52,429 bases of DNA. Source: a virus. Below are positions 1 through 52,429 of this stretch, piece by piece. Under the pieces are notes generated by a model. That model saw only the letters and a list, made by a program, of their open reading frames with translations. It made no database searches and had not been told where the DNA came from. Within the stretch, counting starts at the first letter, position 1; every line of letters begins with the position of its first letter. The stretch is taken from positions 1 through 52,429 of the IMG/VR virus record IMGVR_UViG_3300037153_000540, one strand, 5' to 3'. The position numbers and the translations under genes were made by a program.

Positions 1-169
1 CTTTCGGTCACGTTTCGGACGAAATCCCCAGCGGTATCGAAGTGATCACTTTCCGTGCATGTCCGCAGGTCGGCCACATGCGGTCAGGCCGTAAACCGCA
101 CGGAAAGCGGTACTGACCGGTAACAGTCAGGCCGTAGCCGTATTTCGCTCTGGGGAAAGTGCACGGCCC
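1..169. other. left-end non-coding stretch
   Basis: No convincing gene is seen. An 11-bp direct repeat, GTCAGGCCGTA, occurs at 85-95 and 127-137, and ACTG...CAGT forms a short inverted pair between them. The position, outside the repressor and opposite the integrase end, is where a prophage end could lie, but no sequence shared with the right end was found, so no att site is called. Confidence 0.3.
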
Positions 170-583
170 TCAGCCAGCGGCGCGCCCGCGCCCCTCGCCT
201 TCGGCAGGCTCCTCGGACTGCTCGGGGTCGGGTTCGTGCGCCGCGAGGATCGCGTCGAGCAGCCGCCGGCGCTTGGCCGGGTCGCGACGGATCCGCTCGA
301 TCAGCGCATCTTCGTCGGTCTCCGTCGGCCCCTCCCGATCCGCTGGCGGGACCCACAGGCCGAGGCCGCGACGGACTTCAACGATGTCCATCCCGAAGAA
401 GTCGGCGAGCTGCTCGGCGCGCGCGTCAGGGACCGTAGTCCCCCGGGTCTCGTAATTGTTGATCAGCGTCTTGTCCCAGCCGAGGCGCCGAGCCAGCTCG
501 GCTTGGCTGGTGATCCCGCGTCGCTCGCGCTGTTCCCGCAACCATCGCCCGGCCGCGTCCCCGCGAGTGCCTGGATTGGACAT
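170..583 (-). CDS. XRE-family repressor-like regulator
   Basis: A 137-residue protein with an N-terminal helix-turn-helix (about residues 10-60, including AELARRLGWDKTLINNYE) and an acidic, arginine-rich tail. No C-terminal peptidase domain of the LexA/CI type is visible. The start at 583 is preferred over an in-frame ATG at 634 because the upstream codons run through the operator-like repeats. It is the only leftward gene at this end and diverges from a second XRE gene at 695, the layout of a phage immunity switch. A lysogeny repressor role is inferred from position and fold. A possible promoter is ATGACA, 17 nt, TAAGGA on the minus strand between the genes. Confidence 0.8.
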   Translation of the reverse strand: MSNPGTRGDAAGRWLREQRERRGITSQAELARRLGWDKTLINNYETRGTTVPDARAEQLADFFGMDIVEVRRGLGLWVPPADREGPTETDEDALIERIRRDPAKRRRLLDAILAAHEPDPEQSEEPAEGEGRGRAAG

Positions 584-593
584 GTACCAAAGT

Positions 594-617
594 GTCGCAC
601 GTCGTGCGACGTGCGTC
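594..617. promoter_or_regulatory. operator-like site O1
   Basis: A 24-bp sequence beginning GTCGCACGTCGTGCGAC (7-bp inverted arms around GTC) and ending GACGTGCGTC. Its reverse complement matches the site at 661-684 at 21 of 24 positions. It lies 11 bp upstream of the repressor start. Confidence 0.6.
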
Positions 618-639
618 CTTACACATCCCTGCACTAATT

Positions 640-656
640 GTCATATGACGCATGCC
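640..656. promoter_or_regulatory. possible third operator half-site O3
   Basis: Contains the perfect 10-bp palindrome GTCATATGAC (640-649) running into GACGCATGCC, which matches the outer half of O2 at 8 of 10 positions. It sits between O1 and O2, so the switch may have three sites. Confidence 0.35.
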
Positions 657-660
657 GCTT

Positions 661-684
661 GACGCACGTCGTACGTCATGCGAC
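661..684. promoter_or_regulatory. operator-like site O2
   Basis: A 24-bp site starting GACGCACGTC and ending GTCATGCGAC, inverted relative to O1. It ends 11 bp before the rightward start at 695, mirroring the spacing of O1 from the repressor start. Confidence 0.6.
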
Positions 685-694
685 GCTCTATCTC

Positions 695-1069
695 ATGCAA
701 AGCACCGACCTAAACGTCCTGTGGGGCCGCCGCCTCACGGAGGCGCGTGGGCGGCTGGGGATGTCGATACGCGAGCTAGCTCGGCAGACGGACATCCACC
801 CAAGCCACCTCGCTCGCTTCGAGAACGGCGAAGCCGGGTTGGGCGACGAAAACCGGATTGCGGTCGCGGCCAAGGTCGGCCAACTCGTCAGTGACCTATT
901 CCCGTATCCCGCGACCACCGACCAGGAGCCCGCGTGCCCCCATGCGGCGGATGCTGCGGGCGCGGCACCGTCCCGAACCCCAGCGACAAGGGCGGCGATC
1001 CCATCGCCTGCCCCGAATGCCAAGGCACCGGCGGCCTTGGCACCCGAGGAGAGCCGCGGAAATGAGTGA
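695..1069 (+). CDS. XRE-family HTH protein (Cro/excise-position regulator)
   Basis: A 124-residue reading frame. Residues about 10-65 form a clear XRE helix-turn-helix (LTEARGRLGMSIRELARQTD, then a recognition helix ending RFENGE). ATG at 695 is chosen over 638 because the longer version would cover the operators. It is the first rightward gene of the switch. The last 50 residues are low-complexity Ala/Pro and overlap a different frame (934-1065) with a convincing zinc-finger pattern, so the true C-terminus may lie near residue 80 or involve a frame change. The HTH is certain; the end is not. Confidence 0.7.
   Translation: MQSTDLNVLWGRRLTEARGRLGMSIRELARQTDIHPSHLARFENGEAGLGDENRIAVAAKVGQLVSDLFPYPATTDQEPACPHAADAAGAAPSRTPATRAAIPSPAPNAKAPAALAPEESRGNE
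934..1065 (+). CDS. small DnaJ-type zinc-finger protein
   Basis: A 43-residue frame with GTG start. It carries CGGCCGRG followed by CPECQGTGG, the Cys spacing and Gly-rich context of DnaJ-like zinc ribbons common in small actinophage proteins. Its stop overlaps the next ATG as ATGA (1062-1065), typical of this genome. It lies in a different frame within the 3' part of the upstream HTH frame. Either it is an independent overlapping gene or the HTH protein continues into it through a frame change. Confidence 0.45.
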   Translation: MPPCGGCCGRGTVPNPSDKGGDPIACPECQGTGGLGTRGEPRK

Positions 1070-1229
1070 CTCCCCCGCTCAGCGCCCCGCGCGCCTCTGC
1101 CGCACCCCTGAGGAGTGCTACCAGGCCGGCTGGGACGACGCCGCCGACATGCCGCCCCTCACGCCCAGCCAGATCGCCAAGCTCACCGCGCTCTGGCGGC
1201 CCTACATCCGCCGCAACGACGCGGCCTGA
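1062..1229 (+). CDS. small conserved phage protein
   Basis: A 55-residue protein translationally coupled (ATGA) to the zinc-finger frame. The segment CRTPEECYQAGWDDAADMPPL, then LTPSQIAKLTALWRPY, is a compact pattern seen in small actinophage proteins that pair a hydrophilic start with a helical end. The function is unknown. Confidence 0.6.
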   Translation: MSDSPAQRPARLCRTPEECYQAGWDDAADMPPLTPSQIAKLTALWRPYIRRNDAA

Positions 1230-1298
1230 ACAGCCGGACGGCCGGCCCCCTCGCAGGACACCGGCCGCCGATCACAACAACTGAAGGGATTCTATCCA

Positions 1299-1649
1299 AT
1301 GACCGAAGCCATCCAGATCAACAAGATCGCATCCGAGACCATCTCCGTGCCGATCGTCGGCACCATGCCGCTGATCGTCCACAACTTCTCCGAGAAGTCC
1401 AAGCGGCAGATGCTCGACGCCCAGCAGGGCCGCAAGTCCCCGAAGCAGGTCCGTGACCCAGAGGCCGAGTACGAGGCGGCGTTCTACCGCACGAAGGACG
1501 GCTACGGCTTCCCGGTGACCGCATTCAACGACTTCGCGCGCCAGCTCGTGTTGAAGGACATGGAGCGTGAATGGCAAGCGCTCCGCCGCCGTTACGAGCA
1601 TTTTGAGGAATTCCTCGCCATGGTGCTCCGGGACACGGAGGCAGCGTGA
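1299..1649 (+). CDS. actinophage conserved protein, apparently truncated and fused
   Basis: Residues 1-70 (containing VPIVGTMPLIVHNFSEKSKR and RDPEAEYEAAFYR) match what I know of a conserved actinophage family of roughly 240 residues, which continues after GFPVTAF. Here the protein switches after that point to a short charged helix (KDMEREWQALRRRYEHFEEF) and stops at residue 116. The simplest reading is an internal deletion that joined the N-terminal third of the family to another reading frame. A Shine-Dalgarno-like GAAGGGA lies upstream. The function is unknown. Confidence 0.65.
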   Translation: MTEAIQINKIASETISVPIVGTMPLIVHNFSEKSKRQMLDAQQGRKSPKQVRDPEAEYEAAFYRTKDGYGFPVTAFNDFARQLVLKDMEREWQALRRRYEHFEEFLAMVLRDTEAA

Positions 1650-2041
1650 TGAACCCCACGTCCACACCCGCCGACCGGCTGATGTGGCCCCACGAGGTCG
1701 CCACAGTGTTTCGCGTCGACGCGAAGACCGTGACCCGCTGGGCCGCTGACGGGCGGCTCTCATCGATCCGTACGCCGGGCGGTCACCGCCGCTTCTACGA
1801 AACCGAGGTCCGCGCGTTCCTGGCCGGTGAGACGACCGGCATGGACGTAGTCCTCGCGAAGGCCCGCGAGGTCGCCGACAAGATCACGTTCGACTGGCGG
1901 GAGCCGGTTCCGGACGGTGAGGTCACGGCTCTGGCGTGGTCCGGGGACGTGTGCGAGTACGCCGTGTCCGACTCGCCCGCCGAGGCCCTCGCTGGGGCAG
2001 TGGAGAAGCTCAGGGCCTACCGCGCGGGTGGTGCGCGATGA
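1649..2041 (+). CDS. BldC-like MerR-type DNA-binding protein
   Basis: A 130-residue protein. Residues about 10-55 (PHEVATVFRVDAKTVTRW, then SIRTPGGHRRFYETEV) are the winged helix of the BldC/MerR family, which binds tandem direct repeats in actinomycetes. The C-terminal half is an unrelated alpha/beta segment. GTG at 1646 is an alternative start. It overlaps the next gene by ATGA and sits early in the rightward operon, so it may regulate early expression or help lysogeny control. Confidence 0.75.
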   Translation: MNPTSTPADRLMWPHEVATVFRVDAKTVTRWAADGRLSSIRTPGGHRRFYETEVRAFLAGETTGMDVVLAKAREVADKITFDWREPVPDGEVTALAWSGDVCEYAVSDSPAEALAGAVEKLRAYRAGGAR

Positions 2042-2751
2042 CCGCCCCGGCCCCGAACGTCGACCTGCTCCGGCGCACGCTCGCCTATATCGAGGAGCAC
2101 CCTCAGGAGTGGAACCAGCGCGCCTGGCGCTGCGGGACGACCGCGTGCTTCGCCGGTCACGCGGTGATCCTGGACGGCGGCCGCTGGGCGGACCCTGCGT
2201 TCGACGACCTCATCGCCCGCGATGACGACCCCGAAGAGCACCAGACGGAAGTCGGCGACGGACTCAAGCTCGTCGAGGTCAAGGACCGGGCACAGCGCCG
2301 AGCTGACCGGCGGCGCATCGTGACCGCCACCCAGTACGGCGTGCGCTTCCACCGCCCCGACGGCACCCGCGTCTGCTACCTCCTCGCCGACGACACCGCC
2401 GGGACCGTCGAGCTCATGGACGAACTCGCCGCCGAAGGCATCACCCGCATGGAACCCGTACGGCGGCCCGTGCCCGACTGGGAGATCGACCCGGACGGCC
2501 TGCCCGCCGCCGTACGGCACCTCGCCGAGGCGCAGGTCGATGGGCAGATCGACGACGCCGCCCGCCGCGCCCAGCTCGCGGGCTGGTTCCCCGACTACTT
2601 CTTCCCGCTCCCGCCCGGCGCGTGGGGGCGGCTGACGGAGGCGATCCGTGAGCAGCTCGCCGCCGACGACGAGGGCCGTGCGGCGGACGTGAAGGCCGCC
2701 GAGGAACGCATCGCCGCGGCCGTCGCCGAGATCTGCGGAGGTGCGGCGTGA
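2038..2751 (+). CDS. conserved actinophage protein with WRCGTTACFAGHAV motif
   Basis: A 237-residue protein. The N-terminal segment EWNQRAWRCGTTACFAGHAV is a recognisable conserved motif of actinophage early proteins of unknown function. The C-terminal part (FPDYFFPLPPGAWGRLTEAI) is separate and ends in a helix. It is coupled to its neighbours by ATGA overlap upstream and GTGA overlap downstream. Confidence 0.6.
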   Translation: MTAPAPNVDLLRRTLAYIEEHPQEWNQRAWRCGTTACFAGHAVILDGGRWADPAFDDLIARDDDPEEHQTEVGDGLKLVEVKDRAQRRADRRRIVTATQYGVRFHRPDGTRVCYLLADDTAGTVELMDELAAEGITRMEPVRRPVPDWEIDPDGLPAAVRHLAEAQVDGQIDDAARRAQLAGWFPDYFFPLPPGAWGRLTEAIREQLAADDEGRAADVKAAEERIAAAVAEICGGAA

Positions 2752-3012
2752 CGGACGTCGACGACTTCACCGACTACACGGAGACCTGCTCGTGCGGGCA
2801 CCCGCGCCGTATGCACTGGCGCAGCTGCTCCGGCACACACAAGAAGCTCGACGTCAAGGCGCTCCCCGAGCCCCATCTACGTCGACGAGACCGATCCGTT
2901 CGCCTGGCCCACCAACTGGCCGCCGGTCCGCGAGTGCCCGCACATCGAGGTGCCGTGCACCTGCTCATCGTTCGGGCCGGCCGAACCGGAACCGCCGGAG
3001 GACTGGTCATGA
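2748..3012 (+). CDS. Cys-rich small protein split by an apparent +1 frameshift
   Basis: The GTG-started frame gives CSCGHPRRMHWRSC then KKLDVKAL, and loses sense after about 2860. The +1 frame then reads IYVDETDPFAWPTNWPPV and CPHIEVPCTCSSFG and ends at a TGA (3010-3012) that overlaps the next ATG, as expected for this operon. Removing one C from the CCCC run near 2864 would join the two halves into one protein of about 87 residues with two Cys clusters, probably zinc-binding. The cause could be a sequencing indel, a mutation or programmed slippage. Confidence 0.55.
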
Positions 3013-3770
3013 TCCGACGACGCAACTACGGCAAGGGCCACGCTTATTTCGACGAGGACGGCAAGGTCCCCGGCGTCACCACCATCCTCGGCGACGGCCT
3101 GTCCAAGCCCGCACTCATCAACTGGGCCGCGAACGCCACAGCCGGATACGCGGTCGACCACTGGGACGAGCTGGCCGAGATGAAGCCGTCCGAGCGGCTC
3201 CGCACCCTCGAGCGATGCCGGTACGCCGAGCGGGACGCCGCGGCCAAGCGCGGCACCGAGGTGCACAAGCTCGGCGAGCGCCTCGCCGCCGGCGAAGAGG
3301 TCGACGTCCCGGACGAGCTCGCCGGGCACGTCGAGTCCTACGTCAAGTTCCTCGACGACTTCGACGTGCAGCCGCTCGTCATCGAAGGCGTCGTCGTCTC
3401 CCGGAAGTACCGGTACGCCGGGACCCTCGACCTGATCGCGGACATGCCGACGCTCGGGCAGCGCCTGATCCTCGACATCAAGACCGCGCGCTCCGGCGTC
3501 TGGCCGGACAACGGCCTGCAGCTCGCCGCCTACCGGTACGCCGACGTCTACCTCGACGGCGACGTCGAGAAGCCGCTGCCCGAATGCGACGGCGCCGCCG
3601 TGGTGCACGTCCGCGCGGACGGCTGTGACCTCGTTCCCGTCCTGGCCGGGCCGACCGAGCACCGCTACTTCCTCTACGTCCAGCAGATGTGGCGCTGGGC
3701 GAACGAACACTCCAAGACCGTCGTCGGCGAGGCCGTCGCCCCGCCGCGTATGCAGGGGGCAGCATCATGA
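3009..3770 (+). CDS. PD-(D/E)XK nuclease, RecB/phage exonuclease type
   Basis: A 253-residue protein with the motif order of the family: RGTEVH (82-86), a glutamate near 126, AGTLDL (G138, D141), DIKT (D156, K158) and QLAAYRYAD (Q171, Y175). The enzyme should resect DNA ends. It directly precedes a RecT-like annealing gene, so the two form a phage homologous-recombination pair. The start is set by the ATGA overlap at 3009; an upstream in-frame extension to 2748 is the frameshifted neighbour. Confidence 0.85.
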   Translation: MIRRRNYGKGHAYFDEDGKVPGVTTILGDGLSKPALINWAANATAGYAVDHWDELAEMKPSERLRTLERCRYAERDAAAKRGTEVHKLGERLAAGEEVDVPDELAGHVESYVKFLDDFDVQPLVIEGVVVSRKYRYAGTLDLIADMPTLGQRLILDIKTARSGVWPDNGLQLAAYRYADVYLDGDVEKPLPECDGAAVVHVRADGCDLVPVLAGPTEHRYFLYVQQMWRWANEHSKTVVGEAVAPPRMQGAAS

Positions 3771-4810
3771 CCGGAACCGAGATCGCACTTCGCGCCCAGT
3801 CCGGCGCCGAAGTCGACTCCTGGGCGGGCGCGATGCCCGACATCGTCAAGCTCGCCGACCACATCGCGAACACCGAGTTCGTCCCCGCCGGTCTGCGGGG
3901 CAAGCCCGCCGCGGTCGCCGCCGCCGTCCTGGCCGGCCGCGAGCAGGGCATCGGCCCGATGACCTCCCTCACGCACATGCACGTCGTCGAGGGCCGTCCG
4001 ACCATGAGCGCAGAACTTAAGCGCGCTCGCGTCCTGGCCGACGGTCACGAGCTCCACTTCGAGGAGATGACGACCACGCGGTGCGTCGTCCGCGGCCGCC
4101 GTAAGGGCTCGGAGAACTGGACCACCGTCGCGTGGAGCATCGACGACGCCAAGCGGGCGAACCTGGTCGGGAAGAACAACTGGAAGAACCACCCGCGGCG
4201 CATGCTGCAGGCTCGCGCCACGTCCGAGCTGTGCGACCTGCTCTTCCCCGACGTCGTCGGCGGCTTGCCGACCACCGAGGAGATCGTCGACGCGGCCGGG
4301 GACTACACGGACGCCACCGATGGCGCGGCGGCGCCCGCGGACAAGCCGAAGCGCCGTACCGCCCAGCGGCGCAACGCCCGCCCTGCGGCCACACAGCAGC
4401 CCGCCAGCAGCCCGGCGCCCGCTGACCGTACGCCCGCACCCGGGCCGCCGCTGCCCGGCGAGGACGGCTACGACAGCGCCACGCAGGATGCACCGCAGAC
4501 CGCCGACTCGATCACCAACGCGCAGCTGACGAAGCTGCACACGGTGTTCTCCGCGATCGGCTGGGACGACCGCGATGACCGGATCCGCGCCGCGTCCACG
4601 ATCGTCGCCCGCCCGCTCGGTTCCTCGACGGAGCTGACAAAGGAGGAAGGCCGCACGCTGATCGACACGCTCGAGCGCATCGCGGCCGGGCCGGATCCAT
4701 CGGTTCGTCTCGGTGAGCTGATCGCGGCGGCCGGCGGCGATGAGGTCGTCGACGCCGAGGTCGTCGAGGACCTGCCGGAGGGCTACGAGGACCCGGACGG
4801 CGGCGCGTGA
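3767..4810 (+). CDS. RecT-like single-strand annealing protein
   Basis: A 347-residue protein. Residues about 30-170 (AAVLAGREQGIGPMTSLTHM, VVEGRPTMSAEL, then KNHPRRMLQARATSELC) match the annealing core of RecT-family proteins. A Pro/Ala-rich linker follows, then a C-terminal helical module (NAQLTKLHTVFSAIGW, VARPLGSSTELTKEE) that is common at the end of actinophage recombinases. It is coupled by ATGA to the exonuclease and most likely anneals the strands that enzyme exposes. Confidence 0.75.
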   Translation: MTGTEIALRAQSGAEVDSWAGAMPDIVKLADHIANTEFVPAGLRGKPAAVAAAVLAGREQGIGPMTSLTHMHVVEGRPTMSAELKRARVLADGHELHFEEMTTTRCVVRGRRKGSENWTTVAWSIDDAKRANLVGKNNWKNHPRRMLQARATSELCDLLFPDVVGGLPTTEEIVDAAGDYTDATDGAAAPADKPKRRTAQRRNARPAATQQPASSPAPADRTPAPGPPLPGEDGYDSATQDAPQTADSITNAQLTKLHTVFSAIGWDDRDDRIRAASTIVARPLGSSTELTKEEGRTLIDTLERIAAGPDPSVRLGELIAAAGGDEVVDAEVVEDLPEGYEDPDGGA

Positions 4811-5034
4811 TGGCCAGCCGCGACATGACCATCGGCGACATCTGCACCGAGCTCGTGCAGTGGCGGATGTTCCGCCGCGACGGCCTCACCGCAGACGAGA
4901 CCGCCGCCCTGATGAACCTGGGCCCGACCACGGCCGGCCACTACGAGCGCACGCTCGCCCAGCTCGGCGCCCTGAAAACCGACGCAGCCCCCGGCCAGGC
5001 CCGGCCGAGGACTGCGGACAACACCAGCGAGTGA
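4810..5034 (+). CDS. small HTH-like protein
   Basis: A 74-residue protein. The central segment DGLTADETAALMNLGPTTAG resembles the first helices of a helix-turn-helix. Its start overlaps the RecT stop (GTG at 4807 is an alternative). The function is unknown. Confidence 0.5.
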   Translation: MASRDMTIGDICTELVQWRMFRRDGLTADETAALMNLGPTTAGHYERTLAQLGALKTDAAPGQARPRTADNTSE

Positions 5035-5048
5035 AAGGACCACCCGCG

Positions 5049-5519
5049 ATGACCAACCCTACTGAGCAGGACGCCCGCGCGGCGTACACCGCCGGCCTCC
5101 GGCAGCTCGCCGACATCCTCGACGCCCACCCCGAACTGCCGCTCCCGTTCGAAGGCAGTGCCCGATCGCTCTTGCAGCGGATCACCTTCTTCTACCTGTC
5201 CGACAAGGACCCCCGTGCCGCGCTGGCCACCGCGCGCCGGGCCTTCGGCGTCCCGATGGACAAGAACGACAGCATCCCCAACACCTTCAGCCTCACGGGC
5301 AGCCTGGCGGGCTTGCACTTCTCACTGACCGCGAACCGCAACGACGTGTGCGAGCGGGTCGTCACCGGCACCCGTGAGGTCGAGGTGACTGAGCCGGATC
5401 CGGACGCGGTGGCGGCGCTGCCGAAGGTCACCCGTACGGAGGTCGTCGAGGAAGTCGAGTGGCGCTGCACGCCGCTTCTCGCCGCCGGCGAGCACGACAA
5501 GGCGGTGGCCGGGCGATGA
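5049..5519 (+). CDS. conserved early phage protein
   Basis: A 156-residue protein with no named domain that I recognise. It has a helical N-terminus (AYTAGLRQLADILDAHPEL), a central FYLSDKDPRAALATARRAFG and a beta-rich C-terminal half. This arrangement, with LADFLDAHPELP-like wording, recurs in actinophage and ICE early operons without known function. AAAGGA lies upstream of the ATG, and its stop overlaps the next ATG. Confidence 0.6.
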   Translation: MTNPTEQDARAAYTAGLRQLADILDAHPELPLPFEGSARSLLQRITFFYLSDKDPRAALATARRAFGVPMDKNDSIPNTFSLTGSLAGLHFSLTANRNDVCERVVTGTREVEVTEPDPDAVAALPKVTRTEVVEEVEWRCTPLLAAGEHDKAVAGR

Positions 5520-5926
5520 GGAACCGCAACGACGCACCCGTCGCCGCCACAAGCCAGCGCCCCGTCGCGACCGAGGCCGAGATCCGCGCGATGCACGACA
5601 AGGCCGCCGCGCACCAGCTCGCCGCCGACAAGCACGAAGCGCAGGCACAGCACGACCTCGGTGCCGCCGAGCACATGGCCACCGAGATGGTCGCCAACGC
5701 CCGCGCCGAAGCGAACCGCATCGTCCGCGAGGCGCAGGAACAGGCCGCCACACACCAGCGGCAGGTCGACGAGCACGCGGCGCAGCTCCGGAAGCTGAAG
5801 GCCGCCGAGGAGGCGCGGGCGACGTACTGGTCGACGCTCGCCGAGGAGGAGACCGCGCGGGCCGGCCTGACGGCGATCCCGCCTACCGCCCCGCTGGAGA
5901 CGGTCCCGGACGGAGAGCCGTCATGA
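5516..5926 (+). CDS. coiled-coil protein
   Basis: A 136-residue protein rich in Ala, Glu, Gln and His, with a long predicted coiled coil (about residues 25-110). There is no signal peptide or catalytic motif. It overlaps both neighbours by ATGA. The function is unknown. Confidence 0.55.
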   Translation: MRNRNDAPVAATSQRPVATEAEIRAMHDKAAAHQLAADKHEAQAQHDLGAAEHMATEMVANARAEANRIVREAQEQAATHQRQVDEHAAQLRKLKAAEEARATYWSTLAEEETARAGLTAIPPTAPLETVPDGEPS

Positions 5927-6132
5927 GGTACCACGTCCTGTCCGCCGCCGTCATCGCGTTCGCCGTCTGGTACGCCCACCGCCATCGCGCCGCGCGCTAC
6001 CACCGCCGCCGCTGGCACCACGCGAAGTGCCACGCCGCCCCGACGCGCCTGCACCGCGCCCGCCTCGCCCTGGTGCGCCTCGCCCAGGTCCGCATCCGCA
6101 TCACCTTCGGCACGAACACGAGGACCGCATGA
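5923..6132 (+). CDS. small basic membrane-anchored peptide
   Basis: A 69-residue protein. The N-terminus (YHVLSAAVIAFAVWYA) is a single hydrophobic segment, followed by a strongly basic His/Arg-rich tail. It is the first of several consecutive small membrane genes in this operon. Confidence 0.5.
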   Translation: MRYHVLSAAVIAFAVWYAHRHRAARYHRRRWHHAKCHAAPTRLHRARLALVRLAQVRIRITFGTNTRTA

Positions 6133-6422
6133 TCACCGCGACCATCGTCGGCGCTCTGCTCGCCGCCATCGTCCTCCTCGCCCTCGGCGTCTACATCGGC
6201 CGCGACCAGTACGGCTACTACCGGGGCCGCGCCGACGGCTACAAGGCCGGCATCCGCCACGGCGAGAAAGCCCGCAACGCCCTCCAGGCCCGCGCCGACA
6301 CGCTGAACGCCGCCCTCGACGAGATGGGCGAGATGTACGACGCCGGGGTCGCCCGACGGTTCGCGCCGCCCATCGCCCGCGCCGTGGCCGAGGTCTACGA
6401 CCACGAGGAGGCCGGACTGTGA
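6129..6422 (+). CDS. small membrane protein
   Basis: A 97-residue protein with one N-terminal membrane helix (VGALLAAIVLLALGVYIG) and a charged cytosolic tail with helical heptads. ATGA coupling occurs on both sides. The function is unknown. Confidence 0.5.
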   Translation: MITATIVGALLAAIVLLALGVYIGRDQYGYYRGRADGYKAGIRHGEKARNALQARADTLNAALDEMGEMYDAGVARRFAPPIARAVAEVYDHEEAGL

Positions 6423-6550
6423 TCCTCATCCTCGCCCTCGGCGTGTCCGCGTGCGTCTTCCTGCCGCTCGCCGCGCTCGTCGCCCTGGCCCGGCTCGGCT
6501 ACGTGCTGTGGCAGGGCCGCCGCCTCGACCGCTCCGGAGGTGCCCGGTGA
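6419..6550 (+). CDS. very small membrane peptide
   Basis: A 43-codon gene with GTG start overlapping the previous stop. The first 25 residues are hydrophobic (LILALGVSACVFLPLAALVA), then a basic end. It is supported by overlaps on both ends (GTGA at 6547) and the run of similar genes. Confidence 0.45.
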   Translation: MILILALGVSACVFLPLAALVALARLGYVLWQGRRLDRSGGAR

Positions 6551-6894
6551 GCGCCGTCGACAAGCTGGACGTCGAGGAACTCCGCGCCGCCTCGACCCGG
6601 CTGCGCTGCGACCACGACTTCTCGTTTGTCGAGCGCGGGTGCACGAAGTGCGGCATCGACACGCGCCCCGTGGTAGACGAGCTGGTCGAGCCGCTCGCGG
6701 CCTGGCTGGACTCCGAGGCAGCCCGCCGGCACATCGTCAACGCCAGCCTCCATCAGCCGACGAGCGGCGGCTTCACCGGCTTCTGCTCGTGCGGCAGCCT
6801 CGCCCACCGGCCCGACCGGGACGCGCCCACCCAATGCGGACGCCTCGACAAGGCGCTCACGGTCGCCCGCGTGATCAACGGGACCGCGTCATGA
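6547..6894 (+). CDS. Cys-rich, probably zinc-binding protein
   Basis: A 115-residue protein with RCDHDFSFVERGCTKCG near the N-terminus and GFCSCGSLAH plus a later Cys, giving two potential zinc sites. The function is unknown. Confidence 0.5.
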   Translation: MSAVDKLDVEELRAASTRLRCDHDFSFVERGCTKCGIDTRPVVDELVEPLAAWLDSEAARRHIVNASLHQPTSGGFTGFCSCGSLAHRPDRDAPTQCGRLDKALTVARVINGTAS

Positions 6895-7013
6895 CCGGCC
6901 TGTGGATCGTCTTCGGCGTCGTCGCAGCCGCCGCTGTCATCGAAGGGCTCGTCGCGTTCCTGTTCGCCGCCGCCGCCGCCGACCCCACGACCGTCGACCT
7001 GGAGGACGCGTGA
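6891..7013 (+). CDS. very small membrane peptide
   Basis: A 40-residue peptide dominated by one membrane helix (GLWIVFGVVAAAAVIEGLVA) with an acidic C-terminus. It is coupled at both ends (ATGA and GTGA). Confidence 0.45.
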   Translation: MTGLWIVFGVVAAAAVIEGLVAFLFAAAAADPTTVDLEDA

Positions 7014-7903
7014 GCGACAACAGCGCCATCGAGTGGACCGACGCCACATGGAACCCGGTCACCGGCTGCACGAAAGTCTCTCCCGGCTGCGACCACTGCT
7101 ACGCCGAGACGTTCGCCGAGCGGTGGCGCGGAACGCCCGGCCACCACTTCGAGCAAGGGTTCGACGTCACGCTCCGGCCCGAGCGCCTCGACCAGCCGCT
7201 GAAGTGGCGGAAGCCGCGCCGCGTCTTCGTCAACAGCATGTCCGACCTGTTCCACGAGCAGGTGCCCGACGACTACATCGTCACCGTATTCACCCGCATG
7301 TGGTGGAGCCCGCAGCACACCTTCCAGGTCCTCACCAAGCGCCACGGGCGGATGCGATCCCTCGTGCCTCGCATCGAGGACCGCCTCCGCGAGATGGAGC
7401 ACGACCTCGACCTGCTCGACGCTCCGACGCCGCTGCGCTGGCCGCTGCCGAACGTCTGGCTCGGCGTCTCCGTCGAGGACCAGAAGCGCGCCGACCTCCG
7501 CATCCCGGCGTTGCTCGACACCCCGGCCGCCGTACGGTTCCTGTCCTGCGAGCCGCTTCTCGGCCCGGTCGACCTCCGGCGCATCTCGCGGCCGAGCGGC
7601 CAGCAGCCGGAGATGGTGCTCGATGTCGTCGGCCAGCGGTACGGCGTGCCCGGTCGCTGGCAGGCGCCGACGTCGCACCGCATCGACTGGGTCATCGTCG
7701 GCGGCGAGTCCGGCCCTCGCGCCCGGCCCATGGACCCGGCGTGGGCCCGATCGCTCCGTGATCAGTGCACGGCCGCTGGCGTGCCGTTCTTCTTCAAGCA
7801 GGCCGGTGCCCTACTCGCGGGTGAGTGGGGCTGCTCGGACCGGAAGGGCCACGATCCTGCCGAGTGGCCCGAGCCATTCCCGAGGGAGTACCCCCTTGGC
7901 TGA
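7010..7903 (+). CDS. phage Gp37/Gp68 family protein (DUF5131), C-terminus displaced
   Basis: A 297-residue protein. The N-terminus IEWTDATWNPVTGCTKVSPG then CDHCYAE holds the C-x6-C-x2-C cluster of the Gp37/Gp68 family, thought to be related to radical-SAM folds. Further family motifs are FVNSMSDLFH, FQVLTKRHGRM, WLGVSVEDQ, FLSCEPLLGP and VIVGGESGPRARP. The function is unresolved; nucleic-acid modification is often suggested. The family usually ends with ELDGRTWDE, which here is found about 500 bp downstream at the end of the LAGLIDADG gene, so the last 20 or so residues have been displaced. Confidence 0.85.
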   Translation: MSDNSAIEWTDATWNPVTGCTKVSPGCDHCYAETFAERWRGTPGHHFEQGFDVTLRPERLDQPLKWRKPRRVFVNSMSDLFHEQVPDDYIVTVFTRMWWSPQHTFQVLTKRHGRMRSLVPRIEDRLREMEHDLDLLDAPTPLRWPLPNVWLGVSVEDQKRADLRIPALLDTPAAVRFLSCEPLLGPVDLRRISRPSGQQPEMVLDVVGQRYGVPGRWQAPTSHRIDWVIVGGESGPRARPMDPAWARSLRDQCTAAGVPFFFKQAGALLAGEWGCSDRKGHDPAEWPEPFPREYPLG

Positions 7904-8396
7904 CGCAACCGTCCTCGCATACCTCGCTGGCGTCATCGACAGCGATGGGTACATCACCGTGCACCGTTCCGTCCGCAATGGGAAGGCGTACTACGCCGCT
8001 CGCATTGGAGTCACCGGCACGCGCCGCGAACCTCACGACCTGGCCGCTTCCCTGTGGGGCGGCACAGTCTGCCTCTACCAGCCGAAGACCCCAGGGCACC
8101 GCACCCAGTTCCAGTGGAGCCGGACAGGCGACCCGGCGGTCGGCCCCATCGTCGACGTGCAGCCGTACCTCCGCATCAAGCAGGAGCAAGCCCGCATCGC
8201 GCTGGAGGCTCAGGAGCACGTGATTAGCGGCCGCGGCGACGACCCCTACCCATGGATGCTTCCCGACTACGACCCCGGGCCGTACCTGACTGACCTTCGA
8301 GACGAGATGGTCTTCGTCCTCAACCAGGGTCGCCAGATCGCTGGCCGCGAACTCGACGGCCGCACCTGGGATGAGTTCCCGGCGGTGACGTCATGA
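7896..8396 (+). CDS. LAGLIDADG homing endonuclease with host-gene tail
   Basis: A 166-residue protein from a TTG start that overlaps the previous gene by 8 bp. Residues 8-20 (AYLAGVIDSDGYI) are the LAGLIDADG helix with its catalytic acid; ARIGVTGTRREPHDLAASLW and YLRIKQEQARIALE are the usual following motifs. Only one LAGLIDADG motif is present, so it should act as a dimer. The last residues, GRELDGRTWDEFP, are the expected end of the upstream Gp37/Gp68 protein, so the endonuclease has captured that tail. No intron structure is seen around it. Confidence 0.8.
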   Translation: MADATVLAYLAGVIDSDGYITVHRSVRNGKAYYAARIGVTGTRREPHDLAASLWGGTVCLYQPKTPGHRTQFQWSRTGDPAVGPIVDVQPYLRIKQEQARIALEAQEHVISGRGDDPYPWMLPDYDPGPYLTDLRDEMVFVLNQGRQIAGRELDGRTWDEFPAVTS

Positions 8397-8665
8397 AGCC
8401 CGCCGAGCAGCTGCCCGCCATCGGCGCCCAGCCCGTCATCACCGTCGAGCAGTACGCCGCCGCCCAACGCGCCGAGATCGTCGCCTGGATCACCGCCCAG
8501 CAACACCGCTGCGCACGCCACAACGACCTCGACACCGGCATGGCGACCAACTGCTGCATCTGCTGGTGGAACGGCGCCATCGACGGCGCCGTACGCCTCG
8601 CACGCGGCGACCACGGTGCCACACCCCTGGCCATCGCCGAACGACTCCAGCGCGAGGCGACATGA
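8393..8665 (+). CDS. small Cys/His protein
   Basis: A 90-residue protein containing QQHRCARHNDLD and NCCICWWNGAIDG, a possible zinc site. Coupled by ATGA on both sides. The function is unknown. Confidence 0.5.
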   Translation: MKPAEQLPAIGAQPVITVEQYAAAQRAEIVAWITAQQHRCARHNDLDTGMATNCCICWWNGAIDGAVRLARGDHGATPLAIAERLQREAT

Positions 8666-9321
8666 CCGACACCCTGTTCACGCCCGAGACGCCCGGCGGT
8701 CCCCCGTCGCCGGGAAGCCGGCCTCCCGCGGCACTGTCCCCGGCCGCGGGAGGCACGGCCAGGCCACAGCCGCGCGTCATCGGCCTGGACATCAGCCTCG
8801 CCAGCACCGGCGTCGCCGGAGTCGGCTGGACCGAACTCATCCGCACCGGCGACCGCCGCGGCGAGGACCGCCTCGACTACATCGTCGCCTGCGTCCTCGA
8901 CTACACACGGTCGGCGAACTTCGTCGCCATCGAAGGCCCGTCATACGGCAGCGCCCTGCAGAACGGCCACGACGAGATGGCCGCCGCCCGGTGGATGGTC
9001 CGCTGCGAGCTCCGCCGCCGGAACATCCCATACGCGATCGTCCCGCCCGACAACCGCACCATCTACGCCACCGGCCGGGCCCGCTGGAAGAGCGAGGACG
9101 GGAAGAAGCTCACCGCCGCGCAGGTGAAAGGGAAGGTCCGCGACGCCGTCGCCCGCCGGTACGGCGTCGAGTGCGAGGGCACCGGCCGGTACGACCGCGC
9201 CGACGCGTACGTGCTCCTCGCCATGGCGCGGGACTACCTCGGGTACCCGCTCGCACCCGTACCCGCCACGCACTCCCGCGCGCTCGCCAAGGTCGCCTGG
9301 CCGGAGGTGAGCGCGCCGTGA
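8662..9321 (+). CDS. RuvC-like Holliday junction resolvase
   Basis: A 219-residue protein. After a Pro-rich leader of 37 residues, the RNase-H-like fold shows VIGLDISLASTG (D43), FVAIEGPSYG (E91) and RYDRADAYVLLAMA (D178, D181), the acidic residues of RuvC-type resolvases. Phages use such enzymes to resolve branched DNA before packaging. Its neighbours are a DNA methyltransferase and other DNA-metabolism genes. Confidence 0.8.
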   Translation: MTDTLFTPETPGGPPSPGSRPPAALSPAAGGTARPQPRVIGLDISLASTGVAGVGWTELIRTGDRRGEDRLDYIVACVLDYTRSANFVAIEGPSYGSALQNGHDEMAAARWMVRCELRRRNIPYAIVPPDNRTIYATGRARWKSEDGKKLTAAQVKGKVRDAVARRYGVECEGTGRYDRADAYVLLAMARDYLGYPLAPVPATHSRALAKVAWPEVSAP

Positions 9322-10559
9322 CCGCGACCATCATCCGCGGCGACGCCCGCGCACTCCCGCTCCCCGACGCGTCCGTCGACCTGATCATCACCAGCCCGCC
9401 CTACTTCGGACTGCGCTCCTACACCGACGGCGGCGAGCACTACGCCGGCCAGATCGGCGCCGAGTCAACGCCGGCGGAGTACGTGGCCGCGCTGCTCGAC
9501 TGCACGGCCGAGTGGATGCGCGTGCTCAAGCCCGAGGGGTCGCTGTGGGTCAACCTCGGCGACAAGTACACCAACCGCACCCGCGGTGCCTGGGCCGGCT
9601 CGTCGGACGGCTACACCAGCAGGCCCGCGACACCGCGGTACGTCCGGCCGAAGGGCATCCCCGAGAAGTCGCTGATGGGGTTGCCGTGGCGGTACGCCCT
9701 CGGCTGCATCGACGACCTCGGCCTGATCCTGCGCGCCGAGGTGATCTGGTCCAAGCCCAACGGCCTGCCCGAGTCGGTCACCGACCGCGTGCGCCGCTCC
9801 CACGAGCAGTGGTTCCACTTCACTCAGGCCTCGAGGTACTTCTCTGCGGTCGATGAGATCCGCGAGGCGCACGAGATGCGCCCGCAACGACGTCCCAACG
9901 GCCACCAGCAGCGCCAGAAGCTCGGCGTGCTGCCGGCGCAGACCTATTCCACCAGCGCCCGGGACGAGAAGGGCGTCGACGGGCACCCGCTCGGCAAGCT
10001 CCCGGGCTCGGTCTGGGAGGTGCCGACCCAGCCGCTGCGCGTGCCGTCAGGCCTCGAGGTCGACCACTTCGCTGCGTTCCCGATGGAGTGGCCGCGACGG
10101 CTCATCCTCGGTTGGTCGCCGGCCGGCATTTGCACCGTGTGCGGCGAGGGACGCCGGCCGCTCGCTGAGCGAGCGGTGGCCGGGGCCGCACCGACCCGGC
10201 GAATCCCCGGCGCTGGCCGCGACCCGCTCTCCCGGCATGGCCAGGCCGACGCGGGCTCAACTCTCAGGGGCCAGCACCGCGCCACGATCACGGGCTACGC
10301 CTGCGCCTGCCCGACCGCGGCCGCGCCCTCGAGGCCTGCGGTCGTGCTCGACCCGTTCGGCGGTACCGGCACCGCCGCTCTCCTCGCGACCGTCCTCGGC
10401 CGCAACGGCATCAGCGTCGACCGGTCCGCGGACTACTGCCGCCTCGCCGCCTGGCGCACCACCGACCCGGGAGAGCGTGCACGGGCCCTGGGCGTACCGA
10501 AGCCACCGCCCGTACTGGCCGGCCAGGGCGACTTGTTCGACGGCGAGGTGAGCGCGTGA
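9318..10559 (+). CDS. DNA methyltransferase, beta-class (N4-C or N6-A)
   Basis: A 413-residue protein. Motif IV TSPPY is at residues 25-29 and motif I DPFGGTGT begins near 345, the order of beta-class amino-methyltransferases. The target-recognition region lies between them (about 100-330) and includes a Cys pair (CTVCGEG) and later CACP, suggesting a zinc-binding insert. No restriction gene is adjacent, so it is probably a solitary enzyme protecting phage DNA. The GTG start overlaps the resolvase stop. Confidence 0.85.
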   Translation: MTATIIRGDARALPLPDASVDLIITSPPYFGLRSYTDGGEHYAGQIGAESTPAEYVAALLDCTAEWMRVLKPEGSLWVNLGDKYTNRTRGAWAGSSDGYTSRPATPRYVRPKGIPEKSLMGLPWRYALGCIDDLGLILRAEVIWSKPNGLPESVTDRVRRSHEQWFHFTQASRYFSAVDEIREAHEMRPQRRPNGHQQRQKLGVLPAQTYSTSARDEKGVDGHPLGKLPGSVWEVPTQPLRVPSGLEVDHFAAFPMEWPRRLILGWSPAGICTVCGEGRRPLAERAVAGAAPTRRIPGAGRDPLSRHGQADAGSTLRGQHRATITGYACACPTAAAPSRPAVVLDPFGGTGTAALLATVLGRNGISVDRSADYCRLAAWRTTDPGERARALGVPKPPPVLAGQGDLFDGEVSA

Positions 10560-10771
10560 AGTACCGCCCGCCCCACCCCGTCCTCGTCGAACTGCGCGCC
10601 GAGCGGAAACGCCGCGACCTCACCCAGGCCGACATCGCCGCCGCCATGGGGACCACCGCGCCTGCGGTCTCGCACCTGGAGACCGGCTACAAGTCGCCAG
10701 TGCTCGCCACGCTCATCCGCTACGCCGACGCCCTCGGCTACGACCTCACCATCGCCAAGAAGGGGCGCTGA
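10556..10771 (+). CDS. small XRE-family HTH protein
   Basis: A 71-residue protein that is almost entirely an XRE domain (LRAERKRRDLTQADIAAAMG, then PAVSHLETG). It overlaps the methyltransferase stop (GTGA), so it may tune that gene or the operon. Confidence 0.7.
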   Translation: MKYRPPHPVLVELRAERKRRDLTQADIAAAMGTTAPAVSHLETGYKSPVLATLIRYADALGYDLTIAKKGR

Positions 10772-10772
10772 C

Positions 10773-11192
10773 ATGGCCACCGCCGACCAGATCGACCGCG
10801 CCGCCACCACCGGCCGCCACGACCGCGTACGCACCGGCAGCGAACACATGGACTCCGCGCACCTGCTCGCCATGCCCGCCGCCGACCGCGACTACGCCCT
10901 CGCCGAGATCGACCGCGCCACCCGCGCCGTGCACCGCATCGCCGACGACGACCACACGGCCGCCGAGGTCCTGGAGGTCCTCGGCCTCGCCCCCTACCAG
11001 CGCGACCCGGCACCCGCCCCGGTGCTCAAGCGGTGCACGAAATGCGGGCACACCAAGCCGGCCGCCGGCTTCTACCGCGAGAGGACGGCCAGCGACGGCC
11101 TATCACCGCACTGCAAGAGCTGCCGCGCGGAGGGCCAGCGCGCGTACCGCATCGCCCAGAAGAACACCCCCAACCAGAACGGGACCCGATAG
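10773..11192 (+). CDS. zinc-finger protein
   Basis: A 139-residue protein with a helical N-terminal half and a C-terminal CTKCGHTKPAAGFYRE ... CKSC treble-clef-like finger, as found in phage proteins related to HNH nucleases but lacking a visible HNH core. The function is unknown. Confidence 0.55.
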   Translation: MATADQIDRAATTGRHDRVRTGSEHMDSAHLLAMPAADRDYALAEIDRATRAVHRIADDDHTAAEVLEVLGLAPYQRDPAPAPVLKRCTKCGHTKPAAGFYRERTASDGLSPHCKSCRAEGQRAYRIAQKNTPNQNGTR

Positions 11193-11696
11193 ATGGACAT
11201 CAAGATCGACGGCAAGCTCGGCGCCGGAGCCGACGCGGCACTCTCCGACCACGCCAAGGCGCTGTACGACAAGCCCGGCTCCCGCCGCGTCGGCATCATC
11301 GAGCTGCGCCGCGACTACGGCCTGGCCCCCGACCCCTCCGGCTCCAAGAAAGCCGTCGTCGGCCTCGCCATCGCGGGACTCGAAATCGCCGGACCCGACC
11401 AGGAAGGCGCCGTACGCGAGGCGCAGAAGACCCTCTACATGCAGCGCACCGCCAAGGGCACGCTCGACGAAGAGGGCCAGATCCAGCTGACGCAAGACAC
11501 CGTCCGCCTCCTCGGCGGTGTCCTGAACGACATCGAGCTGGCCCGCCTCCGCGCGGCCGTCGAGCGCTGGACCACCGAGATCCACAACGCGATCCACTCC
11601 AAGACGCTCACCGACGGCGAGATCCGGCACGAGCTCGACCGCATCCACGCCGGCCTGACGAGGGCCCTGCACCCCGCCCGCACCGACGACGAGTGA
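11193..11696 (+). CDS. conserved phage protein of unknown function
   Basis: A 167-residue soluble protein with no motif that I can name. The N-terminal part (KLGAGADAALSDHAKALYDK) precedes a KKAVVGLAIAGLEIA segment and a helical C-terminus. It is the last gene before a strong hairpin terminator. Confidence 0.5.
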   Translation: MDIKIDGKLGAGADAALSDHAKALYDKPGSRRVGIIELRRDYGLAPDPSGSKKAVVGLAIAGLEIAGPDQEGAVREAQKTLYMQRTAKGTLDEEGQIQLTQDTVRLLGGVLNDIELARLRAAVERWTTEIHNAIHSKTLTDGEIRHELDRIHAGLTRALHPARTDDE

Positions 11697-11712
11697 CCTG
11701 CGACCCGCTCCC

Positions 11713-11749
11713 GAGCGGGCGCCCCTCGCAGCGGCAGGGGCGCCCGCTC
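11713..11749 (+). terminator. strong GC hairpin, terminator-like
   Basis: A perfect 14-bp stem GAGCGGGCGCCCCT / AGGGGCGCCCGCTC with a 9-nt loop and no U-tract. It follows the stop at 11696 and precedes the initiator-like gene, so it likely separates two transcription units. Confidence 0.65.
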
Positions 11750-11774
11750 ACCCCGACCAGACAGGAAGCGCCCG

Positions 11775-12698
11775 ATGCCTTGGGTTCGCTATGACGACCG
11801 CTTTCCGAACCACCGCAAGGTGGTCGAGGTCAAAGCGCGGGACCGCACCGCCCTGACACTGCACGTGCTGTGCGGAACCTGGTCGGCGTCCTCCGACACG
11901 CCAGGCTGCGTCAGCGAGGCCGCCGCCATCGAGCAGGCCGGCGGAAAGGCGCGCGCGAAGCGGTGGGCCAAGATTCTCGTAGACGCCGAGCTGTGGCACG
12001 CGCCCGGCCACGACTGCCCGCGCTGCCCGCAAATCACCAAGGGCTACGTGATCCACGACTGGCCGGAATGGAACCCCTACGAGGCGATCGCCGAGAAGCG
12101 TCGCGCAGCCGGAAAGAAGGGTGCCGCCGCCAGATGGGGAGCAAGCCAAACCGAAGCCGAGCCGATAGCAAATGCCATAGCCGAGCCACCCGCCAGCCAT
12201 AGCAATGGCAGTGACAAAAAATGGCCCGATCCCGATCCCGATCCCGATCCCAGTACTTCGGCTGATGTAGGTGATCCCCCTCCCCGCCGTAACGGGGTGA
12301 CGGACGGGGAGGAGGGGGCCAAACCGGCAGGGCAAAAGACCAGGCTGGAAGCCCTCGTCGCCGAGGTCAAAGCCATCCGCCCGGAATGGTCGACGCGATC
12401 AATCGAACGCGCCCTCACCCGGCCCGCCGTCGCCGAACGCCCGCACGCCGTCGTCCGCTCAGCCGCGCTCGCCGTCGCCCGCGACCGCACCAGCCAAGCG
12501 CCTGGCCGCCTCGAACACGACGGCCCATGGTGGCGCCTACCCGAACCACCGTCCCCGCCACCGGCTGCGCGCGCCGAGATCTGGGACGGCCTGGCCCCCC
12601 TCGGCCAGCGCGACAACGCCGCCGCCAACAGCCGCGGCCGCGCCGCCGTCGAAGCCGAAATCGCCAAGGTCAAAGCCTCAAAAGCAGGTGAACCATGA
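11775..12698 (+). CDS. replication initiator-like protein
   Basis: A 307-residue protein. The N-terminus PWVRYDDRFPNHRKVVEV, followed by a Cys/His segment (HDCPRCPQ) and KGYVIHDWPEWNPY, resembles actinophage replication organisers with winged-helix N-termini. A disordered middle (residues about 125-190) contains a DPDPDPDP stretch. The C-terminal half is helical and Arg-rich. The low-GC, repeat-rich DNA in the middle (12157-12250) looks like an origin within the initiator gene, as in lambda O. The role is inferred. Confidence 0.55.
   Translation: MPWVRYDDRFPNHRKVVEVKARDRTALTLHVLCGTWSASSDTPGCVSEAAAIEQAGGKARAKRWAKILVDAELWHAPGHDCPRCPQITKGYVIHDWPEWNPYEAIAEKRRAAGKKGAAARWGASQTEAEPIANAIAEPPASHSNGSDKKWPDPDPDPDPSTSADVGDPPPRRNGVTDGEEGAKPAGQKTRLEALVAEVKAIRPEWSTRSIERALTRPAVAERPHAVVRSAALAVARDRTSQAPGRLEHDGPWWRLPEPPSPPPAARAEIWDGLAPLGQRDNAAANSRGRAAVEAEIAKVKASKAGEP
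12157..12250. other. candidate replication origin
   Basis: A relatively AT-rich pocket inside the initiator-like gene. It contains three ATAGC words, the inverted repeat GCCAT-AGCA-ATGGC (12196-12209), an A6 tract (12215-12220) and four tandem CCCGAT hexamers (12225-12248). The assignment rests on resemblance to phage origins inside initiator genes. Confidence 0.35.
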
Positions 12699-12955
12699 GC
12701 TACGGCCCGGAAGAGAACGAGCACTTCACCTGTCCGTGGTCGTGGTGCCAGTGCACCCACGTCGGCTGCGTATCCGGCTGGATCGAACGGACCCGCGACG
12801 ACGGCACCGAGTATGCCGAGCCGTGCCCCACGTGCCGGCCCGAAGTAGCCCAGCATCTGGGCGATCGCCGCAAGCCCCTGCATCGGCTCCGGCGGGAGCT
12901 GCCCGCCCTGCCCCGGCCGTCCCGCACCCGACGACCCGTAGAAGGCGCCGCATGA
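12695..12955 (+). CDS. small zinc-ribbon protein
   Basis: An 86-residue protein with CPWSWCQCTHVGCVSGW and later CPTCRPE, four to six Cys positioned as in DnaJ-like zinc ribbons. Coupled by ATGA at both ends. Confidence 0.55.
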   Translation: MSYGPEENEHFTCPWSWCQCTHVGCVSGWIERTRDDGTEYAEPCPTCRPEVAQHLGDRRKPLHRLRRELPALPRPSRTRRPVEGAA

Positions 12956-13188
12956 GCACCGCCAAGATCGACCCGATCAACTTCGCCGTGAAGCTTGTCC
13001 GCGGCCAGTTCGACGCCGGCGTCCACGTCATGGTCGCCCGCGAGACCGACCCCAGCTCCTTCCCCGGCTACGGCGACACACCCACGCTCGACGCCCTGTG
13101 CCGCCGCGTCGTGGGCTGCCTGATGGCTCACGGCTGGACGCCGCCCGGCGGGAACCCCGAACCACCGACCCCGGAGGACTTCCGATGA
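12952..13188 (+). CDS. small hypothetical protein
   Basis: A 78-residue soluble protein (FAVKLVRGQFDAGVHVMVAR near the start). No domain recognised. Coupled by ATGA to its neighbours. Confidence 0.5.
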   Translation: MSTAKIDPINFAVKLVRGQFDAGVHVMVARETDPSSFPGYGDTPTLDALCRRVVGCLMAHGWTPPGGNPEPPTPEDFR

Positions 13189-13439
13189 CCACGCCCAAGA
13201 ACCCCGGCCTCGCCGCCCTCGGCGACATGCTCGGCACCGCCGCCCACGGCGACCGCTGGCCCGACGTCAAAGCCGCGAACGCCGCCGCACGCCAGGCCGC
13301 CACCGAAGCCGCCGCCCGTGCCGCCCGGCGCGAACGCTTCAACGAGACCCTCGGCCGTATCACCGCCGTGATCGTCGTCGTCGCGCTCGTCGCGATCCTT
13401 GCCGCGCTGGCCGTGGCCGCCTGGCGGTGGGCCCTGTGA
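13185..13439 (+). CDS. small C-tail membrane protein
   Basis: An 84-residue protein with an Ala/Arg-rich helical N-terminus and one C-terminal membrane helix (ITAVIVVVALVAILAALAVA). The function is unknown. Confidence 0.5.
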   Translation: MTTPKNPGLAALGDMLGTAAHGDRWPDVKAANAAARQAATEAAARAARRERFNETLGRITAVIVVVALVAILAALAVAAWRWAL

Positions 13440-13678
13440 GCGCCGCCGAGCAGGTGCTGACGTTCGACGCGGACGGTCCGGCAATCGCCTACGTCTCGAC
13501 CCCGCCCCGCACCGTCCACCAGATCGACGCGGACGGCTGGGACCCGACCGGCATGTCAGGCCGCGAGCGGAGGCTGTGCCGTGCCCTGCTCGCCCACGCC
13601 CTGGACAAGCTCGACGCCCTGGACAAGGCCGAGCGGATGGGCCTCGTCATCGGAAAGCAGGAGGCCGATCGTGCCTGA
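13436..13678 (+). CDS. small hypothetical protein
   Basis: An 80-residue protein from GTG, with a beta-rich start and a helical end (RERRLCRALLAHALDKLDAL). The GTG overlaps the previous stop. No domain recognised. Confidence 0.5.
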   Translation: MSAAEQVLTFDADGPAIAYVSTPPRTVHQIDADGWDPTGMSGRERRLCRALLAHALDKLDALDKAERMGLVIGKQEADRA

Positions 13679-14115
13679 GACCACCACACCCGAGCCCCTC
13701 ATCGACCCGGACTGCGACGCCGGGAAACACGGCTCCTGCGTCGGCGGCCCGTGCGAGTGCATGTGCCACGACCCTGGATTTTGTCGCGGGCTGGTACAGC
13801 TGCGCTGGCCCGCACTTCGCCCTGTGTCGTCACTGCGGGGACGAACTCCAGGTCTACAGCGAACGCGAGGGCATCTGGCTCAACGCCGGGTTCGGGGAGC
13901 GGTATTGCGATGTCGATGAGACGCAGCCGCACGCACCTCTGAGCCGCCCGTACCCCCGGAGACGCCGAGGAGGCGACCGATGGCTGAACGCGTCGAAGTT
14001 TGGAGCCGCCGGTTCACCCGGCCGCGAATCGACCGGCTTCGCCCAGCTCGCCCGCACCCGTTCGCGGGCTGGAACCGCTACGGCGGCGTACCGGGCACCT
14101 CGAACCACGGCGTGA
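13671..14115 (+). CDS. Cys-rich protein with an apparent +1 frameshift
   Basis: The GTG frame reads DPDCDAGKHGSCVGGPCECM and CHDPG, then degenerates. The +1 frame continues with FVAGWYSCAGPHFALCRHCG and DELQVYSEREGIW, clearly one Cys-rich protein. Dropping one T from the TTTT run near 13789 joins them. The C-terminus is uncertain because the continuing frame overlaps the gene at 13980 by over 130 bp; the coding sense looks good to about 13935. Probably zinc-binding. Confidence 0.5.
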
Positions 14116-14243
14116 CGATCGGCTTCGCGGTCATGCTGCGCGGTCGCGGCATCGGCATCCGCTGGGCTTGGCCGGTTGTCCACACCGAGGAGATCAGCGC
14201 CCCTGACCCCACCCCTGACGCCCCCAAGGGCGGAGAGGACTAA
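13980..14243 (+). CDS. small basic hypothetical protein
   Basis: An 87-residue protein preceded by GGAGGCGACCG. The central VTIGFAVMLRGRGIGIRWAW is beta-like. No domain recognised. Confidence 0.5.
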   Translation: MAERVEVWSRRFTRPRIDRLRPARPHPFAGWNRYGGVPGTSNHGVTIGFAVMLRGRGIGIRWAWPVVHTEEISAPDPTPDAPKGGED

Positions 14244-14246
14244 CCG

Positions 14247-14405
14247 ATGGAATGCGCAACCTGTGGCCTCACGCCCTTCGACCTGCCGGACGGGGTCGAC
14301 CCGGAGTACGTGTTCGAGCGCGTGAACGGCGAGACGTACTGCCAGGCGGACGCTCCCTCTCCCGTGTCTGCGGCTACGGGAGAGACCGGAGAGGAGCGGA
14401 CGTGA
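14247..14405 (+). CDS. very small Cys protein
   Basis: A 52-residue protein beginning MECATCGLTPFDLPDGVDP, with one Cys pair and a later YCQ. Its stop overlaps the next GTG. A half zinc site is possible. Confidence 0.45.
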   Translation: MECATCGLTPFDLPDGVDPEYVFERVNGETYCQADAPSPVSAATGETGEERT

Positions 14406-14602
14406 ATCAGCGCGAAGCGAAGCGGCTGGCTTGCCGCATCGCCAGCGACCTGATCTTTCGCTACATCGACGTTGACGGCGACGACAAGCTCACCGAGGCA
14501 GACACGGCCCGTCTCGACGAAGCACTCCGTGACCTGAGTCACGAGATGTTGCGGCGTAGCGGAGCCCCCGGTGTGTCTGGACAGGAGGACCCGCATGGCT
14601 GA
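14402..14602 (+). CDS. small helical protein
   Basis: A 66-residue helical protein from GTG (REAKRLACRIASDLIFRYID). It contains DVDGDDKLTEAD, which superficially resembles a calcium loop. It overlaps its neighbours; AGGAGG lies inside its 3' end and serves the next gene. Confidence 0.45.
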   Translation: MNQREAKRLACRIASDLIFRYIDVDGDDKLTEADTARLDEALRDLSHEMLRRSGAPGVSGQEDPHG

Positions 14603-14825
14603 GTCACCGAAGTTCCGCGCCCACGTCTTCTACTACCCGCACAGCGCGTGGAACGGCCCGACGTGGACGTGGTGTCGAGAGATCGAGGGCGACATCCACG
14701 ACGAGGCATGGAACCTGCCCGCCTGCGCCTCGTGGACTGACGCATGGGACAAGGCGCATGCGTGGCTTCAGCGAAAGTACGCCCCCATGACCCCCGCTAC
14801 CCGCCTGTACGGAGAACCGCGATGA
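14595..14825 (+). CDS. small conserved hypothetical protein
   Basis: A 76-residue protein, Trp-rich (HSAWNGPTWTWCREIEGDIH), preceded by AGGAGG. The final residues ATRLYGEPR and the overlapping ATGATGATC are duplicated at 15039-15073 (see repeat). Confidence 0.5.
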   Translation: MAESPKFRAHVFYYPHSAWNGPTWTWCREIEGDIHDEAWNLPACASWTDAWDKAHAWLQRKYAPMTPATRLYGEPR

Positions 14826-14830
14826 TGATC
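14796..14830 (+). repeat. direct repeat copy A at a gene junction
   Basis: A 35-bp unit matching 15039-15073 at 29 of 35 positions. It covers the last codons of the gene ending at 14825 and the start of the next gene. A further TGTGCGCA is shared downstream. Confidence 0.7.
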
Positions 14831-14977
14831 GCTCTGGTGTGCGCACTCGCCGCCCTCCTCTGCATATCCATCGGCATCAATATCGTCACCCTCGTCGGCT
14901 GGTCGCGGACCCTCCGCCTGCTCATCGCCGCGAAGGATGAGATCCGCCTGTCCGAGCACACCGAGGAGACCCGTTGA
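14822..14977 (+). CDS. small membrane protein
   Basis: A 51-residue protein, with ATG at 14822 or 14825. Most of it is one membrane helix (LVCALAALLCISIGINIVTL) followed by a charged tail. It lies between the two copies of the junction repeat, so it may have been inserted or duplicated there. Confidence 0.5.
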   Translation: MMIALVCALAALLCISIGINIVTLVGWSRTLRLLIAAKDEIRLSEHTEETR

Positions 14978-15033
14978 CCGACACCCGCAAGCCGCCGGCC
15001 GAGCGGATCGCCAACCCCAGAGGTGACCGTTGA
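14974..15033 (+). CDS. 19-codon mini-gene
   Basis: A TTG start overlaps the previous stop and the stop overlaps a further TTG, keeping the chain of coupled frames intact. The product is a 19-residue peptide. It may only relay ribosomes to the HNH gene. Confidence 0.3.
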   Translation: MTDTRKPPAERIANPRGDR

Positions 15034-15068
15034 CCGCGGCGACCCGCATGTTCGGAGGAGCCCGATGA
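15030..15068 (+). pseudogene. relic of a gene 3' end (ATRMFGGAR)
   Basis: Encodes TAATRMFGGAR and a stop that overlaps the HNH start. This mirrors the TPATRLYGEPR end of the gene at 14595-14825, in the same relation to an ATGATGATC start. I read it as a displaced or duplicated 3' end. Confidence 0.45.
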
Positions 15069-15073
15069 TGATC
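15039..15073 (+). repeat. direct repeat copy B at a gene junction
   Basis: Second copy of the 35-bp junction repeat (29/35 identity with 14796-14830), immediately before and into the HNH gene. Confidence 0.7.
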
Positions 15074-15601
15074 TCCGGTCTGTGCGCATGCGGCTTCGGG
15101 GAGACCACCCCCGTAGCCAGCAAGAACATGTACCGAAAGGGGAAGCTGATCGTCCGGAAGGGCGAGCATTACACCTACGTAGCTGGCCACCGGAAATCGA
15201 CGCCCGTCCCGCCCGAGCTACGGATCGAGGACAAGATTCAGCGCGATCCCGAGACGGGCTGCTGGAACTGGACAGGATCAATCAATCAGGGCTACGGGCG
15301 AATCCGGACCCAAGGTAAGACCGTCAACGCCTATCGGCTCATCTACGAGATGCAGAAGGGCACGGTTCCGGAAGGGCTGGAGCTGGATCACCTGTGCCGC
15401 AATCGCGCCTGCGTGAACCCGGACCACCTGGAGCCGGTGACGCACGCAGAGAACATGCGGCGCGCTGGTCGTCGTGTCCTAACCGGTGCATGTCACCGGG
15501 GACACGAGATGACGCCGGAGAACACCTACGTCTCGCCGAAGGGGCGCAGGAACTGTAACGAATGCAGGCGGATCAATGAGCGGAGGCGAGCTGCCAAGTG
15601 A
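15065..15601 (+). CDS. HNH homing-type endonuclease
   Basis: A 178-residue protein. A short N-terminal CACG element is followed by GCWNWTGSINQGYGRIR, YRLIYEMQKGTVPEGLELDH, LCRNRACVNPDHLEPVT and a C-terminal zinc pair. This is the HNH_3-like arrangement with the metal-binding His-Asn-His core in LDHLC...NPDHL. Its base composition is lower in GC than its neighbours. Together with the flanking junction repeat, this marks it as an acquired gene. Confidence 0.85.
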   Translation: MMISGLCACGFGETTPVASKNMYRKGKLIVRKGEHYTYVAGHRKSTPVPPELRIEDKIQRDPETGCWNWTGSINQGYGRIRTQGKTVNAYRLIYEMQKGTVPEGLELDHLCRNRACVNPDHLEPVTHAENMRRAGRRVLTGACHRGHEMTPENTYVSPKGRRNCNECRRINERRRAAK

Positions 15602-16536
15602 TCAGCGATCTTTGTGTTCTTTCGCACCGCCAAGACCCCGACCGGCCGCGCCGCGCCCTCGACGGGCTCTACCTCTGCCACGGCCACCGCGCCGAACTCG
15701 AACGCCTCATCGCCGAACTCCCCGCCCGCTACAACGACCTCGACCGCGCACTCACCCCCACCAGCACCGCCGGCGGCCACAGCCACCCCGGCCTCGACAT
15801 CGACGAACCCGCCGCCGACCTCCGCTCACAAATCCGCTACGACCTCCTCACCTGGTGCACCTACGTCGCCCGCGAACGCGGCCTCACCGGCCCACCCCGC
15901 GACGACCCGTTCACCACCGCGGCATGGCTCACCATCCACGTGGACTGGCTCGCTGCGAACGAATACGCGGCCGTGCACCTGCCGCCGGTCCTACGGGAGC
16001 TGACCGGCCGCACCTACGGCATCACCGACATCCCCGCCCGCCACCTCGACCTCGAAGAGCAATGCCTCACCAACCGCGACGGCCAGCGCTGCGAGGGCCT
16101 CGTGACGCTCGTCGTACGCGGCGACGACTGGACGGCGCACTGCCCCGCCTGCCGCGAACACGCCCGCGCCGAAGGCATCCCGTACGAGCCGCAGGACGCC
16201 ACCCCGTACCTGCGGCTCGCCCGCCGCGGCGAGTGGATCCCCGCCAGCGACGTCATCCACCTCGCCGGCCTGTTCGGCATCGCAGCGTCCGACGACGTGG
16301 TGCGGCAGTGGAAACACCGGCGGAAGATCGTGGGTCGTCTCACCGACGAGGGTGTGCGGTACGACCTGCGTTCCGTGCAGCGGTACCTCGTGCAGCGGAA
16401 GACCGAACGAGAGAGGATCACCGCTGCTCCGCGTCAACTACGGGCCGAAGAGCGCACAGGTCCCCATCGACGCCAGAGGCCAGTGATCACGATCCAGTTG
16501 CGCGCAGGTCACACGGGGTGTCACACTCAGTCGTGA
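15598..16536 (+). CDS. conserved actinophage zinc/HTH protein
   Basis: A 312-residue protein from GTG. The N-terminus (DGLYLCHGHRAELERLIAEL), a central WLTIHVDWLAAN helix, a Cys cluster (CEG...CPACREH) and a C-terminal helix-turn-helix (LAGLFGIAASDDVVRQWKHR) are recognisable from actinophage late-early genes without assigned function. The location just before the packaging genes suggests a regulator of late expression; this is inference. Confidence 0.6.
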   Translation: MISDLCVLSHRQDPDRPRRALDGLYLCHGHRAELERLIAELPARYNDLDRALTPTSTAGGHSHPGLDIDEPAADLRSQIRYDLLTWCTYVARERGLTGPPRDDPFTTAAWLTIHVDWLAANEYAAVHLPPVLRELTGRTYGITDIPARHLDLEEQCLTNRDGQRCEGLVTLVVRGDDWTAHCPACREHARAEGIPYEPQDATPYLRLARRGEWIPASDVIHLAGLFGIAASDDVVRQWKHRRKIVGRLTDEGVRYDLRSVQRYLVQRKTERERITAAPRQLRAEERTGPHRRQRPVITIQLRAGHTGCHTQS

Positions 16537-16558
16537 TGGTGGCAGAGCCATCACAACA

Positions 16559-16578
16559 GCCCGGCCAACGCGCCGGGC
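16559..16578 (+). terminator. intercistronic hairpin
   Basis: GCCCGGC / GCCGGGC with a CAACGC loop, followed by TC. It is nearly identical to the hairpin at 45249-45268 and sits 23 bp before the HNH start. Confidence 0.5.
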
Positions 16579-16601
16579 TCCTGCGTTCCCGGGGGTGCAC
16601 G

Positions 16602-16904
16602 ATGCCCGGCGGATGGGAAGGCTCCGACCGCAGCGACCGGCTCCCACCAAACTGGCGAACCGAGATCCGGCCCGCCATCCTCCAGCGCGACGGCTACCGC
16701 TGCCAGATCCGCTGGGATGACGGCTGTGAAGGCGCCGCCACCGAAGTCGACCACATCCGAGCGGGCGATGATCATTCGTTCGCGAACCTGCAGAGTGCCT
16801 GCGCCTGGTGTCATCGCCAGAAGACGTATGCAGACAGGCAAGGGATGCGACGGTACTGGTCCGCCAAACGCCAACCTGAACGGCACCCCGGCCTCCAGAC
16901 CTGA
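16602..16904 (+). CDS. HNH endonuclease next to terminase
   Basis: A 100-residue protein: WRTEIRPAILQRDGYRCQIR, EVDHIRAGDDHSFANLQSAC and WCHRQKT form a compact HNH domain. Small HNH proteins just upstream of the terminase genes often cooperate with terminase in cos-type packaging, so this one is probably part of the packaging machine rather than a parasite. Confidence 0.85.
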   Translation: MPGGWEGSDRSDRLPPNWRTEIRPAILQRDGYRCQIRWDDGCEGAATEVDHIRAGDDHSFANLQSACAWCHRQKTYADRQGMRRYWSAKRQPERHPGLQT

Positions 16905-16941
16905 CATCATCACCATCACCTGCGGCTGATCACCGCAGGCA

Positions 16942-16973
16942 GAAAGCCCTGAGTCTCCCGGCTCAGGGCTTTC
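16942..16973 (+). terminator. intrinsic terminator
   Basis: A 12-bp stem GAAAGCCCTGAG / CTCAGGGCTTTC with an 8-nt loop, preceded by a weaker TGCGG/CCGCA hairpin at 16921-16937. It closes the early operon. Confidence 0.75.
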
Positions 16974-16994
16974 GCATTTCCGGGAGACAACAGA

Positions 16995-17732
16995 ATGAAG
17001 AGCTGCGACCACTGCGGCGCTCCCTTCAAGCCGTACCGACCCACCACCCGCTATTGCGGACCGACCTGCCGCAGCCGGGCCTACGGCAAGCGCCGCACAG
17101 CAGATGGCAGGCATGCCGCGTATCGCGCGACCCGTGCCGAGGAAATCCGCGCGCTCAACGCACGCGCACGAATCGAACGGTTCTGTGTGGTCTGCGGATC
17201 AAGCTGGCGCACTCGCAGGGCCGACGCCAAGTACTGCTCACAGGCGTGCTACAGCCAGGACGTGCAGGCCGGTAACGTCACGGTTGGACGACCCAAGAAG
17301 CCAGCACAGTCGAAGCCTGAGCGACGGGCTGCACTGCGCGAGTTGTTCGAGCGGGAGCGCTACGACGAGGCGCTTCAAAGGATCATGGCCCGGACCAAGT
17401 TGCTCAGCTCGGGATGCCGAGTAATCAAGGGCAAAGAGGACGAGCCATACCCGCAGATCTACTGGGCGAAGAACACGACCCGTGGTGCACACCGCCTGGT
17501 CCTTTGGGCCAAGGTCGGCGGCACGATCGACGGATGGCACGCACACCACCGGTGCGCCAACCCGGTATGTGTCGAGCCCGACCACCTGGTGCCTGCGACC
17601 GCTGCTGAGAACTCGGCTGAGATGTTGGCGCGTCGAACGTACGAGGCCGAGATCGAAGCCCTGAGGGCAGCACTGGCGGAGCTTGCTCCGGCACATCCGC
17701 TGCTTCGACGGCACCTCGCGGCCGTCGCCTGA
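16995..17732 (+). CDS. HNH endonuclease with N-terminal zinc fingers
   Basis: A 245-residue protein. Two Cys-rich fingers (CDHCGAPFKPYRPTTRYCGP, and a second from CVVCG to CSQAC) precede a basic linker and the HNH core (HRLVLWAKVGGTIDGWHAHH, ANPVCVEPDHLVPATAAEN). It is a free-standing homing-type enzyme with a lower GC content than the terminase genes. It lies between a terminator and TerS with its own start region, so it is probably transcribed independently. Confidence 0.85.
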   Translation: MKSCDHCGAPFKPYRPTTRYCGPTCRSRAYGKRRTADGRHAAYRATRAEEIRALNARARIERFCVVCGSSWRTRRADAKYCSQACYSQDVQAGNVTVGRPKKPAQSKPERRAALRELFERERYDEALQRIMARTKLLSSGCRVIKGKEDEPYPQIYWAKNTTRGAHRLVLWAKVGGTIDGWHAHHRCANPVCVEPDHLVPATAAENSAEMLARRTYEAEIEALRAALAELAPAHPLLRRHLAAVA

Positions 17733-17828
17733 CCCCCGGCGGTGGACTCCCCCCGGGCACCCTTTCGACACCGTCAAGTAGCTGCGGCTCGCGGCGCGTA
17801 CGGGTCTGCGAGGGGTTTGTCTACACAG

Positions 17829-17873
17829 CGTTACGGCCGCGCGTAAGGCCGGTATGCCGACGGGCTCACGGGC
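17829..17873 (+). promoter_or_regulatory. repeated leader element, copy 1 (before TerS)
   Basis: Matches 23953-24000. Block 1, from GCGTTACGGCCGCG to AAGGCCGGT, agrees at 23 of 26 positions; block 2, CCGACGGGCTCACGG, at 14 of 15. Between them a CGG-TATG-CCG hairpin replaces the longer CGGTG-CAA-CACCG of copy 2, so length changes while pairing is kept. It ends 16 nt before the TerS start. It could be a structured RNA leader or a late promoter; both are inference. Confidence 0.5.
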
Positions 17874-17888
17874 AAGGAGATCTCCACG

Positions 17889-18338
17889 ATGGCTGGTCAC
17901 GGACCCGCGCCGAAGGACCCGGCGAAGCGTCGCCGGCGGAACGCCGAGCCGAAGCCGCTCGACACGCTGGCCAGCGACGGCCGGACACGGGGCCCAGCTC
18001 TGCCGGAGGGCGTGCTGCCCGACGGCGAGGAGTGGCACGAGCGCACCCGAGCATGGTGGGCAACGTGGCGGAAGTCGGCGCAGGCGCAGGCGTTCACGCC
18101 GACGGACTGGGATTTCCTGCTCGACACGGCGCTGATGCATCACACGATGTGGTCGAAGCAGCGGTGGGAGTTCGCGGCGGAGCTCCGGCTCAGGGCCGGG
18201 AAGTTCGGTGCGACGCCGGAGGATCGGCTCAGGCTCCGCATGCAGATCGATCCGCAGCCGAAGGCGCCGGCGCGCCGGGCCGAGGGCGATGGCTCGGTCA
18301 CGGATATCTCGTCGCGGCGTTCTCGCCTCGCGGAGTAG
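17889..18338 (+). CDS. terS: terminase small subunit (P27-like)
   Basis: A 149-residue protein. GHGPAPKDPAKRRRRNAEPK and the Trp-rich ERTRAWWATWRKSAQAQAF region are typical of P27-like small terminases, which bind the packaging start site and recruit the large subunit. It is the first gene after the repeated leader element and lies 3 bp before TerL. Confidence 0.8.
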   Translation: MAGHGPAPKDPAKRRRRNAEPKPLDTLASDGRTRGPALPEGVLPDGEEWHERTRAWWATWRKSAQAQAFTPTDWDFLLDTALMHHTMWSKQRWEFAAELRLRAGKFGATPEDRLRLRMQIDPQPKAPARRAEGDGSVTDISSRRSRLAE

Positions 18339-18341
18339 CGC

Positions 18342-20021
18342 GTGCCGCGCACTCTGGTGCGGGCGCCGGCGCACGATCGGCACCGGTCGCTCGGATGGCT
18401 GGGTGTGGCGTGGATGGAGTTCTTCTGCCGTCACGGTCCCGGCGACGTGCAGGGCGACGAGGTACACCACGGCGACGAGGTCACGGGCTTCATCGTCGAC
18501 TGCTACGCCCTCGATGAGCACGGGCGGCTGCTTTACGATTCGGCGTTCCTGTCCCGGCCGAAGGGCTGTGACAAGTCGGGGCTCGCCAGCCGGTTCGTGC
18601 TGTTCGAGGCGCTCGGGCCGTGCCGGTTCGCAGGGTTCGCCAAGGGCGGCGAGGTCTACGAGGACCCGTGGGGTCTCGGTTTCCGGTACGTGTACGAGCC
18701 GGGCGAGCCGATGGGCCGGCACGTCACCGTCCCGTACATCCGCTGCATGGCCACCGAGGAGGGCCAGACCGGGAACGTCTACGACGCGGTCTACCTGAAC
18801 CTCACCGACGAGGACTTCCCGCTTTCGGCGATCCTCGGCCTGGACGCGGGCCTGACGCGGATCAACCTGCCGGGCGGCGGGGAGATCAACCCGTCGACGG
18901 CGAGCTCGGCGGCGAAGGACGGCGGCAAGGAGACGTTCGTCGTATTCGATGAGACGCACCTGTACAACCAGCCTGAGCTGCGGCGGATGTACAACACGGT
19001 CACTCGGAACCTGCGGAAGCGCAAGAAGATCGCGGGCACCTGGTTCCTGGAGACGACGACGATGTTCGCGGCCGGGGAGGACTCGGTCGCGGAGAAGACG
19101 TACAAGTTGGCCGAGCAGATCGAGGAAGGCAAGACCCGCCGGTCGCGTCTGCTGTACGACCACCGGTGGGGTGAGTGCGAGGACCTGTCCGCCGAAGAGC
19201 AGCTGCGCGCCGCGATCCTCGAGGCCTTCGGTGAGGCGATCGAGTGGAACGACATCGACGGGATCGTTGATGAGTTCTACGACACGCGTAAGGACCCGGC
19301 CGACAGCCGCAGGTACTTCCTGAACGCGGCTGGCTCCGCGGTCGACGCGTGGCTCGCGCAGTACGAGTGGGCGGGCCGCGCCGACGTGACGAAGGTCGTC
19401 GCGGACGGCGACATGGTCACGCTCGGGTTCGATGGTTCCCGGAAGCGTTCGGACGGTGTGACGGACGCGACGGCGCTGATCGGCTGCCGGGTGTCCGACG
19501 GGCACCTGTTTGAGCTCGGTGTCTGGGAGCAGCCGAAGGGCCCGGCCGGGCTCAACTGGCAGGTTCCCGTGGTTGAGGTGCTCGCCGCGGTCGACAACGC
19601 CTTCGAGCGGTTCAACGTCGTGGGGATGTATGCGGACCCGGCGAAGTGGGAGTCGCACGTCATCGGCTGGGAGGCCAAGTACGGCGGCCGGCTGAAGGTG
19701 AAGGCGACGCGGGATCATCCGATCCAGTGGTGGATGACGGGCGGCCGCGCGACGCTGATCGTCCGAGCGACGCTGGCGCTGCACACGGCGATCGTTGAGG
19801 GTGAGATGACCCATGACGGGTCGTACGCGCTGACCCGGCACATGCTGAACGCCCGGCGCAGGGTGAGCCGCATGGGCATCCAGATCGCGAAGGATCACCC
19901 CGACTCGGCGAACAAGATCGACGCCGCGGTGGCGTCGGTTCTGGCGTGGGAGGCCCGCGCGGACGCGATCGCGAAGGGCGTGCTCGCGGAGGACGCCGAG
20001 ATGTTCGGTGGGACGTTCTGA
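18342..20021 (+). CDS. terL: terminase large subunit
   Basis: A 559-residue protein from GTG. A degenerate Walker A (SRPKGCDKSGLA, 71-82), a Walker B with catalytic Glu (FVVFDETH, D203-E204) and the RNase-H-like nuclease strand TLGFDGSRKRSDG identify the packaging ATPase/nuclease. The C-terminal helices (SANKIDAAVASVLAWEA) contribute the last acidic residue. It follows TerS and precedes the portal, the standard order. Confidence 0.92.
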   Translation: MPRTLVRAPAHDRHRSLGWLGVAWMEFFCRHGPGDVQGDEVHHGDEVTGFIVDCYALDEHGRLLYDSAFLSRPKGCDKSGLASRFVLFEALGPCRFAGFAKGGEVYEDPWGLGFRYVYEPGEPMGRHVTVPYIRCMATEEGQTGNVYDAVYLNLTDEDFPLSAILGLDAGLTRINLPGGGEINPSTASSAAKDGGKETFVVFDETHLYNQPELRRMYNTVTRNLRKRKKIAGTWFLETTTMFAAGEDSVAEKTYKLAEQIEEGKTRRSRLLYDHRWGECEDLSAEEQLRAAILEAFGEAIEWNDIDGIVDEFYDTRKDPADSRRYFLNAAGSAVDAWLAQYEWAGRADVTKVVADGDMVTLGFDGSRKRSDGVTDATALIGCRVSDGHLFELGVWEQPKGPAGLNWQVPVVEVLAAVDNAFERFNVVGMYADPAKWESHVIGWEAKYGGRLKVKATRDHPIQWWMTGGRATLIVRATLALHTAIVEGEMTHDGSYALTRHMLNARRRVSRMGIQIAKDHPDSANKIDAAVASVLAWEARADAIAKGVLAEDAEMFGGTF

Positions 20022-20036
20022 CGATGGGAGGGCGCT

Positions 20037-21479
20037 GTGCTCGATGACGCCGACGTGGCGCTCTCTCCTGGCTGGTGGCTTCTGCGGCTCGGCCGGAAGC
20101 TCCGCGACCGGCGTGAGCGGCTCGACCTGTGGTGGGACTACTTCACTGGCGATCACCCTCTGCCGAAGGGCCCGAAGCGGGCGACGGATGCGTACCGCGA
20201 CTTCCAGAAGAAGAGCAGGACGAACTTCTGCGAGACGGTCGCGACCGCCAGTGTGAACCGCCTGAAGGCGATCGGCATCGCCGACGAGCACGGCGACAGC
20301 GACGACGAGGCGTGGAAGTGGTGGCAGCTGAACAAGCTGGATGCCAAGCAGAAGCAGGTGTACCGCGTCGCCACGAGCCAGTCGATCGGGTATGTCATCG
20401 CCGGTCCGCACCCGCGGAACGAAAAGATCCCGCTCGTCACGGCCGAGCATCCGCGCGAGGTCATCGTCGAGGAGGACCCGGCCACCGGTGAGCGTCTCGC
20501 CGGCGTTAAGGCCTGGTACGACGACATCGCCAGGGTCGGCCGCGTGAACGTCTACCTTCCGGACAGGGTCGTGCGGTACGCCACGGACCGGCGCGGGCCG
20601 GGCCGGCTGCCGTGGGGCCGTGAGAACTGGACGCTCCTCGGGGAGACACAGCACCAGCTCGGCGCGGTGCCGGTGGTGCCCTTCCCGTGCCGACCGGATC
20701 TGGGCGAAGAGCCCGTCGCCGAGTTCCACGGCGTGCTCGACGTGCAGGACCGCGTGAACTTCGGCGTGCTGAACAGGATGACGGCGGGCCGCTACGGCGC
20801 GTTCAGGCAGGGCTTCGTCACCGGCCACAAGTTCCGGCGCGTGCAGGACCCGGAAACCGGCCTGGAGGTCATCGAGAACCCGTTCGTGCCCGATCCCGGC
20901 TCCCTGTGGGCGTCCGAGGGGAAGGACACAAGCTTCGGCTGGTCGCCGCAGACCGATCTGATGGGCTACCTGCGCGAGCACGAGACCGACATCCGCACGC
21001 TGCTGATCATGTCCAAGACACCCGCGTACTACTACGCCGGCGACTTGATCAACGTGGCGGTGGACATGATCGCCGCGCTCGACGCGATGCACATCGCGAA
21101 GGTCGAGGAGCATCAGGATGTCTTCGGTGAGGCGTGGGAAGAGGTCTTCGCGCTCTGCGCCCGGGTGGCCGGGGTCGACCGGGACTTCACCGCCTCGGAG
21201 ATGCGGTGGGCGGACCCGCGGCAGCTCAACCCGGCGGTCCTGGCCGACGCGGCCACGAAGAAGAAGTCGATCGGTTACCCGCTCGCGGTGCTGGCCGAGG
21301 ATCTCGGTGAGTCGCCGCAGCGCGTCAACCGGATCACCTCGGAGGCGGCCGCTGACGCGCTGCTGGCCGCGGCCACCGCGCCGGCCGTTCCGCCGCCGGG
21401 CCAGCCAGTACCGACGCCGCCGGTCACCGCGCCGACCAACCAGGGCCCCGTACGGGCCCCCGCGGCCGCTCGGGCATAG
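20037..21479 (+). CDS. portal protein (SPP1 Gp6-like)
   Basis: A 480-residue protein, the usual length. LDLWWDYFTGDHPLPKGPKR, FCETVATASVNRLKAIGIAD, the GAVPVVPFPCRPD strand and the long helix PAYYYAGDLINVAVDMIAAL match SPP1-type portals, the dodecameric ring through which DNA enters and leaves. The tail is Pro/Ala-rich. Confidence 0.9.
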   Translation: MLDDADVALSPGWWLLRLGRKLRDRRERLDLWWDYFTGDHPLPKGPKRATDAYRDFQKKSRTNFCETVATASVNRLKAIGIADEHGDSDDEAWKWWQLNKLDAKQKQVYRVATSQSIGYVIAGPHPRNEKIPLVTAEHPREVIVEEDPATGERLAGVKAWYDDIARVGRVNVYLPDRVVRYATDRRGPGRLPWGRENWTLLGETQHQLGAVPVVPFPCRPDLGEEPVAEFHGVLDVQDRVNFGVLNRMTAGRYGAFRQGFVTGHKFRRVQDPETGLEVIENPFVPDPGSLWASEGKDTSFGWSPQTDLMGYLREHETDIRTLLIMSKTPAYYYAGDLINVAVDMIAALDAMHIAKVEEHQDVFGEAWEEVFALCARVAGVDRDFTASEMRWADPRQLNPAVLADAATKKKSIGYPLAVLAEDLGESPQRVNRITSEAAADALLAAATAPAVPPPGQPVPTPPVTAPTNQGPVRAPAAARA

Positions 21480-21482
21480 CCG

Positions 21483-23246
21483 ATGAGCCTCGACGAACAG
21501 GCGGCGCTGATCGTGGCGTTCAACACCGCCGAGAAGCGGGTCCGTGCGCATCTGGTCGCGTACGTGCTGGGCTTGTTCGGTGGCCTCGGCTCGTGGCGGG
21601 ACCGCGACAAGGCACGGTTCGCCGCCCAGGTGACGCCGGTCGTGGCCGGTGCACAGCGTCAGGTCGCTTCGCTGATGGACGCGTACCTGGCGCGGCTGCT
21701 GTCGGACATGCGCGGCCGCCCTGCCCGCCCGGCCGGGGCCATCCCGGACGTGAGCCGGCTGCGTGGCGTCGACCCGGCCATCGTGTATGGCCGGCCGTTC
21801 GACACCGTGTGGGCTGAGCTCGCTGAAGGCCGTGACTTCGAGCAGGCGCTGGCGGCCGGGCGGCTGCGGGCCGAGCAGATCACCAAGACGGATCTGCAGC
21901 TCGCGGAGACGCACACGGCACGCGCGCTGCTCGAGGACGACCGCGACGTGGTCGGGTACCGGCGTGTGCTGACCGGCACGACATCGTGTGGGCTGTGTGT
22001 GGTTGCCTCGACGCAGCGGTACCACCGCGGTGAGCTGCTGCCGATCCACCCAGGCTGCGTACCCGAAGGGACGCCGGTCGCCGCGCGCGATGTCCTAGCC
22101 GTCACGCGCCGGAAGTATGCCGGAGAACTCTCCGTCATCCGTACGACCTCGGGCGATGAGGTAACCGTCACCGCGAACCACCCGGTACTCACCGACCAGG
22201 GATGGATCCCTGGTCACGTCGTTCGCGAAGGCGATTACGTAGTCCGCAGCGCGGGCGGTCATCGGATGGTTGGTCGTGGCCCACAGGAAAGCGATCGCCC
22301 AGTTTTGGCCGAGGATGTATGGCGTTCGGCGAGTGTGGCGGGGCTTGTTCAGGTGCCACTCGCCGCCGAGGATTTCCACGGCGACGGAGCCGATGGCGAA
22401 GTCGAGATTGTACGGACCGACCGCCACCTCGCGCCGGTAGGGGATGTCTCGTTCGGTCAGCCACTCGGCGAATCGCTGCTCGTGGACGGACATGGCCGGG
22501 GGCGCCTTCTCTCGCCCGGCGGCTACGCGGCACCGTTCATCCCAGGTGGCCTTACGGCCTCGCGAAGCATCATGGGCAGCGCGGGCCTGAGCGGCGCGCT
22601 CCTCGGAGGTCATCTGTCCAGCGCGCACGAGGCCCGCTTGGGAGCGGTCGCGACGGGGAACCTTGCGGTCCTGGAGAAGGCGGGAGATGGCGTCTCGCTG
22701 GACTCCGTACTTCTCGGCCAGCGCGAGTTCGGACAGGCCGTCGAGGTAGCCCTGAACGACCTCATCGGCAGGCAGCTCGCGCCACGTCCCACGTCGGCGC
22801 GTTTCGATCCCCCGGCGGCGGAGTTCACGGGCGAGGGTCGTCGCGCCTACGCCGTGCTTGGTCGCCGCTTGCTTGATCGACTGGCAGGACAGGTAGAGCT
22901 GGACCGCGTTGTCGAGGTTCGCCGGGTCGACTACTCGGGGCATGTCTACAACCTCCATACGGCCGAGGGATGGTATTCGGCCAACAGTCACATCATATCT
23001 AACTGTGACTGCGGTATCGCGCCGATCCTCGGCGACACCGACCCAGGCCACGTCATCAACGCCCCGTTGCTGGAGGACGTGCACGACCGCATCCAAGAGC
23101 GGTTCGGTGTCTCGGACCGCAGCGGGCGCAAGCCGATCGACTACCGGGATCTGCTCGTTACGCATCAGCACGGCGAGATCGGGCCAGTGATCGCCGTGAG
23201 GGGGCAAAGCTGGACCGGCCCGGCAGACGTCAGCCGTAACGCTTGA
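21483..23246 (+). CDS. MuF-like minor capsid protein interrupted by an intein
   Basis: A 587-residue precursor. Residues 1-191 and 508-587 form a MuF-type minor head protein: RALLEDDRDVVGYRRVLTGT, CGLCVVASTQRYHRGELLPI and HPG join across the intein to CDCGIAPI, the conserved HPxCxC element. Residues 192-507 are the intein. Splicing would give a 271-residue protein. The C-terminal codons (VIAVRGQSWTGPADVSRNA) overlap an antisense HNH gene by 17 bp, and a similar sequence, probably the older end, lies beyond that gene. Confidence 0.88.
   Translation: MSLDEQAALIVAFNTAEKRVRAHLVAYVLGLFGGLGSWRDRDKARFAAQVTPVVAGAQRQVASLMDAYLARLLSDMRGRPARPAGAIPDVSRLRGVDPAIVYGRPFDTVWAELAEGRDFEQALAAGRLRAEQITKTDLQLAETHTARALLEDDRDVVGYRRVLTGTTSCGLCVVASTQRYHRGELLPIHPGCVPEGTPVAARDVLAVTRRKYAGELSVIRTTSGDEVTVTANHPVLTDQGWIPGHVVREGDYVVRSAGGHRMVGRGPQESDRPVLAEDVWRSASVAGLVQVPLAAEDFHGDGADGEVEIVRTDRHLAPVGDVSFGQPLGESLLVDGHGRGRLLSPGGYAAPFIPGGLTASRSIMGSAGLSGALLGGHLSSAHEARLGAVATGNLAVLEKAGDGVSLDSVLLGQREFGQAVEVALNDLIGRQLAPRPTSARFDPPAAEFTGEGRRAYAVLGRRLLDRLAGQVELDRVVEVRRVDYSGHVYNLHTAEGWYSANSHIISNCDCGIAPILGDTDPGHVINAPLLEDVHDRIQERFGVSDRSGRKPIDYRDLLVTHQHGEIGPVIAVRGQSWTGPADVSRNA
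22056..23003 (+). mobile_element. intein in the MuF gene (316 residues)
   Basis: Starts at Cys192 (CVPEGTPVAARDVL, block A). Block B is GDEVTVTANHPVLTDQGW with T230-x-x-H233. Block F is VYNLHTAEGWYSAN, and the end is IISN507 followed by Cys508 as +1 residue. The penultimate residue is Ser rather than the usual His, a variant tolerated in some inteins. The middle (about residues 258-475) has no recognisable endonuclease on this strand; the antisense strand encodes one. The insertion point is the most conserved motif of the host protein, as is usual for inteins. Confidence 0.88.
22095..22958 (-). CDS. antisense Vsr/DUF559-like homing endonuclease inside the intein
   Basis: A 287-residue frame lying wholly within the intein DNA on the opposite strand, codon-for-codon in register with the intein frame. 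Two helix-turn-helix motifs (QSIKQAATKHGVGATTLARE, residues 26-45; SELALAEKYGVQRDAISRLL, 76-95) precede a nuclease core: E160, VGPYNLDFAIG with D186, VAVEILGGEWH with E195 and H202, then RAADYVIAFA. This is the Vsr-like fold used by one class of homing endonucleases. ATG at 22943 is an alternative start. A -10-like TATGAT lies upstream at 22997-22992. The protein signature is far stronger than expected for a chance antisense frame. Confidence 0.8.
   Translation of the reverse strand: MEVVDMPRVVDPANLDNAVQLYLSCQSIKQAATKHGVGATTLARELRRRGIETRRRGTWRELPADEVVQGYLDGLSELALAEKYGVQRDAISRLLQDRKVPRRDRSQAGLVRAGQMTSEERAAQARAAHDASRGRKATWDERCRVAAGREKAPPAMSVHEQRFAEWLTERDIPYRREVAVGPYNLDFAIGSVAVEILGGEWHLNKPRHTRRTPYILGQNWAIAFLWATTNHPMTARAADYVIAFANDVTRDPSLVGEYRVVRGDGYLIARGRTDDGEFSGILPARDG
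22986..23010. promoter_or_regulatory. inverted repeat across the intein C-terminal splice junction
   Basis: AGTCACA (22986-22992) and TGTGACT (23004-23010) flank an 11-bp AT-rich centre. The right arm is the first codons of the C-extein and the junction lies at 23003/23004. TATGAT on the minus strand falls inside, so the site may act as promoter/operator for the antisense endonuclease or be part of its target. Confidence 0.45.
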
Positions 23247-23874
23247 GGATCTCCTTCGCCCAGGCAACGAGATCGGGTACTCGCTGGCCACTCGGCTGAG
23301 ACGTGATCCATAGTTCGAGGTTTTCGGGTCGGTTGTCGTCCCGGACCCCATTGATGTGGTGGACGTTCTCGCCTGGCAGCAATGGTCGGCCGAGAATCTG
23401 CTCCATGACGAGTCGATGCTCGAAGACGTAGCCGCCTCGGTATGCAGCGATGTGGTCTGAGACGCGGAGCAGGATGTAGCCCTTGCGATCCATGATCCGC
23501 CCGTCGCGCAAAGGTGCCTCGAATGGGACGCCGCGACGTTGCCGATCGTAGTGAAAAGCGCAGAACCCCTTCGCGTAGAACTTGCGTTCGCAGTCGGCGA
23601 CCGAGCACAGACCGGTGGTCGAGTAGAGGCGAGCGGGCGGTGGCTCAAGGGGACGCCCCATCCGAACGCGTTCCTTATGCATCTTGCACATCCCGCGTTC
23701 GTAAGTGGCCGAGTCGCGCTGACACCCGTCCACCACGCACCCCGGCTTCGGCATCTTGCGCGGCAGTAGCGCAACGTTGACGGGTTTACCGGCGCGCTGC
23801 CGCTGGTAGTGGCCGGGACAAAGCCCGCGAGCGCGGGCTGGGCGGTCGCAAGGCTCTGCGATACACGTACTCAT
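23230..23874 (-). CDS. HNH homing endonuclease with zinc fingers, antisense to MuF end
   Basis: A 214-residue protein. Three small Cys/His fingers (CIAEPCDRPARARGLCPGHY; CVVDGCQRDSATYERGMCKM; CSVADCERKFYAKGFCAFHY) precede the HNH core (VFEHRLVMEQILGRPLLPGE, NVHHINGVRDDNRPENLELW). The gene converges on MuF and its stop overlaps the MuF stop region by 17 bp. A TAAACT box lies 7 nt before the ATG, suggesting leaderless expression from its own promoter. Confidence 0.88.
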   Translation of the reverse strand: MSTCIAEPCDRPARARGLCPGHYQRQRAGKPVNVALLPRKMPKPGCVVDGCQRDSATYERGMCKMHKERVRMGRPLEPPPARLYSTTGLCSVADCERKFYAKGFCAFHYDRQRRGVPFEAPLRDGRIMDRKGYILLRVSDHIAAYRGGYVFEHRLVMEQILGRPLLPGENVHHINGVRDDNRPENLELWITSQPSGQRVPDLVAWAKEILKRYG

Positions 23875-23884
23875 GCGCAGAGTT

Positions 23885-23950
23885 TACGTCGTTCTCGCCG
23901 TGCGCGGCCATGAGTTCCGCGCACAACCTGACCTACCCGCCTCGGCGGGG
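23885..23950 (+). pseudogene. probable relic of the original MuF 3' end
   Basis: Reads VYVVLAVRGHEFRAQPDLPA, which aligns with the current MuF end PVIAVRGQSWTGPADVS (six identities in 16, with I/L, W/F and V/L exchanges). It lies just outside the 5' end of the antisense HNH gene. I interpret it as the older 3' end, displaced when the HNH cassette inserted. Confidence 0.5.
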
Positions 23951-23952
23951 AA

Positions 23953-24000
23953 GCGCTACGGCCGCGCTGAAGGCCGGTGCAACACCGACGGGTTCACGGA
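23953..24000 (+). promoter_or_regulatory. repeated leader element, copy 2 (before scaffold)
   Basis: Second copy of the element at 17829-17873, ending 6 nt before the scaffold start. Its central hairpin is CGGTG-CAA-CACCG. See copy 1. Confidence 0.5.
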
Positions 24001-24006
24001 GAAAAC

Positions 24007-24723
24007 ATGTCTGCTCTCAACCTGCCCATTCATCCCTTCACGGGCCTGCGCGCGATCGGCGTGCTTCCGTCCGGCCGGATCGTATGGCCGGTGCTCGGCG
24101 GCAACGGTCAGGGCGATGGCGGTGGTTCTGGCGGCTCGGGCTCCGGCTCGGGCGGCGGGGCTGGCACGGGTCAGGGCGGCGCCGGCGACGGCGGTGGCCA
24201 GGGCGGGAGCGGCGGCAACAACGACGACGGTAAGTCGGACAGGACGTTCACGCAGGCCGACCTCGACCGGATCGTGGCCGAGCGGCTGACGCGCGAGCGG
24301 GGCAAGTACGGCGATTACGAGGCGCTCAAGACCAAGGCCGAGAAGCTCGACCAGCTCGAAGCCGAACGCGCGAGCGACGCGGAGAAGGCCGCCAAGAAGG
24401 CCGGCGACGACGCCGCGGCGGCGGTCCGCAGCGAGCTCGAACCGCAGATGCTGCGCCTGGAGGTCGCGCTGGCCAAGGGCCTGCCGGCCGAGCTCGGCGC
24501 GCGGGTGCTGTCGGCGGCCAAGCGGCTCGTCGGCGCGACGCGTGAGGAGCTGGAGGCGGACGCGGCCGAGTTCTTCAAGGCCGCGCCGATCAGTGTCGGC
24601 CAGCAGCATGGCGGCAACGGCAACGGCTTCGACCAGGGCTCCCGCGGAGGCGGCGGCACGGGCAAGCCGACGGTGGCCAGCGGCGCGGATCTGTACGCGC
24701 AGCGCCACAGCAAGAAGACCTGA
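24007..24723 (+). CDS. head scaffolding protein
   Basis: A 238-residue protein. After a short start there is a Gly/Ser-rich region (residues about 35-75), then a charged coiled coil (AERLTRERGKYGDYEALKTK and following) and a C-terminal helical segment. The composition and the place between portal/MuF and the capsid genes fit a scaffold. The start at 24007 is next to the leader element; an upstream ATG at 23977 would lie inside it. Confidence 0.75.
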   Translation: MSALNLPIHPFTGLRAIGVLPSGRIVWPVLGGNGQGDGGGSGGSGSGSGGGAGTGQGGAGDGGGQGGSGGNNDDGKSDRTFTQADLDRIVAERLTRERGKYGDYEALKTKAEKLDQLEAERASDAEKAAKKAGDDAAAAVRSELEPQMLRLEVALAKGLPAELGARVLSAAKRLVGATREELEADAAEFFKAAPISVGQQHGGNGNGFDQGSRGGGGTGKPTVASGADLYAQRHSKKT

Positions 24724-24740
24724 ACCCCAGAGAGGGAACG

Positions 24741-25457
24741 ATGGATCTCAGCATCAGGACTGAGACGTTCGGCCAGGAAGACCAGTCCTGGCTGGGATCT
24801 CAGCACGGCACTGACATGGCGCGGAGCATCACGCTCGACACCAGCGCCTTCACCGCGAACACGCACTACCCGAACGGCTACCTGCTGTCCGGCCTCCCGC
24901 TCGGCAAGATCACCTCTTCCGGCAAGTACGGGCCGTACGCGGGCAACGCCGCCGAGGTGCAGACCGTCACGATCACCGGCGGACCGACGGGCGGCACGTT
25001 CACCCTCACCTTCGACGGCGAGACCACGGGCGCCATCGCCTACAACGCCGCGGCCAGCGCGGTGCAGACCGCGCTGGAAGGGCTGTCGAACGTCAACACG
25101 GGAGACGTGACGTGCGCGGGTGGCGCGCTGCCCGGGGCGGGCGTGACGGTCACGTTCGCGGGCCGGTTCCTCGGCAAGAACGTCCCGCAGATGACAGCCG
25201 CGTCCGGGTCGCTGACCGGCGGCACCACGCCGACCGCGTCGGTTGCCACGACCACCGGCGGCGGTAGCGGCTCGTCCGACGGCACCGAGACCCTCGCCGG
25301 GTTCCTGCTCGGCGCGGTCCGCGTCAACACGCTCGACAACACCGTCGACCCGCAGGGAGCCCTGCTGATCCACGGCGTGGTCGTGGCGTCCAAGCTGCCC
25401 ATCGCTGTCGACGCGGCCGGGCAGGCCAACGTCGCCGGCCGGATCTACTTCGCCTGA
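24741..25457 (+). CDS. head decoration protein with an inserted beta domain
   Basis: A 238-residue protein. The D-like decoration fold is split: residues about 26-66 (RSITLDTSAFTANTHYPNGY ... GKYGPYAG) and 180-238 (DGTETLAGFLLGAVRV ... NVAGRIYFA). Between them (about 70-175) is a beta-sandwich insert (VQTVTITGGPTGGTFTLTFD, ATTGAIAYNAAASAVQTAL-like) that would project from the capsid surface. Decoration trimers stabilise the shell. Confidence 0.75.
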   Translation: MDLSIRTETFGQEDQSWLGSQHGTDMARSITLDTSAFTANTHYPNGYLLSGLPLGKITSSGKYGPYAGNAAEVQTVTITGGPTGGTFTLTFDGETTGAIAYNAAASAVQTALEGLSNVNTGDVTCAGGALPGAGVTVTFAGRFLGKNVPQMTAASGSLTGGTTPTASVATTTGGGSGSSDGTETLAGFLLGAVRVNTLDNTVDPQGALLIHGVVVASKLPIAVDAAGQANVAGRIYFA

Positions 25458-25472
25458 AGGGAGTGATCGATC

Positions 25473-26507
25473 ATGCTGCTGAACGCTGACTACATCCTCC
25501 CGCAGGAGCTCACGGGCTACGTGCGGGCCGCGCTGGCGGACCTGACGGTCAATCAGTTCGCGCTGGCTGCGTGGCTGCCGAACCGGAACATCGATGACCT
25601 GGAGTACCGGTTCACGCGCGGCGGTGACGGCCTGACCGAGGCCGCGACGTTCCGCGCGTACGACACCGAGAGCCCGATCGGCTCGCGGCCGGGCCTGACC
25701 CGGGTGACGGGTGAGCTGCCGCCGATCTCGCGGAAGATCCGGCTCGGCGAGTACGACCGTCTCCGGCAGCGTCGCGCCGACGCGGCGATCCGGAACGCGA
25801 TCCTGGACGACGCCACCCGCATGTCGCGGGCGGTCGCCGCGCGTCTGGAGCTGGCGCGCGGTGAGGCCCTCTACTCGGGCAAGCTCGTGCTGAACGAGAA
25901 CGGTGTGATCGCGACGGTCGACTTCGGCCGCACCAGCGGACACACCGTGACCGCAGGAACCGTTTGGTCGAACCCGGCCGCGGACATCCTCGGTGACCTG
26001 CTCACCTGGCGGGATACCTACAACACCACGAACGGCCAGGACCCCGGTGTCATTTTGACCTCACGCACCGTCATGGGCTACATGGTCCGTAACACCGCGA
26101 TGACCCAGCTGGTGGCGACGCTCGCCGGCACGCCGAGCATCGTGAGCGAGACTGCCCTGCAGTCCGTCCTGGACGCGCATGGCCTGCCGCCGATCCAGCG
26201 GTACGACGCGCAGGTGAAGGTGTCCGGCTCGGCGACCCGTGTCATCCCCGCCGACCGGTTGCTGCTGCTGCCGCCTCCGGGAGACGCGAACGACCCGGCG
26301 TCGACTCAGCTCGGTGCGACGCTCCTCGGTACCACCGCCGAGAGCATGGAGCCGGGGTACGGCATCGCCGACGAGGCGGAGCAGCCCGGCATCGTCGCGG
26401 GCGCGTACACCACGCAGGATCCGGTCGCGGTGTGGACCAAGGCCGCGGCGATCGGCCTGCCGGTCCTGGCCAACCCGGACCTGACGTTCTGCGCGGACGT
26501 CGCCTGA
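25473..26507 (+). CDS. major capsid protein (lambda gpE/HK97 fold)
   Basis: A 344-residue protein. The N-terminal arm (YILPQELTGYVRAALADLTV), the RKIRLGEYDRLRQRRADAAI spine helix region and the C-terminal VWTKAAAIGLPVLANPDLTF are those of gpE-type major capsid proteins. GGAG precedes the start. It follows decoration and scaffold genes, as in lambda. Confidence 0.9.
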   Translation: MLLNADYILPQELTGYVRAALADLTVNQFALAAWLPNRNIDDLEYRFTRGGDGLTEAATFRAYDTESPIGSRPGLTRVTGELPPISRKIRLGEYDRLRQRRADAAIRNAILDDATRMSRAVAARLELARGEALYSGKLVLNENGVIATVDFGRTSGHTVTAGTVWSNPAADILGDLLTWRDTYNTTNGQDPGVILTSRTVMGYMVRNTAMTQLVATLAGTPSIVSETALQSVLDAHGLPPIQRYDAQVKVSGSATRVIPADRLLLLPPPGDANDPASTQLGATLLGTTAESMEPGYGIADEAEQPGIVAGAYTTQDPVAVWTKAAAIGLPVLANPDLTFCADVA

Positions 26508-26839
26508 TGGCCGGCGGCATTCTGCGCACCCACGTGCACGTCATCGACGATCAGGGGCGGCCGCACGTGTTCGCCCCTGGTGTCGAGGTGCCCGACTGGG
26601 CCGCCGAGAAGATCACGAACCCGAAGGCGTGGGCCGAGGCTCCCAAGACCGGGGCAGAACCGGGCGGTAACGGCGGCGGCCGGAGCGGCGGCGAGCCGCC
26701 GCGATCGGGCCGTGGCTCCAGCAGAGAAGCCTGGGCGGCGTATTCCGCTCAGCGCGGCGTCGAGGCACCGGACAGCGCGACCCGCGAGGAAATCATCGCC
26801 GAGCTCGAGGAGCGCGGCATCATCGAGCCGGCGGAGTGA
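26507..26839 (+). CDS. head-associated small protein
   Basis: A 110-residue protein overlapping the capsid stop (TGATG). The N-terminus reads HVHVIDDQGRPHVFAPGVEV; a Gly-rich linker leads to a C-terminal helical segment (SATREEIIAELEERGII) like a HeH/SAP motif. Such proteins lie beside connectors in actinophages; the role is unknown. Confidence 0.55.
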   Translation: MAGGILRTHVHVIDDQGRPHVFAPGVEVPDWAAEKITNPKAWAEAPKTGAEPGGNGGGRSGGEPPRSGRGSSREAWAAYSAQRGVEAPDSATREEIIAELEERGIIEPAE

Positions 26840-26846
26840 GGCACGG

Positions 26847-27281
26847 GTGAGCGCGTTCGCGACCGTCGGGGACTACATCACCTGGACCGGGCAGACCTCG
26901 ATGAGCGAGGCGCAGCAGGCCCGGGTGACGATGAAGCTCGACGGTGTGTCCGCGCTCATCCGCTCCAAGCTTCCGGCCGGGTACGAGCCAGACGCCGACG
27001 TTGCGAAGATGCTCGTGCTCGCGATCGTTGAGCGGGCCATGACCAACACTGGCGGCCTGCGAAGCAAACAGGTCGGTGGCGTGGCCTACACCTTCGGCGA
27101 GGACGGTGGCCTGTACGTCACCGACGACGAGTGGGATTCCCTGCTCGCCGGGTGGACTGAGGGCGCGTCCGGGGCGTACACGGTCGGGCTGCGCGATGAC
27201 GCGTTCCCGCCCTGCCCCGGCGAGCCGATCCACCTGCCGTACCGCTACCAGGACCGGCGCGAACGGTACGGGTGGTGGTGA
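26847..27281 (+). CDS. head-tail connector (Gp15/adaptor-like)
   Basis: A 144-residue protein from GTG. The helical start (VGDYITWTGQTSMSEAQQAR) and LVLAIVERAMTNTGGLRSKQ are typical of adaptor proteins that bind beneath the portal. Its place after the capsid genes supports this. Confidence 0.65.
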   Translation: MSAFATVGDYITWTGQTSMSEAQQARVTMKLDGVSALIRSKLPAGYEPDADVAKMLVLAIVERAMTNTGGLRSKQVGGVAYTFGEDGGLYVTDDEWDSLLAGWTEGASGAYTVGLRDDAFPPCPGEPIHLPYRYQDRRERYGWW

Positions 27282-27283
27282 CC

Positions 27284-27604
27284 ATGCTCGGCGGCCATAC
27301 GATCACGGTCGTGCGTGCTGCAGCGCCGGGCCCGGATGGTGACCCGGTCCCAGGCACCGGCAGCAGTACGGACGTGGAGGGCTGCTCCGTACAGCCGCGG
27401 ACGTCGACGGAGGCCACGGACGGCCGCGACACCGTCATCACGGGCCTGATCGTCTACGTCCCGGCCGGCGCGGACATCCGCGCGACGGACCGGATCGTCT
27501 GGCGTGACACCACGTACGCCGTGGACGGCGACCCGGGTGTCTGGGACGACCTGGACGGCGCCGCGGATCACACCGAGGTGCTGCTGCGCCGCGTCACCGG
27601 ATAG
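27284..27604 (+). CDS. head-tail stopper-like protein
   Basis: A 106-residue, beta-rich protein (GGHTITVVRAAAPGPDGDPV; VITGLIVYVPAGADIRATDR). The small beta-barrel and position match head-completion stopper proteins. Confidence 0.6.
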   Translation: MLGGHTITVVRAAAPGPDGDPVPGTGSSTDVEGCSVQPRTSTEATDGRDTVITGLIVYVPAGADIRATDRIVWRDTTYAVDGDPGVWDDLDGAADHTEVLLRRVTG

Positions 27605-27612
27605 GGGGCGAC

Positions 27613-27948
27613 ATGGCCACGCCGAAGATCCGTTATGAGAAGGACATCGCCGGGATCAACGAGGTGATGAACGGCCCCGAGATGGTCGCATTGCTTCGCG
27701 CGGCGGCAGAGGCCGGCGGGCGGCACGCGGCGGGGATCTCGCCGCGGCGGATATCAGCCGACCAGCACTACGCCGATTCGTTCCGTGTGGAGACCTCCAC
27801 CCACGCGGGTCCGGCACATGACCGCGCTGAGGCCAGGCTCGTCAACGATTCCGACCATGCCACCGCCGTGGAATGGACCGACGACGGTGGCCACCGTGTG
27901 CTCGGCCGTACGGTCGACTTCATCGAGGCTCACGGTGCCGATGCCTGA
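27613..27948 (+). CDS. tail completion / neck protein
   Basis: A 111-residue protein in the position of HK97 gp10-like proteins. The central VRNDSDHATAVEW-like segment and GHRVLGRTVDFIEAHG match that group in style. It overlaps the next gene by 8 bp. Confidence 0.55.
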   Translation: MATPKIRYEKDIAGINEVMNGPEMVALLRAAAEAGGRHAAGISPRRISADQHYADSFRVETSTHAGPAHDRAEARLVNDSDHATAVEWTDDGGHRVLGRTVDFIEAHGADA

Positions 27949-28348
27949 GCTCGCTCCGTTCATCGACGTTGAGCACGCGCTGATGGATCTGTTCGCTGAC
28001 CTCGTCGACGACCCGGCCGACGTCGTCACCGTGCTCCCGAACGACCTGCAAGCCCGGCTGGCCGTCGACCGTCAGGTGATCCGTGTACGGGTCATCGGTG
28101 GCAGCGACGACCGGATCAGCGACCATCCCCGCGTCGATGTCGAGGTTTTCGGCGCCACCCGCGCGGTGGCCAAGCCGCTGGCCGAGACGATCCGGCAGCG
28201 GCTGATCTCCGGCGGCCACCGCACCGCTCACGGGGTCATCGACCACGCCACGACCGAGGTCGGTCCGCAGGAGACCCCGTACGACGACCCTGACGTGCGC
28301 CGCTGGTCGGCGACATACCGGCTGTCGACGCGCCGCCGGCGCATCTGA
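27941..28348 (+). CDS. tail terminator protein
   Basis: A 135-residue protein: FIDVEHALMDLFADLVDDPA, RQVIRVRVIGGSDDRISDHP and DVEVFGATRAVAKPLAETIR give the alternating strand/helix layout of tail terminators (gpU-like), which cap the tail tube. Followed by a terminator. Confidence 0.65.
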   Translation: MPELAPFIDVEHALMDLFADLVDDPADVVTVLPNDLQARLAVDRQVIRVRVIGGSDDRISDHPRVDVEVFGATRAVAKPLAETIRQRLISGGHRTAHGVIDHATTEVGPQETPYDDPDVRRWSATYRLSTRRRRI

Positions 28349-28366
28349 GCACCCGCCCGCCCTTTC

Positions 28367-28382
28367 GCCCCGTCCGCGGGGC
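28367..28382 (+). terminator. intrinsic terminator
   Basis: GCCCCG-TCCG-CGGGGC followed by TTTCT, between the neck genes and the major tail gene. Confidence 0.7.
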
Positions 28383-28419
28383 TTTCTCGCAAGTCCCGAG
28401 CCCCGGAAGGGGGACGATC

Positions 28420-29073
28420 ATGACCGGAGTCGCATTCGACTCTCTGGCGCAGAAGGACAGCACGCTGATCCGGCGGGCGATCGACGGCAGCGTGTTCATG
28501 GCGCCGTTCAGCGCCGACGCGATCACGTCGCTGACCGACACCGACAAGCTGCTCAAGGCACTGCCGTCCGGCTACGAGGACGTCGGTCTGCTCGACGACG
28601 CCGGCGTCACGATGCCGCGGTCGGTGGACACGGCCAACGTCACCAGCTACGGCCGTGTCGAGCCGTCCAGGACCGACGTCACGAAGGACACCAAAACGAT
28701 CAAGCTCGTCGCGCAGGAGACCAAGGCGCTGACGATCGGCCTGTACACCGGCGCGGACATGTCCGGCATCACCGCGGACGCCACGTCGGGCGAGGTGCAG
28801 ATCGCCATCCCGGCGCGCCCGACGATCCGCTTTTATCGGTGCCTGGTGCTCGCCGTGGACCTGTCCGACGACGGGGAGATCTACGACGGCCGGTTCTACC
28901 CGCGTGTGAGCGTCACCGACTACGACGACGAGAAGCACCAGAGTTCCGGCGATGACCCGACGACCCGCGGCGTCACGCTCACGGCGTACGTCGATGACGT
29001 GCTGGGCTACTCCATGAAGGAGCTGCACGGCGGTCAGGGCTGGGCGGTCCTCAACAGCGCCATGGGGTTCTGA
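28420..29073 (+). CDS. major tail protein
   Basis: A 217-residue protein with GGAAGG upstream. The fold cues are GSVFMAPFSADAITSLTDTD, NVTSYGRVEPSRTDVTKDTK and FYRCLVLAVDLSDDGEIYDG, as in actinophage tail-tube subunits. Its own leader after a terminator fits high expression. Confidence 0.8.
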   Translation: MTGVAFDSLAQKDSTLIRRAIDGSVFMAPFSADAITSLTDTDKLLKALPSGYEDVGLLDDAGVTMPRSVDTANVTSYGRVEPSRTDVTKDTKTIKLVAQETKALTIGLYTGADMSGITADATSGEVQIAIPARPTIRFYRCLVLAVDLSDDGEIYDGRFYPRVSVTDYDDEKHQSSGDDPTTRGVTLTAYVDDVLGYSMKELHGGQGWAVLNSAMGF

Positions 29074-29076
29074 GCC

Positions 29077-29403
29077 ATGGCACGCACGGTCCTTTCCGTC
29101 ACGAAGGCCGTACGCGGCGGTGTCGCATCACCGACCGAGGCGAACGGCGACAGCACCAACGGCCACGTCGTCACCAATACCGGCAAGACGATCATCACCG
29201 TCCGGAACGCGGACACCAACCCGCACTCCGTCACGTTCATCACGCCCGGCACGGTCGACGGGCAGGCGGTAGGCGATCGCGTGGTCAGCATTCCGGCCAG
29301 CAGCAGCCGCGACTTCGGTGGCCTGCCGACCAGCGTGTACGGCTCGCAGATGCAGATCGATGTGGATTCCTCGCAGCTGAAGCTCGTCGCCCGCGAGCCC
29401 TGA
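29077..29403 (+). CDS. small beta-sandwich tail-region protein
   Basis: A 108-residue protein with strands typical of an immunoglobulin-like fold (KTIITVRNADTNPHSVTFIT; SSSRDFGGLPTSVYGSQMQI). Such genes sit beside the major tail gene in actinophages and may decorate the tail or capsid. Confidence 0.55.
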   Translation: MARTVLSVTKAVRGGVASPTEANGDSTNGHVVTNTGKTIITVRNADTNPHSVTFITPGTVDGQAVGDRVVSIPASSSRDFGGLPTSVYGSQMQIDVDSSQLKLVAREP

Positions 29404-29406
29404 GAC

Positions 29407-29446
29407 GCCGGCCGGCCGGGTTCCCTGGGCGGGTGGCCCGGCCGGC
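29407..29446 (+). terminator. GC-rich hairpin
   Basis: GCCGGCCGGG (29411-29420) pairs with CCCGGCCGGC (29437-29446) around a 16-nt loop. No T-run; a transcript processing or attenuation site is possible. Confidence 0.45.
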
Positions 29447-29483
29447 GCGGCCAGCATCACCCGCCGCCGTATGGAGGAAGTCC

Positions 29484-29672
29484 GTGCCCGATTACCCGGT
29501 GTACGAGAAGAACGGCAAGACGCAGATCGCCGCGACGCCGCAGCGCGAGATCGAGCTGCAGTTCGACGGCTGGCAGAAGCAGAGCGGTCCGGCCACACCG
29601 GCCAGCGATGACACCGGCTCGGCGGGCGCCGCCGCGTCCAGCCAGGCCAAGCAGTCCAAGTCCAGCAAGTAG
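29484..29672 (+). CDS. small tail-region protein
   Basis: A 62-residue protein from GTG with a good GGAGGAAG ribosome site. It starts PDYPVYEKNGKTQIAATPQR and ends in a Ser/Lys-rich tail. The family lies before tail chaperones in actinophages; the function is unknown. Confidence 0.55.
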   Translation: MPDYPVYEKNGKTQIAATPQREIELQFDGWQKQSGPATPASDDTGSAGAAASSQAKQSKSSK

Positions 29673-29688
29673 CAGGAGGAACCCGCCC

Positions 29689-30027
29689 ATGAGCAACACC
29701 CGCAACACCCGGCCGCGCGCGGCGGCCAAACCGAAGGTCGCGATCGACATGGACAAGCTGGAGCGCGAGGGCGCTCCGGAGGAGCTGTTCGTGGCGCGCG
29801 TCGGCGGCAAGGAGTTCACCTTCGCCGACCCGATGGAGACCGAGTGGCAGGACCTGGTGGTGATCTCCCCCCAGGACACCATCCTGTTCCTGAAGGCCCT
29901 GCTCGGTGAGCAGTACACCGACTTCGCGAAGCACCGCATGCCGTTCTGGAAGCTCGGCCAGCTCGTCCGCGCGGTCCAGGAGTACTACGGCATGATCCCG
30001 GAAGGCAGCGCCTCGCCGAATGCATAA
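29689..30027 (+). CDS. tail assembly chaperone, G domain
   Basis: A 112-residue protein. GGKEFTFADPMETEWQDLVV, LFLKALLGEQYTDFAKHRMP and FWKLGQLVRAVQEYYG are the G part of the G/GT chaperone pair that loads the tape measure. In most siphophages GT is made by ribosomal frameshifting at the end of G. Here an HNH gene intervenes, and a second frame (30589) carries its own G-like domain fused to T. Confidence 0.8.
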   Translation: MSNTRNTRPRAAAKPKVAIDMDKLEREGAPEELFVARVGGKEFTFADPMETEWQDLVVISPQDTILFLKALLGEQYTDFAKHRMPFWKLGQLVRAVQEYYGMIPEGSASPNA

Positions 30028-30059
30028 AATGAAGTGAAGCTTTCGGCTATCATTTATCG

Positions 30060-30608
30060 GTGGCCAGAACCGTTATCTGTAAAGACTGCCGGGGATCATT
30101 CGAAGCTGGACCTACCGGAGTCTTGCCCACGCGATGCCAGCCATGCCGTAAAACATGGAGGGCCGCACAGCAGCGGGCCGATCAAGGCCGGAGAAACGAG
30201 CAGCAGAGGCGCAGGAGAAAGGCGGCGGCAGAGGCCAGGGAGGCGCTGCCCAGCCCCTCCCTCATATGCGAGATGTGCGGTGTGACGTTCAAGCGGAGAA
30301 GCCGGAAGGGCCCTCCGGCGAAGCGGTGCTATCTCTGCAACTGCTTCGTGATCGCTGTCGGTCAGGCCCGCCGCCATCATCTTGCCGATGGCGGAAGCTT
30401 CACGGGCATCGAGGTCTTCGAGCGCGACGAGTACCGGTGCTACCTGTGCGGTGGTCTGTGCACGGGCGACTACCCAGCCCCGATGTCCCCATCCATGGAC
30501 CATGTGAAGCCCATTTCAAGGGGCGGCCACCATACGCTTGAGAATGTCAAGACTGCGCACCTGCTCTGCAACATGAGCAAGGGCATCAATGAACTTGGAT
30601 CGGCTTGA
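30060..30608 (+). CDS. HNH homing endonuclease between tail chaperones
   Basis: A 182-residue protein from GTG. An N-terminal finger (CKDCRGSFEAGPTGVLPTRC), a basic linker, a second Cys cluster (CEMCGVTFKRRSRKGPPAKR then CYLC) and the HNH core (YRCYLCGGLCTGDYPAP, MDHVKPISRGGHHTLENVKT, AHLLCNMSKG) identify it. GC is lower than in the tail genes. Its last 20 bp overlap the start of the G-T fusion gene. Confidence 0.88.
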   Translation: MARTVICKDCRGSFEAGPTGVLPTRCQPCRKTWRAAQQRADQGRRNEQQRRRRKAAAEAREALPSPSLICEMCGVTFKRRSRKGPPAKRCYLCNCFVIAVGQARRHHLADGGSFTGIEVFERDEYRCYLCGGLCTGDYPAPMSPSMDHVKPISRGGHHTLENVKTAHLLCNMSKGINELGSA

Positions 30609-31263
30609 CAACGATGGCTCGCCATTCACGTTCGTTCTACATGGCAGGTCCCGGACAACAAGAAACCCTAACGAGCTTCTCTGGCAAGAAATTCTAGCGG
30701 CACTCTCAAATCCATCGGTCTTTCTTGGGCTGGTAGTCGAAGATTCCCAGCTGAGAATCGTCCGATGGAAGCTGCAGGCGCTGGTTGATGCCTGGCGAGA
30801 TCACCACGATCTTCCCGGAACCCGAGAATGCCATCGGCTGATCTACCTCCTCGAACGCTACGGCGATGCCATTGAGCGAGACCTGTTCGACCGGAGCGGG
30901 GATCTCACCGATCTGTGGACATCGCGCCGGTGGCGGCTGCTGCTGAACGTCATCGACGGTCTGCCGTCGAACAGCCACTACGTGGCGGCGCTCGCCGACG
31001 ATGACGAGCTGGCCGAGAACTCTCCGCCGCCGAAGGCTCGGCCGCCGAGGCTGACCGAGTTCAGCCCGGAAGCCGCGGCGATCATCGACCGGCTCGGGGA
31101 CGTGATCACCGCGGTCATCGCCGCGGCCGGCGGAACACCACCGAGCATCGAACCGTACCCGCGCCCGGTCACCGCGGCGGAACGCATGAAGCAACGGAGC
31201 CGCTGGCGCGCCCACGAGGACCTCGTCGCCCGCCTGCTCCCGCACAAGAGACGAACCAGCTGA
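30589..31263 (+). CDS. tail assembly chaperone, G-T fusion
   Basis: A 224-residue protein. Residues about 8-85 (SPFTFVLHGRSRTTRNPNEL, LLWQEILAALSNPSVFLGLV, VRWKLQALVDAWRDHHDLPG) are a second, diverged G domain. Residues 90-145 (RYGDAIERDLF, RRWRLLLNVIDGLPSNSHY) and the helical tail are the T part. So GT is encoded in one frame with no frameshift. The first 300 bp are distinctly lower in GC than the remainder, marking a recombination join near 30900-30950. Confidence 0.8.
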   Translation: MNLDRLDNDGSPFTFVLHGRSRTTRNPNELLWQEILAALSNPSVFLGLVVEDSQLRIVRWKLQALVDAWRDHHDLPGTRECHRLIYLLERYGDAIERDLFDRSGDLTDLWTSRRWRLLLNVIDGLPSNSHYVAALADDDELAENSPPPKARPPRLTEFSPEAAAIIDRLGDVITAVIAAAGGTPPSIEPYPRPVTAAERMKQRSRWRAHEDLVARLLPHKRRTS

Positions 31264-31287
31264 GTGCCGGGGCGGGGGTGATCTTTC

Positions 31288-34200
31288 ATGCCCGCCCAGG
31301 CAGGAAGCGCGTACATCCCGATCAGGCCCGACCTGACGGGGTTCCACAAGACGATCCAGAAGGAGCTTCAGGCCGCGCTAGGGCCGATCGTCGCGCGGAT
31401 CGCGAAGCAGATCGGCGTCGACCTCAAGGACGGCATCGGGCAGGGCCTCGGTGACCCGGTGTCCGGGCCGCTGGAGGAGTCGACCCGCAAGCAGCGGTCG
31501 AAGGCACCCAAGGATGGCGAGCAGATCGGCGGCGCGTTCGCCGGCGCGTTCAAGCGCCGCGTCACGGACGCGCTGAAGTCGTTGCCGAAGGCGGAGATCA
31601 CCGCCGACTCCTCCGAAGCGGACCGCAAGGTCGCCGAGCTCCGCACCCGCATGGCGGAGCTGTCGAAGAAGACCATCGGCATCGACATCGATGCCGCCGC
31701 GGCACTCGCCGAGCTGTCCGCGATCAAATCGGCGCTCGCCGACGTCGGCCAGAACGCCTCGATCGACGTACGCGCCGACACCGCGGCGGCGATCCGGCAG
31801 CTGGATACCGTTCAGGCCACCGTCGACAAGCTCGCCACCGATACCGCCACCGTCGAGGTCGACGCCGACACGGCCGGCGCCGATGCCGCGCTGGCCCTCA
31901 CGGACGCGGAGGTCAAGCGGCTCGACGGCCGAAAGGCCAGCATCGACGTCGATGTGTCCGGCGCGATGTCGGGCCTGGGACGCCTCGCGGGGATGGTCGG
32001 CGGGCTCGCCCCGCTGTTCCTCGGCCTCGGCGCCGCGGGCGTGGCAGGTATCGGCGCTCTCGCCGCCCCGGCCGCTGCCGGCGCCGCCGGGTTCGGTGCG
32101 CTGGCCCTGGTCGCCGTACCGGCCATCACGCGCATCAAGACCGCGCTCGATGCGCAGAACCAGGCCCAGCAGAACAGCGCGGCTACCGCCGTACAGGCGC
32201 AGCAGCGTGCGCTCGCGGAGGCGGGTGCGCAGCAGCAGCTCGCCGCGGCCGTACGGAACGCCGCGGTCGCGCACGCCCAGGCTGTTGATCAGGTTCGTAC
32301 GGCCGAGCAGCAGCTCGCCGCAGCGCAGCAGTCCGCCGTGAACGCGCAGCGTGCATTGACGCAGGCGCGTCTCGACTCGCGACGGGCGTTGCAGGACATG
32401 AAGAACCAGATCATCGACGTCGGTCTGTCCGTGCAGCAGTCCCGCCTCGACGTCGATAGCGCACGCGCGAGCTTGGATCAGATGCGCGCGGCGGCGACGG
32501 CGGCCGCGCAGAACCTCGCGCAGGCCAAGACGGCGCTGGCACAGGCGCAGGCCGCGCAGGCGGCGCTCGGCCCGGGCGGCGGTGACGCGGCGCGCACGCA
32601 GGCGGCGGCGAACGTCGCGGCGGCGCAGGCCGCGGTGAAGGCCGCGCAGCAGCAGAAGGCCGCGCGGGACGCCGACGCGAAGTCCGCGCAGATCGCCTAC
32701 CAGCAGGCCGTGCAGCGTCTCAAGGAGCAGCAGCTTCAGCTCCAGCGGCTGCAGCAGGACGAACGCGCCGCGGCCAAGGCCGGCGTCGACGGCTCCAATC
32801 AGGTCCTCGCCGCCCGGCAGCGCCTGGCGGCGGCGAATCTGCAGATCACCAACAGCGAACGGGCTCTGGCCGCTGCGCGCGCGAATGTCGCGCGGGTCGA
32901 CGCGAACTCCCGTGATCAGATCGCCTCGGCGCAGCGCGGCGTGACGCAGGCGTCGCTGCAGGGCGCGGCCGCGAACTCCGCGCTCACGCAGTCGGTGGCG
33001 GCGCTGTCCCCGGCCGCGCGCGGGCTGATGGGCGCCTGGCAGCGGCTCTCCGCGGCGTTCACGACCTGGCAGACGTCCCTGGAGCCGACGGTCCTGCCGG
33101 TGCTGGCGCGTGGCCTGGGGCTCGTGCAGGCCGTGCTGCCGCTTCTGACGCCGCTCGTACGGGGCGCCGCCGCGGCGATGGACACGCTGATCTCAGCAGT
33201 GAAGACAGCGCTGGCGAGCCCGGCTTGGCAGACGTTCTTCGCCACTCTCGGCACCCTGGTCAAGAGCACCTTGATTACGCTCGGGACCGTCTTGATCCAG
33301 GTGGCTACCGCCGTCGTGCGGTTCGCGAACGCGTTCGCTCCGTTCGCTCCGATCGCGCTTGGCTTCATCACCCAGCTCGGAAATCTGTTCTCGATGATCT
33401 TCGGGCAGCTCGGTGCGATGGCGCCTGTCCTCGCGGCGTTCATCGGTGTCCTCGGGCAGCTGTTTCAGGCTGTCGGACCGCTACTCGTTTCGGCGCTGCA
33501 GGGCCTGGCGCCGGTGCTGGCCGGACTGGCGCCGATCTTCGGTGTGGTGATCCGGTCTCTTCAGCCGGTGATCGCCGCGCTGATCGCCGGGCTCCGCCCC
33601 ATCCTCGCCGCCCTGGTGCCCGTCATCGGCCTTGTCATCGGCGCGCTTGGGCAGATCCTCGGCGCCTTGGCGCCGATCCTGCCGGTCCTCGGCCAGTTCA
33701 TCGCGTCGCTGATCACCGGCCTGATGCCGATCCTGCGGCCGATCATCAAGGTGATCACCCAGGTCGCTGTCCAGCTCGCCGGCGCGCTGATCACCGCGCT
33801 GAAGGCGGCTCTGCCGAGCGTCCAGCAGATCGTCATCGCGATCGCCAGTCTCCTGCCTGCGCTGCTGCCGCTGATCCCGCTGTGGGTCAAGTTCGAGCTC
33901 GCGTTGCTCCCGCTGATCCCGACTCTGCTGCGCCTGGTGGCGCTGCTGGTGCAGATCCTGGTGCCGGTGCTGCGCATCGTGATCACGGTGCTGGTCGCGG
34001 TCGCGGGCACGATCCTGAAGATCCTTCTGCCGGTGTTTCGGTTCATGGTGGCGGCCATCACCGCGGCCATCAATTCCGTGCACAAGGTCTTCAAGTGGCT
34101 GTACGACGTGCTGATCGGGCACAGCATCATCCCGGACCTTGTGCACGGCATCCAGCACTGGCTCGGGATCCTCGGTGCCGCGTTCCGTGCGGTGTACACC

Positions 34201-35952
34201 ACCGTGATCCGGCCGGTCGTGCACAGCATCGGCACGGTGATCGACACGGTCTGGAAGGGGACGATCAGGCCGGCGTTCAACGCGATCAAGTCCGCGCTCA
34301 GCTCGGTCGGGCACGCCTTCGGGGTGGCGAGTAGCGCGATCAAGGCTGCTTGGAGCAAGGTCAAGGGCTACGTCGCCTCGCCGGTCCGGTTCTTCGTCGA
34401 GACGGTGTACGACAAGGGTGTCGTCGGCCTGTGGAACAAGGTCATGGGCTGGCTGCACCTCGGCAAGACGGTCGGCACCCTCGCACCGATCCACGTGCCG
34501 GGACTCGCATCGGGCGGTGAGCTGTCTGCCGCTCAGCCGATCTCACCGATGCGCACGAACGGTCCGATGGCGATCGTCGGCGAAGGCAACCCGGCGTACC
34601 CCGAGTACGTCATCCCCACCGACCCAAAGCACCGCGGCCGCGCGGCCGCGCTGTGGGCCGCGGCCGGCGGGGACCTGCAGATGCTGGCTTCCGGTGGTGT
34701 GCTCGGCAGCATCCTGAAGGGCGTTAAGGGAGTCGCCGGGAAGGTCTTCGACCTGGGGAAGGACGCGCTCGGCCTGCTCGCCGACCCGAAGGGCGTCTGG
34801 GACCGGCTCGCGAAGCCGATCCTCGACAAGGTCAAGGGAAGCGGGGCTCTCGGCGCCGGCGACTGGGGTAAGGCGATCGCGGCGGTGCCGCCGAAGCTGC
34901 TCGGCGGGCTGTGGTCGGCTGCCAAGCCGATCATCGACGCTTTCAAGTCGGCGTTCGGTGGTGGCGGCTCGGCGATGGTCGAGCTGGCAAAGACCCAGAT
35001 CGGGTACCGCGAGGGCGCGGGGAACTCCAACAAGTACAGCAACGAGCTCGGCCGTCCACCGGAGGAGTGGTGCGCCGACTTCATCGACTGGCTGGCCCTC
35101 AAGACCAACAACCGCAGTGCCGTTCCGTGGACGGCCAGCGCGCCGGGCATGGCGAACGCATTCGGCTCTCGCTACCAGCCGGGTACCGCTGGCGTTACCC
35201 CTGGCGACATCCTGTTCTTCGGCGGCTCCAAGGGCACGATCTACCACGTCGGCCTGGCGAGCGGTCCGGCGGCAGGTGGTTCCGTGCCGACGATCGCCGG
35301 CAACAGCAGCAACATGGTCAGGGCGTACCGCGGCACTGGGATCGCCGGGTTCGCGCATCCGGCCTACCCCAACCCCGGCAGCATCGGCTCCGCGCCGGGC
35401 AGCCTGATTCACGCCTCTCCGCCCGTGGCGCAGGCGTGGGCTCGGCAGAACCTGAAGAACTACCACTGGTCCCAGAGCCAGTTCGCACCGCTGCTGAGTC
35501 TGTGGAACCGGGAGAGCGGCTGGCGCTGGTCGGCCCGAAACCCGAGCAGCGGCGCGTACGGCATCCCGCAGGCGCTGCCCGGGTCGAAGATGGCGGCGGT
35601 CGGCAGGGACTGGCGAGACAACGCCGGCACCCAGATCAAGTGGGGCCTGGGCTACATCAACAGCCGGTACGGCTCCCCCGGGAACGCCTGGGCGCACAGC
35701 CAGCGCACCGGCTGGTACGACGACGGTGGCTACCTCCAGCCCGGCCTGACGCTGGCCTGGAACGCGACCCGGAAGCCAGAACCGGTGTTCTCCCACGACC
35801 AGTGGAACACCCTCGCCGCCGCCACCCGCGGCGGTGACGGCGCGACGTACGAGACGACGTACAACCTGCACCACCGCGATATCACGCTCCCGCAGCTGCA
35901 GGCGCTGCAGCGGCAGCAGGAAGCCCGGCAGCGTGTGGGGAGGCCGCGGTAG
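31288..35952 (+). CDS. tape measure protein with two C-terminal wall-hydrolase domains
   Basis: A 1554-residue protein. It has an alpha-helical, Ala/Gln-rich middle (coiled coils about 290-590), many hydrophobic repeats (600-950, e.g. GLVIGALGQILGALAPILPV) and a structured C-terminus. A CHAP/NlpC-like domain starts near 1230 (LAKTQIGYREGAGNSNKYSN, EEWCADFIDWLA with Cys, IYHVGLAS with His). A transglycosylase-like domain starts near 1380 (LLSLWNRESGW with Glu 1409, GAYGIPQALPGSKMAAVG). The protein sets tail length and probably opens the peptidoglycan during DNA entry. Confidence 0.9.
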   Translation: MPAQAGSAYIPIRPDLTGFHKTIQKELQAALGPIVARIAKQIGVDLKDGIGQGLGDPVSGPLEESTRKQRSKAPKDGEQIGGAFAGAFKRRVTDALKSLPKAEITADSSEADRKVAELRTRMAELSKKTIGIDIDAAAALAELSAIKSALADVGQNASIDVRADTAAAIRQLDTVQATVDKLATDTATVEVDADTAGADAALALTDAEVKRLDGRKASIDVDVSGAMSGLGRLAGMVGGLAPLFLGLGAAGVAGIGALAAPAAAGAAGFGALALVAVPAITRIKTALDAQNQAQQNSAATAVQAQQRALAEAGAQQQLAAAVRNAAVAHAQAVDQVRTAEQQLAAAQQSAVNAQRALTQARLDSRRALQDMKNQIIDVGLSVQQSRLDVDSARASLDQMRAAATAAAQNLAQAKTALAQAQAAQAALGPGGGDAARTQAAANVAAAQAAVKAAQQQKAARDADAKSAQIAYQQAVQRLKEQQLQLQRLQQDERAAAKAGVDGSNQVLAARQRLAAANLQITNSERALAAARANVARVDANSRDQIASAQRGVTQASLQGAAANSALTQSVAALSPAARGLMGAWQRLSAAFTTWQTSLEPTVLPVLARGLGLVQAVLPLLTPLVRGAAAAMDTLISAVKTALASPAWQTFFATLGTLVKSTLITLGTVLIQVATAVVRFANAFAPFAPIALGFITQLGNLFSMIFGQLGAMAPVLAAFIGVLGQLFQAVGPLLVSALQGLAPVLAGLAPIFGVVIRSLQPVIAALIAGLRPILAALVPVIGLVIGALGQILGALAPILPVLGQFIASLITGLMPILRPIIKVITQVAVQLAGALITALKAALPSVQQIVIAIASLLPALLPLIPLWVKFELALLPLIPTLLRLVALLVQILVPVLRIVITVLVAVAGTILKILLPVFRFMVAAITAAINSVHKVFKWLYDVLIGHSIIPDLVHGIQHWLGILGAAFRAVYTTVIRPVVHSIGTVIDTVWKGTIRPAFNAIKSALSSVGHAFGVASSAIKAAWSKVKGYVASPVRFFVETVYDKGVVGLWNKVMGWLHLGKTVGTLAPIHVPGLASGGELSAAQPISPMRTNGPMAIVGEGNPAYPEYVIPTDPKHRGRAAALWAAAGGDLQMLASGGVLGSILKGVKGVAGKVFDLGKDALGLLADPKGVWDRLAKPILDKVKGSGALGAGDWGKAIAAVPPKLLGGLWSAAKPIIDAFKSAFGGGGSAMVELAKTQIGYREGAGNSNKYSNELGRPPEEWCADFIDWLALKTNNRSAVPWTASAPGMANAFGSRYQPGTAGVTPGDILFFGGSKGTIYHVGLASGPAAGGSVPTIAGNSSNMVRAYRGTGIAGFAHPAYPNPGSIGSAPGSLIHASPPVAQAWARQNLKNYHWSQSQFAPLLSLWNRESGWRWSARNPSSGAYGIPQALPGSKMAAVGRDWRDNAGTQIKWGLGYINSRYGSPGNAWAHSQRTGWYDDGGYLQPGLTLAWNATRKPEPVFSHDQWNTLAAATRGGDGATYETTYNLHHRDITLPQLQALQRQQEARQRVGRPR

Positions 35953-36897
35953 ATGCCCGTTCTCGTACGCCCCGCAGGCGAAGCCCAGCCCCAGGTACTG
36001 CCCGACGTCGGGATCTGTGTGGCGACGTGGTACGCGCCGGACGGGTCGGTGTGGCCGCTGATGGCGTCCAGCTCGGGGATCATCACCCAGTCCGAAGGCG
36101 TCGACGGGCTCGGCTCGGCTGCGATCACGATCACCAGTGACCCGCGGGCCCGCGGCGGCGCGCGCGTCCGGCACATCCAGCCGGAGACCCGCTCGATCAC
36201 CTGGCCGTTGTACATCTACGGCGACACGCACATGGAGTTCATCACCCGCTGGCGGGCCGTTGAGCGGGCGTTCACCTCGACGAGCGAGCAGGGGCCCGGC
36301 CGCCTCGAGATCGCCCGCCCGGACGGCTCGGCCCGCACCGTCGACGCCTACTACGAATCCGGGTTCGACCCGTCCGGGAAGCAGGGTTACTACATCACCA
36401 GCGACTACTGCGTGCTGTCGCTGTTCTGTGAGGACCCGTACTGGAGGGACGCCCAGCCTCAGCAGATACACCGCGAGTTCGCGTCCGGCGTCGACTTCCA
36501 ATCCCCGTATCCGTCGGTCAGCAGCTCGCAGGTCCTCGGGCACACGACGCTCCTCAATCCGGGCGATGTGGATGCGTGGCCGTCGTGGACGATGACCGGC
36601 CCGGCGTCGATCCTGACCGCGACCCGGCTCGACACCGGTGACGCCTGGACGATCGACCCGGACGCCACCGACATCGGGCACGGTGACCTCGCCGATGGCG
36701 AGTACGTCACCGTCGACACCGATCCGCCGCGGGTGCGGTTCATGGACGGCTCGAACTGGACGGCGGCGCTGGACTGGCCGGGTGCGGTGCTGTGGTCACT
36801 GCCACCCGGGGAGACCGACGTCTCCTTCGACCTCGACGGCGCCGCAGCGGGTAGCGCGGTCGACTTGACCTTCTACCCGAGGTACAAGTCCGCGTGA
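35953..36897 (+). CDS. distal tail protein
   Basis: A 314-residue protein. RHIQPETRSITWPLYIYGDT and YYITSDYCVLSLFCEDPYWR (Dit N-terminal ring domain) and a C-terminal beta domain (LLNPGDVDAWPSWTMTGPAS) fit the siphovirus distal tail family. It follows the tape measure and overlaps the next gene. Confidence 0.75.
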   Translation: MPVLVRPAGEAQPQVLPDVGICVATWYAPDGSVWPLMASSSGIITQSEGVDGLGSAAITITSDPRARGGARVRHIQPETRSITWPLYIYGDTHMEFITRWRAVERAFTSTSEQGPGRLEIARPDGSARTVDAYYESGFDPSGKQGYYITSDYCVLSLFCEDPYWRDAQPQQIHREFASGVDFQSPYPSVSSSQVLGHTTLLNPGDVDAWPSWTMTGPASILTATRLDTGDAWTIDPDATDIGHGDLADGEYVTVDTDPPRVRFMDGSNWTAALDWPGAVLWSLPPGETDVSFDLDGAAAGSAVDLTFYPRYKSA

Positions 36898-38084
36898 GCG
36901 TCCAGCTGCTGGTCACGGACAAGGACCTGGTCGTGCAGGGCGATCCTCTCGATGGCTGGACGGACCTGTCGAGCACGCTCACGTTCAACGAGCCCGGTCC
37001 CGGGCAAGTCACGCTGCCCGCCTATCCGGAGGTCATGGAGCAGCTCCAGCCGGGGAACCGGATGGTCGTCATCCGGGACGGCGGCATCTGGTCGGCCGGG
37101 CCGCTCGAGATACCGCAGGACTTCTCGTGGGGTGTCGGCGGGGATGTGTCCGAGCCGGATCCCGGAAAGGTCACGGTGAGCTTCGCTGACGACCTCGCGC
37201 GGATCGCCGGATATCTGACCTACCCCAACCCGGCGGCGGCGTTCTCCGCGCAGGTGACCGCCACGGACAATGTGTACGCGCTGACCGCGACGAACGCTGA
37301 GACGATCATCCGGACACTGGTCAACCTGAACTGCGGTCCGGGAGCGCTCACAGCGCGGCGCATTGAGAAGCTCGCTCTGGGTGCCGTGGCCGGCGTCGGC
37401 TCGAGCACCTCCATCTCGACGCGGTTCGAGGCGCTGCTCGACGTGTGCCGGACGGTGGCCAGCGGCGACGGGCTCGGTTTCCGTACGCGGCAGGACATGG
37501 CCACCGATCAGATCCTGTTCGAGGTGTACGGACCGGCCGACCGCACGGGCCGCGCGCGGTTCAGCGCTGGCCTCGGCAACCTGCGGAGCGTCTCGTTCAA
37601 GATGTCCGCGCCGACAGCCACCAGTGAGCTGGTCCAAGGCGGTGACACAGGCGCCCGCGCATACGTCGAGGTCACCTCAGGTGCAGACACCGACTGGTAT
37701 CGCGTCGAGAAGCTCGTCGACCAGTCCGGCACCGCCAACGACGTGAACGGCGAACTGACCCAGGCCGGCAATCTCGCGTTCGGCGACGACGGCCCGCAGG
37801 TCACCCTCTCCACGGTCACCGTCGACGTACCGGACGATCCCGGGTACCCCGGGTCAGGGACGATCGCCGGCCGCGACTATGGCCTCGGTGACCGCGTGAC
37901 GATCGTTCTACCGACCGGGCTGGAGGTCGCTGACCTCGTACGGTCTATCACTCTGACCGCGTCCCCCGATTCGGGCGAGCTGGTCACCTCGGTGATCGGC
38001 AGCCAGGACGCGACAACGAACTCGGCCACCGTGAAGGCGGTCCGCGATCTCGCCCGGCGGCTCGGGCGTCTGGAGGCACGATGA
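36894..38084 (+). CDS. tail-tip protein, siphovirus Gp37-like
   Basis: A 396-residue protein from GTG. The start (GWTDLSSTLTFNEPGPGQVT), PGNRMVVIRDGGIWSAGPLE and the C-terminal LGDRVTIVLPTGLEVADLVR match the Gp37-like tail proteins of actinophages, which form the baseplate hub region. Confidence 0.8.
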   Translation: MSVQLLVTDKDLVVQGDPLDGWTDLSSTLTFNEPGPGQVTLPAYPEVMEQLQPGNRMVVIRDGGIWSAGPLEIPQDFSWGVGGDVSEPDPGKVTVSFADDLARIAGYLTYPNPAAAFSAQVTATDNVYALTATNAETIIRTLVNLNCGPGALTARRIEKLALGAVAGVGSSTSISTRFEALLDVCRTVASGDGLGFRTRQDMATDQILFEVYGPADRTGRARFSAGLGNLRSVSFKMSAPTATSELVQGGDTGARAYVEVTSGADTDWYRVEKLVDQSGTANDVNGELTQAGNLAFGDDGPQVTLSTVTVDVPDDPGYPGSGTIAGRDYGLGDRVTIVLPTGLEVADLVRSITLTASPDSGELVTSVIGSQDATTNSATVKAVRDLARRLGRLEAR

Positions 38085-39010
38085 GCGAGTCGTCCTGGCC
38101 GTCCCCCTCGCACGGGTCCCCGGCGCGGGCGGTGACCGACGCCGAGTACCCGCACCTCGCGCCCTGGGCGAGCGACGGTGTCTTCCAGAGCTCGTCGGAT
38201 GTCGTCTACGGGAACAGTTCCGACCGCGAGGTGCACGTCCGCGCCGGGAAATACGGCATCGTCCAGGGCCACGCCTGGTACTCCGGCGCATCGGACTTCG
38301 TGCTGTCGATCGGAGCGAACACCTCCGGGTCGACGCGCGTCGACACCGTCGTCCTCCGCCTCGATCGCTCCACGTGGGACGTGACCGCGGTCGTACGCGC
38401 GGGCACGCCCGGTGCCGGTGCGCCGTCGCTGCAGCGCGACTCCGGCGACACCGGCCTGTGGGAGATTCCCGTCGCGAACGTCACCGTCGACAACGGTGCC
38501 GCGGTGATCGCCAGCGGGAAGGTGACCGCACGGACCCTTTTCCAGTCCGCCGCTATCCGGCCGTGCACCGTGATCACCGACGTGCAGTCCACCCTCGACG
38601 ACGGCGACATCGTCTATGAGGCACAGGCCGGCCGGTGGATCGGCTGGACCGCCGCCGGCGGCATCGTCCTTTACGAAGACACCGGATGGTCCACGATCGC
38701 AGGCGTCGGGTTCTGGGATCCGACCACGGCGTACGTACCGAAGGTCCGGCGCCGGAACGGCCTGGTCTACATGAAGGGATCCTTCGTCCGCACTGACGAG
38801 CACCTCGTGTCCGGGTCGCCAGCCTCTCCGGTCGCGAACCTGCCCGCCGGCTTCGCGCCCGCCGAGCAACACATCTGGATGGCGTGGACAGCGACCGGTG
38901 GCGCCCGCGCGCAGGTCACCGCCACTGGCGCGCTGCAGGTCGGAGACGTGACCGACACCATCCCCGTCGGGAACGCCCTGTATGTCGACTCGACATGGCT
39001 GGCGCCGTGA
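38081..39010 (+). CDS. minor tail / baseplate protein
   Basis: A 309-residue protein. The N-terminal ARAVTDAEYPHLAPWASDGV, GKYGIVQGHAWYSGA and VVLRLDRSTWDVTAVVRAG form a conserved tail-tip module; the C-terminal half is beta-rich and likely surface exposed. Overlaps the previous gene by ATGA. Confidence 0.7.
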   Translation: MSESSWPSPSHGSPARAVTDAEYPHLAPWASDGVFQSSSDVVYGNSSDREVHVRAGKYGIVQGHAWYSGASDFVLSIGANTSGSTRVDTVVLRLDRSTWDVTAVVRAGTPGAGAPSLQRDSGDTGLWEIPVANVTVDNGAAVIASGKVTARTLFQSAAIRPCTVITDVQSTLDDGDIVYEAQAGRWIGWTAAGGIVLYEDTGWSTIAGVGFWDPTTAYVPKVRRRNGLVYMKGSFVRTDEHLVSGSPASPVANLPAGFAPAEQHIWMAWTATGGARAQVTATGALQVGDVTDTIPVGNALYVDSTWLAP

Positions 39011-39078
39011 TGCCGATCCTGTGCCGCCCGCAGCGGCCCCCCGAGCAGACACCCGAGCACGACGACGAGGAGCGGTAG
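39010..39078 (+). CDS. 22-residue peptide
   Basis: A short frame starting at the TGATG of the previous stop (GTG at 39007 is an alternative) and ending one base before the next ATG. Small Pro/Glu-rich peptides of this kind occur between tail genes of actinophages. Confidence 0.35.
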   Translation: MPILCRPQRPPEQTPEHDDEER

Positions 39079-39651
39079 ATGGCACGGCACTGGTTCCTCG
39101 GCGACATGTCCGCCTGGGCGATGGCCCTCGGAGCCGACGAGACCTCGATCGACTCTCAATCCGGCAAACGGTCACTGGTGATCCCGGACGCCTCCATCAC
39201 GTTCTGGACGACACTCGCCGGCGGCACCGGCGACCAGTACGGCGACCTCCTCGACGCGCTCGGCACGCCGATCACCGAGGCCGTCGCCGACGATGACGGG
39301 GAATTCCCTCCGGTTCAGGGCCCGGACGCCAACCCCGATGTCTGGTACATGTACGCCGATGGGGCCGGCGGCGCCGGCCCGCGGCGGATCGTCCTCGCCA
39401 CCGATCTCGGCGACGCACACAACGCACTCGCCGAGATCGTCAATGACCTGTCAGACCAGGTCACCGCGCAGGCCGTGATGATCGGCAACAGTCTCGCCGT
39501 CGTCAACTACGACACCGGGACATCCACATGGCCGACCCGGCCAGCCGGGGACACCCGCCGTTTCGCGTGGATCGGCCCGACCGCCCCGCCGACCGGCGGG
39601 GACTACATGCTCGACAACTACGACATCTACCTCGCCACGACGCCGGTATAG
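39079..39651 (+). CDS. minor tail protein
   Basis: A 190-residue protein of beta-rich segments (KRSLVIPDASITFWTTLAGG; AQAVMIGNSLAVVNYDTGTS) in the fibre region. No catalytic motif. A structural role is inferred from position. Confidence 0.55.
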   Translation: MARHWFLGDMSAWAMALGADETSIDSQSGKRSLVIPDASITFWTTLAGGTGDQYGDLLDALGTPITEAVADDDGEFPPVQGPDANPDVWYMYADGAGGAGPRRIVLATDLGDAHNALAEIVNDLSDQVTAQAVMIGNSLAVVNYDTGTSTWPTRPAGDTRRFAWIGPTAPPTGGDYMLDNYDIYLATTPV

Positions 39652-39654
39652 CCG

Positions 39655-40620
39655 ATGCCGCTCGTACAGATCTATCTCGCATCCGGCGGCCGGCTGCTCC
39701 CGCTGGCCGGCGGCCCGGCGATCATCCCGCCGGATGCTGGCGGCGGGGGCGGCGGTGGCCCGGTCGGTGACGTCACGACGATGCTCGTCGGCGCGGCCAG
39801 CGCGAACCTGTCCGGCTCCGACTTCGCCGACCTCGACGCTGCGGCTGGGCCGTTCACCTGCCGACGCTCCTATGACAGCGCACTCCCGGCCACGTTCGCG
39901 GCGAGCGTTGCCGGGATGGACGTCGGGCAGCGCGCGTCGATCTGGTCGTGCAAACCGGACCTGACGGCGCTCGCGGACGGCGACCTCGACGGGCAGATCC
40001 GCGCGTTCGTCGCGAGTATCCCCACCACCCACGTGGCATGGCTGACGTGCTGGCATGAGCCGGACCACAAGATCAGGTCGAGTGATTTCCCCGGCTTCAC
40101 GCTGGCCGCCTACCTGCCCGCGTTCCGCCGCTGGTGCCAGGTCGTCAAGGACGCCGCCGAGGAGTTCGGCCGGCCGCACGTCTACACCACGCAGATCGTG
40201 GAGGCGTGGTCCGGGCAGACACCTCAGGCCGGGACGACGCTCGCGGACATGTGGCCGGGCAACGGCACGGACGGCCTTCCGCTCGTGGACTGCTACGGCG
40301 TCGACGGCTACTCCAACACGGGCACGGGCGCGGCGTTGTGGGGGCCGTCGGTGGACTTCGCCAAGAGCAAGGGTGTGCCGTGGGGGATCGCTGAGATCGG
40401 CTGCGGGACGGCGATCGATACGTCGTGGATGGCCGCTCAGGCGGCGTACGCGGCCACGCACGCGGCGGGCGGCCGCCACACGAAGGCCGCCTACTTCTGC
40501 TGGTTCTCGAACGCCACGGGTGGTGTGATCCCGACGCCCGGCACGGACTCGGCGATGCTCGCCGCCGCGCACACGATCAGCCAGACCTACTGGGCCGACT
40601 TCAACAGCTTCGTTCTCTAG
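39655..40620 (+). CDS. glycoside-hydrolase-like tail protein
   Basis: A 321-residue protein. After a Gly-rich hinge (residues 28-36) comes a TIM-barrel-like domain with CWHEPDH (candidate acid/base Glu), VDCYGVDGYSN and IAEIGCGTA (candidate nucleophile Glu), resembling GH26-type mannanase-like modules. Attached at the tail tip, it could cut surface polysaccharide during adsorption. The substrate is not deducible. Confidence 0.65.
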   Translation: MPLVQIYLASGGRLLPLAGGPAIIPPDAGGGGGGGPVGDVTTMLVGAASANLSGSDFADLDAAAGPFTCRRSYDSALPATFAASVAGMDVGQRASIWSCKPDLTALADGDLDGQIRAFVASIPTTHVAWLTCWHEPDHKIRSSDFPGFTLAAYLPAFRRWCQVVKDAAEEFGRPHVYTTQIVEAWSGQTPQAGTTLADMWPGNGTDGLPLVDCYGVDGYSNTGTGAALWGPSVDFAKSKGVPWGIAEIGCGTAIDTSWMAAQAAYAATHAAGGRHTKAAYFCWFSNATGGVIPTPGTDSAMLAAAHTISQTYWADFNSFVL

Positions 40621-40629
40621 GAGGCCACA

Positions 40630-41679
40630 GTGTCAGTAGCGCTGCGCGGCAGCAGCTCGGCAGCGGTCGGCACGAACACGCTGACCCTCACCATCCCCAG
40701 CAGCGTCCAAGCCGGCGACGCGCTGTTCATCATCGCGGGCTGCGGCGACGCAGGTGTGGCGTGGGCAACCCCCGCCGGGTGGACGCTCGTCGAGCGCCGC
40801 TCGCGTGACACGTCCACGACCGGCATGATGGCCGCGATCTTCAAGAAGGTCGCGACGTCCGGAGATGCCTCCGCCTCGGTGGTGCTCACCGCATCCACCA
40901 CCGCGCACTCCGCCGGCATGGTCATCGCCTACTCCGGTACCGACATCGTCGACCCCGTGCACGTATGGGCAGGGTTCACCGAGTCTTCCGGCTCGGCGAT
41001 CAACACGCATGCGCTGCCGTCGGTGACAACGACGCTGGCCAACTGCATGATCTTCTCGGGCATCGTGGGCAAGGACTCGGCGACGACGGCGTGGACGATG
41101 CCGGCCGGGTACACGAAAGAGATCGACGTCTACTTCGCCCAGTCCGGGCGGACGACCGGCGCGATCGGCGACAAGGGGCCCGTCGCGATCGGCACGTACA
41201 ACCCCGGCAACGCCACCCAGGACGGCGCGAGCAAATACGCGTTCGCGTGGACGATCGCCGTCGCTCCGTTCTCCGCGACCCAGACCGTCCGGCCGGTCCT
41301 CGACAAGACCGTCACCAGCACGGTCGGTGTGCCGACACCCGGCGGCGGCTCGGACATCTCCTCCGACGTCGCCGCGAACGACGACACGCACTACGCCGAG
41401 CTGAGCAACTCCGGAGTCTACGAGTGCCTGTTCTCCAGCCTCGTCGACCCGGCGTCTAGCTCGGGGCACACGATCCGGTACCGTCTCGCGTTCGGCGGCG
41501 GCGCGACAGCGGGATCGTCCTCGACCACACTCCGCCAGGGCTCTACGGTCATCGCGACCTGGACCGATACCGCGACCGGCAGCTTCGGGGACTTCACACA
41601 CACGCTCACCGGCACGCAGGCCGACGCGATCACAGACTACTCGGATTTGAGAGTGAGATTTTCTGCCACAGTCTCTTGA
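40630..41679 (+). CDS. fibre-like tail protein with a replaced 3' end
   Basis: A 349-residue beta-rich protein (DALFIIAGCGDAGVAWATPA; SAGMVIAYSGTDIVDPVHVW). Its last 13 codons give YSDLRVRFSATVS in unusually low-GC codons (TTG, AGA, TTT, TCT). An equivalent in GC-rich codons, YSDLRIRFTATVS, lies at 42421-42462 on the other side of the antisense HNH gene. Eleven of 13 residues are identical. The gene therefore ends in a recoded copy that overlaps the endonuclease. Confidence 0.75.
   Translation: MSVALRGSSSAAVGTNTLTLTIPSSVQAGDALFIIAGCGDAGVAWATPAGWTLVERRSRDTSTTGMMAAIFKKVATSGDASASVVLTASTTAHSAGMVIAYSGTDIVDPVHVWAGFTESSGSAINTHALPSVTTTLANCMIFSGIVGKDSATTAWTMPAGYTKEIDVYFAQSGRTTGAIGDKGPVAIGTYNPGNATQDGASKYAFAWTIAVAPFSATQTVRPVLDKTVTSTVGVPTPGGGSDISSDVAANDDTHYAELSNSGVYECLFSSLVDPASSSGHTIRYRLAFGGGATAGSSSTTLRQGSTVIATWTDTATGSFGDFTHTLTGTQADAITDYSDLRVRFSATVS
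41636..41642 (+). repeat. short direct repeat at cassette edge (left)
   Basis: ACTACTC, repeated at 42419-42425. The HNH stop codon (TAG on the minus strand, 41639-41637) is formed from this sequence. Confidence 0.5.
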
Positions 41680-42377
41680 TGCGGGCAATAGCCGTAGAAC
41701 CCGTAGGCAGAATTGCAGTTATGGCACAAGACTCGAAACCCTTCAGGGAAACCGTTGTCTCGCAGCCACCTATAGAAACCAGCCCCGACGCCTATCCCTT
41801 GTGCGCGCAATTGCTTGCGATGCTCCGCGCCGTCGCCGTTAATGTGATCTATCGCAAGGAACTGGATGGTCGTCTCTGCGCAGCACACGCAGACAGGGCC
41901 GCCGTACGCGGCGAACACGTCGGCGCGCAGCTCTTGGTGGCGTTTGCGGGCGCGCTGGTTCCGCAGGTCCTTGTGTTCTCTGTTCCACTTGTTGATGCGC
42001 TCACGGACCGAAGGATCCGCACGGTACTGCTCGCGGCGACGTTGGCGTGATCGTTCGCGGGTGGCATCCTTGCGGGCCTGGCGTTCCAACTCTCGCTGCT
42101 CCAGATAAGCGGCGTACTCCTCAGGAGTTCTTCCTTTGAGGCGTCTGCGCTCTTTGCGGGCCTCGACCATGCATGCATCGGAGCAGTAGTTCTTGCTGCG
42201 CGATCTCATTAGTGGTGTTGAGCACCAAAGACAATTCGTTACTTTAAGGGTCGCTCGGCCTCGCCTACGCCGCGCCTCCTGGATGCACTTCTTAGAGCAG
42301 AAACGTTTGATTGATCTGCCGCTGATTTGGTCGCCGCATACTTCGCATTGCCGCTCTTCGGGAGGCGTTTCCTGCAT
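41637..42377 (-). CDS. HNH homing endonuclease antisense to tail gene end
   Basis: A 246-residue protein. Two N-terminal fingers (CEVCGDQISGRSIKRFCSKK and CLWCSTPLMRSRSKNYCSDA), a long basic linker and an HNH-type core (VCVCCAETTIQFLAIDHING, LCHNCNSAYGFYGYC). The last codons (ENLTLKSE, stop) overlap the recoded end of the tail gene by 43 bp. Upstream on its strand a TATCCT box lies about 10 nt from the ATG, so it probably has its own promoter. Distinctly low GC. Confidence 0.88.
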   Translation of the reverse strand: MQETPPEERQCEVCGDQISGRSIKRFCSKKCIQEARRRRGRATLKVTNCLWCSTPLMRSRSKNYCSDACMVEARKERRRLKGRTPEEYAAYLEQRELERQARKDATRERSRQRRREQYRADPSVRERINKWNREHKDLRNQRARKRHQELRADVFAAYGGPVCVCCAETTIQFLAIDHINGDGAEHRKQLRAQGIGVGAGFYRWLRDNGFPEGFRVLCHNCNSAYGFYGYCPHQETVAENLTLKSE

Positions 42378-42418
42378 GTGTATAGGATACCAAAATTGCG
42401 GTCACGAAAGATTGCTGC

Positions 42419-42425
42419 ACTACTC
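42419..42425 (+). repeat. short direct repeat at cassette edge (right)
   Basis: ACTACTC, the partner of 41636-41642, at the start of the stranded host codons. Confidence 0.5.
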
Positions 42426-42462
42426 CGACCTGCGGATCCGTTTTACCGCGACGGTGTCGTAG
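42421..42462 (+). pseudogene. stranded original 3' end of the tail gene
   Basis: Codes YSDLRIRFTATVS and a TAG, in GC-rich codons typical of the phage. TTG of the next gene follows with no gap, showing that the original tail gene was directly coupled to it before the HNH cassette inserted. Confidence 0.7.
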
Positions 42463-42765
42463 TTGGCCGCCGTCCTCCGCGTCGCCCAGGTCGCCCTGTT
42501 CACCCCGGCGGCACCGCGGCTGCGCGTCTCGCAGGTCTCGCTGCAGGTCCCCACGCCGCCGACGGGTGGTACGACGGTTCTGCGCGTTTCGCAGGTGAAG
42601 TTCACGGCCCCGGCGCCGCCGCCAGCGGGCGTGCTGCGTGTCTCGCAGGTTCGCCTGTCCGCGCCGCTCGCGCCGGGCAGCATCCCCTACTCCGGCGTGA
42701 TGCAGGCGTCTGGGGGGAACCTGCGGAACGTCCCGATCTGGATCTCCAAGGACGGCGAGCTGTAA
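42463..42765 (+). CDS. small repeat protein of the tail-fibre region
   Basis: A 100-residue protein from TTG, starting right after the stranded TAG. Four repeats of the form LRVSQVxLxxPxxP (one with LRVAQV) make up residues 4-70, followed by GVMQASGGNLRNVPIWISKD. Repeats of this kind suggest a small extended beta structure. With its original coupling lost, its present translation is uncertain. Confidence 0.6.
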   Translation: MAAVLRVAQVALFTPAAPRLRVSQVSLQVPTPPTGGTTVLRVSQVKFTAPAPPPAGVLRVSQVRLSAPLAPGSIPYSGVMQASGGNLRNVPIWISKDGEL

Positions 42766-42807
42766 CCGGACGCCGCATTTGCACCGTCGGAATAGGAGCG
42801 TGAGGCG

Positions 42808-43074
42808 TTGGTCTGGTCTTGGTCCCAGCTCGGCCCGGCCGGCCTGCTCGCCCTGGCCGTCGGTTTGATCCTCGGCGGCTGGCTGGTGCCACGCCGCTCA
42901 CTCCGCGATGCACAGGAGCAGCGCGACAAATGGGAGGCGGCATGGCGGGAATCATCGGCGCTGTCCCGGGAGCTGTCCGCGCAGGTCGCCGAGCTGAAAG
43001 AGGTGGGCCATACGACGACGGCGCTGCTGCAGTCGATCGTGTCGGCGGCCGAGCGTCCGGGGAAGGCGAGCTGA
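42808..43074 (+). CDS. membrane protein, holin candidate
   Basis: An 88-residue protein from TTG. One N-terminal membrane helix (LGPAGLLALAVGLILGGWLV) and a charged coiled C-terminus. It opens the lysis cassette. A single helix fits either a type III-like holin or an accessory protein. Confidence 0.5.
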   Translation: MVWSWSQLGPAGLLALAVGLILGGWLVPRRSLRDAQEQRDKWEAAWRESSALSRELSAQVAELKEVGHTTTALLQSIVSAAERPGKAS

Positions 43075-43259
43075 TGCGGTGGTCGTGGCGGCGCAGGAAC
43101 GGCCACCGGGCCGATGAGGCGCTGGCGGAGTCCCGTGAGCAGCGGGCGGCCGCACAGGCGCAGCGCGCCGAGGTCGAGGGCATCGCCGACAGGCTGAAGC
43201 GGATGCGGGAGGCGAACCACTTCGCGGAGTCCGTGCGGCGCGCATTGGAGGGGCGTTGA
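43074..43259 (+). CDS. small charged helical protein
   Basis: A 61-residue, very basic/acidic helical protein (RNGHRADEALAESREQRAAA). It is coupled at both ends between two membrane proteins. This pattern is frequent beside actinophage holins; the function is unknown. Confidence 0.55.
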   Translation: MRWSWRRRNGHRADEALAESREQRAAAQAQRAEVEGIADRLKRMREANHFAESVRRALEGR

Positions 43260-43561
43260 TCCACCTGATCGGCAACATCGCCGTGTGGGTGGCGCTTGCC
43301 GCGAGTGCGGGGTTCTGCGGCCTGTACGCGTGCGTGCCGTGGCGGCGCAGTGTCGAGGGCTGGCATCTGATGACGTTCACCGGCGTGCTGGCCGGCGCGT
43401 TCGCGTGGATCGCCTACCGGCAGACCACAGCGCGCACGCTGGCGTTGCCGGCGGCGGAGGAGCGCGCCCGCACGCTGATCCTGAGCGCGCTGGCGCTGCT
43501 GCTGGTGTGGCGGTTCCTGCTGTTGATCCGCGCCCAGACACGACGAAGGAGGAAGCGATGA
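43256..43561 (+). CDS. putative holin
   Basis: A 101-residue protein from TTG with three hydrophobic segments (IGNIAVWVALAASAGFCGLY; WHLMTFTGVLAGAFAWIA; TLILSALALLLVWRFLLLI) and a basic C-terminus, the topology of actinophage holins. It lies just before the endolysin genes. Confidence 0.65.
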   Translation: MIHLIGNIAVWVALAASAGFCGLYACVPWRRSVEGWHLMTFTGVLAGAFAWIAYRQTTARTLALPAAEERARTLILSALALLLVWRFLLLIRAQTRRRRKR

Positions 43562-43674
43562 CCGAACCTCTGCCCCCGAACCGGCCCGGCATGGCCGGGC
43601 CGCAGCCGGACGACCCGGATCAGGCCGACGTCAATCAGACGCCCGAGCCGGATGTCGGTGAGGACACCCCGTGA
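43558..43674 (+). CDS. small Pro/Asp-rich peptide
   Basis: A 38-residue acidic, Pro-rich peptide, coupled by ATGA and GTGA to its neighbours. No known function. Confidence 0.4.
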   Translation: MTEPLPPNRPGMAGPQPDDPDQADVNQTPEPDVGEDTP

Positions 43675-44165
43675 GCGCGCGCACGATGCTCGCGAGGGCG
43701 GCGAGCCAGATCGGCGTGGCCGAGCGCCTGGACGGGTGGACGCCGTACGGGCAGTGGTACGCCGACCGGCACCATGCCCCCGAGTTCGCGTTCGCGAACT
43801 GGTGCGACATGGGTCTGTCCAAGTGCGCATCCGACGTCGGCGAGGGTGAGGCGTTCGGCGAGTTCGCGTTCACGCCCTGGCACGCCCAATGGTTCGCCGA
43901 TCAGGGCGAGTGGCATCCGACCGGCCCGCTGCCCGGTGACGCCGCGTTCTTCTCCTGGTCGGGCGGCAAGAAGATCGACGACATCGAGCACATCGGCATC
44001 GTGGAGAAGGTGCTGTCGGCCACCACGATCCAGACGATCGAGTTCAACACGTCCGACGCCGTGCGCCGCCGTACGCGCTGGCGCGGGTACGTCGTCGGCT
44101 ACGGCCGGCCCGCGTACGGCGTGATGCTCGATGACACCGCCATGGTGGTGAGCCTCGGTGCCTGA
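43671..44165 (+). CDS. CHAP-domain endolysin
   Basis: A 164-residue protein from GTG. AARAASQIGVAERL-like start, FANWCDMGLSKCASDVGEGE (catalytic Cys candidate), LPGDAAFFSW and DIEHIGIVEKV (catalytic His candidate) match CHAP peptidoglycan hydrolases. It lacks a separate wall-binding domain. It overlaps the next gene by 8 bp, so the two may work as a pair. Confidence 0.75.
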   Translation: MSARTMLARAASQIGVAERLDGWTPYGQWYADRHHAPEFAFANWCDMGLSKCASDVGEGEAFGEFAFTPWHAQWFADQGEWHPTGPLPGDAAFFSWSGGKKIDDIEHIGIVEKVLSATTIQTIEFNTSDAVRRRTRWRGYVVGYGRPAYGVMLDDTAMVVSLGA

Positions 44166-45186
44166 GGGGATCGACTACGCGTTCGGTCGGCCGTCGATCG
44201 CCGCGCTGAAGGCGGCCGGTGTCAAGTTCGTCTGCCGGTACCTGTCGCACAGCCCGACCAAGAACCTCACGCCCGACGAGGCGCAGGCGCTGTCGGACGT
44301 GGGGATCTGGATCGTCGTCGTCTGGGAGACCACGGCACGGCGCGCGCTGGACGGCTACGCGGGCGGCTCCCTGGACGCGCTGGAGGCGCGCAGGCAGGCG
44401 GAGGCGTGCGGGATGCCCGCGGGCCGGCCGATCTACTTCGCCGTCGACTGGGACGCCCAACCCGGCCAGCAGGCCGCGATCAACGGCTACCTCGACGGCG
44501 CGGCGTCCGTGCTCGGCCGTGGCCAGGTCGGGATCTACGGCGGCTACGAGCCGGTGTCGCGGGCACTCGCGGGCGGGCATGCGGCCTGGGCGTGGCAGAC
44601 GTACGCCTGGTCGGGCGGCCGCTGGAATCCCGGCGCGCAGCTGCAGCAGTACAGCAACGATCACACGCTCGGAGGAGTCGCCTGCGACTACGACCGGGCG
44701 GTCACGAGCGACTTCGGGCAGTGGCGCGTCGGCGTCACTCCTGCCAGCGAGGAGGACGATATGGCGGTAGTTAGTTCGCTCGGCGCTGATGGCGAGCAGG
44801 TCATCAAGGCCGGCGCGCACGGCGACGTGAAGTTCACCAAGGAGTACACCGACCGGCACCACCTGCACGGCGAGAACGGTGTGAGCGTCGTTATCGCGTC
44901 CGCTGAGTACTGGTGCATCCCGTCGGCGCTGTTCGAACTGCACGGCCTCAGCGCGGGCGATCGCCTCGACGTCGCGTGGACGCGGGTCAAGGACGACGGG
45001 ACGTACCTCGATGACGCCTGGCGGCGCACGTACACCGCCGACGAGAAGGGCGTGATCCGAGACGAGCTGGGCGGGCAGTTCAGCGTGGACGCGTCGAACC
45101 GGGTACGGCTGCGGGTCTACAACGGCACCGCCGTGGACGTGACCGTGTGGTCCTGCATGGCGAAGGCGTCACTCCTGAAGTTCTGA
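44158..45186 (+). CDS. DUF1906 glycoside-hydrolase-like lysin
   Basis: A 342-residue protein from GTG. Residues 1-195 (GIDYAFGRPSIAALKAAGVK, FVCRYLSHSPTKNLTPDEAQ, GRPIYFAVDWDAQPGQ, QVGIYGGYEPV, QLQQYSND) are a DUF1906/Rv2525c-like TIM barrel used in phage lysins. The C-terminal 140 residues form a beta-sandwich that could bind wall polymers or a partner. Confidence 0.8.
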   Translation: MPEGIDYAFGRPSIAALKAAGVKFVCRYLSHSPTKNLTPDEAQALSDVGIWIVVVWETTARRALDGYAGGSLDALEARRQAEACGMPAGRPIYFAVDWDAQPGQQAAINGYLDGAASVLGRGQVGIYGGYEPVSRALAGGHAAWAWQTYAWSGGRWNPGAQLQQYSNDHTLGGVACDYDRAVTSDFGQWRVGVTPASEEDDMAVVSSLGADGEQVIKAGAHGDVKFTKEYTDRHHLHGENGVSVVIASAEYWCIPSALFELHGLSAGDRLDVAWTRVKDDGTYLDDAWRRTYTADEKGVIRDELGGQFSVDASNRVRLRVYNGTAVDVTVWSCMAKASLLKF

Positions 45187-45202
45187 CGAACCGCCATCGA
45201 TC

Positions 45203-45268
45203 AACTCTCGGTTGAGAGTTCGAACCCTTTCCAAATCGGAAACACTTCGCCCGGCCAGCGCGCCGGGC
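45203..45268 (+). terminator. tandem hairpins after the lysin gene
   Basis: AACTCTC-GGTT-GAGAGTT (45203-45220), a small TTTCC/GGAAA pair, then GCCCGGC-CAGCGC-GCCGGGC followed by TT (45249-45268). The last is nearly the same as the hairpin at 16559-16578. Confidence 0.55.
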
Positions 45269-45288
45269 TTCGTCATGCCAGGAGTCCG

Positions 45289-46002
45289 ATGAGCTGCAAA
45301 CTGCTGCGTGTTCTCCGGCCAAAGTCCGGAATCTACGTGGTCAACAAGTCCACGCTCGTCGCCGACGCGGACGTGCGCCGCTGGTCGGCCGCGTGCGCCC
45401 GTCAGATCCGCGAGCACGTCGCCCCGGCGTACGGCCGGGCGCCGGTTAAGGTCGCGTTCCTGTCGGGCGCCAGCCACGCTCCTGCGGGCTCGTGGGTCAT
45501 CACCGTGCTGGACGACGCCGACCAGGCCGGGGATCTCGGCTGGCACACCGAGGACGCCGCAGGCCGGATCTACGGCCGTGTGTTCGCCCGGCCGTGCCTC
45601 GACTACGGCGTGCCGGTGTCGACGACGCTGTCGCACGAGATCGTCGAGACGTACTGCGACCCGGACGTCGACCAGTGGCGCGACACCGGACGCGGCTACG
45701 CCGTCGCGTACGAGGCGTGTGACCCGGTCGAGAGCTGGTCGTACGGCATCGATGGTGTGGACGTCAGCGACTTCGTGACGCCCGGCTGGTACGTGCGCGG
45801 CCACGGCCGGACGCACTGGATGCTCGGCGTCGATCTCGCCCCGTTCGAGCTCGGCTCGGGCGGCTACGTCGTACGGCGCTGGCCGGACGGCAGCGAAGAC
45901 CAGGAGTTCGGCACACGCGCGAACCGCGCCTACATCGCCGCGAAGCGGCACGCACTCGGCCGCGCCGACCGGCGCGTGACCACCAAGGAGACAACCCGAT
46001 GA
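45289..46002 (+). CDS. metallopeptidase-like phage protein
   Basis: A 237-residue protein. The central VSTTLSHEIVETYCDPDVDQ has an HExxE-type sequence and a nearby Cys/Asp; RIYGRVFARPCLDYG and YEACDPVESWSYGIDGV flank it. The pattern recurs in actinophage and prophage genes between lysins and morons. Zinc-protease activity is possible but not established. Confidence 0.5.
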   Translation: MSCKLLRVLRPKSGIYVVNKSTLVADADVRRWSAACARQIREHVAPAYGRAPVKVAFLSGASHAPAGSWVITVLDDADQAGDLGWHTEDAAGRIYGRVFARPCLDYGVPVSTTLSHEIVETYCDPDVDQWRDTGRGYAVAYEACDPVESWSYGIDGVDVSDFVTPGWYVRGHGRTHWMLGVDLAPFELGSGGYVVRRWPDGSEDQEFGTRANRAYIAAKRHALGRADRRVTTKETTR

Positions 46003-46391
46003 AGAACTTCCTGCTGAGATACCCGGCGGCGGTGCTGCTGGGTCTGTCGACGCTGCTGCAGATGCTCGTCGCGTTCGGCTGGGACCTGTCCGACGGGCAG
46101 ACCGGCGCGATCAACGCGATCGCCGCCGCGGCGTTCGGTGTGGCCACGGCCGCCGTCCTCGCCCACGACCGGCTCCTGCCCGCGATCCTCGGCTTCGGCC
46201 AGGCGCTCGCCACGCTGTTCATCGCGTTCGGCGCACACCTCACGGACGCCCAGGTGTCGACCGCGCTGGCGCTGCTCGCCGCGGTGGCGACGCCGCTGAT
46301 CGGCGCGTTCGTCCACACTCAGGCCACGGCCGCGCTCGACAAGCATGGGAACCGCGTCCCACGGCGCGCGATGTTCACGCTGGCCGCCTAA
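45999..46391 (+). CDS. membrane protein, second holin candidate
   Basis: A 130-residue protein with four hydrophobic segments (AVLLGLSTLLQMLVAFGW; AINAIAAAAFGVATAAVLA; ILGFGQALATLFIAFGA; ALALLAAVATPLIGAFV). It resembles the four-helix phage holin family common in actinobacterial prophages. It is the last rightward late gene before a cluster of terminators. Confidence 0.6.
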   Translation: MKNFLLRYPAAVLLGLSTLLQMLVAFGWDLSDGQTGAINAIAAAAFGVATAAVLAHDRLLPAILGFGQALATLFIAFGAHLTDAQVSTALALLAAVATPLIGAFVHTQATAALDKHGNRVPRRAMFTLAA

Positions 46392-46454
46392 TCCCGGCTC
46401 CGGCGGGCGCCCGCCGGTAGACCTGCCGCGCCCCCGTCGGCAGGTCCCACCAGG

Positions 46455-46490
46455 AAGCCGCCTCATCCTCTTCGGAGGGTGAGGCGGCTT
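46455..46490 (+). terminator. strong intrinsic terminator of the late operon
   Basis: AAGCCGCCTCA / TGAGGCGGCTT stem extended by TCCTC-TTCG-GAGGG, giving about 16 pairs with a UUCG tetraloop, then TTCGTCGT. A second hairpin GACCTGCCG/CGGCAGGTC lies just before it. Confidence 0.8.
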
Positions 46491-46508
46491 TCGTCGTACC
46501 CTGCCGCT

Positions 46509-46862
46509 ATGGAGCGGCATCGCCTCGACAGCGACCGGATGCTCATCGGCGCCCTGCACACGATCGCCACCCGCACATGGACGCCACCGACCGGAGCCGA
46601 CCGGGCCGCGCGCCTCGCCGAGCTCCGCGAACGCTCCGGCGGGCGTACGGACCTCCTCGCCGCGGCGGCGGGGATCCTGCTGGGCGTACGGCCTGACGAC
46701 GAGCACGACCCGCGCCACGTCCGGGAGACCGCCGGGGCCGCGATGCTCCTGGAGGTCGCCGGCGTGACGGAGGACGACGAGCGCGTACGGCGGGCGGTCG
46801 AGGTGGGCCGGGGGCGGCGGGAGCGTGGCCGGATCCGTCCGGCGCCGCGGCGCGACTGGTGA
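46509..46862 (+). CDS. accessory small protein
   Basis: A 117-residue protein: a helical core (MLIGALHTIATRTWTP; DLLAAAAGILLGVRPDD) and a very basic end. Its ATG is 19 bp after the terminator, so it may be leaderless. The function is unknown; a lysogeny accessory gene is likely. Confidence 0.45.
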   Translation: MERHRLDSDRMLIGALHTIATRTWTPPTGADRAARLAELRERSGGRTDLLAAAAGILLGVRPDDEHDPRHVRETAGAAMLLEVAGVTEDDERVRRAVEVGRGRRERGRIRPAPRRDW

Positions 46863-46870
46863 CATGCGAA

Positions 46871-46908
46871 AGGCCGCCCGTCCCCTGCCATGTCGGGGCG
46901 GGCGGCCT
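46871..46908. terminator. bidirectional terminator hairpin
   Basis: AGGCCGCCCG / CGGGCGGCCT with an inner CCCC/GGGG pair. It lies between the rightward gene ending at 46862 and the leftward peptide gene ending at 46917. Confidence 0.7.
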
Positions 46909-46916
46909 CCGTGCTG

Positions 46917-47021
46917 TCAGGCGCTGGCGTGCTGCTGGATCTGCCAGGACACGCCGACCTTCGCGACCTCGACGCAGTTGCCGCCGTTTCCGCTGCGGCT
47001 GGACTTCCGGAACTGGGTCAC
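46917..47021 (-). CDS. short DUF397-type peptide
   Basis: A 34-residue product from GTG: TQFRKSSRSGNGGNCVEVAK is the first half of DUF397, an actinomycete family tied to XRE regulators and anti-sigma-type ATPases. The usual second half (VRDSK, GP) is missing, so this is a short or truncated member. The XRE partner normally next to it is not seen. Confidence 0.6.
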   Translation of the reverse strand: MTQFRKSSRSGNGGNCVEVAKVGVSWQIQQHASA

Positions 47022-47230
47022 CTCTCGTGGATCTTCTGGTGGCTGCGGGTCCCCGGGTCAGCTCGCCGAGGACCCGCAGCGCCTGGCCCCGGACGCAGGA
47101 CTCCCCACCCCGCAGCCGGGACATATCGGGGACCGCCGGGGGAACGCACGGCCCGCTGGCGCTCCACCCGGCAGCCATCTGTGGGCGGCGTCGGCGCCTC
47201 TCCCAAAGCGCCGCAGCGTCGCCCACGTCT
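47022..47230. other. gap without a convincing gene
   Basis: About 210 bp between the DUF397 peptide and the next leftward gene. Open frames exist on both strands, but none has recognisable sense. It may be the remains of the missing regulator. Confidence 0.3.
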
Positions 47231-47485
47231 TCAGGTGCGCGGCGGCGGCGAGTAGCCGTGCAGCGGCGCGTACGCGAACATCCGTTTCATGTCCTCGGCG
47301 ATGTCCACGACGACACGGTTGCGGGCGAGTTCGAGTTCGTCTTGGTTCCTGCCACGCAGCTCCCTATCACCCTTGATCGACCGGGCAACCCACTCGCGCG
47401 CCTGGTCGTCCCGGGTGATCTCGTAGCCGGGCAGGACCGGGGTGTCCATGCCGCTCGCGCCCTGACTGCCGCTGTTACCGCTCAT
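47231..47485 (-). CDS. small protein coupled to the ATPase
   Basis: An 84-residue protein, ATG overlapping the ATPase stop (ATGA on the minus strand). VLPGYEITRDDQAREWVARS and NRVVVDIAEDMKRMFAY are helical. It may be the partner of the ATPase. Confidence 0.5.
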   Translation of the reverse strand: MSGNSGSQGASGMDTPVLPGYEITRDDQAREWVARSIKGDRELRGRNQDELELARNRVVVDIAEDMKRMFAYAPLHGYSPPPRT

Positions 47486-47868
47486 ATCTTCAGCACCGCC
47501 CATGCCAGACGCCCGCCGGCGTCCGTCGTCTCGTCGCCCATCTGGTCGGCCGTCACGGCCACGATCGCGAGGCCACGCCCGTAGTCGGCGGCCTCTGCTC
47601 CGGTCCAGCCCGTCTCTGGGGTCACGCGATCGCCGCCGTCTTCGACCTCGAGGCGGATCATGCCGTCGGTCCGCTTGATCCTCAGGTGGATCTGCTCGCC
47701 GTCGGCGGCCACGGAGTGGCGTACGGAGTTCGTGACGTACTCGGTGGCGATCAGGCGCATGTCGTCGAGGAGATGAGGGACGATGTCCTGCAGGATTTCG
47801 CCCACCCAGCGGCGCGCGAGGGGCACAATGGACGGCGACCCCGGCAGGTCGACCGCCCACTCATCCAT
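47482..47868 (-). CDS. RsbW-like ATP-binding regulator (HATPase_c)
   Basis: A 128-residue single-domain ATPase. The N box is LIATEYVTNSVRHS (Glu and Asn), G1 is LEVEDGG and G2 is YGRGLAIVAV. Proteins of this size act as anti-sigma kinases or their relatives in Streptomyces-type hosts. With the DUF397 peptide it makes a host-style regulatory module carried by the prophage. It diverges from the GntR gene across palindromic operators. Confidence 0.75.
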   Translation of the reverse strand: MDEWAVDLPGSPSIVPLARRWVGEILQDIVPHLLDDMRLIATEYVTNSVRHSVAADGEQIHLRIKRTDGMIRLEVEDGGDRVTPETGWTGAEAADYGRGLAIVAVTADQMGDETTDAGGRLAWAVLKI

Positions 47869-47891
47869 CGCCCGACTCCTCGTGATGTGAC

Positions 47892-47915
47892 CCGGTGTAG
47901 TCCGGACAACACCGG
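47892..47915. promoter_or_regulatory. 24-bp palindrome in the divergent region
   Basis: CCGGTGT-A-GTCCGGAC-A-ACACCGG, symmetric except at two positions. It lies between the divergent ATPase and GntR genes. Likely a regulator binding site. Confidence 0.55.
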
Positions 47916-47916
47916 A

Positions 47917-47952
47917 AACCTGGATTCCAGGTTTGCTCTTGGATTCCAGGTT
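47917..47952. promoter_or_regulatory. tandem GntR-type operators
   Basis: AACCTGGATTCCAGGTT (47917-47933) is a near-perfect palindrome; CTTGGATTCCAGGTT (47938-47952) repeats 14 of its last 15 bases, 19 bp on, close to two helical turns. They probably bind the GntR protein for autoregulation. Confidence 0.6.
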
Positions 47953-47972
47953 GTCAAGGCTTTCCCTACGAT
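47951..47972 (+). promoter_or_regulatory. TTGTCAAG-N6-CCTAC motif before gntR
   Basis: TTGTCAAG (47951-47958) followed after 6 nt by CCTAC, with TACGAT at 47967-47972. The same motif with identical spacing precedes the integrase (50511-50532). The 10-nt gap between TTGTCA and TAC..T is too short for a standard -35/-10 pair, so the motif may be a protein site over the -10 region. Confidence 0.45.
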
Positions 47973-48015
47973 GGGACGTGAAGGATCACGTTGCGTCGCT
48001 GGGAAAGGGGGGCTC

Positions 48016-48768
48016 ATGGCGGGCGATCTGCTCTACCTCAAGGTCATTGACGACCTACGCCGGCAGATCATCGACGGCACCCTCGCGCCCGGTGAGCGTC
48101 TCCCGTCCCGCGCGAAGCTGGCCGAGCAGCACCACGTCAGCGAGAACGTCGTACGCCGCGCCGTGGACGTGCTGATGGCCGAGGGCCTCATCACCACCCG
48201 TACCGGTGCGCGGCCGACCGTCCGCGAGCGTCCCGACGTACGGCGGCTCACCCGCTCCTGGTACCGGGAACAGCGCGGCGGGTCACCGTTTCGCGCGGAC
48301 ATGCAGGCCCAAGGCCGCGCCGCGGACTGGCGTGCGCGCTCGAAGACCTCGAAGGCGCCGCCGGCCATCGCCGAGCGGCTGCAGATCGCAGTCGGCGCGA
48401 AGGTCGTACGGACGGAGTACACGTTCACCGCCGATGACCAGCCGGTGATGCTGTCGACGAGCTATGAGCCGCTGGAGATCACGCAGGGCACGCCGGTGAT
48501 GCTGCCCGAGCGCGGGCCGCTGGCCGGCCGCGGGGTGACGGAGCGGATGGCGTCGATCGGCCAGCGGATCGTCACGGCCACCGAGGTGGTCACGGCGCGG
48601 CCGGTGATGCAGGCCGAGGCGGAGCAGCTGCGGGTGTCGGCGGGCACGATCGTGATGGTGATCCAGCGGACGTACTGGACGGAGGATCGTCCGGTCGAGA
48701 CGGCCGACATCGTGGTGCCCGTCGACCGCTACGAGCTGTTCTACGTAATCCCCGTCGAGGGTGAGTGA
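48016..48768 (+). CDS. GntR/HutC-family regulator (UTRA domain)
   Basis: A 250-residue protein. The winged helix is YLKVIDDLRRQIIDGTLAPG, RLPSRAKLAEQHHVSENVVR; the UTRA sensor follows (about 95-245: VVRTEYTFTADDQPVMLSTS, QRTYWTEDRPVETADIVVPV). Such regulators control transfer or excision in actinomycete mobile elements (KorSA-like). Palindromes upstream suggest autoregulation, and a shared motif links it to the integrase gene. Confidence 0.8.
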   Translation: MAGDLLYLKVIDDLRRQIIDGTLAPGERLPSRAKLAEQHHVSENVVRRAVDVLMAEGLITTRTGARPTVRERPDVRRLTRSWYREQRGGSPFRADMQAQGRAADWRARSKTSKAPPAIAERLQIAVGAKVVRTEYTFTADDQPVMLSTSYEPLEITQGTPVMLPERGPLAGRGVTERMASIGQRIVTATEVVTARPVMQAEAEQLRVSAGTIVMVIQRTYWTEDRPVETADIVVPVDRYELFYVIPVEGE

Positions 48769-48780
48769 CCGGCTCTAACG

Positions 48781-48820
48781 GCGACGCCCCGCACGGTCCT
48801 TGTGGCCGGCGGGGCGTCGC
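48781..48820. terminator. bidirectional terminator
   Basis: A 12-bp stem GCGACGCCCCGC / GCGGGGCGTCGC between the convergent GntR and lipoprotein genes. Confidence 0.75.
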
Positions 48821-48846
48821 GGTGGTCGGCTGCTCGCAGGAGCAGG

Positions 48847-49311
48847 TCACGACACGGGGTTGACGAGCACCTTGTACTTGCACTTCAGCTCGCCGCCGTG
48901 CTTGAGCTGGTAGTACTGCGCCCGGCTGAACTGCGCCATGCTCACGTGCTTGTTCAGCTCCAGCGTCCGTGACTTGCCGGCCGCGAGGGTGATGACCTTC
49001 CCGGTTCCGATCGGGGCGTGCCCGTACTGCGGCCAGGACACCAGCACGGCCGCCTTCACCGGGACTCCGCCCGTGTTCTTGACGTCGACCTCGCTGGTGA
49101 GGCTGTAGTCGTTGCCCATGCCGGAGCCGATGTCGGTGTCGCAGGTGCCGTGGTATTTGGCCTGCGCGCCGGCAGGGGTGTGTGAGCCAGAGCTGGATGA
49201 GGATGCGGCGGGCGGCTCGGCGATGCCGGACTTGCCGTCGGTGTCGGTGGCTTTGCAGCCGGTGAGGGCGAGTGCGGCGCTGGCCGCGGCGATGATGGCG
49301 ATGGTACGCAT
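48847..49311 (-). CDS. putative lipoprotein
   Basis: A 154-residue protein. The signal peptide ends in the lipobox LTGC (Cys 19); a Ser/Pro linker follows, then a beta-rich domain with conserved-looking Cys (YHGTCDTD; GGELKCKYKV) and TSEVDVKNTGGVPVKAAVLV. It should be anchored outside the membrane. As a prophage gene it may alter the host surface, for example superinfection exclusion; this is inference. Confidence 0.7.
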   Translation of the reverse strand: MRTIAIIAAASAALALTGCKATDTDGKSGIAEPPAASSSSSGSHTPAGAQAKYHGTCDTDIGSGMGNDYSLTSEVDVKNTGGVPVKAAVLVSWPQYGHAPIGTGKVITLAAGKSRTLELNKHVSMAQFSRAQYYQLKHGGELKCKYKVLVNPVS

Positions 49312-49355
49312 GGCGGTCCTTCCAGGTGAGGGATTGTGAGGGATGGGAGTGCGGG

Positions 49356-49390
49356 CCGGGCCTGCCCCATCCCTCGAAGGACAGGCCCGG
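49356..49390 (-). terminator. hairpin after the leftward operon
   Basis: CCGGGCCTG / CAGGCCCGG (9 bp), downstream of the leftward genes from 50453 to 49484 and upstream of the lipoprotein. Direct ATCCCTCAC repeats lie beside it in the lipoprotein leader. Confidence 0.55.
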
Positions 49391-49483
49391 AGTCTGTGCG
49401 TGTTGGACGCGTCGCAGTTGGTTACTGGTGGCTGCGGTGAGTGGCCGGATGTGGCGAACGCGTAGTCGTAACGCCCGCGCGCG

Positions 49484-49597
49484 TCAGCCGCCCAGCTTCT
49501 GGATCAGCCGGATGAGCCCGCCGATCGCGACCGCGACGATGCCGCCCGCGGTGAAGTAGGCCAGGGCCGCGACGGGCAGCGTGGTGAGAGTGAACAT
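49484..49597 (-). CDS. 37-residue membrane peptide
   Basis: FTLTTLPVAALAYFTAGGIV then AIGGLIRLIQKLGG: one membrane helix and an amphipathic end. Too short for standard gene callers. It is the last gene of the leftward operon and has a GGAG-type site before its ATG. Confidence 0.5.
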   Translation of the reverse strand: MFTLTTLPVAALAYFTAGGIVAVAIGGLIRLIQKLGG

Positions 49598-49758
49598 GGG
49601 TGATCTCCGGTCGTGAGGGTTGGTGGTGCGGGGAGGTCAGTGCTGCGGCAGCGCATCTCGTAGGCGCCGGCACCCACCAGCGCTGCCGCGGCCACGGTGA
49701 CGAGCAGCCAGGGCGGCAGGCTCCACAGGTACGCGATGGAAGCGGTGAGGATGCTCAT
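49504..49758 (-). CDS. small membrane protein
   Basis: An 84-residue frame with ATG overlapping the previous stop (ATGA). The first 33 residues form one membrane helix (SLPPWLLVTVAAAALVGAGA). The end overlaps the 37-residue gene by 94 bp and is low-complexity, so the true C-terminus is doubtful. Confidence 0.45.
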   Translation of the reverse strand: MSILTASIAYLWSLPPWLLVTVAAAALVGAGAYEMRCRSTDLPAPPTLTTGDHPCSLSPRCPSRPWPTSPRAASSRSRSAGSSG

Positions 49759-50453
49759 CGGAAGATCACCACGCTGGCGTCCGTACGCGGCCCCGGGCAG
49801 GAGGTGTGCCGGCCGAGGATCGGGGAGATGCACCCGGGCCCGCAGACGATGCACACCTCGGATTCGTCCCGCTCGGCCGCGGCGAGTCGACGTGTCACCC
49901 GCCGGGCGGTGGCCGTGAGCATCATCCAGGCCGCAGCGAGCGCGGTGAGGGCGAACGTCAGGAGCCTCCGCGGTGCGGATGCCGACGGCGCCGGGAATGC
50001 GGGGGATGCGGGGGGCACATGGGGGGCCGGACGCTCCGGTACGACCGTCAGCGCGTCGTGCGCGCGCGTCCCGAGCTCGGCTCGCAGCACGGTCATCTGG
50101 TAGTCCTCATACGCCCGGCGCTTGCGGGCATGGAGGCTCGCGGCGTCATCGAGCGGGGACCTCCGCCAGGTGCTCAGCGGCGGGGCGTCCTGCGGGCGCG
50201 GCAACGGCATGACGGCCTTCGGAGCGTCGCCGTCAGTGGATGCCGGCTTGTCGGCTGGACGCTCGGTGGGTGCGGTCTTGCGGGCGAGGCGCGTTAGCCG
50301 GCCGCGTGCGCGGCGCAGGACGCCGGTCACGTCGTCGGCGAGCTGGCGCGCCTGGTCGAGGGTCTCGGCGCCGTCATGGCGCTGGAGGAGCTCGCGAAGT
50401 TCGGTGAGCAGGTCTCCGGCGGTGGTGGCCGGGGTTATCGTGGCGGCGGTCAT
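49755..50453 (-). CDS. accessory protein with central membrane helix
   Basis: A 232-residue protein: helical N-terminus (AGDLLTELRELLQRHDGAET), Pro-rich middle, one membrane helix (LLTFALTALAAAWMMLTATA) and a Cys pair (CIVCGPGC). Similar layouts occur in actinomycete mobile elements next to integrases. The function is unknown. It diverges from the integrase. Confidence 0.5.
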   Translation of the reverse strand: MTAATITPATTAGDLLTELRELLQRHDGAETLDQARQLADDVTGVLRRARGRLTRLARKTAPTERPADKPASTDGDAPKAVMPLPRPQDAPPLSTWRRSPLDDAASLHARKRRAYEDYQMTVLRAELGTRAHDALTVVPERPAPHVPPASPAFPAPSASAPRRLLTFALTALAAAWMMLTATARRVTRRLAAAERDESEVCIVCGPGCISPILGRHTSCPGPRTDASVVIFR

Positions 50454-50510
50454 CGTCGTGCCCCAGATTTCGGGAATGTGTTGGTGCTATTAGGGCAGTG
50501 GGCTCGCCGA

Positions 50511-50532
50511 TTGTCAAGCGAACACCTACACT
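50511..50532 (+). promoter_or_regulatory. TTGTCAAG-N6-CCTAC motif before the integrase
   Basis: Second copy of the motif at 47951-47972, with TACACT 8 nt before the likely GTG start at 50540. The integrase message may be leaderless and share a regulator with the GntR gene. Confidence 0.45.
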
Positions 50533-50539
50533 CCACAGA

Positions 50540-51973
50540 GTGAGTACTCCGAAGAATGCTGGGATCTACTGCCGTCTCAGCTACGCCCCCGACGGCTCCG
50601 TAGAGAAGGTCGAACGGCAGGAGGCCGACTGCCGCCAGCTCGCGGACCGGCTCGGCTGGCCGGTCTCCGACGAGCACATCTACATCGACAACTCCCGATC
50701 CGCCTGGCAGCGGACCCGCAAGCGGCCGGCCTGGGACCGCATGCTCGCCAATATCGACGCCGGGATTCTCGGCGCGGTCATCATCTACCACGGCGACCGG
50801 CTGATCCGGCAGCCATGGGACCTCGAGCTGCTCCTCGACCGCTCCCGCGAGAAGCATGTCCAACTCGCGTCGCCCTCGGGCATCCGCGACCTGAGCAACC
50901 CCGACGACCAGTTCATCCTGCGGATCGAGGCGGCGCAGGCATGTAAGGCGAGCGACGACACGTCCCGGCGCGTACGGCGCGGCTGGGCGGCGCGCGCGAA
51001 GAAGGGCCACGCATCCGGCGGAGGGAAGCGGCCGTTCGGATTCGAGAACCTGGAGACGATCCGGGAGTCGGAGGCGCGGCTGATCGCGGAGGTCGCGTCG
51101 ATGCGGCTGGCCGGCATGTCGCACGGCGGGGCGATCCGGTGGATGGATGAGCGGTCCACGACGTCGATGGGCCGGACCTGGCGGTCGAACCCGAAGGCGC
51201 TGAAGCAGATCCTGCTCGCGCCGCGGGCGGCCGGGCTGGTCGAGCATGAGGGCGTCCTGTACGAGGCGGTGTGGCCGCCCCTGCTGCATTCGGATCGGGA
51301 GACGGCGCGGGAGATCTGGGAGGACCTGAAGGCGCTGTACGCGGGCTCGGCGGAGGCGCACGGGTACAACGGCCGGGAGCGCCGATACCTCCTCACGGGG
51401 GTGGCGACCTGCCCGAGCGGCCACAACGTCACCACGAAGCCAACCGGAGGCCGGAACCGCAAGAGCTCGCGGCTGTATTACTGCCGTGAGCTGACGCACT
51501 GCGAGACGCCGGTCGGCCGGAACGTGGAGCATCTCGACCGGTACGTGATCGGTGCGGTGATCCGCCGGCTGAACGATCCGGAGTTCATCGCGTCGCTGCT
51601 CGACGATGACGGCGCCGGGTCGGTGATCGGCGCTGAGCTGGCGAAGCTGGAGCGGCGTAAGGCGACGGCTCGTGAGCAACTGGAGAACCTCGCAGATCAG
51701 CCAGAGGAAGTAGACGCCGCGCTGCTCGCCCGGTCGCTCGCCTCGTTCGACCGGAAGATCGCCGAGCTGCGGTCGCGGCTGGCGACCTCGAGTCGGCAGC
51801 GGCTGCTCGCGCGGATGGCCGGGATCACCCCAGAGGGGTGGGAGGCGACGCCGATCGAAGTGCGGTCCGCGACGGTCGCGGCGCTGTTCCGGGTGACGAT
51901 CCTGCCGGCGACGTGGCGCGGGCCCGGGTTCGATCCGAAGAGCGTCCGGTTGGATCCGGTCGAGGAGACCTGA
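50540..51973 (+). CDS. int: large serine integrase
   Basis: A 477-residue protein from GTG. The catalytic domain starts GIYCRLSYAPDGSVEKVERQ with nucleophile Ser14; VIIYHGDRLIRQPWDLELLL carries conserved Arg residues. The recombinase domain (GKRPFGFENLE; GAIRWMDE), a zinc ribbon (CPSGHN ... YYCRELTHC) and a coiled coil (LERRKATAREQLENLADQPE) follow in order. GTG at 50498 would place the shared promoter motif inside the gene, so 50540 is preferred. It integrates and, with a directionality factor, excises the phage. Confidence 0.92.
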   Translation: MSTPKNAGIYCRLSYAPDGSVEKVERQEADCRQLADRLGWPVSDEHIYIDNSRSAWQRTRKRPAWDRMLANIDAGILGAVIIYHGDRLIRQPWDLELLLDRSREKHVQLASPSGIRDLSNPDDQFILRIEAAQACKASDDTSRRVRRGWAARAKKGHASGGGKRPFGFENLETIRESEARLIAEVASMRLAGMSHGGAIRWMDERSTTSMGRTWRSNPKALKQILLAPRAAGLVEHEGVLYEAVWPPLLHSDRETAREIWEDLKALYAGSAEAHGYNGRERRYLLTGVATCPSGHNVTTKPTGGRNRKSSRLYYCRELTHCETPVGRNVEHLDRYVIGAVIRRLNDPEFIASLLDDDGAGSVIGAELAKLERRKATAREQLENLADQPEEVDAALLARSLASFDRKIAELRSRLATSSRQRLLARMAGITPEGWEATPIEVRSATVAALFRVTILPATWRGPGFDPKSVRLDPVEET

Positions 51974-52001
51974 GCCGTCCCGGTGCGGGCCGGGACGGCT
52001 C
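51972..52001. terminator. terminator overlapping the integrase stop
   Basis: GAGCCGTCCCG / CGGGACGGCTC, 11 bp with an 8-nt loop. It also serves the convergent gene at 52004. Confidence 0.75.
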
Positions 52002-52003
52002 GC

Positions 52004-52402
52004 TCAGTTGTGGTTCGCGCGGCGCCCGGACAGATCGTTGCTGGCGGCGTCGAGGATGCGGTGCTCGACGCGTGCGACCTCGGCGATCTCCTGCTGGATC
52101 CGCTTCTCGCTTTCTTCGATGAGCTGAAGCGTGCGCTCCTGTCCCTGGATCAGTTCTGCCTCCCTGACGAGGATGGCTCTGTGCCCGTGCAGGGCGCCGA
52201 CGGAGACGAGCATGATGGCGCCGAAGTCGACGGCGTGCAGGCCTCCGAAGAGCATGGCGTGGCGATCGGGGACGGCGGGCATCAGGAGGAGCAGGATGGC
52301 GCCCGCGAGGAACGCCCCGATCATGAGGAAGGCTGCCCCGGCACGCATGATGTCGATCCTCGTGATCATGTCGGTCTGTGCTGGCTGTGACTGCATTGTC
52401 AC
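52004..52402 (-). CDS. small multi-pass membrane protein
   Basis: A 132-residue protein from GTG 52402 or ATG 52396. Hydrophobic segments (RAGAAFLMIGAFLAGAILLL; HAVDFGAIMLVSVGALHG) are followed by a charged C-terminal coiled coil (ERTLQLIEESEKRIQQEIAE). It could be a host gene beyond the prophage end or a phage superinfection-type protein. The window ends in a G-run just beyond it. Confidence 0.5.
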   Translation of the reverse strand: MTMQSQPAQTDMITRIDIMRAGAAFLMIGAFLAGAILLLLMPAVPDRHAMLFGGLHAVDFGAIMLVSVGALHGHRAILVREAELIQGQERTLQLIEESEKRIQQEIAEVARVEHRILDAASNDLSGRRANHN

Positions 52403-52429
52403 GGAAATGCTCCAATCCAGCGGGGGGGG

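Follow-up and report, generated by a model that had tools for sequence, protein, structure and literature searches.

A phage capsid-gene intein with a putative homing endonuclease gene encoded in register on its opposite strand

The DNA analysed here is a stretch of 52,429 nt from viral record IMGVR_UViG_3300037153_000540 (the whole of this stretch is referred to as the window). It contains a head gene whose product matches PHROG 1522 (head maturation protease, E 7e-71), and which is interrupted by an intein with an ORF on its opposite strand. The features of this locus are as follows:

21483..23246, + strand: MuF-like minor capsid / head morphogenesis gene, containing the intein; precursor of 587 aa
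22056..23003, + strand: intein of 316 aa (C192..N507 of MuF), identified by Intein_splicing, TIGR01445, PDB profiles and the Hint core of an AlphaFold2 (AF2) model
22170..22193, + strand: splicing block B (TANHPVLT), sense excess conservation 0.32
22374..22388, + strand: FHGDG motif, constrained in both frames; it mirrors the antisense VAVE, which holds the putative catalytic Glu190
22431..22793, + strand: sense linker (intein residues ~126-246), predicted to be disordered (pLDDT <50), sense excess ~0
22938..23003, + strand: splicing blocks F and G (GHVYNLHTAEGWYSANSHIISN), beneath which the antisense start signals lie
22095..22943, - strand: antisense homing-endonuclease-like gene, 282 aa plus stop, with two helix-turn-helix (HTH) motifs (~1-95) and a Vsr/DUF559 (PD-(D/E)XK-like) domain (~150-250; E155, D181, E190)
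22952..22956, - strand: Shine-Dalgarno sequence GGAGG of the antisense gene, within block F codons
22992..22997, - strand: -10-like TATGAT of the antisense gene, within block G codons, weak by itself

The initial annotation of this DNA had recognized a MuF intein with N- and C-terminal splicing blocks, and this assignment is borne out. Blocks A, B, F (GHVYNLHTAEGWYSAN) and G (HIISN^C) are all present, and the sequence matches TIGR01445 (intein_Nterm) above its cut-off and Pfam Intein_splicing with an E value of 2e-7, which is below the curated cut-off. Comparison of an intein profile with PDB retrieved the Mtu RecA/KlbA inteins (E 1e-9 to 1e-11). In the AF2 model of the sense intein, residues 1-70 and 250-316 are ordered and form the Hint halves, with the disordered residues 126-246 between them; the top Foldseek matches of this model are inteins (probability up to 1.00, but E 5e-3). 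The insertion point lies before the CxC of the HPxCxC motif of MuF. The intein-less homologs VWB and SF1 align with the exteins only, and the joined exteins of the window (ELLPIHPG^CDCGIAPIL) agree across the junction with those of the intein-less Streptomyces phage SF1 (NLMPIHPGCNCKPEPI). Among 66 aligned inteins, C1, T39, H42 and N316 are invariant, and T, H, L, T and G of the block B region are invariant or nearly so; the +1 extein Cys is found in the window and in 66/66 inteins. It had also been stated that the intein encodes no endonuclease on its own strand. In accordance with this, no match to a LAGLIDADG domain was found between blocks B and F of the sense intein, and this segment is predicted to be disordered. 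On sequence and structure prediction, the insertion meets the criteria of an intein (blocks, in-frame joinable exteins and Hint fold), splicing itself being inferred.

The frame of the antisense gene corresponds codon-for-codon to that of the intein (offset 0), as originally claimed, and ends with a stop codon at 22095-22097. The ORF is considered real, but its proposed start was not retained: the earlier 287-aa version began at ATG 22958, five codons farther out than ATG 22941-22943, which is placed 8 nt past the GGAGG sequence, is the start conserved among relatives, and gives a protein of 282 aa. The openness of an antisense frame is by itself weak evidence, because the genome is GC-rich and contains a spurious ORF of 1603 aa. 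This antisense open frame of 1603 codons (17238-22049, - strand) spans the upstream head genes and MuF, and is best read as a GC-composition artefact. The antisense gene of the intein represents more than chance because of its homology, its conservation, its embedded signals and the existence of AT-rich relatives.

The antisense protein had been described as carrying two HTH motifs and a Vsr/DUF559-like nuclease, a proposal that a lack of similarity to any nuclease family would have refuted; matches were obtained at the level of family, profile and fold. The single protein matched NCBIfam DUF559 (E 3e-7) and several HTH families. A profile of 65 antisense relatives, compared with PDB, matched (i) 3hrl, a DUF559 endonuclease-like protein (3.9e-7), (ii) 3r3p, the phage homing endonuclease I-Bth0305I (1.5e-5), and (iii) an HTH protein (4e-8). 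Pfam REase_MTES_1575 is matched by 45 of the 65 relatives and DUF559 by 16. The AF2 model of the antisense protein has a mean pLDDT of 91.8, and its top solved structure in Foldseek is also I-Bth0305I (3r3p; probability 1.00, E 2e-3). Residues Y178, D181, E190 and R206 are invariant in the 65 relatives, and E155 is nearly so. Thus, of the catalytic residues initially proposed, D186 and E195 (D181 and E190 from the better start) are upheld, as is the expectation of purifying selection at nuclease residues, whereas H202 (H197 in the 282-aa protein) is conserved only in a closer subgroup. With regard to the full E-D-x-H-D signature, D181/E190 are invariant, E155 nearly so and H197 limited to a subgroup; these proteins may constitute a sister DUF559-like group. 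The antisense protein is predicted to have a catalytic fold of the Vsr/DUF559 type, in which the acidic residues are conserved, and cleavage activity is inferred from this.

Evidence for mobility comes from Salmonella-phage relatives and not from the locus of the window, for whose phage a closely related sister without the intein is lacking. In Salmonella phages, a single site occurs both filled and empty. The exteins of SaI_NFG_5577 (filled) and VSiA (empty) are identical in length (1044 nt; junction ...PAHPN^CRSTTAPV), and the DNA identity of these phages, 96-99% far from the insertion, falls to 72-77% in the 60 bp that flank it on each side. This dip is interpreted as a co-conversion footprint of homing. 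Moreover, inteins sharing 83-86% identity were found in phages whose N-exteins are just 64-73% identical. No other annotated endonuclease was seen beside the Salmonella intein sites. The window contains a separate HNH_3 endonuclease gene (23230-23874, - strand; 214 aa; Pfam E 3e-10), which lies immediately downstream of the intein-containing gene, overlaps the 3′ end of MuF and could add to mobility there.

These observations bear on the possibility that the antisense nuclease is real and no longer homes, being kept by the phage as a regulator that binds DNA or for exclusion, with the intein moved otherwise or immobile. Such a role would suit the two HTH motifs, HTH regulators being common in phages; cleavage data are absent, and homing endonucleases seldom stay active in the long term. 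However, the catalytic D/E residues are invariant in 65/65 relatives, and the presence/absence polymorphism is combined with a co-conversion footprint. In addition, the two-strand intein occupies unrelated host genes, encoding a dCMP deaminase (Virus Rctr197k, L010), a prohead protease-like protein (L063) and a GH19-like protein (L207), which also argues against loss of homing, because it is expected of a mobile element. We therefore regard this alternative as unlikely.

A tblastn search with the antisense protein matched 129 phage records (Gordonia, Salmonella, Klebsiella, Pseudomonas, Vibrio, Aggregatibacter, Pantoea, Cronobacter and others), and nearly all matches listed lie opposite a head-morphogenesis or unnamed gene. 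Single-protein searches of viral contigs and genome contigs found no relatives; a profile of 13 antisense proteins retrieved 292 from viral contigs, of which 80 were kept for further use. There were five matches in bacterial genomes, and the register is kept in these as well. In 92 of 93 nuclease loci, spanning 42 to 72% GC, the register-opposite frame contains zero stops over the match, while each of the two remaining opposite frames has 2-34. A motif search located blocks B, F and G and the C-terminal Asn in 68 of 74 non-redundant loci; in the remaining 6 the search was defeated by spacing or fragment ends.

Because these loci had been found via the antisense protein, a sense-only search was performed with blocks A-B alone as the query. 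All of the 80 best inteins (80/80) bear the antisense nuclease in register, and the routine breakage of the antisense frame in homologous inteins, which would have refuted the initial annotation, was not encountered. The A-B query was built from members of this intein family, and more distant inteins lie outside the sample. Inteins with an antisense nuclease are widespread: dozens of phage lineages have retained them, and the phages and prophages concerned are numerous and diverse. The depositors of Escherichia phages Snoke and vB-Eco-KMB36 annotated the sense intein, and those of vB_StyS-sam annotated fragmentary ORFs within it; in all three the full antisense gene is unannotated.

The sole exception among the 93 loci is Acinetobacter phage vB_AbaM_IME285 (L012:455-1345, + strand), which has a free-standing nuclease relative next to a MuF gene that lacks the intein, the two genes being convergent; this relative is possibly an ancestor of the nested form or an escapee from it. 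This arrangement is what would lend credence to a free-standing nuclease gene having been inserted backwards, the sense "intein" being a degenerate relic or the insert being removed as an RNA intron. This is very improbable in view of the conservation of blocks A, B, F and G and C1/N/+1C beyond what antisense coding explains, of a sense frame kept open where about 225 stops are expected, and of the absence of any group I/II intron family at E<=1 within 21400-24000.

Examined per column, sense constraint beyond that of the antisense frame was found in blocks A/B, the FHGD motif and block F. In the FHGD region, sense H/G/D and antisense E/V/A are each conserved beyond what the opposite frame explains. 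The FHGDG motif, which belongs to the N-terminal half of the splicing domain, is independently conserved in the window and in relatives. For host residues ~318-437, sense conservation is wholly accounted for by the antisense gene (sense excess about 0), and this stretch coincides with the one disordered in the AF2 model. The catalytic domain shares its DNA with the N-terminal splicing half; the slot held by the endonuclease domain in ordinary inteins is taken by the HTHs. The mutual constraint first postulated for the two genes holds mainly where the catalytic domain overlaps blocks A/B and FHGD; for the central sense segment itself, the only constraint detectable is to stay open.

A first count of antisense stops over the antisense ORF (1 vs 313) was partly circular, since the region ended at the antisense stop. 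The count was therefore repeated on sense-found loci, between sense anchors B and F, with expected numbers derived from sense residues and local codon usage. In 66 non-redundant loci, 0 antisense stops were observed against 325 expected; the same test on exteins, as a control, gave 170 observed and 173 expected. Plain-permutation conservation z-scores were inflated by relatedness, and were replaced by pairwise tests with extein controls. At matched divergence (sense identity <50%), the excess of antisense identity over that expected from synonymous codons was 0.12-0.16 for the core and about 0.00-0.01 for the N-exteins.

Substitutions were also counted by sense codon position (1/2/3) in eight Salmonella/Escherichia/Pantoea phages; they numbered 745/476/2187 in the N-extein and 853/130/255 in the linker, for which omega_antisense is 0.13 (the counts are pairwise sums, and hence non-independent events). 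To judge from these alignments, the linker pattern is the mirror image expected of antisense coding. Both strands are under selection: the splicing blocks on the sense strand, and the catalytic residues and HTHs on the antisense strand. The view that the antisense ORF merely results from the GC-rich codons of a long-linker mini-intein, with the sense strand alone coding, could appeal to the high GC content of the window and to its other long antisense ORFs, e.g. the 1603-codon frame, but it is refuted by the concentration of linker substitutions at antisense third positions and by the 0 vs 325 stops, and is further contradicted by retention of the arrangement at 42-48% GC (Aaphi23, Vibrio, Klebsiella), by the homology to nuclease families, and by a confidently modelled antisense protein (pLDDT 91.8) opposite a disordered sense linker.

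Of 66 inteins, 56 have their antisense start (45 ATG, 11 GTG) at the histidine codon of block F; the other 10 have no ATG/GTG at this position, and some of them start nearby. Synonymous redraws of sense codons in 49 loci served as the null for the start signals. GAGG upstream of the antisense start was present in 30/49 loci (8.9+-2.5 expected), ATG instead of GTG in 37/49 (13.6+-2.4 expected) and a perfect TATAAT at -51 in 12/49 (0.7+-0.8 expected). Shared codon ancestry inflates these contrasts somewhat. An exact promoter hexamer would otherwise be hard to explain. The TATGAT of the window (5/6 match) is at -54, three bases farther up than the -51 box of the relatives. The embedded signals support independent expression of the antisense gene, which is inferred in the absence of transcript data.

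What the computations show is the codon register, selection on both strands, the start signals, the fold of the nuclease and, in relatives, mobility with its co-conversion footprint. We conclude, with a probability of about 0.88, that the locus contains a mobile intein and, in register with it on the other strand, the gene of its homing endonuclease; protein splicing, the specificity of cutting and expression of the antisense gene are inferences. Reading of the capsid gene would produce a precursor, from which the Hint domain (A/B plus F/G) would excise itself and rejoin MuF, the middle of the sense precursor being a disordered by-product of the antisense gene. Since the sense strand would supply protein splicing, the insertion would be tolerated. 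Reading of the opposite strand, from its own start signals within F/G, would yield a free folded nuclease (two HTHs plus Vsr/DUF559), which would cut intein-less alleles, with repair then copying the intein in. The antisense protein is most likely the homing endonuclease of the intein, although its cleavage activity is an inference.

We propose the term "ambigrammatic intein" for what is probably a widespread, undescribed class of mobile elements, in which a single DNA segment specifies a splicing protein on one strand and, in matching codons on the other, the homing endonuclease of the element, with the Shine-Dalgarno sequence of the enzyme and, in some members, a promoter inside the splicing motifs. 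If this is correct, these elements rank with the clearest natural examples of extended, codon-aligned two-strand protein coding in phage DNA, with selection measurable on each strand. To in-frame fusion and the split-intein arrangement they would add a third mode of association between endonuclease and intein, in which the enzyme is made as a free protein, uncoupled from host-gene expression, and its loss is tied to damage of an essential protein. They may account for the apparent "large inteins without an endonuclease" that interrupt capsid genes in many phages, such as the one of 273 residues annotated in Snoke, and would reveal a conserved gene family antisense to head genes that has been overlooked by gene callers. 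Laboratory phages with two-strand inteins are ready test systems.

The main risk to novelty is a preprint on actinophage inteins by Gosselin, Arsenault and Gogarten, entitled "Actinobacteriophage Inteins ... Non-Canonical Architecture", which is cited in PMC11855218. An antisense or overlapping intein endonuclease is undescribed in the open papers searched, a scope that does not include bioRxiv 2025.01.02.630785. Already known are inteins with endonucleases (PMC5050341), Vsr-like homing endonucleases (PMC3943268) and out-of-frame hidden endonucleases (PMC11855218).

Canonical large inteins contain an in-frame LAGLIDADG homing endonuclease, e.g. the TerL inteins of mycobacteriophages (PMC5050341). 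They share with the element described here the Hint-fold splicing blocks, a conserved phage gene as the insertion site and endonuclease-driven homing. However, their endonuclease is built into the intein polypeptide itself and encoded on the same strand, whereas that of the window would be a separate opposite-strand protein, facing a disordered sense linker. The EDxHD/Vsr-like homing endonuclease family includes I-Bth0305I (PDB 3r3p; PMC3943268). The likeness to this family comprises the catalytic fold (by sequence profile and Foldseek), a multi-domain DNA-binding region and a phage home. Split-intein "fractured genes", reportedly described by Dassa in 2009, also associate a Vsr-like endonuclease with inteins. 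Known members of the EDxHD/Vsr-like family are free-standing, intron-encoded or located between split intein halves, in contrast to the antisense position within a contiguous intein, for which no precedent was found in the Vsr-like/EDxHD literature searched.

The ShiLan domain, found in a phage methylase, is an HNH endonuclease encoded out of frame (PMC11855218). Here too, a hidden endonuclease overlaps a translated insertion in an actinophage gene, but it is of the HNH type, lies on the same strand (third frame), and the insertion is not an intein and has no self-splicing domains. Group I introns in nuclear rDNA can hold homing-endonuclease genes antisense to the host gene; unlike in the intein, the intron RNA need not be translated, and no dual protein coding is required. 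In ambigrammatic narnaviruses nearly the whole reverse strand is open, and this reverse frame has been argued to encode no functional protein (PMC6884476, PMC8155312), whereas in the two-strand inteins selection at the protein level is seen on both strands.

Follow-up and report, generated by a model that had tools for sequence, protein, structure and literature searches.

The MuF locus and its HNH gene

The DNA analysed here (the window) is a viral record of 52,429 bases (IMG/VR IMGVR_UViG_3300037153_000540), with a head module resembling that of Streptomyces phages that encodes a terminase, an SPP1-type portal, a MuF-like head maturation protein, a scaffold and a capsid. The MuF gene contains an intein; relatives without one align with its exteins over their whole length. 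An antisense HNH gene lies between MuF and the scaffold gene, and the region reads as follows.

21483-23246, plus strand: MuF-like head maturation or minor capsid gene (phrog_1522, head maturation protease, E 7e-71)
22056-23003, plus strand: intein within the MuF gene (Intein_splicing, E 1.2e-6)
23187-23246, plus strand: current, putatively replacement, MuF end, VIAVRGQSWTGPADVSRNA followed by the stop (fits the MuF C-terminal profile)
23230-23874, minus strand: HNH_3 endonuclease gene, 214 amino acids (PF13392, E 2.9e-10; phrog_20891, E 2.8e-34)
23891-23917, plus strand: VLAVRGHEF, putative stranded remnant of the old MuF end (21.4-bit profile match)
23918-23928, plus strand: putative eroded remainder of that end, with its frame and several codons lost
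23929-24006, plus strand: position of the former MuF stop (TGA 23929-23931), followed by the native scaffold-gene leader (alignment with L075, L155 and L137)
24007-24723, plus strand: head scaffolding gene, the next downstream, with an ATG start (phrog_3760, head scaffolding protein, E 2.2e-22)

The open reading frame coordinates agree with the original prediction that the HNH gene converges on plus-strand MuF and overlaps its last 17 bp. The PF13392 match scores 40.1 bits against a cut-off of 24.8, the phrog_20891 match covers the C-terminal half of the protein, and cysteine-rich repeats are found at its N-terminus. Its best phage relative is gp17 of Gordonia phage Kabocha (42% identity over 98% of the length). 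The gene lies outside the MuF intein, and no known RNA intron or RNA family was detected in 21400-24800, bar one sub-threshold match to a CRISPR repeat.

Among 142 MuF loci, an HNH gene of this subfamily occupies the site in just one contig besides the window (L137, from another metagenome), where the protein is 46% identical over nearly its full length, is again encoded antisense, and has a gene that shares 29 bp with the MuF end and is followed by the same leader. A weak remnant, GYQFTG, precedes that leader; it is only suggestive with an ungapped profile and was not picked up by the hidden Markov model (HMM) of MuF C-termini. None of the fetched HNH relatives beyond L137 stands beside a MuF gene, L225 being the same contig as L137. 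One further locus (L005) carries a different HNH gene, on the plus strand, in the gap between MuF and scaffold after an intact MuF end. Judged by its sequence, the window gene fits the free-standing HNH_3 type, with a catalytic domain, a position outside intron and intein, and sporadic occurrence at an otherwise conserved site.

The intein region has a further peculiarity, in that most of it is spanned by an antisense reading frame (22095-22949, minus strand), whose N-terminal part gives HTH-like matches and whose C-terminal part resembles, by eye, a VSR/EDxHD-type nuclease, so that intein and nuclease-like frame occupy opposite strands of the same DNA at 22056-23003. In Gordonia phage Vivi2 the MuF-like gene contains a homologue on its opposite strand, and minus-strand matches occur in further Gordonia MuF genes. 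A third HNH gene of the window (30060-30608, plus strand; PF01844, E 5e-7) is found on the sense strand between tail genes.

A stranded MuF end beyond the HNH gene

MuF reads through in frame to its current end, VIAVRGQSWTGPADVSRNA and stop. Codon adaptation of this end is low (0.7th percentile among the phage's genes), which is not diagnostic because that of the remnant is low as well; GC content does not tell the two copies apart either. The C-termini of about 140 MuF relatives gathered from viral contigs, bacterial genomes and phage records share the pattern HGExGPVLxVRxxxFTGPxD, and the frame at 23873, just beyond the HNH 5' end, reads MRRVYVVLAVRGHEFRAQPDLPAS. When an HMM built from 110 MuF C-termini, the window excluded, was run over the window, the MuF end itself ranked first (42 bits), followed by this downstream frame (13.4 bits, E 0.004), the next-best place having 5.4 bits. 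Across all loci fetched by then, the same frame was the best match outside MuF genes, at 12.4 bits with the next at 9.7.

An ungapped profile was also made from 95 MuF ends, with 1.9 million non-MuF positions as background. Over its nine best columns, which were picked post hoc, VLAVRGHEF scores 21.4 bits against 15.4 for the current MuF end in the same columns, and over all 13 columns it scores 11.6 bits, with a local p of about 2e-3. None of the 1.9 million background positions reaches its nine-column score, which corresponds to about 2e-5 for the 90 positions near the HNH 5' end. At the DNA level the signal is fainter: a plain local alignment of the two MuF ends is not significant, and, compared in register, they are alike at 25 of 48 nucleotides as against 10-16 at other offsets. 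Flank-to-flank similarity across the HNH gene is not significant either (score 33); screens of that kind missed this case and so overlook eroded ones.

The remnant is short (nine residues) and out of frame with the old stop. It agrees with the current end at only five of the nine residues, for which reason the signature seen in the tail gene and in Kabocha (below), the same protein in different codons, is not demonstrable for MuF. From HEF to the aligned old stop there are only 11 nucleotides, compared with at least 18 in relatives. On these matches the old MuF end is real, eroded and stranded, and the current end would be its full replacement.

The native leader

Independent support for a stranded MuF end comes from the DNA that follows it. 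After the remnant, some 75 bp align with the stretch from MuF stop to scaffold gene in L075 and L155, which at 59% MuF identity are the closest relatives lacking the HNH gene, and also with L137; compared with random window segments, p is <= 0.0007. The TAG stop of L075 and L155 aligns with TGA 23929-23931; since the leader of HNH-free relatives is matched right after the remnant, the old MuF stop would have stood at about 23929. The usual distance from MuF stop to scaffold start in relatives is some 40-65 bp. The search found no near-identical HNH-free relative of the window phage, the closest MuF being 59% identical.

The original prediction had taken the whole downstream frame, through a terminal DLPA, for the old MuF end. 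The VLAVRGHEF part stands, as it matches the MuF profile and adjoins the native leader; the DLPA part (23930-23941) does not, for its aligned counterpart in L075 and L155 is the intergenic hairpin and leader that follow the MuF stop, not MuF coding sequence. The same division holds for the expectation that HNH-free MuF proteins would end in this way: they do have the predicted style (SF1, for example, ends in LLAVRRHEFTGPSDVSS and stop), and the DLPA portion is again intergenic. It had also been proposed that HNH-free relatives matching the current end alone would speak against a stranded copy. In the event these relatives resemble both ends, and that comparison does not separate the two ideas; continuity of the leader does. 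The proposed geometry, in which the new end runs into the 3' end of the HNH gene and the old one is stranded at its 5' edge, is supported by the profile match and the leader together.

The same anatomy in a tail gene

The likeness to a tail gene of the same phage (40630-41679), which had also been pointed out, is confirmed: the gene now ends inside an antisense HNH-type frame, a second copy of the end lies beyond that frame, and the two share 11 of 13 residues and the stop.

41638-41679, plus strand: current end of the tail gene, YSDLRVRFSATVS followed by the stop (low GC; codons unlike those of the stranded copy)
41637-42377, minus strand: HNH-type open reading frame, 246 amino acids (C-terminal part matches annotated phage HNH endonucleases, 38-51%)
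42421-42462, plus strand: putative stranded old end of the tail gene, YSDLRIRFTATVS followed by the stop (flank-to-flank score 59)

The flank-to-flank score of 59 compares with a maximum of 51 in 3000 mispaired flanks. Between YSDLRVRFSATVS and YSDLRIRFTATVS, 11 of 13 amino acids and the stop are alike, and only 2 of 12 of those codons. Unlike the MuF copies, the tail copies are also separated by GC content, which is 0.435 at the new end (41634-41679) and 0.685 in the gene body. Likeness in protein and not in codons suggests that the two copies evolved apart as working gene ends before they met. A Pfam search of the 246-residue frame returned no match, and neither did a comparison of the tail protein with sequenced phages.

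The frame that follows the stranded tail end and its TAG (42421-42700, plus strand) continues as VAQVALFTPAAPRLRVSQVSLQVP, which resembles the VQVSWAELEVP stretch found after this tail domain in relatives. The original tail protein may accordingly have been longer than the end at YSDLRIRFTATVS would imply.

Gordonia phages with and without the cassette

Kabocha and its HNH-free relative Gray are 98.8% identical over the matched stretch. Kabocha carries an insertion of about 811 bp, placed 57 bp before the terminase stop and containing an HNH gene and a terminase end, and Gray provides a clean empty site for it. In the replacement end none of the 18 residues and 15 of the 18 codons are changed (3/18 codons shared). 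The stranded native end, which in Kabocha sits after the 3' end of the HNH gene, is identical to Gray at 56 of 57 nucleotides, as against 39 of 57 for the attached copy. The sequences of these two phages would make them the decisive pair for the class. These cultured Gordonia phages with and without the element differ at the terminase locus by exactly this cassette, which makes the prediction testable.

The HNH-free phage ChisanaKitsune (L414 888-977) has a mosaic terminase end, with recoded bases in the half adjoining the insertion site and native ones after it, likely the scar of a cassette that was lost when the two copies of the end recombined. In the less closely related terminases of GMA6 and DalanDe even the residues at this end are different; against that background the purely synonymous change in Kabocha hints at selection for recoding and is no proof of it. 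In DalanDe (L418 344-929) an HNH gene directly follows the terminase, which ends in CSGAFAKLSLGARARLIV and stop.

Duplicated gene edges across HNH genes

Translated flanks were compared across two sets of HNH genes, 102 loci and a further 105 found by HNH motif, with mispaired flanks as the null. About ten gene edges, ends as well as starts, are duplicated across an HNH gene, which may lie on either strand, and their codons mostly differ. (Gene names in this survey are a reading of the translations.) The strongest case among the 102 loci is a duplicated 36-residue start of a portal-like gene (L243; score 142, null maximum 51). In the motif-found set, scores above the null maximum of 64 were obtained for an SSB-like gene start (L357), L328/L330, L297 and L320; for L346, L292 and L340 the individual p values are 0.0004-0.0017. 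The two copies at L320 share 4 of 15 same-residue codons.

Individual loci vary in layout. At L243 (1500-3612) the HNH gene is antisense at the start of the portal-like gene, and the attached N-terminal copy is apparently out of frame before the gene body; at L292 (816-1414) the HNH frame is fused to a stranded portal-like start, and in TAATG the stop of the HNH gene and the recoded start overlap. The methyltransferase gene at L057 (2728-4710) contains two HNH genes with the reading frame open throughout, and SEHWILVR and SEHYILIR stand on either side of the first. L057 and L323 were unclear and are omitted from the list of duplicated edges; matches at L033/L263 were discarded as low-complexity GC-rich sequence.

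A probable homing cassette that brings its own gene edge, and its alternatives

The MuF locus thus has a gene end overlapping an antisense HNH gene, a remnant of a MuF end beyond that gene and an uninterrupted leader behind the remnant, and the same anatomy recurs in other phages, including a pair with and without the insertion. We consider it probable (about 0.8) that a homing cassette carrying a recoded MuF edge entered the gene and stranded the native end. The mobile unit, that of a free-standing HNH homing endonuclease, would extend from 23187 to about 23887 and would have entered MuF some 60 bp before its stop, at the conserved site HGEIGP|VLAVRG. Since it would bring along coding sequence for the remainder of MuF, with a stop within the antisense HNH gene, MuF would stay functional without splicing, while the native end, cut off behind the HNH gene, decays beside the native scaffold leader. 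The HNH protein presumably cuts HNH-free MuF genes near the insertion site, with a co-infecting donor repairing the break. In the founding transfer, homology in MuF may have mediated one junction and non-homologous joining the other, leaving the old end stranded, and the recoded end would remove half of the recognition site and render the carrier immune. The new MuF end could also have been acquired separately from the HNH gene.

Were the HNH gene simply inserted between MuF and scaffold, the MuF end would be original and the downstream resemblance due to chance. The current end does fit its family well, and L005 has an HNH gene in this very gap, on the plus strand, after an intact MuF end. 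However, the downstream match is the strongest among 1.9 million non-MuF positions and lies directly before the native leader, and the pattern is repeated in the tail gene and Kabocha, so that plain insertion is very unlikely. A direct duplication of the MuF end upon insertion (a long target-site duplication), with the copies diverging in place, would equally place a MuF end on each side of the HNH gene. A copy decaying without selection should change in its residues as easily as in its codons, whereas the tail and Kabocha copies keep their residues and share only 2/12 and 3/18 codons, respectively; moreover, it is the stranded Kabocha copy that matches HNH-free Gray (56/57) and the attached one that departs from it (39/57). 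We regard this origin as unlikely, and as less firmly excluded for MuF taken alone.

The piece upstream of the HNH start codon might instead be an autoregulatory operator imitating the homing site. Such an operator has been described upstream of I-TevI in phage T4, whose intron enzymes have homing-site mimics (15/20 nucleotides for I-TevI; PMC2988022). The remnant is suitably placed for such a role, just upstream of that codon. Its resemblance to MuF is nevertheless stronger in protein than in DNA and runs into the native leader, the resemblance in the tail case reaches the stop codon, and the stranded copy in Kabocha follows the 3' end of its HNH gene, all of which make an operator highly improbable. 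Much closer to the balance, and quite possible if rather short of an even chance, is that edge replacement is real and recoding is merely divergence of the donor, not selected for immunity. In fungal mitochondria such ends have indeed been interpreted as foreign DNA from other species (PMC3630166). Against this, the new Kabocha end keeps 18/18 residues with 15 codons changed at a place where the GMA6 and DalanDe terminases differ in residues, and HNH-free ChisanaKitsune retains the recoded half beside the insertion site.

Relation to known systems

The closest parallel to the replaced edges is found in fungal mitochondrial DNA, where mobile endonuclease frames with a foreign C-terminus occur in atp6 of Allomyces macrogynus and in atp6, atp9, cox2 and nad3 of Glomus sp. 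(PMC3630166). There too an endonuclease frame lies near the gene end, with a foreign end in frame and the native end stranded downstream, and residues are conserved where DNA has diverged (PMC3630166), a feature that among the phages is clear for the tail gene and Kabocha. The fungal enzymes are LAGLIDADG or GIY-YIG proteins, mitochondrial and, as described, on the same strand as the host gene (PMC3630166); the phage cases, in contrast, involve HNH enzymes on either strand and affect gene starts as well as ends. Because the HNH gene is antisense to MuF, the MuF case is filed as a variant, and not a member, of the Allomyces/Glomus type.

The free-standing, intronless homing enzymes of T4 (mob, seg) resemble the phage cases in their sporadic presence beside essential genes, and some of their frames overlap the end of a neighbouring gene; they differ in lying between genes and cutting far from the insertion site, and the available part of that account describes no stranded gene end (PMC2988022). 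The I-HmuI-like HNH genes of lactococcal Skunavirus are likewise phage homing genes, with marker exclusion measured, and a term search of the paper found no gene-edge duplication (PMC12724721). No phage description of an endonuclease with a replacement gene edge was found in the open-access literature. The anatomy is already known from the mitochondria of Allomyces and Glomus, and by that literature the phage form appears to be new.

Such cassettes would allow a selfish nuclease to occupy essential structural genes of phages without intron or intein, by bringing along the missing gene edge. They would also account for gene starts and ends that are chimeric next to HNH genes and that would lead annotation and phylogeny astray.

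In synthetic 'cleave and rescue' drives, which are CRISPR-engineered, the cassette pairs a nuclease with a recoded copy, resistant to cutting, of the part of the gene that the nuclease breaks. The likeness of the phage cassettes to these drives is one of function only. It is conceivable, with the odds falling just shy of even, that the phage elements are widespread, splice-free homing elements acting as natural recoded-rescue drives, in which the HNH gene is accompanied by a start or end, its codons scrambled, of the essential gene that it cuts; the gene would be kept working, the carrier would be immune, and loss of the cassette would leave resistant HNH-free alleles, as in ChisanaKitsune. 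They would then offer a natural counterpart to recoded-rescue gene drives.

Follow-up and report, generated by a model that had tools for sequence, protein, structure and literature searches.

Our analysis of a 52,429-nt stretch of viral DNA (IMG/VR record IMGVR_UViG_3300037153_000540, positions 1 to 52,429; hereafter the window) concerns a tail-region gene whose 3' end overlaps that of an antisense HNH endonuclease gene by 43 bp, from 41637 to 41679, with a second copy of the tail gene's end lying on the far side of the HNH gene (Table 1). The tail-region gene has a minor tail protein (phrog_538) on one side and endolysins on the other, and its ORF closes with ...QADAITDYSDLRVRFSATVS and a stop codon. 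The detached copy reads TACTCCGACCTGCGGATCCGTTTTACCGCGACGGTGTCGTAG at the DNA level, and the TTG of the next gene follows at 42463. ACTACTC stands on both sides of the HNH gene, whose stop codon, TAG, is the complement of the CTA at 41637-41639 within the left ACTACTC. An earlier, sequence-only reading had described the low-GC end of the tail gene, the 43-bp antisense overlap, a GC-rich copy with 11 of 13 residues identical lying flush with the next start, the two ACTACTC motifs and the HNH stop made from the left one, and each of these was found in the sequence where it had been placed.

Table 1. Features of the tail-gene/HNH locus, in coordinates of the window.
Feature	Position	Strand	Basis or remark
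Tail-region gene, 349 aa; hybrid of native body and imported 3' end	40630..41679	+	ORF
Left ACTACTC	41636..41642	.	sequence
HNH endonuclease gene, 246 aa, motif FLAIDHINGDG...LCHNCN...GYCPH	41637..42377	-	antisense to tail gene
Attached, imported end, YSDLRVRFSATVS and stop; low-GC codons	41638..41679	+	GC3 and comparison of copies
HNH CPH codons	41679..41687	-	tail stop codon touches their antisense
AT-rich spacer, 41 bp, GC 0.43, from HNH start to native end	42378..42418	.	
Right ACTACTC, opening the native tract	42419..42425	.	sequence
Displaced native end, YSDLRIRFTATVS and stop; GC-rich, phage-type codons	42421..42462	+	GC3 and relatives' DNA
Next gene, 100 aa, repeated VLRVSQV strands	42463..42765	+	directly after native stop, same frame

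The HNH ORF matches the HNH endonuclease family phrog_1271 (E 2.7e-11) and contains an HNH motif with zinc-binding cysteines; C163, C165, C166, D177, H178, C218, C221, N222 and C231 are invariant in 12 HNH homologues, and a Pfam search of the protein returned no family at its cut-off. The HNH domain model (pLDDT 85) has two strands followed by a helix. Its best Foldseek match is SciA of phage T5 (E 0.16), and residues 147-237 gave a VIA Z of 3.2 to the Gme HNH nicking enzyme; in structure searches with the whole protein and with the domain, the HNH matches all fell below significance. Since the tail stop codon touches the antisense of the CPH codons, the C-terminal tail of the HNH protein is encoded by the antisense of the host gene.

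The attached and detached copies share 11 of 13 residues, and elsewhere in the whole 52-kb window, read in all six frames, the peptide closest to the 13-mer shares only seven of 13, so the duplication of the end is not due to chance. At the DNA level, within the 13 codons that this locus offers for comparison, the third base agrees at 3 of 12 identical positions and the whole codon at 2 of 12 (the stop counted as a position). GC3 is 0.43 in the attached end, 0.86 in the detached end, 0.90 in the rest of the tail gene and 0.65 in the HNH gene.

Relatives of the tail-region gene were found in twelve viral loci (L001-L012), all of which have its C-terminal domain. The sequence-only reading had pointed to relatives lacking the HNH gene, where the tail gene should run directly into its downstream neighbour, and this expectation was borne out: each relative with the QADAITDY site has one uninterrupted end, and in the best parallel, L006 (...QADAITDYSDLALRITATAA and stop; TGA CCC ATG), the gene passes through YSDL to its stop and is followed by the ATG of the next gene. 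That next gene encodes a repeat protein in the style of the one in the window, a likeness that is not significant on its own. In both records the next gene lies in the frame of the tail gene (window 42460-42765, L006 7036-7416), which would allow stop read-through or a recent fission, and in L001 and L003 no stop follows the tail domain, which leads on into a similar strand (VQVSWAELEVP). A search of six relatives' records for an HNH homologue found none. The insertion is present in the window and absent from L006 and the other relatives that have the QADAITDY site, all of them distant.

At the DNA level, the detached copy is nearer than the attached one to seven of eight HNH-free relatives; against L006, the displaced copy matches at 27 of 36 bases and the attached copy at 19 of 36. 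Relatives without the HNH gene have just one end, to which the L006 gene runs through, and the detached copy, unlike the attached one, has the GC3 of the host and is the nearer in DNA to most of these relatives; the detached copy is therefore the native end, and the attached low-GC copy is the newcomer, which arrived with the HNH gene. The insertion left the tail gene unbroken, as the sequence-only reading had held: the cassette supplied a replacement end, and the original one survives in displaced form. The closest HNH-free relatives of the gene have ~31-48% protein identity and a near-identical one was not found, so the empty site of the window's own phage is deduced from distant relatives rather than read directly; a phage collection searched with the locus, as DNA and as protein, gave no match. 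L006, L002, L003 and L007, with proteins about 40% alike, all have the identical 24-mer CAGGCCGACGCGATCACCGACTAC immediately ahead of the insertion point, a stretch that would make a suitably stable target.

From contigs of viruses and prokaryotes we took 188 distinct relatives of the window's HNH ORF, and an end-anchored test looked in each for a second copy of a neighbouring gene's end on the far side of the HNH gene (an earlier all-frames duplication search was dropped because it was swamped by low-complexity, GC-rich matches). Besides the window, 12 further end replacements, chosen by eye from the scored candidates, were found, seven at 3' ends and five at 5' ends. The HNH gene is convergent with its host gene, as in the window, in two of the 3' cases (L084, L048) and codirectional in the others (L177, L246, L121, L052, L133); in the 5' cases (L203, L059, L049, L255, L050) the start of the gene is displaced and a new start is supplied. 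The host genes include an N6/N4 methylase, a possible AAA-type ATPase, an SPFH/Band 7 protein, a PTH2 domain, a P-loop kinase and structural proteins. The duplicated part can be long, with over 100 codons of the N-terminal part of a methyltransferase in L050, beside which one HNH reading frame holds two HNH domains (L050:3848-4693).

In the same automatic test, a score of at least 59 was reached by 13 of 171 HNH loci versus 7 of 418 control genes (Fisher p 7e-4); the control hits that we inspected were tandem paralogues or low-complexity matches, and some HNH loci at score 59 (L184, L056) are false as well. Candidates were rejected because the score came from tandem HNH genes (L184), because a short ORF gave a match overlapping itself (L113), because of low complexity (L056, L268, L262, L300), or because a high-scoring match was unconvincing (L134, L131, L192); L020 (ITVTHPKD/LTVTHPED) is borderline. 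HNH genes can also cluster: L184 has two in tandem and L052 has three HNH ORFs within 3 kb.

Other loci bear out which side is native. At L255, the displaced kinase start retains an ATGA overlap with the upstream gene, and the HNH-free Gordonia phage AnarQue has the same 4-bp overlap. For the gene at L049, an HNH match was present in none of the other loci (80 fetched), and a relative of the L246 gene, 33% identical (L306), has one plain end. Close HNH-free relatives of the host genes of L246, L177, L048 and L121 were sought and none was found; one host-gene relative with 76% identity (L305) lies on a contig that stops short of the 3' end.

When the 12 cases (window left out) are mapped onto a tree built from 163 HNH cores, 11 changes are required, compared with 11.7 for shuffled labels, so the replacements arose independently. 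None of the ten HNH genes that we checked in named phages showed an end replacement, and end replacement is therefore one habit of the family rather than its definition. In Stenotrophomonas phage ANB28 (L399), an HNH relative lies between nrdA and nrdB and overlaps the end of nrdA by 10 bases; no duplicated nrdA end was found there.

The junctions are uniform. Where the HNH gene is convergent with its host gene (three cases), 0, 1 and 4 bases separate the new host stop from the antisense of the terminal CPH codons of the HNH gene. Where the two are codirectional at a 3' end, the displaced native end is read in the HNH frame and forms the C-terminus of the HNH protein in five cases out of five, an outcome that random frames would give once in 243. 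Taken together, the host stop at CPH and the native ends in the HNH frame place the end of the unit near the HNH core: the mobile unit seems to end near the last core codon, with the host completing the reading frame of the enzyme. At L049 (4216-4251), one stretch of DNA serves both as the antisense of the HNH YCPH codons and as the native start codons, now displaced, of a structural gene.

The sequence-only reading had called the arrangement a natural self-protecting, function-preserving homing design, in which the replacement end would also destroy the enzyme's own target. Preservation of the protein agrees with our results; selection of the recoding as self-protection is not supported. Over 11 cases, the two copies use the same codon at 38 of 121 identical residues, which is lower than the 51.9 expected from host codon usage (z -2.8) and fits an independent draw in which one copy follows HNH-like usage and the other host usage (42.6 expected, z -0.9), and selected recoding, tested in this way, was not supported. 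The attached end has a lower GC3 than the displaced end in nine of the 11 cases compared. With synonymous sites saturated and the peptide kept, these patterns point to attached ends that came from diverged homologues rather than from in-place duplication, and such an import would explain the codon divergence without selection for recoding. One case may differ: at L049, the copies are identical at ~35 of 36 bases across the ribosome-site region and the opening codons, and nearly every third base differs in the ~20 bases beside the insertion point, a pattern that hints at change focused on the target, that is, at selected recoding.

In our judgement, the locus very probably arose by a homing-type insertion, in which a free-standing HNH gene carrying a foreign, diverged gene end entered the last codons of the tail gene. 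The inserted unit would consist of the HNH gene and, fused to it, a foreign version of the tail gene's last ~13-16 codons, and its entry point would be the ACTACTC within the stretch coding for TDYSDL. The HNH enzyme, or an ancestor of it, may have cut the HNH-free allele at this site, and repair could then have transferred both the HNH gene and the end of the donor's gene, perhaps through homology on the gene side and rejoining at the break on the other. The body of the upstream gene would now read into the imported end, leaving the tail protein nearly unchanged, and the native end would have been pushed to the far side, severed from its own gene and still abutting the next one. The new allele should resist cutting, its site being split and its attached half diverged. 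The anatomy of the locus, the assignment of native and imported ends, the recurrence in 12 other genes, the independent origins and the uniform junctions are what the data show; cleavage at this site, homing and resistance to cutting are the parts of this account that we infer. Since the GC-rich half-site is still in the genome, protection would not come from removal of the GC-rich version; any protection would come from the split site (left half, insert, right half) and the diverged attached half. A bolder proposal, which we hold tentatively and on balance lean against, is that a widespread phage HNH lineage consists of natural home-and-rescue elements that invade either end of a gene, carry a selected, recoded terminus destroying their own site, and let the host gene close the HNH frame after the core.

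The same structure could have come about with a different purpose, or none. A donor HNH gene may have lain in the gap downstream of the gene, with repair co-converting a diverged end along with it and the far side being joined illegitimately; self-protection would play no part, and the layout would persist as insertions that wreck genes die out. We consider this passive origin a serious contender, falling not far short of an even chance: codon identity between the copies fits independent choice, the ten HNH genes in named phages have no duplicated ends, and flank co-conversion by free-standing phage homing endonuclease genes is established (PMC2988022). Against it stand the third-base changes concentrated beside the insertion point at L049, which resemble target-focused change, and the fact that 5' ends, too, are replaced.

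That the insertion made a direct repeat of ~43 bp whose copies diverged later is improbable. Such a target-site duplication would account for both copies spanning the same codons and ending at their own stops, but the displaced copy should then have decayed first, yet it has kept its frame, its stop and a GC3 close to that of the host (0.86 versus 0.90), and it is the translated copy that has the changed third bases and a GC3 of 0.43. The nearness of the displaced copy to HNH-free relatives and the lower attached GC3 in nine of 11 cases also speak against drift after duplication. It is very unlikely that the ends come from a pair of paralogous genes of which the right-hand one has decayed to a remnant: tandem paralogues are known in phages and were met among our control genes, but the right copy begins at ACTACTC without any part of the upstream domain, and HNH-free relatives have one end only. 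Group I introns often carry HNH genes, but a self-splicing HNH-encoding intron or intein that splits the gene is scarcely credible here, where the HNH gene is antisense, the upstream gene is a complete reading frame that closes with its own stop, and a search of the window against Rfam matched no family.

A homing-type insertion that brings its own gene end would account for a non-spliced homing gene lying within a coding sequence, and not just in the gaps between genes, with the gene unbroken and with no need for an intron or intein. Its recurrence gives a testable rule, namely that many genes have a 3' or 5' end replaced and that the junctions follow a single geometry, and hybrid ends of this kind can mislead gene phylogenies and annotation.

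Among phages, the nearest parallel is MobE in nrdA of Aeromonas phage Aeh1, which is likewise a free-standing homing gene within a coding sequence whose function is kept; the Aeh1 nrdA, however, remains two expressed pieces (cited in PMC10448857), whereas in the window an imported end makes the gene whole again. The T4 seg and mob endonucleases resemble the window's HNH gene in being free-standing, in flank co-conversion and in overlap of a neighbour's stop codon, but the accessible part of the review describes their insertions as intergenic, and a duplicated or replaced gene end was not found in it (PMC2988022). Nor was end replacement found in the available open-access text of the T4 review, a nuclease-boundary paper and a Skunavirus HNH paper. 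In the open-access literature, where an earlier description may exist, we found end replacement described only in fungal mitochondria. The fungal mORF hybrids (Allomyces macrogynus atp6; Glomus sp. atp6, atp9, cox2 and nad3; Rhizopus atp9; Mortierella cox2) have, like the window, a free-standing endonuclease ORF near the 3' end of a gene, a foreign C-terminus with diverged nucleotides and conserved protein, and a native C-terminus displaced behind the ORF that resembles that of an insert-free relative (PMC3630166). The window thus has the layout of an mORF-type hybrid, with the imported end attached and the native one beyond the endonuclease ORF. It is not a member of the fungal group, in which the enzymes are LAGLIDADG or GIY-YIG, the genomes mitochondrial and the ORF placed after the gene (PMC3630166): it carries an HNH enzyme in a virus record, and its system is found in phages and a few prokaryote contigs, is often antisense and extends to 5' ends. 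The layout is also a natural parallel of recoded-rescue gene drives: HomeR home-and-rescue drives, too, combine a nuclease gene with a recoded remainder of the target gene that is cut, and since HomeR is a synthetic CRISPR design for insects, the likeness is one of logic (PMC7968924).
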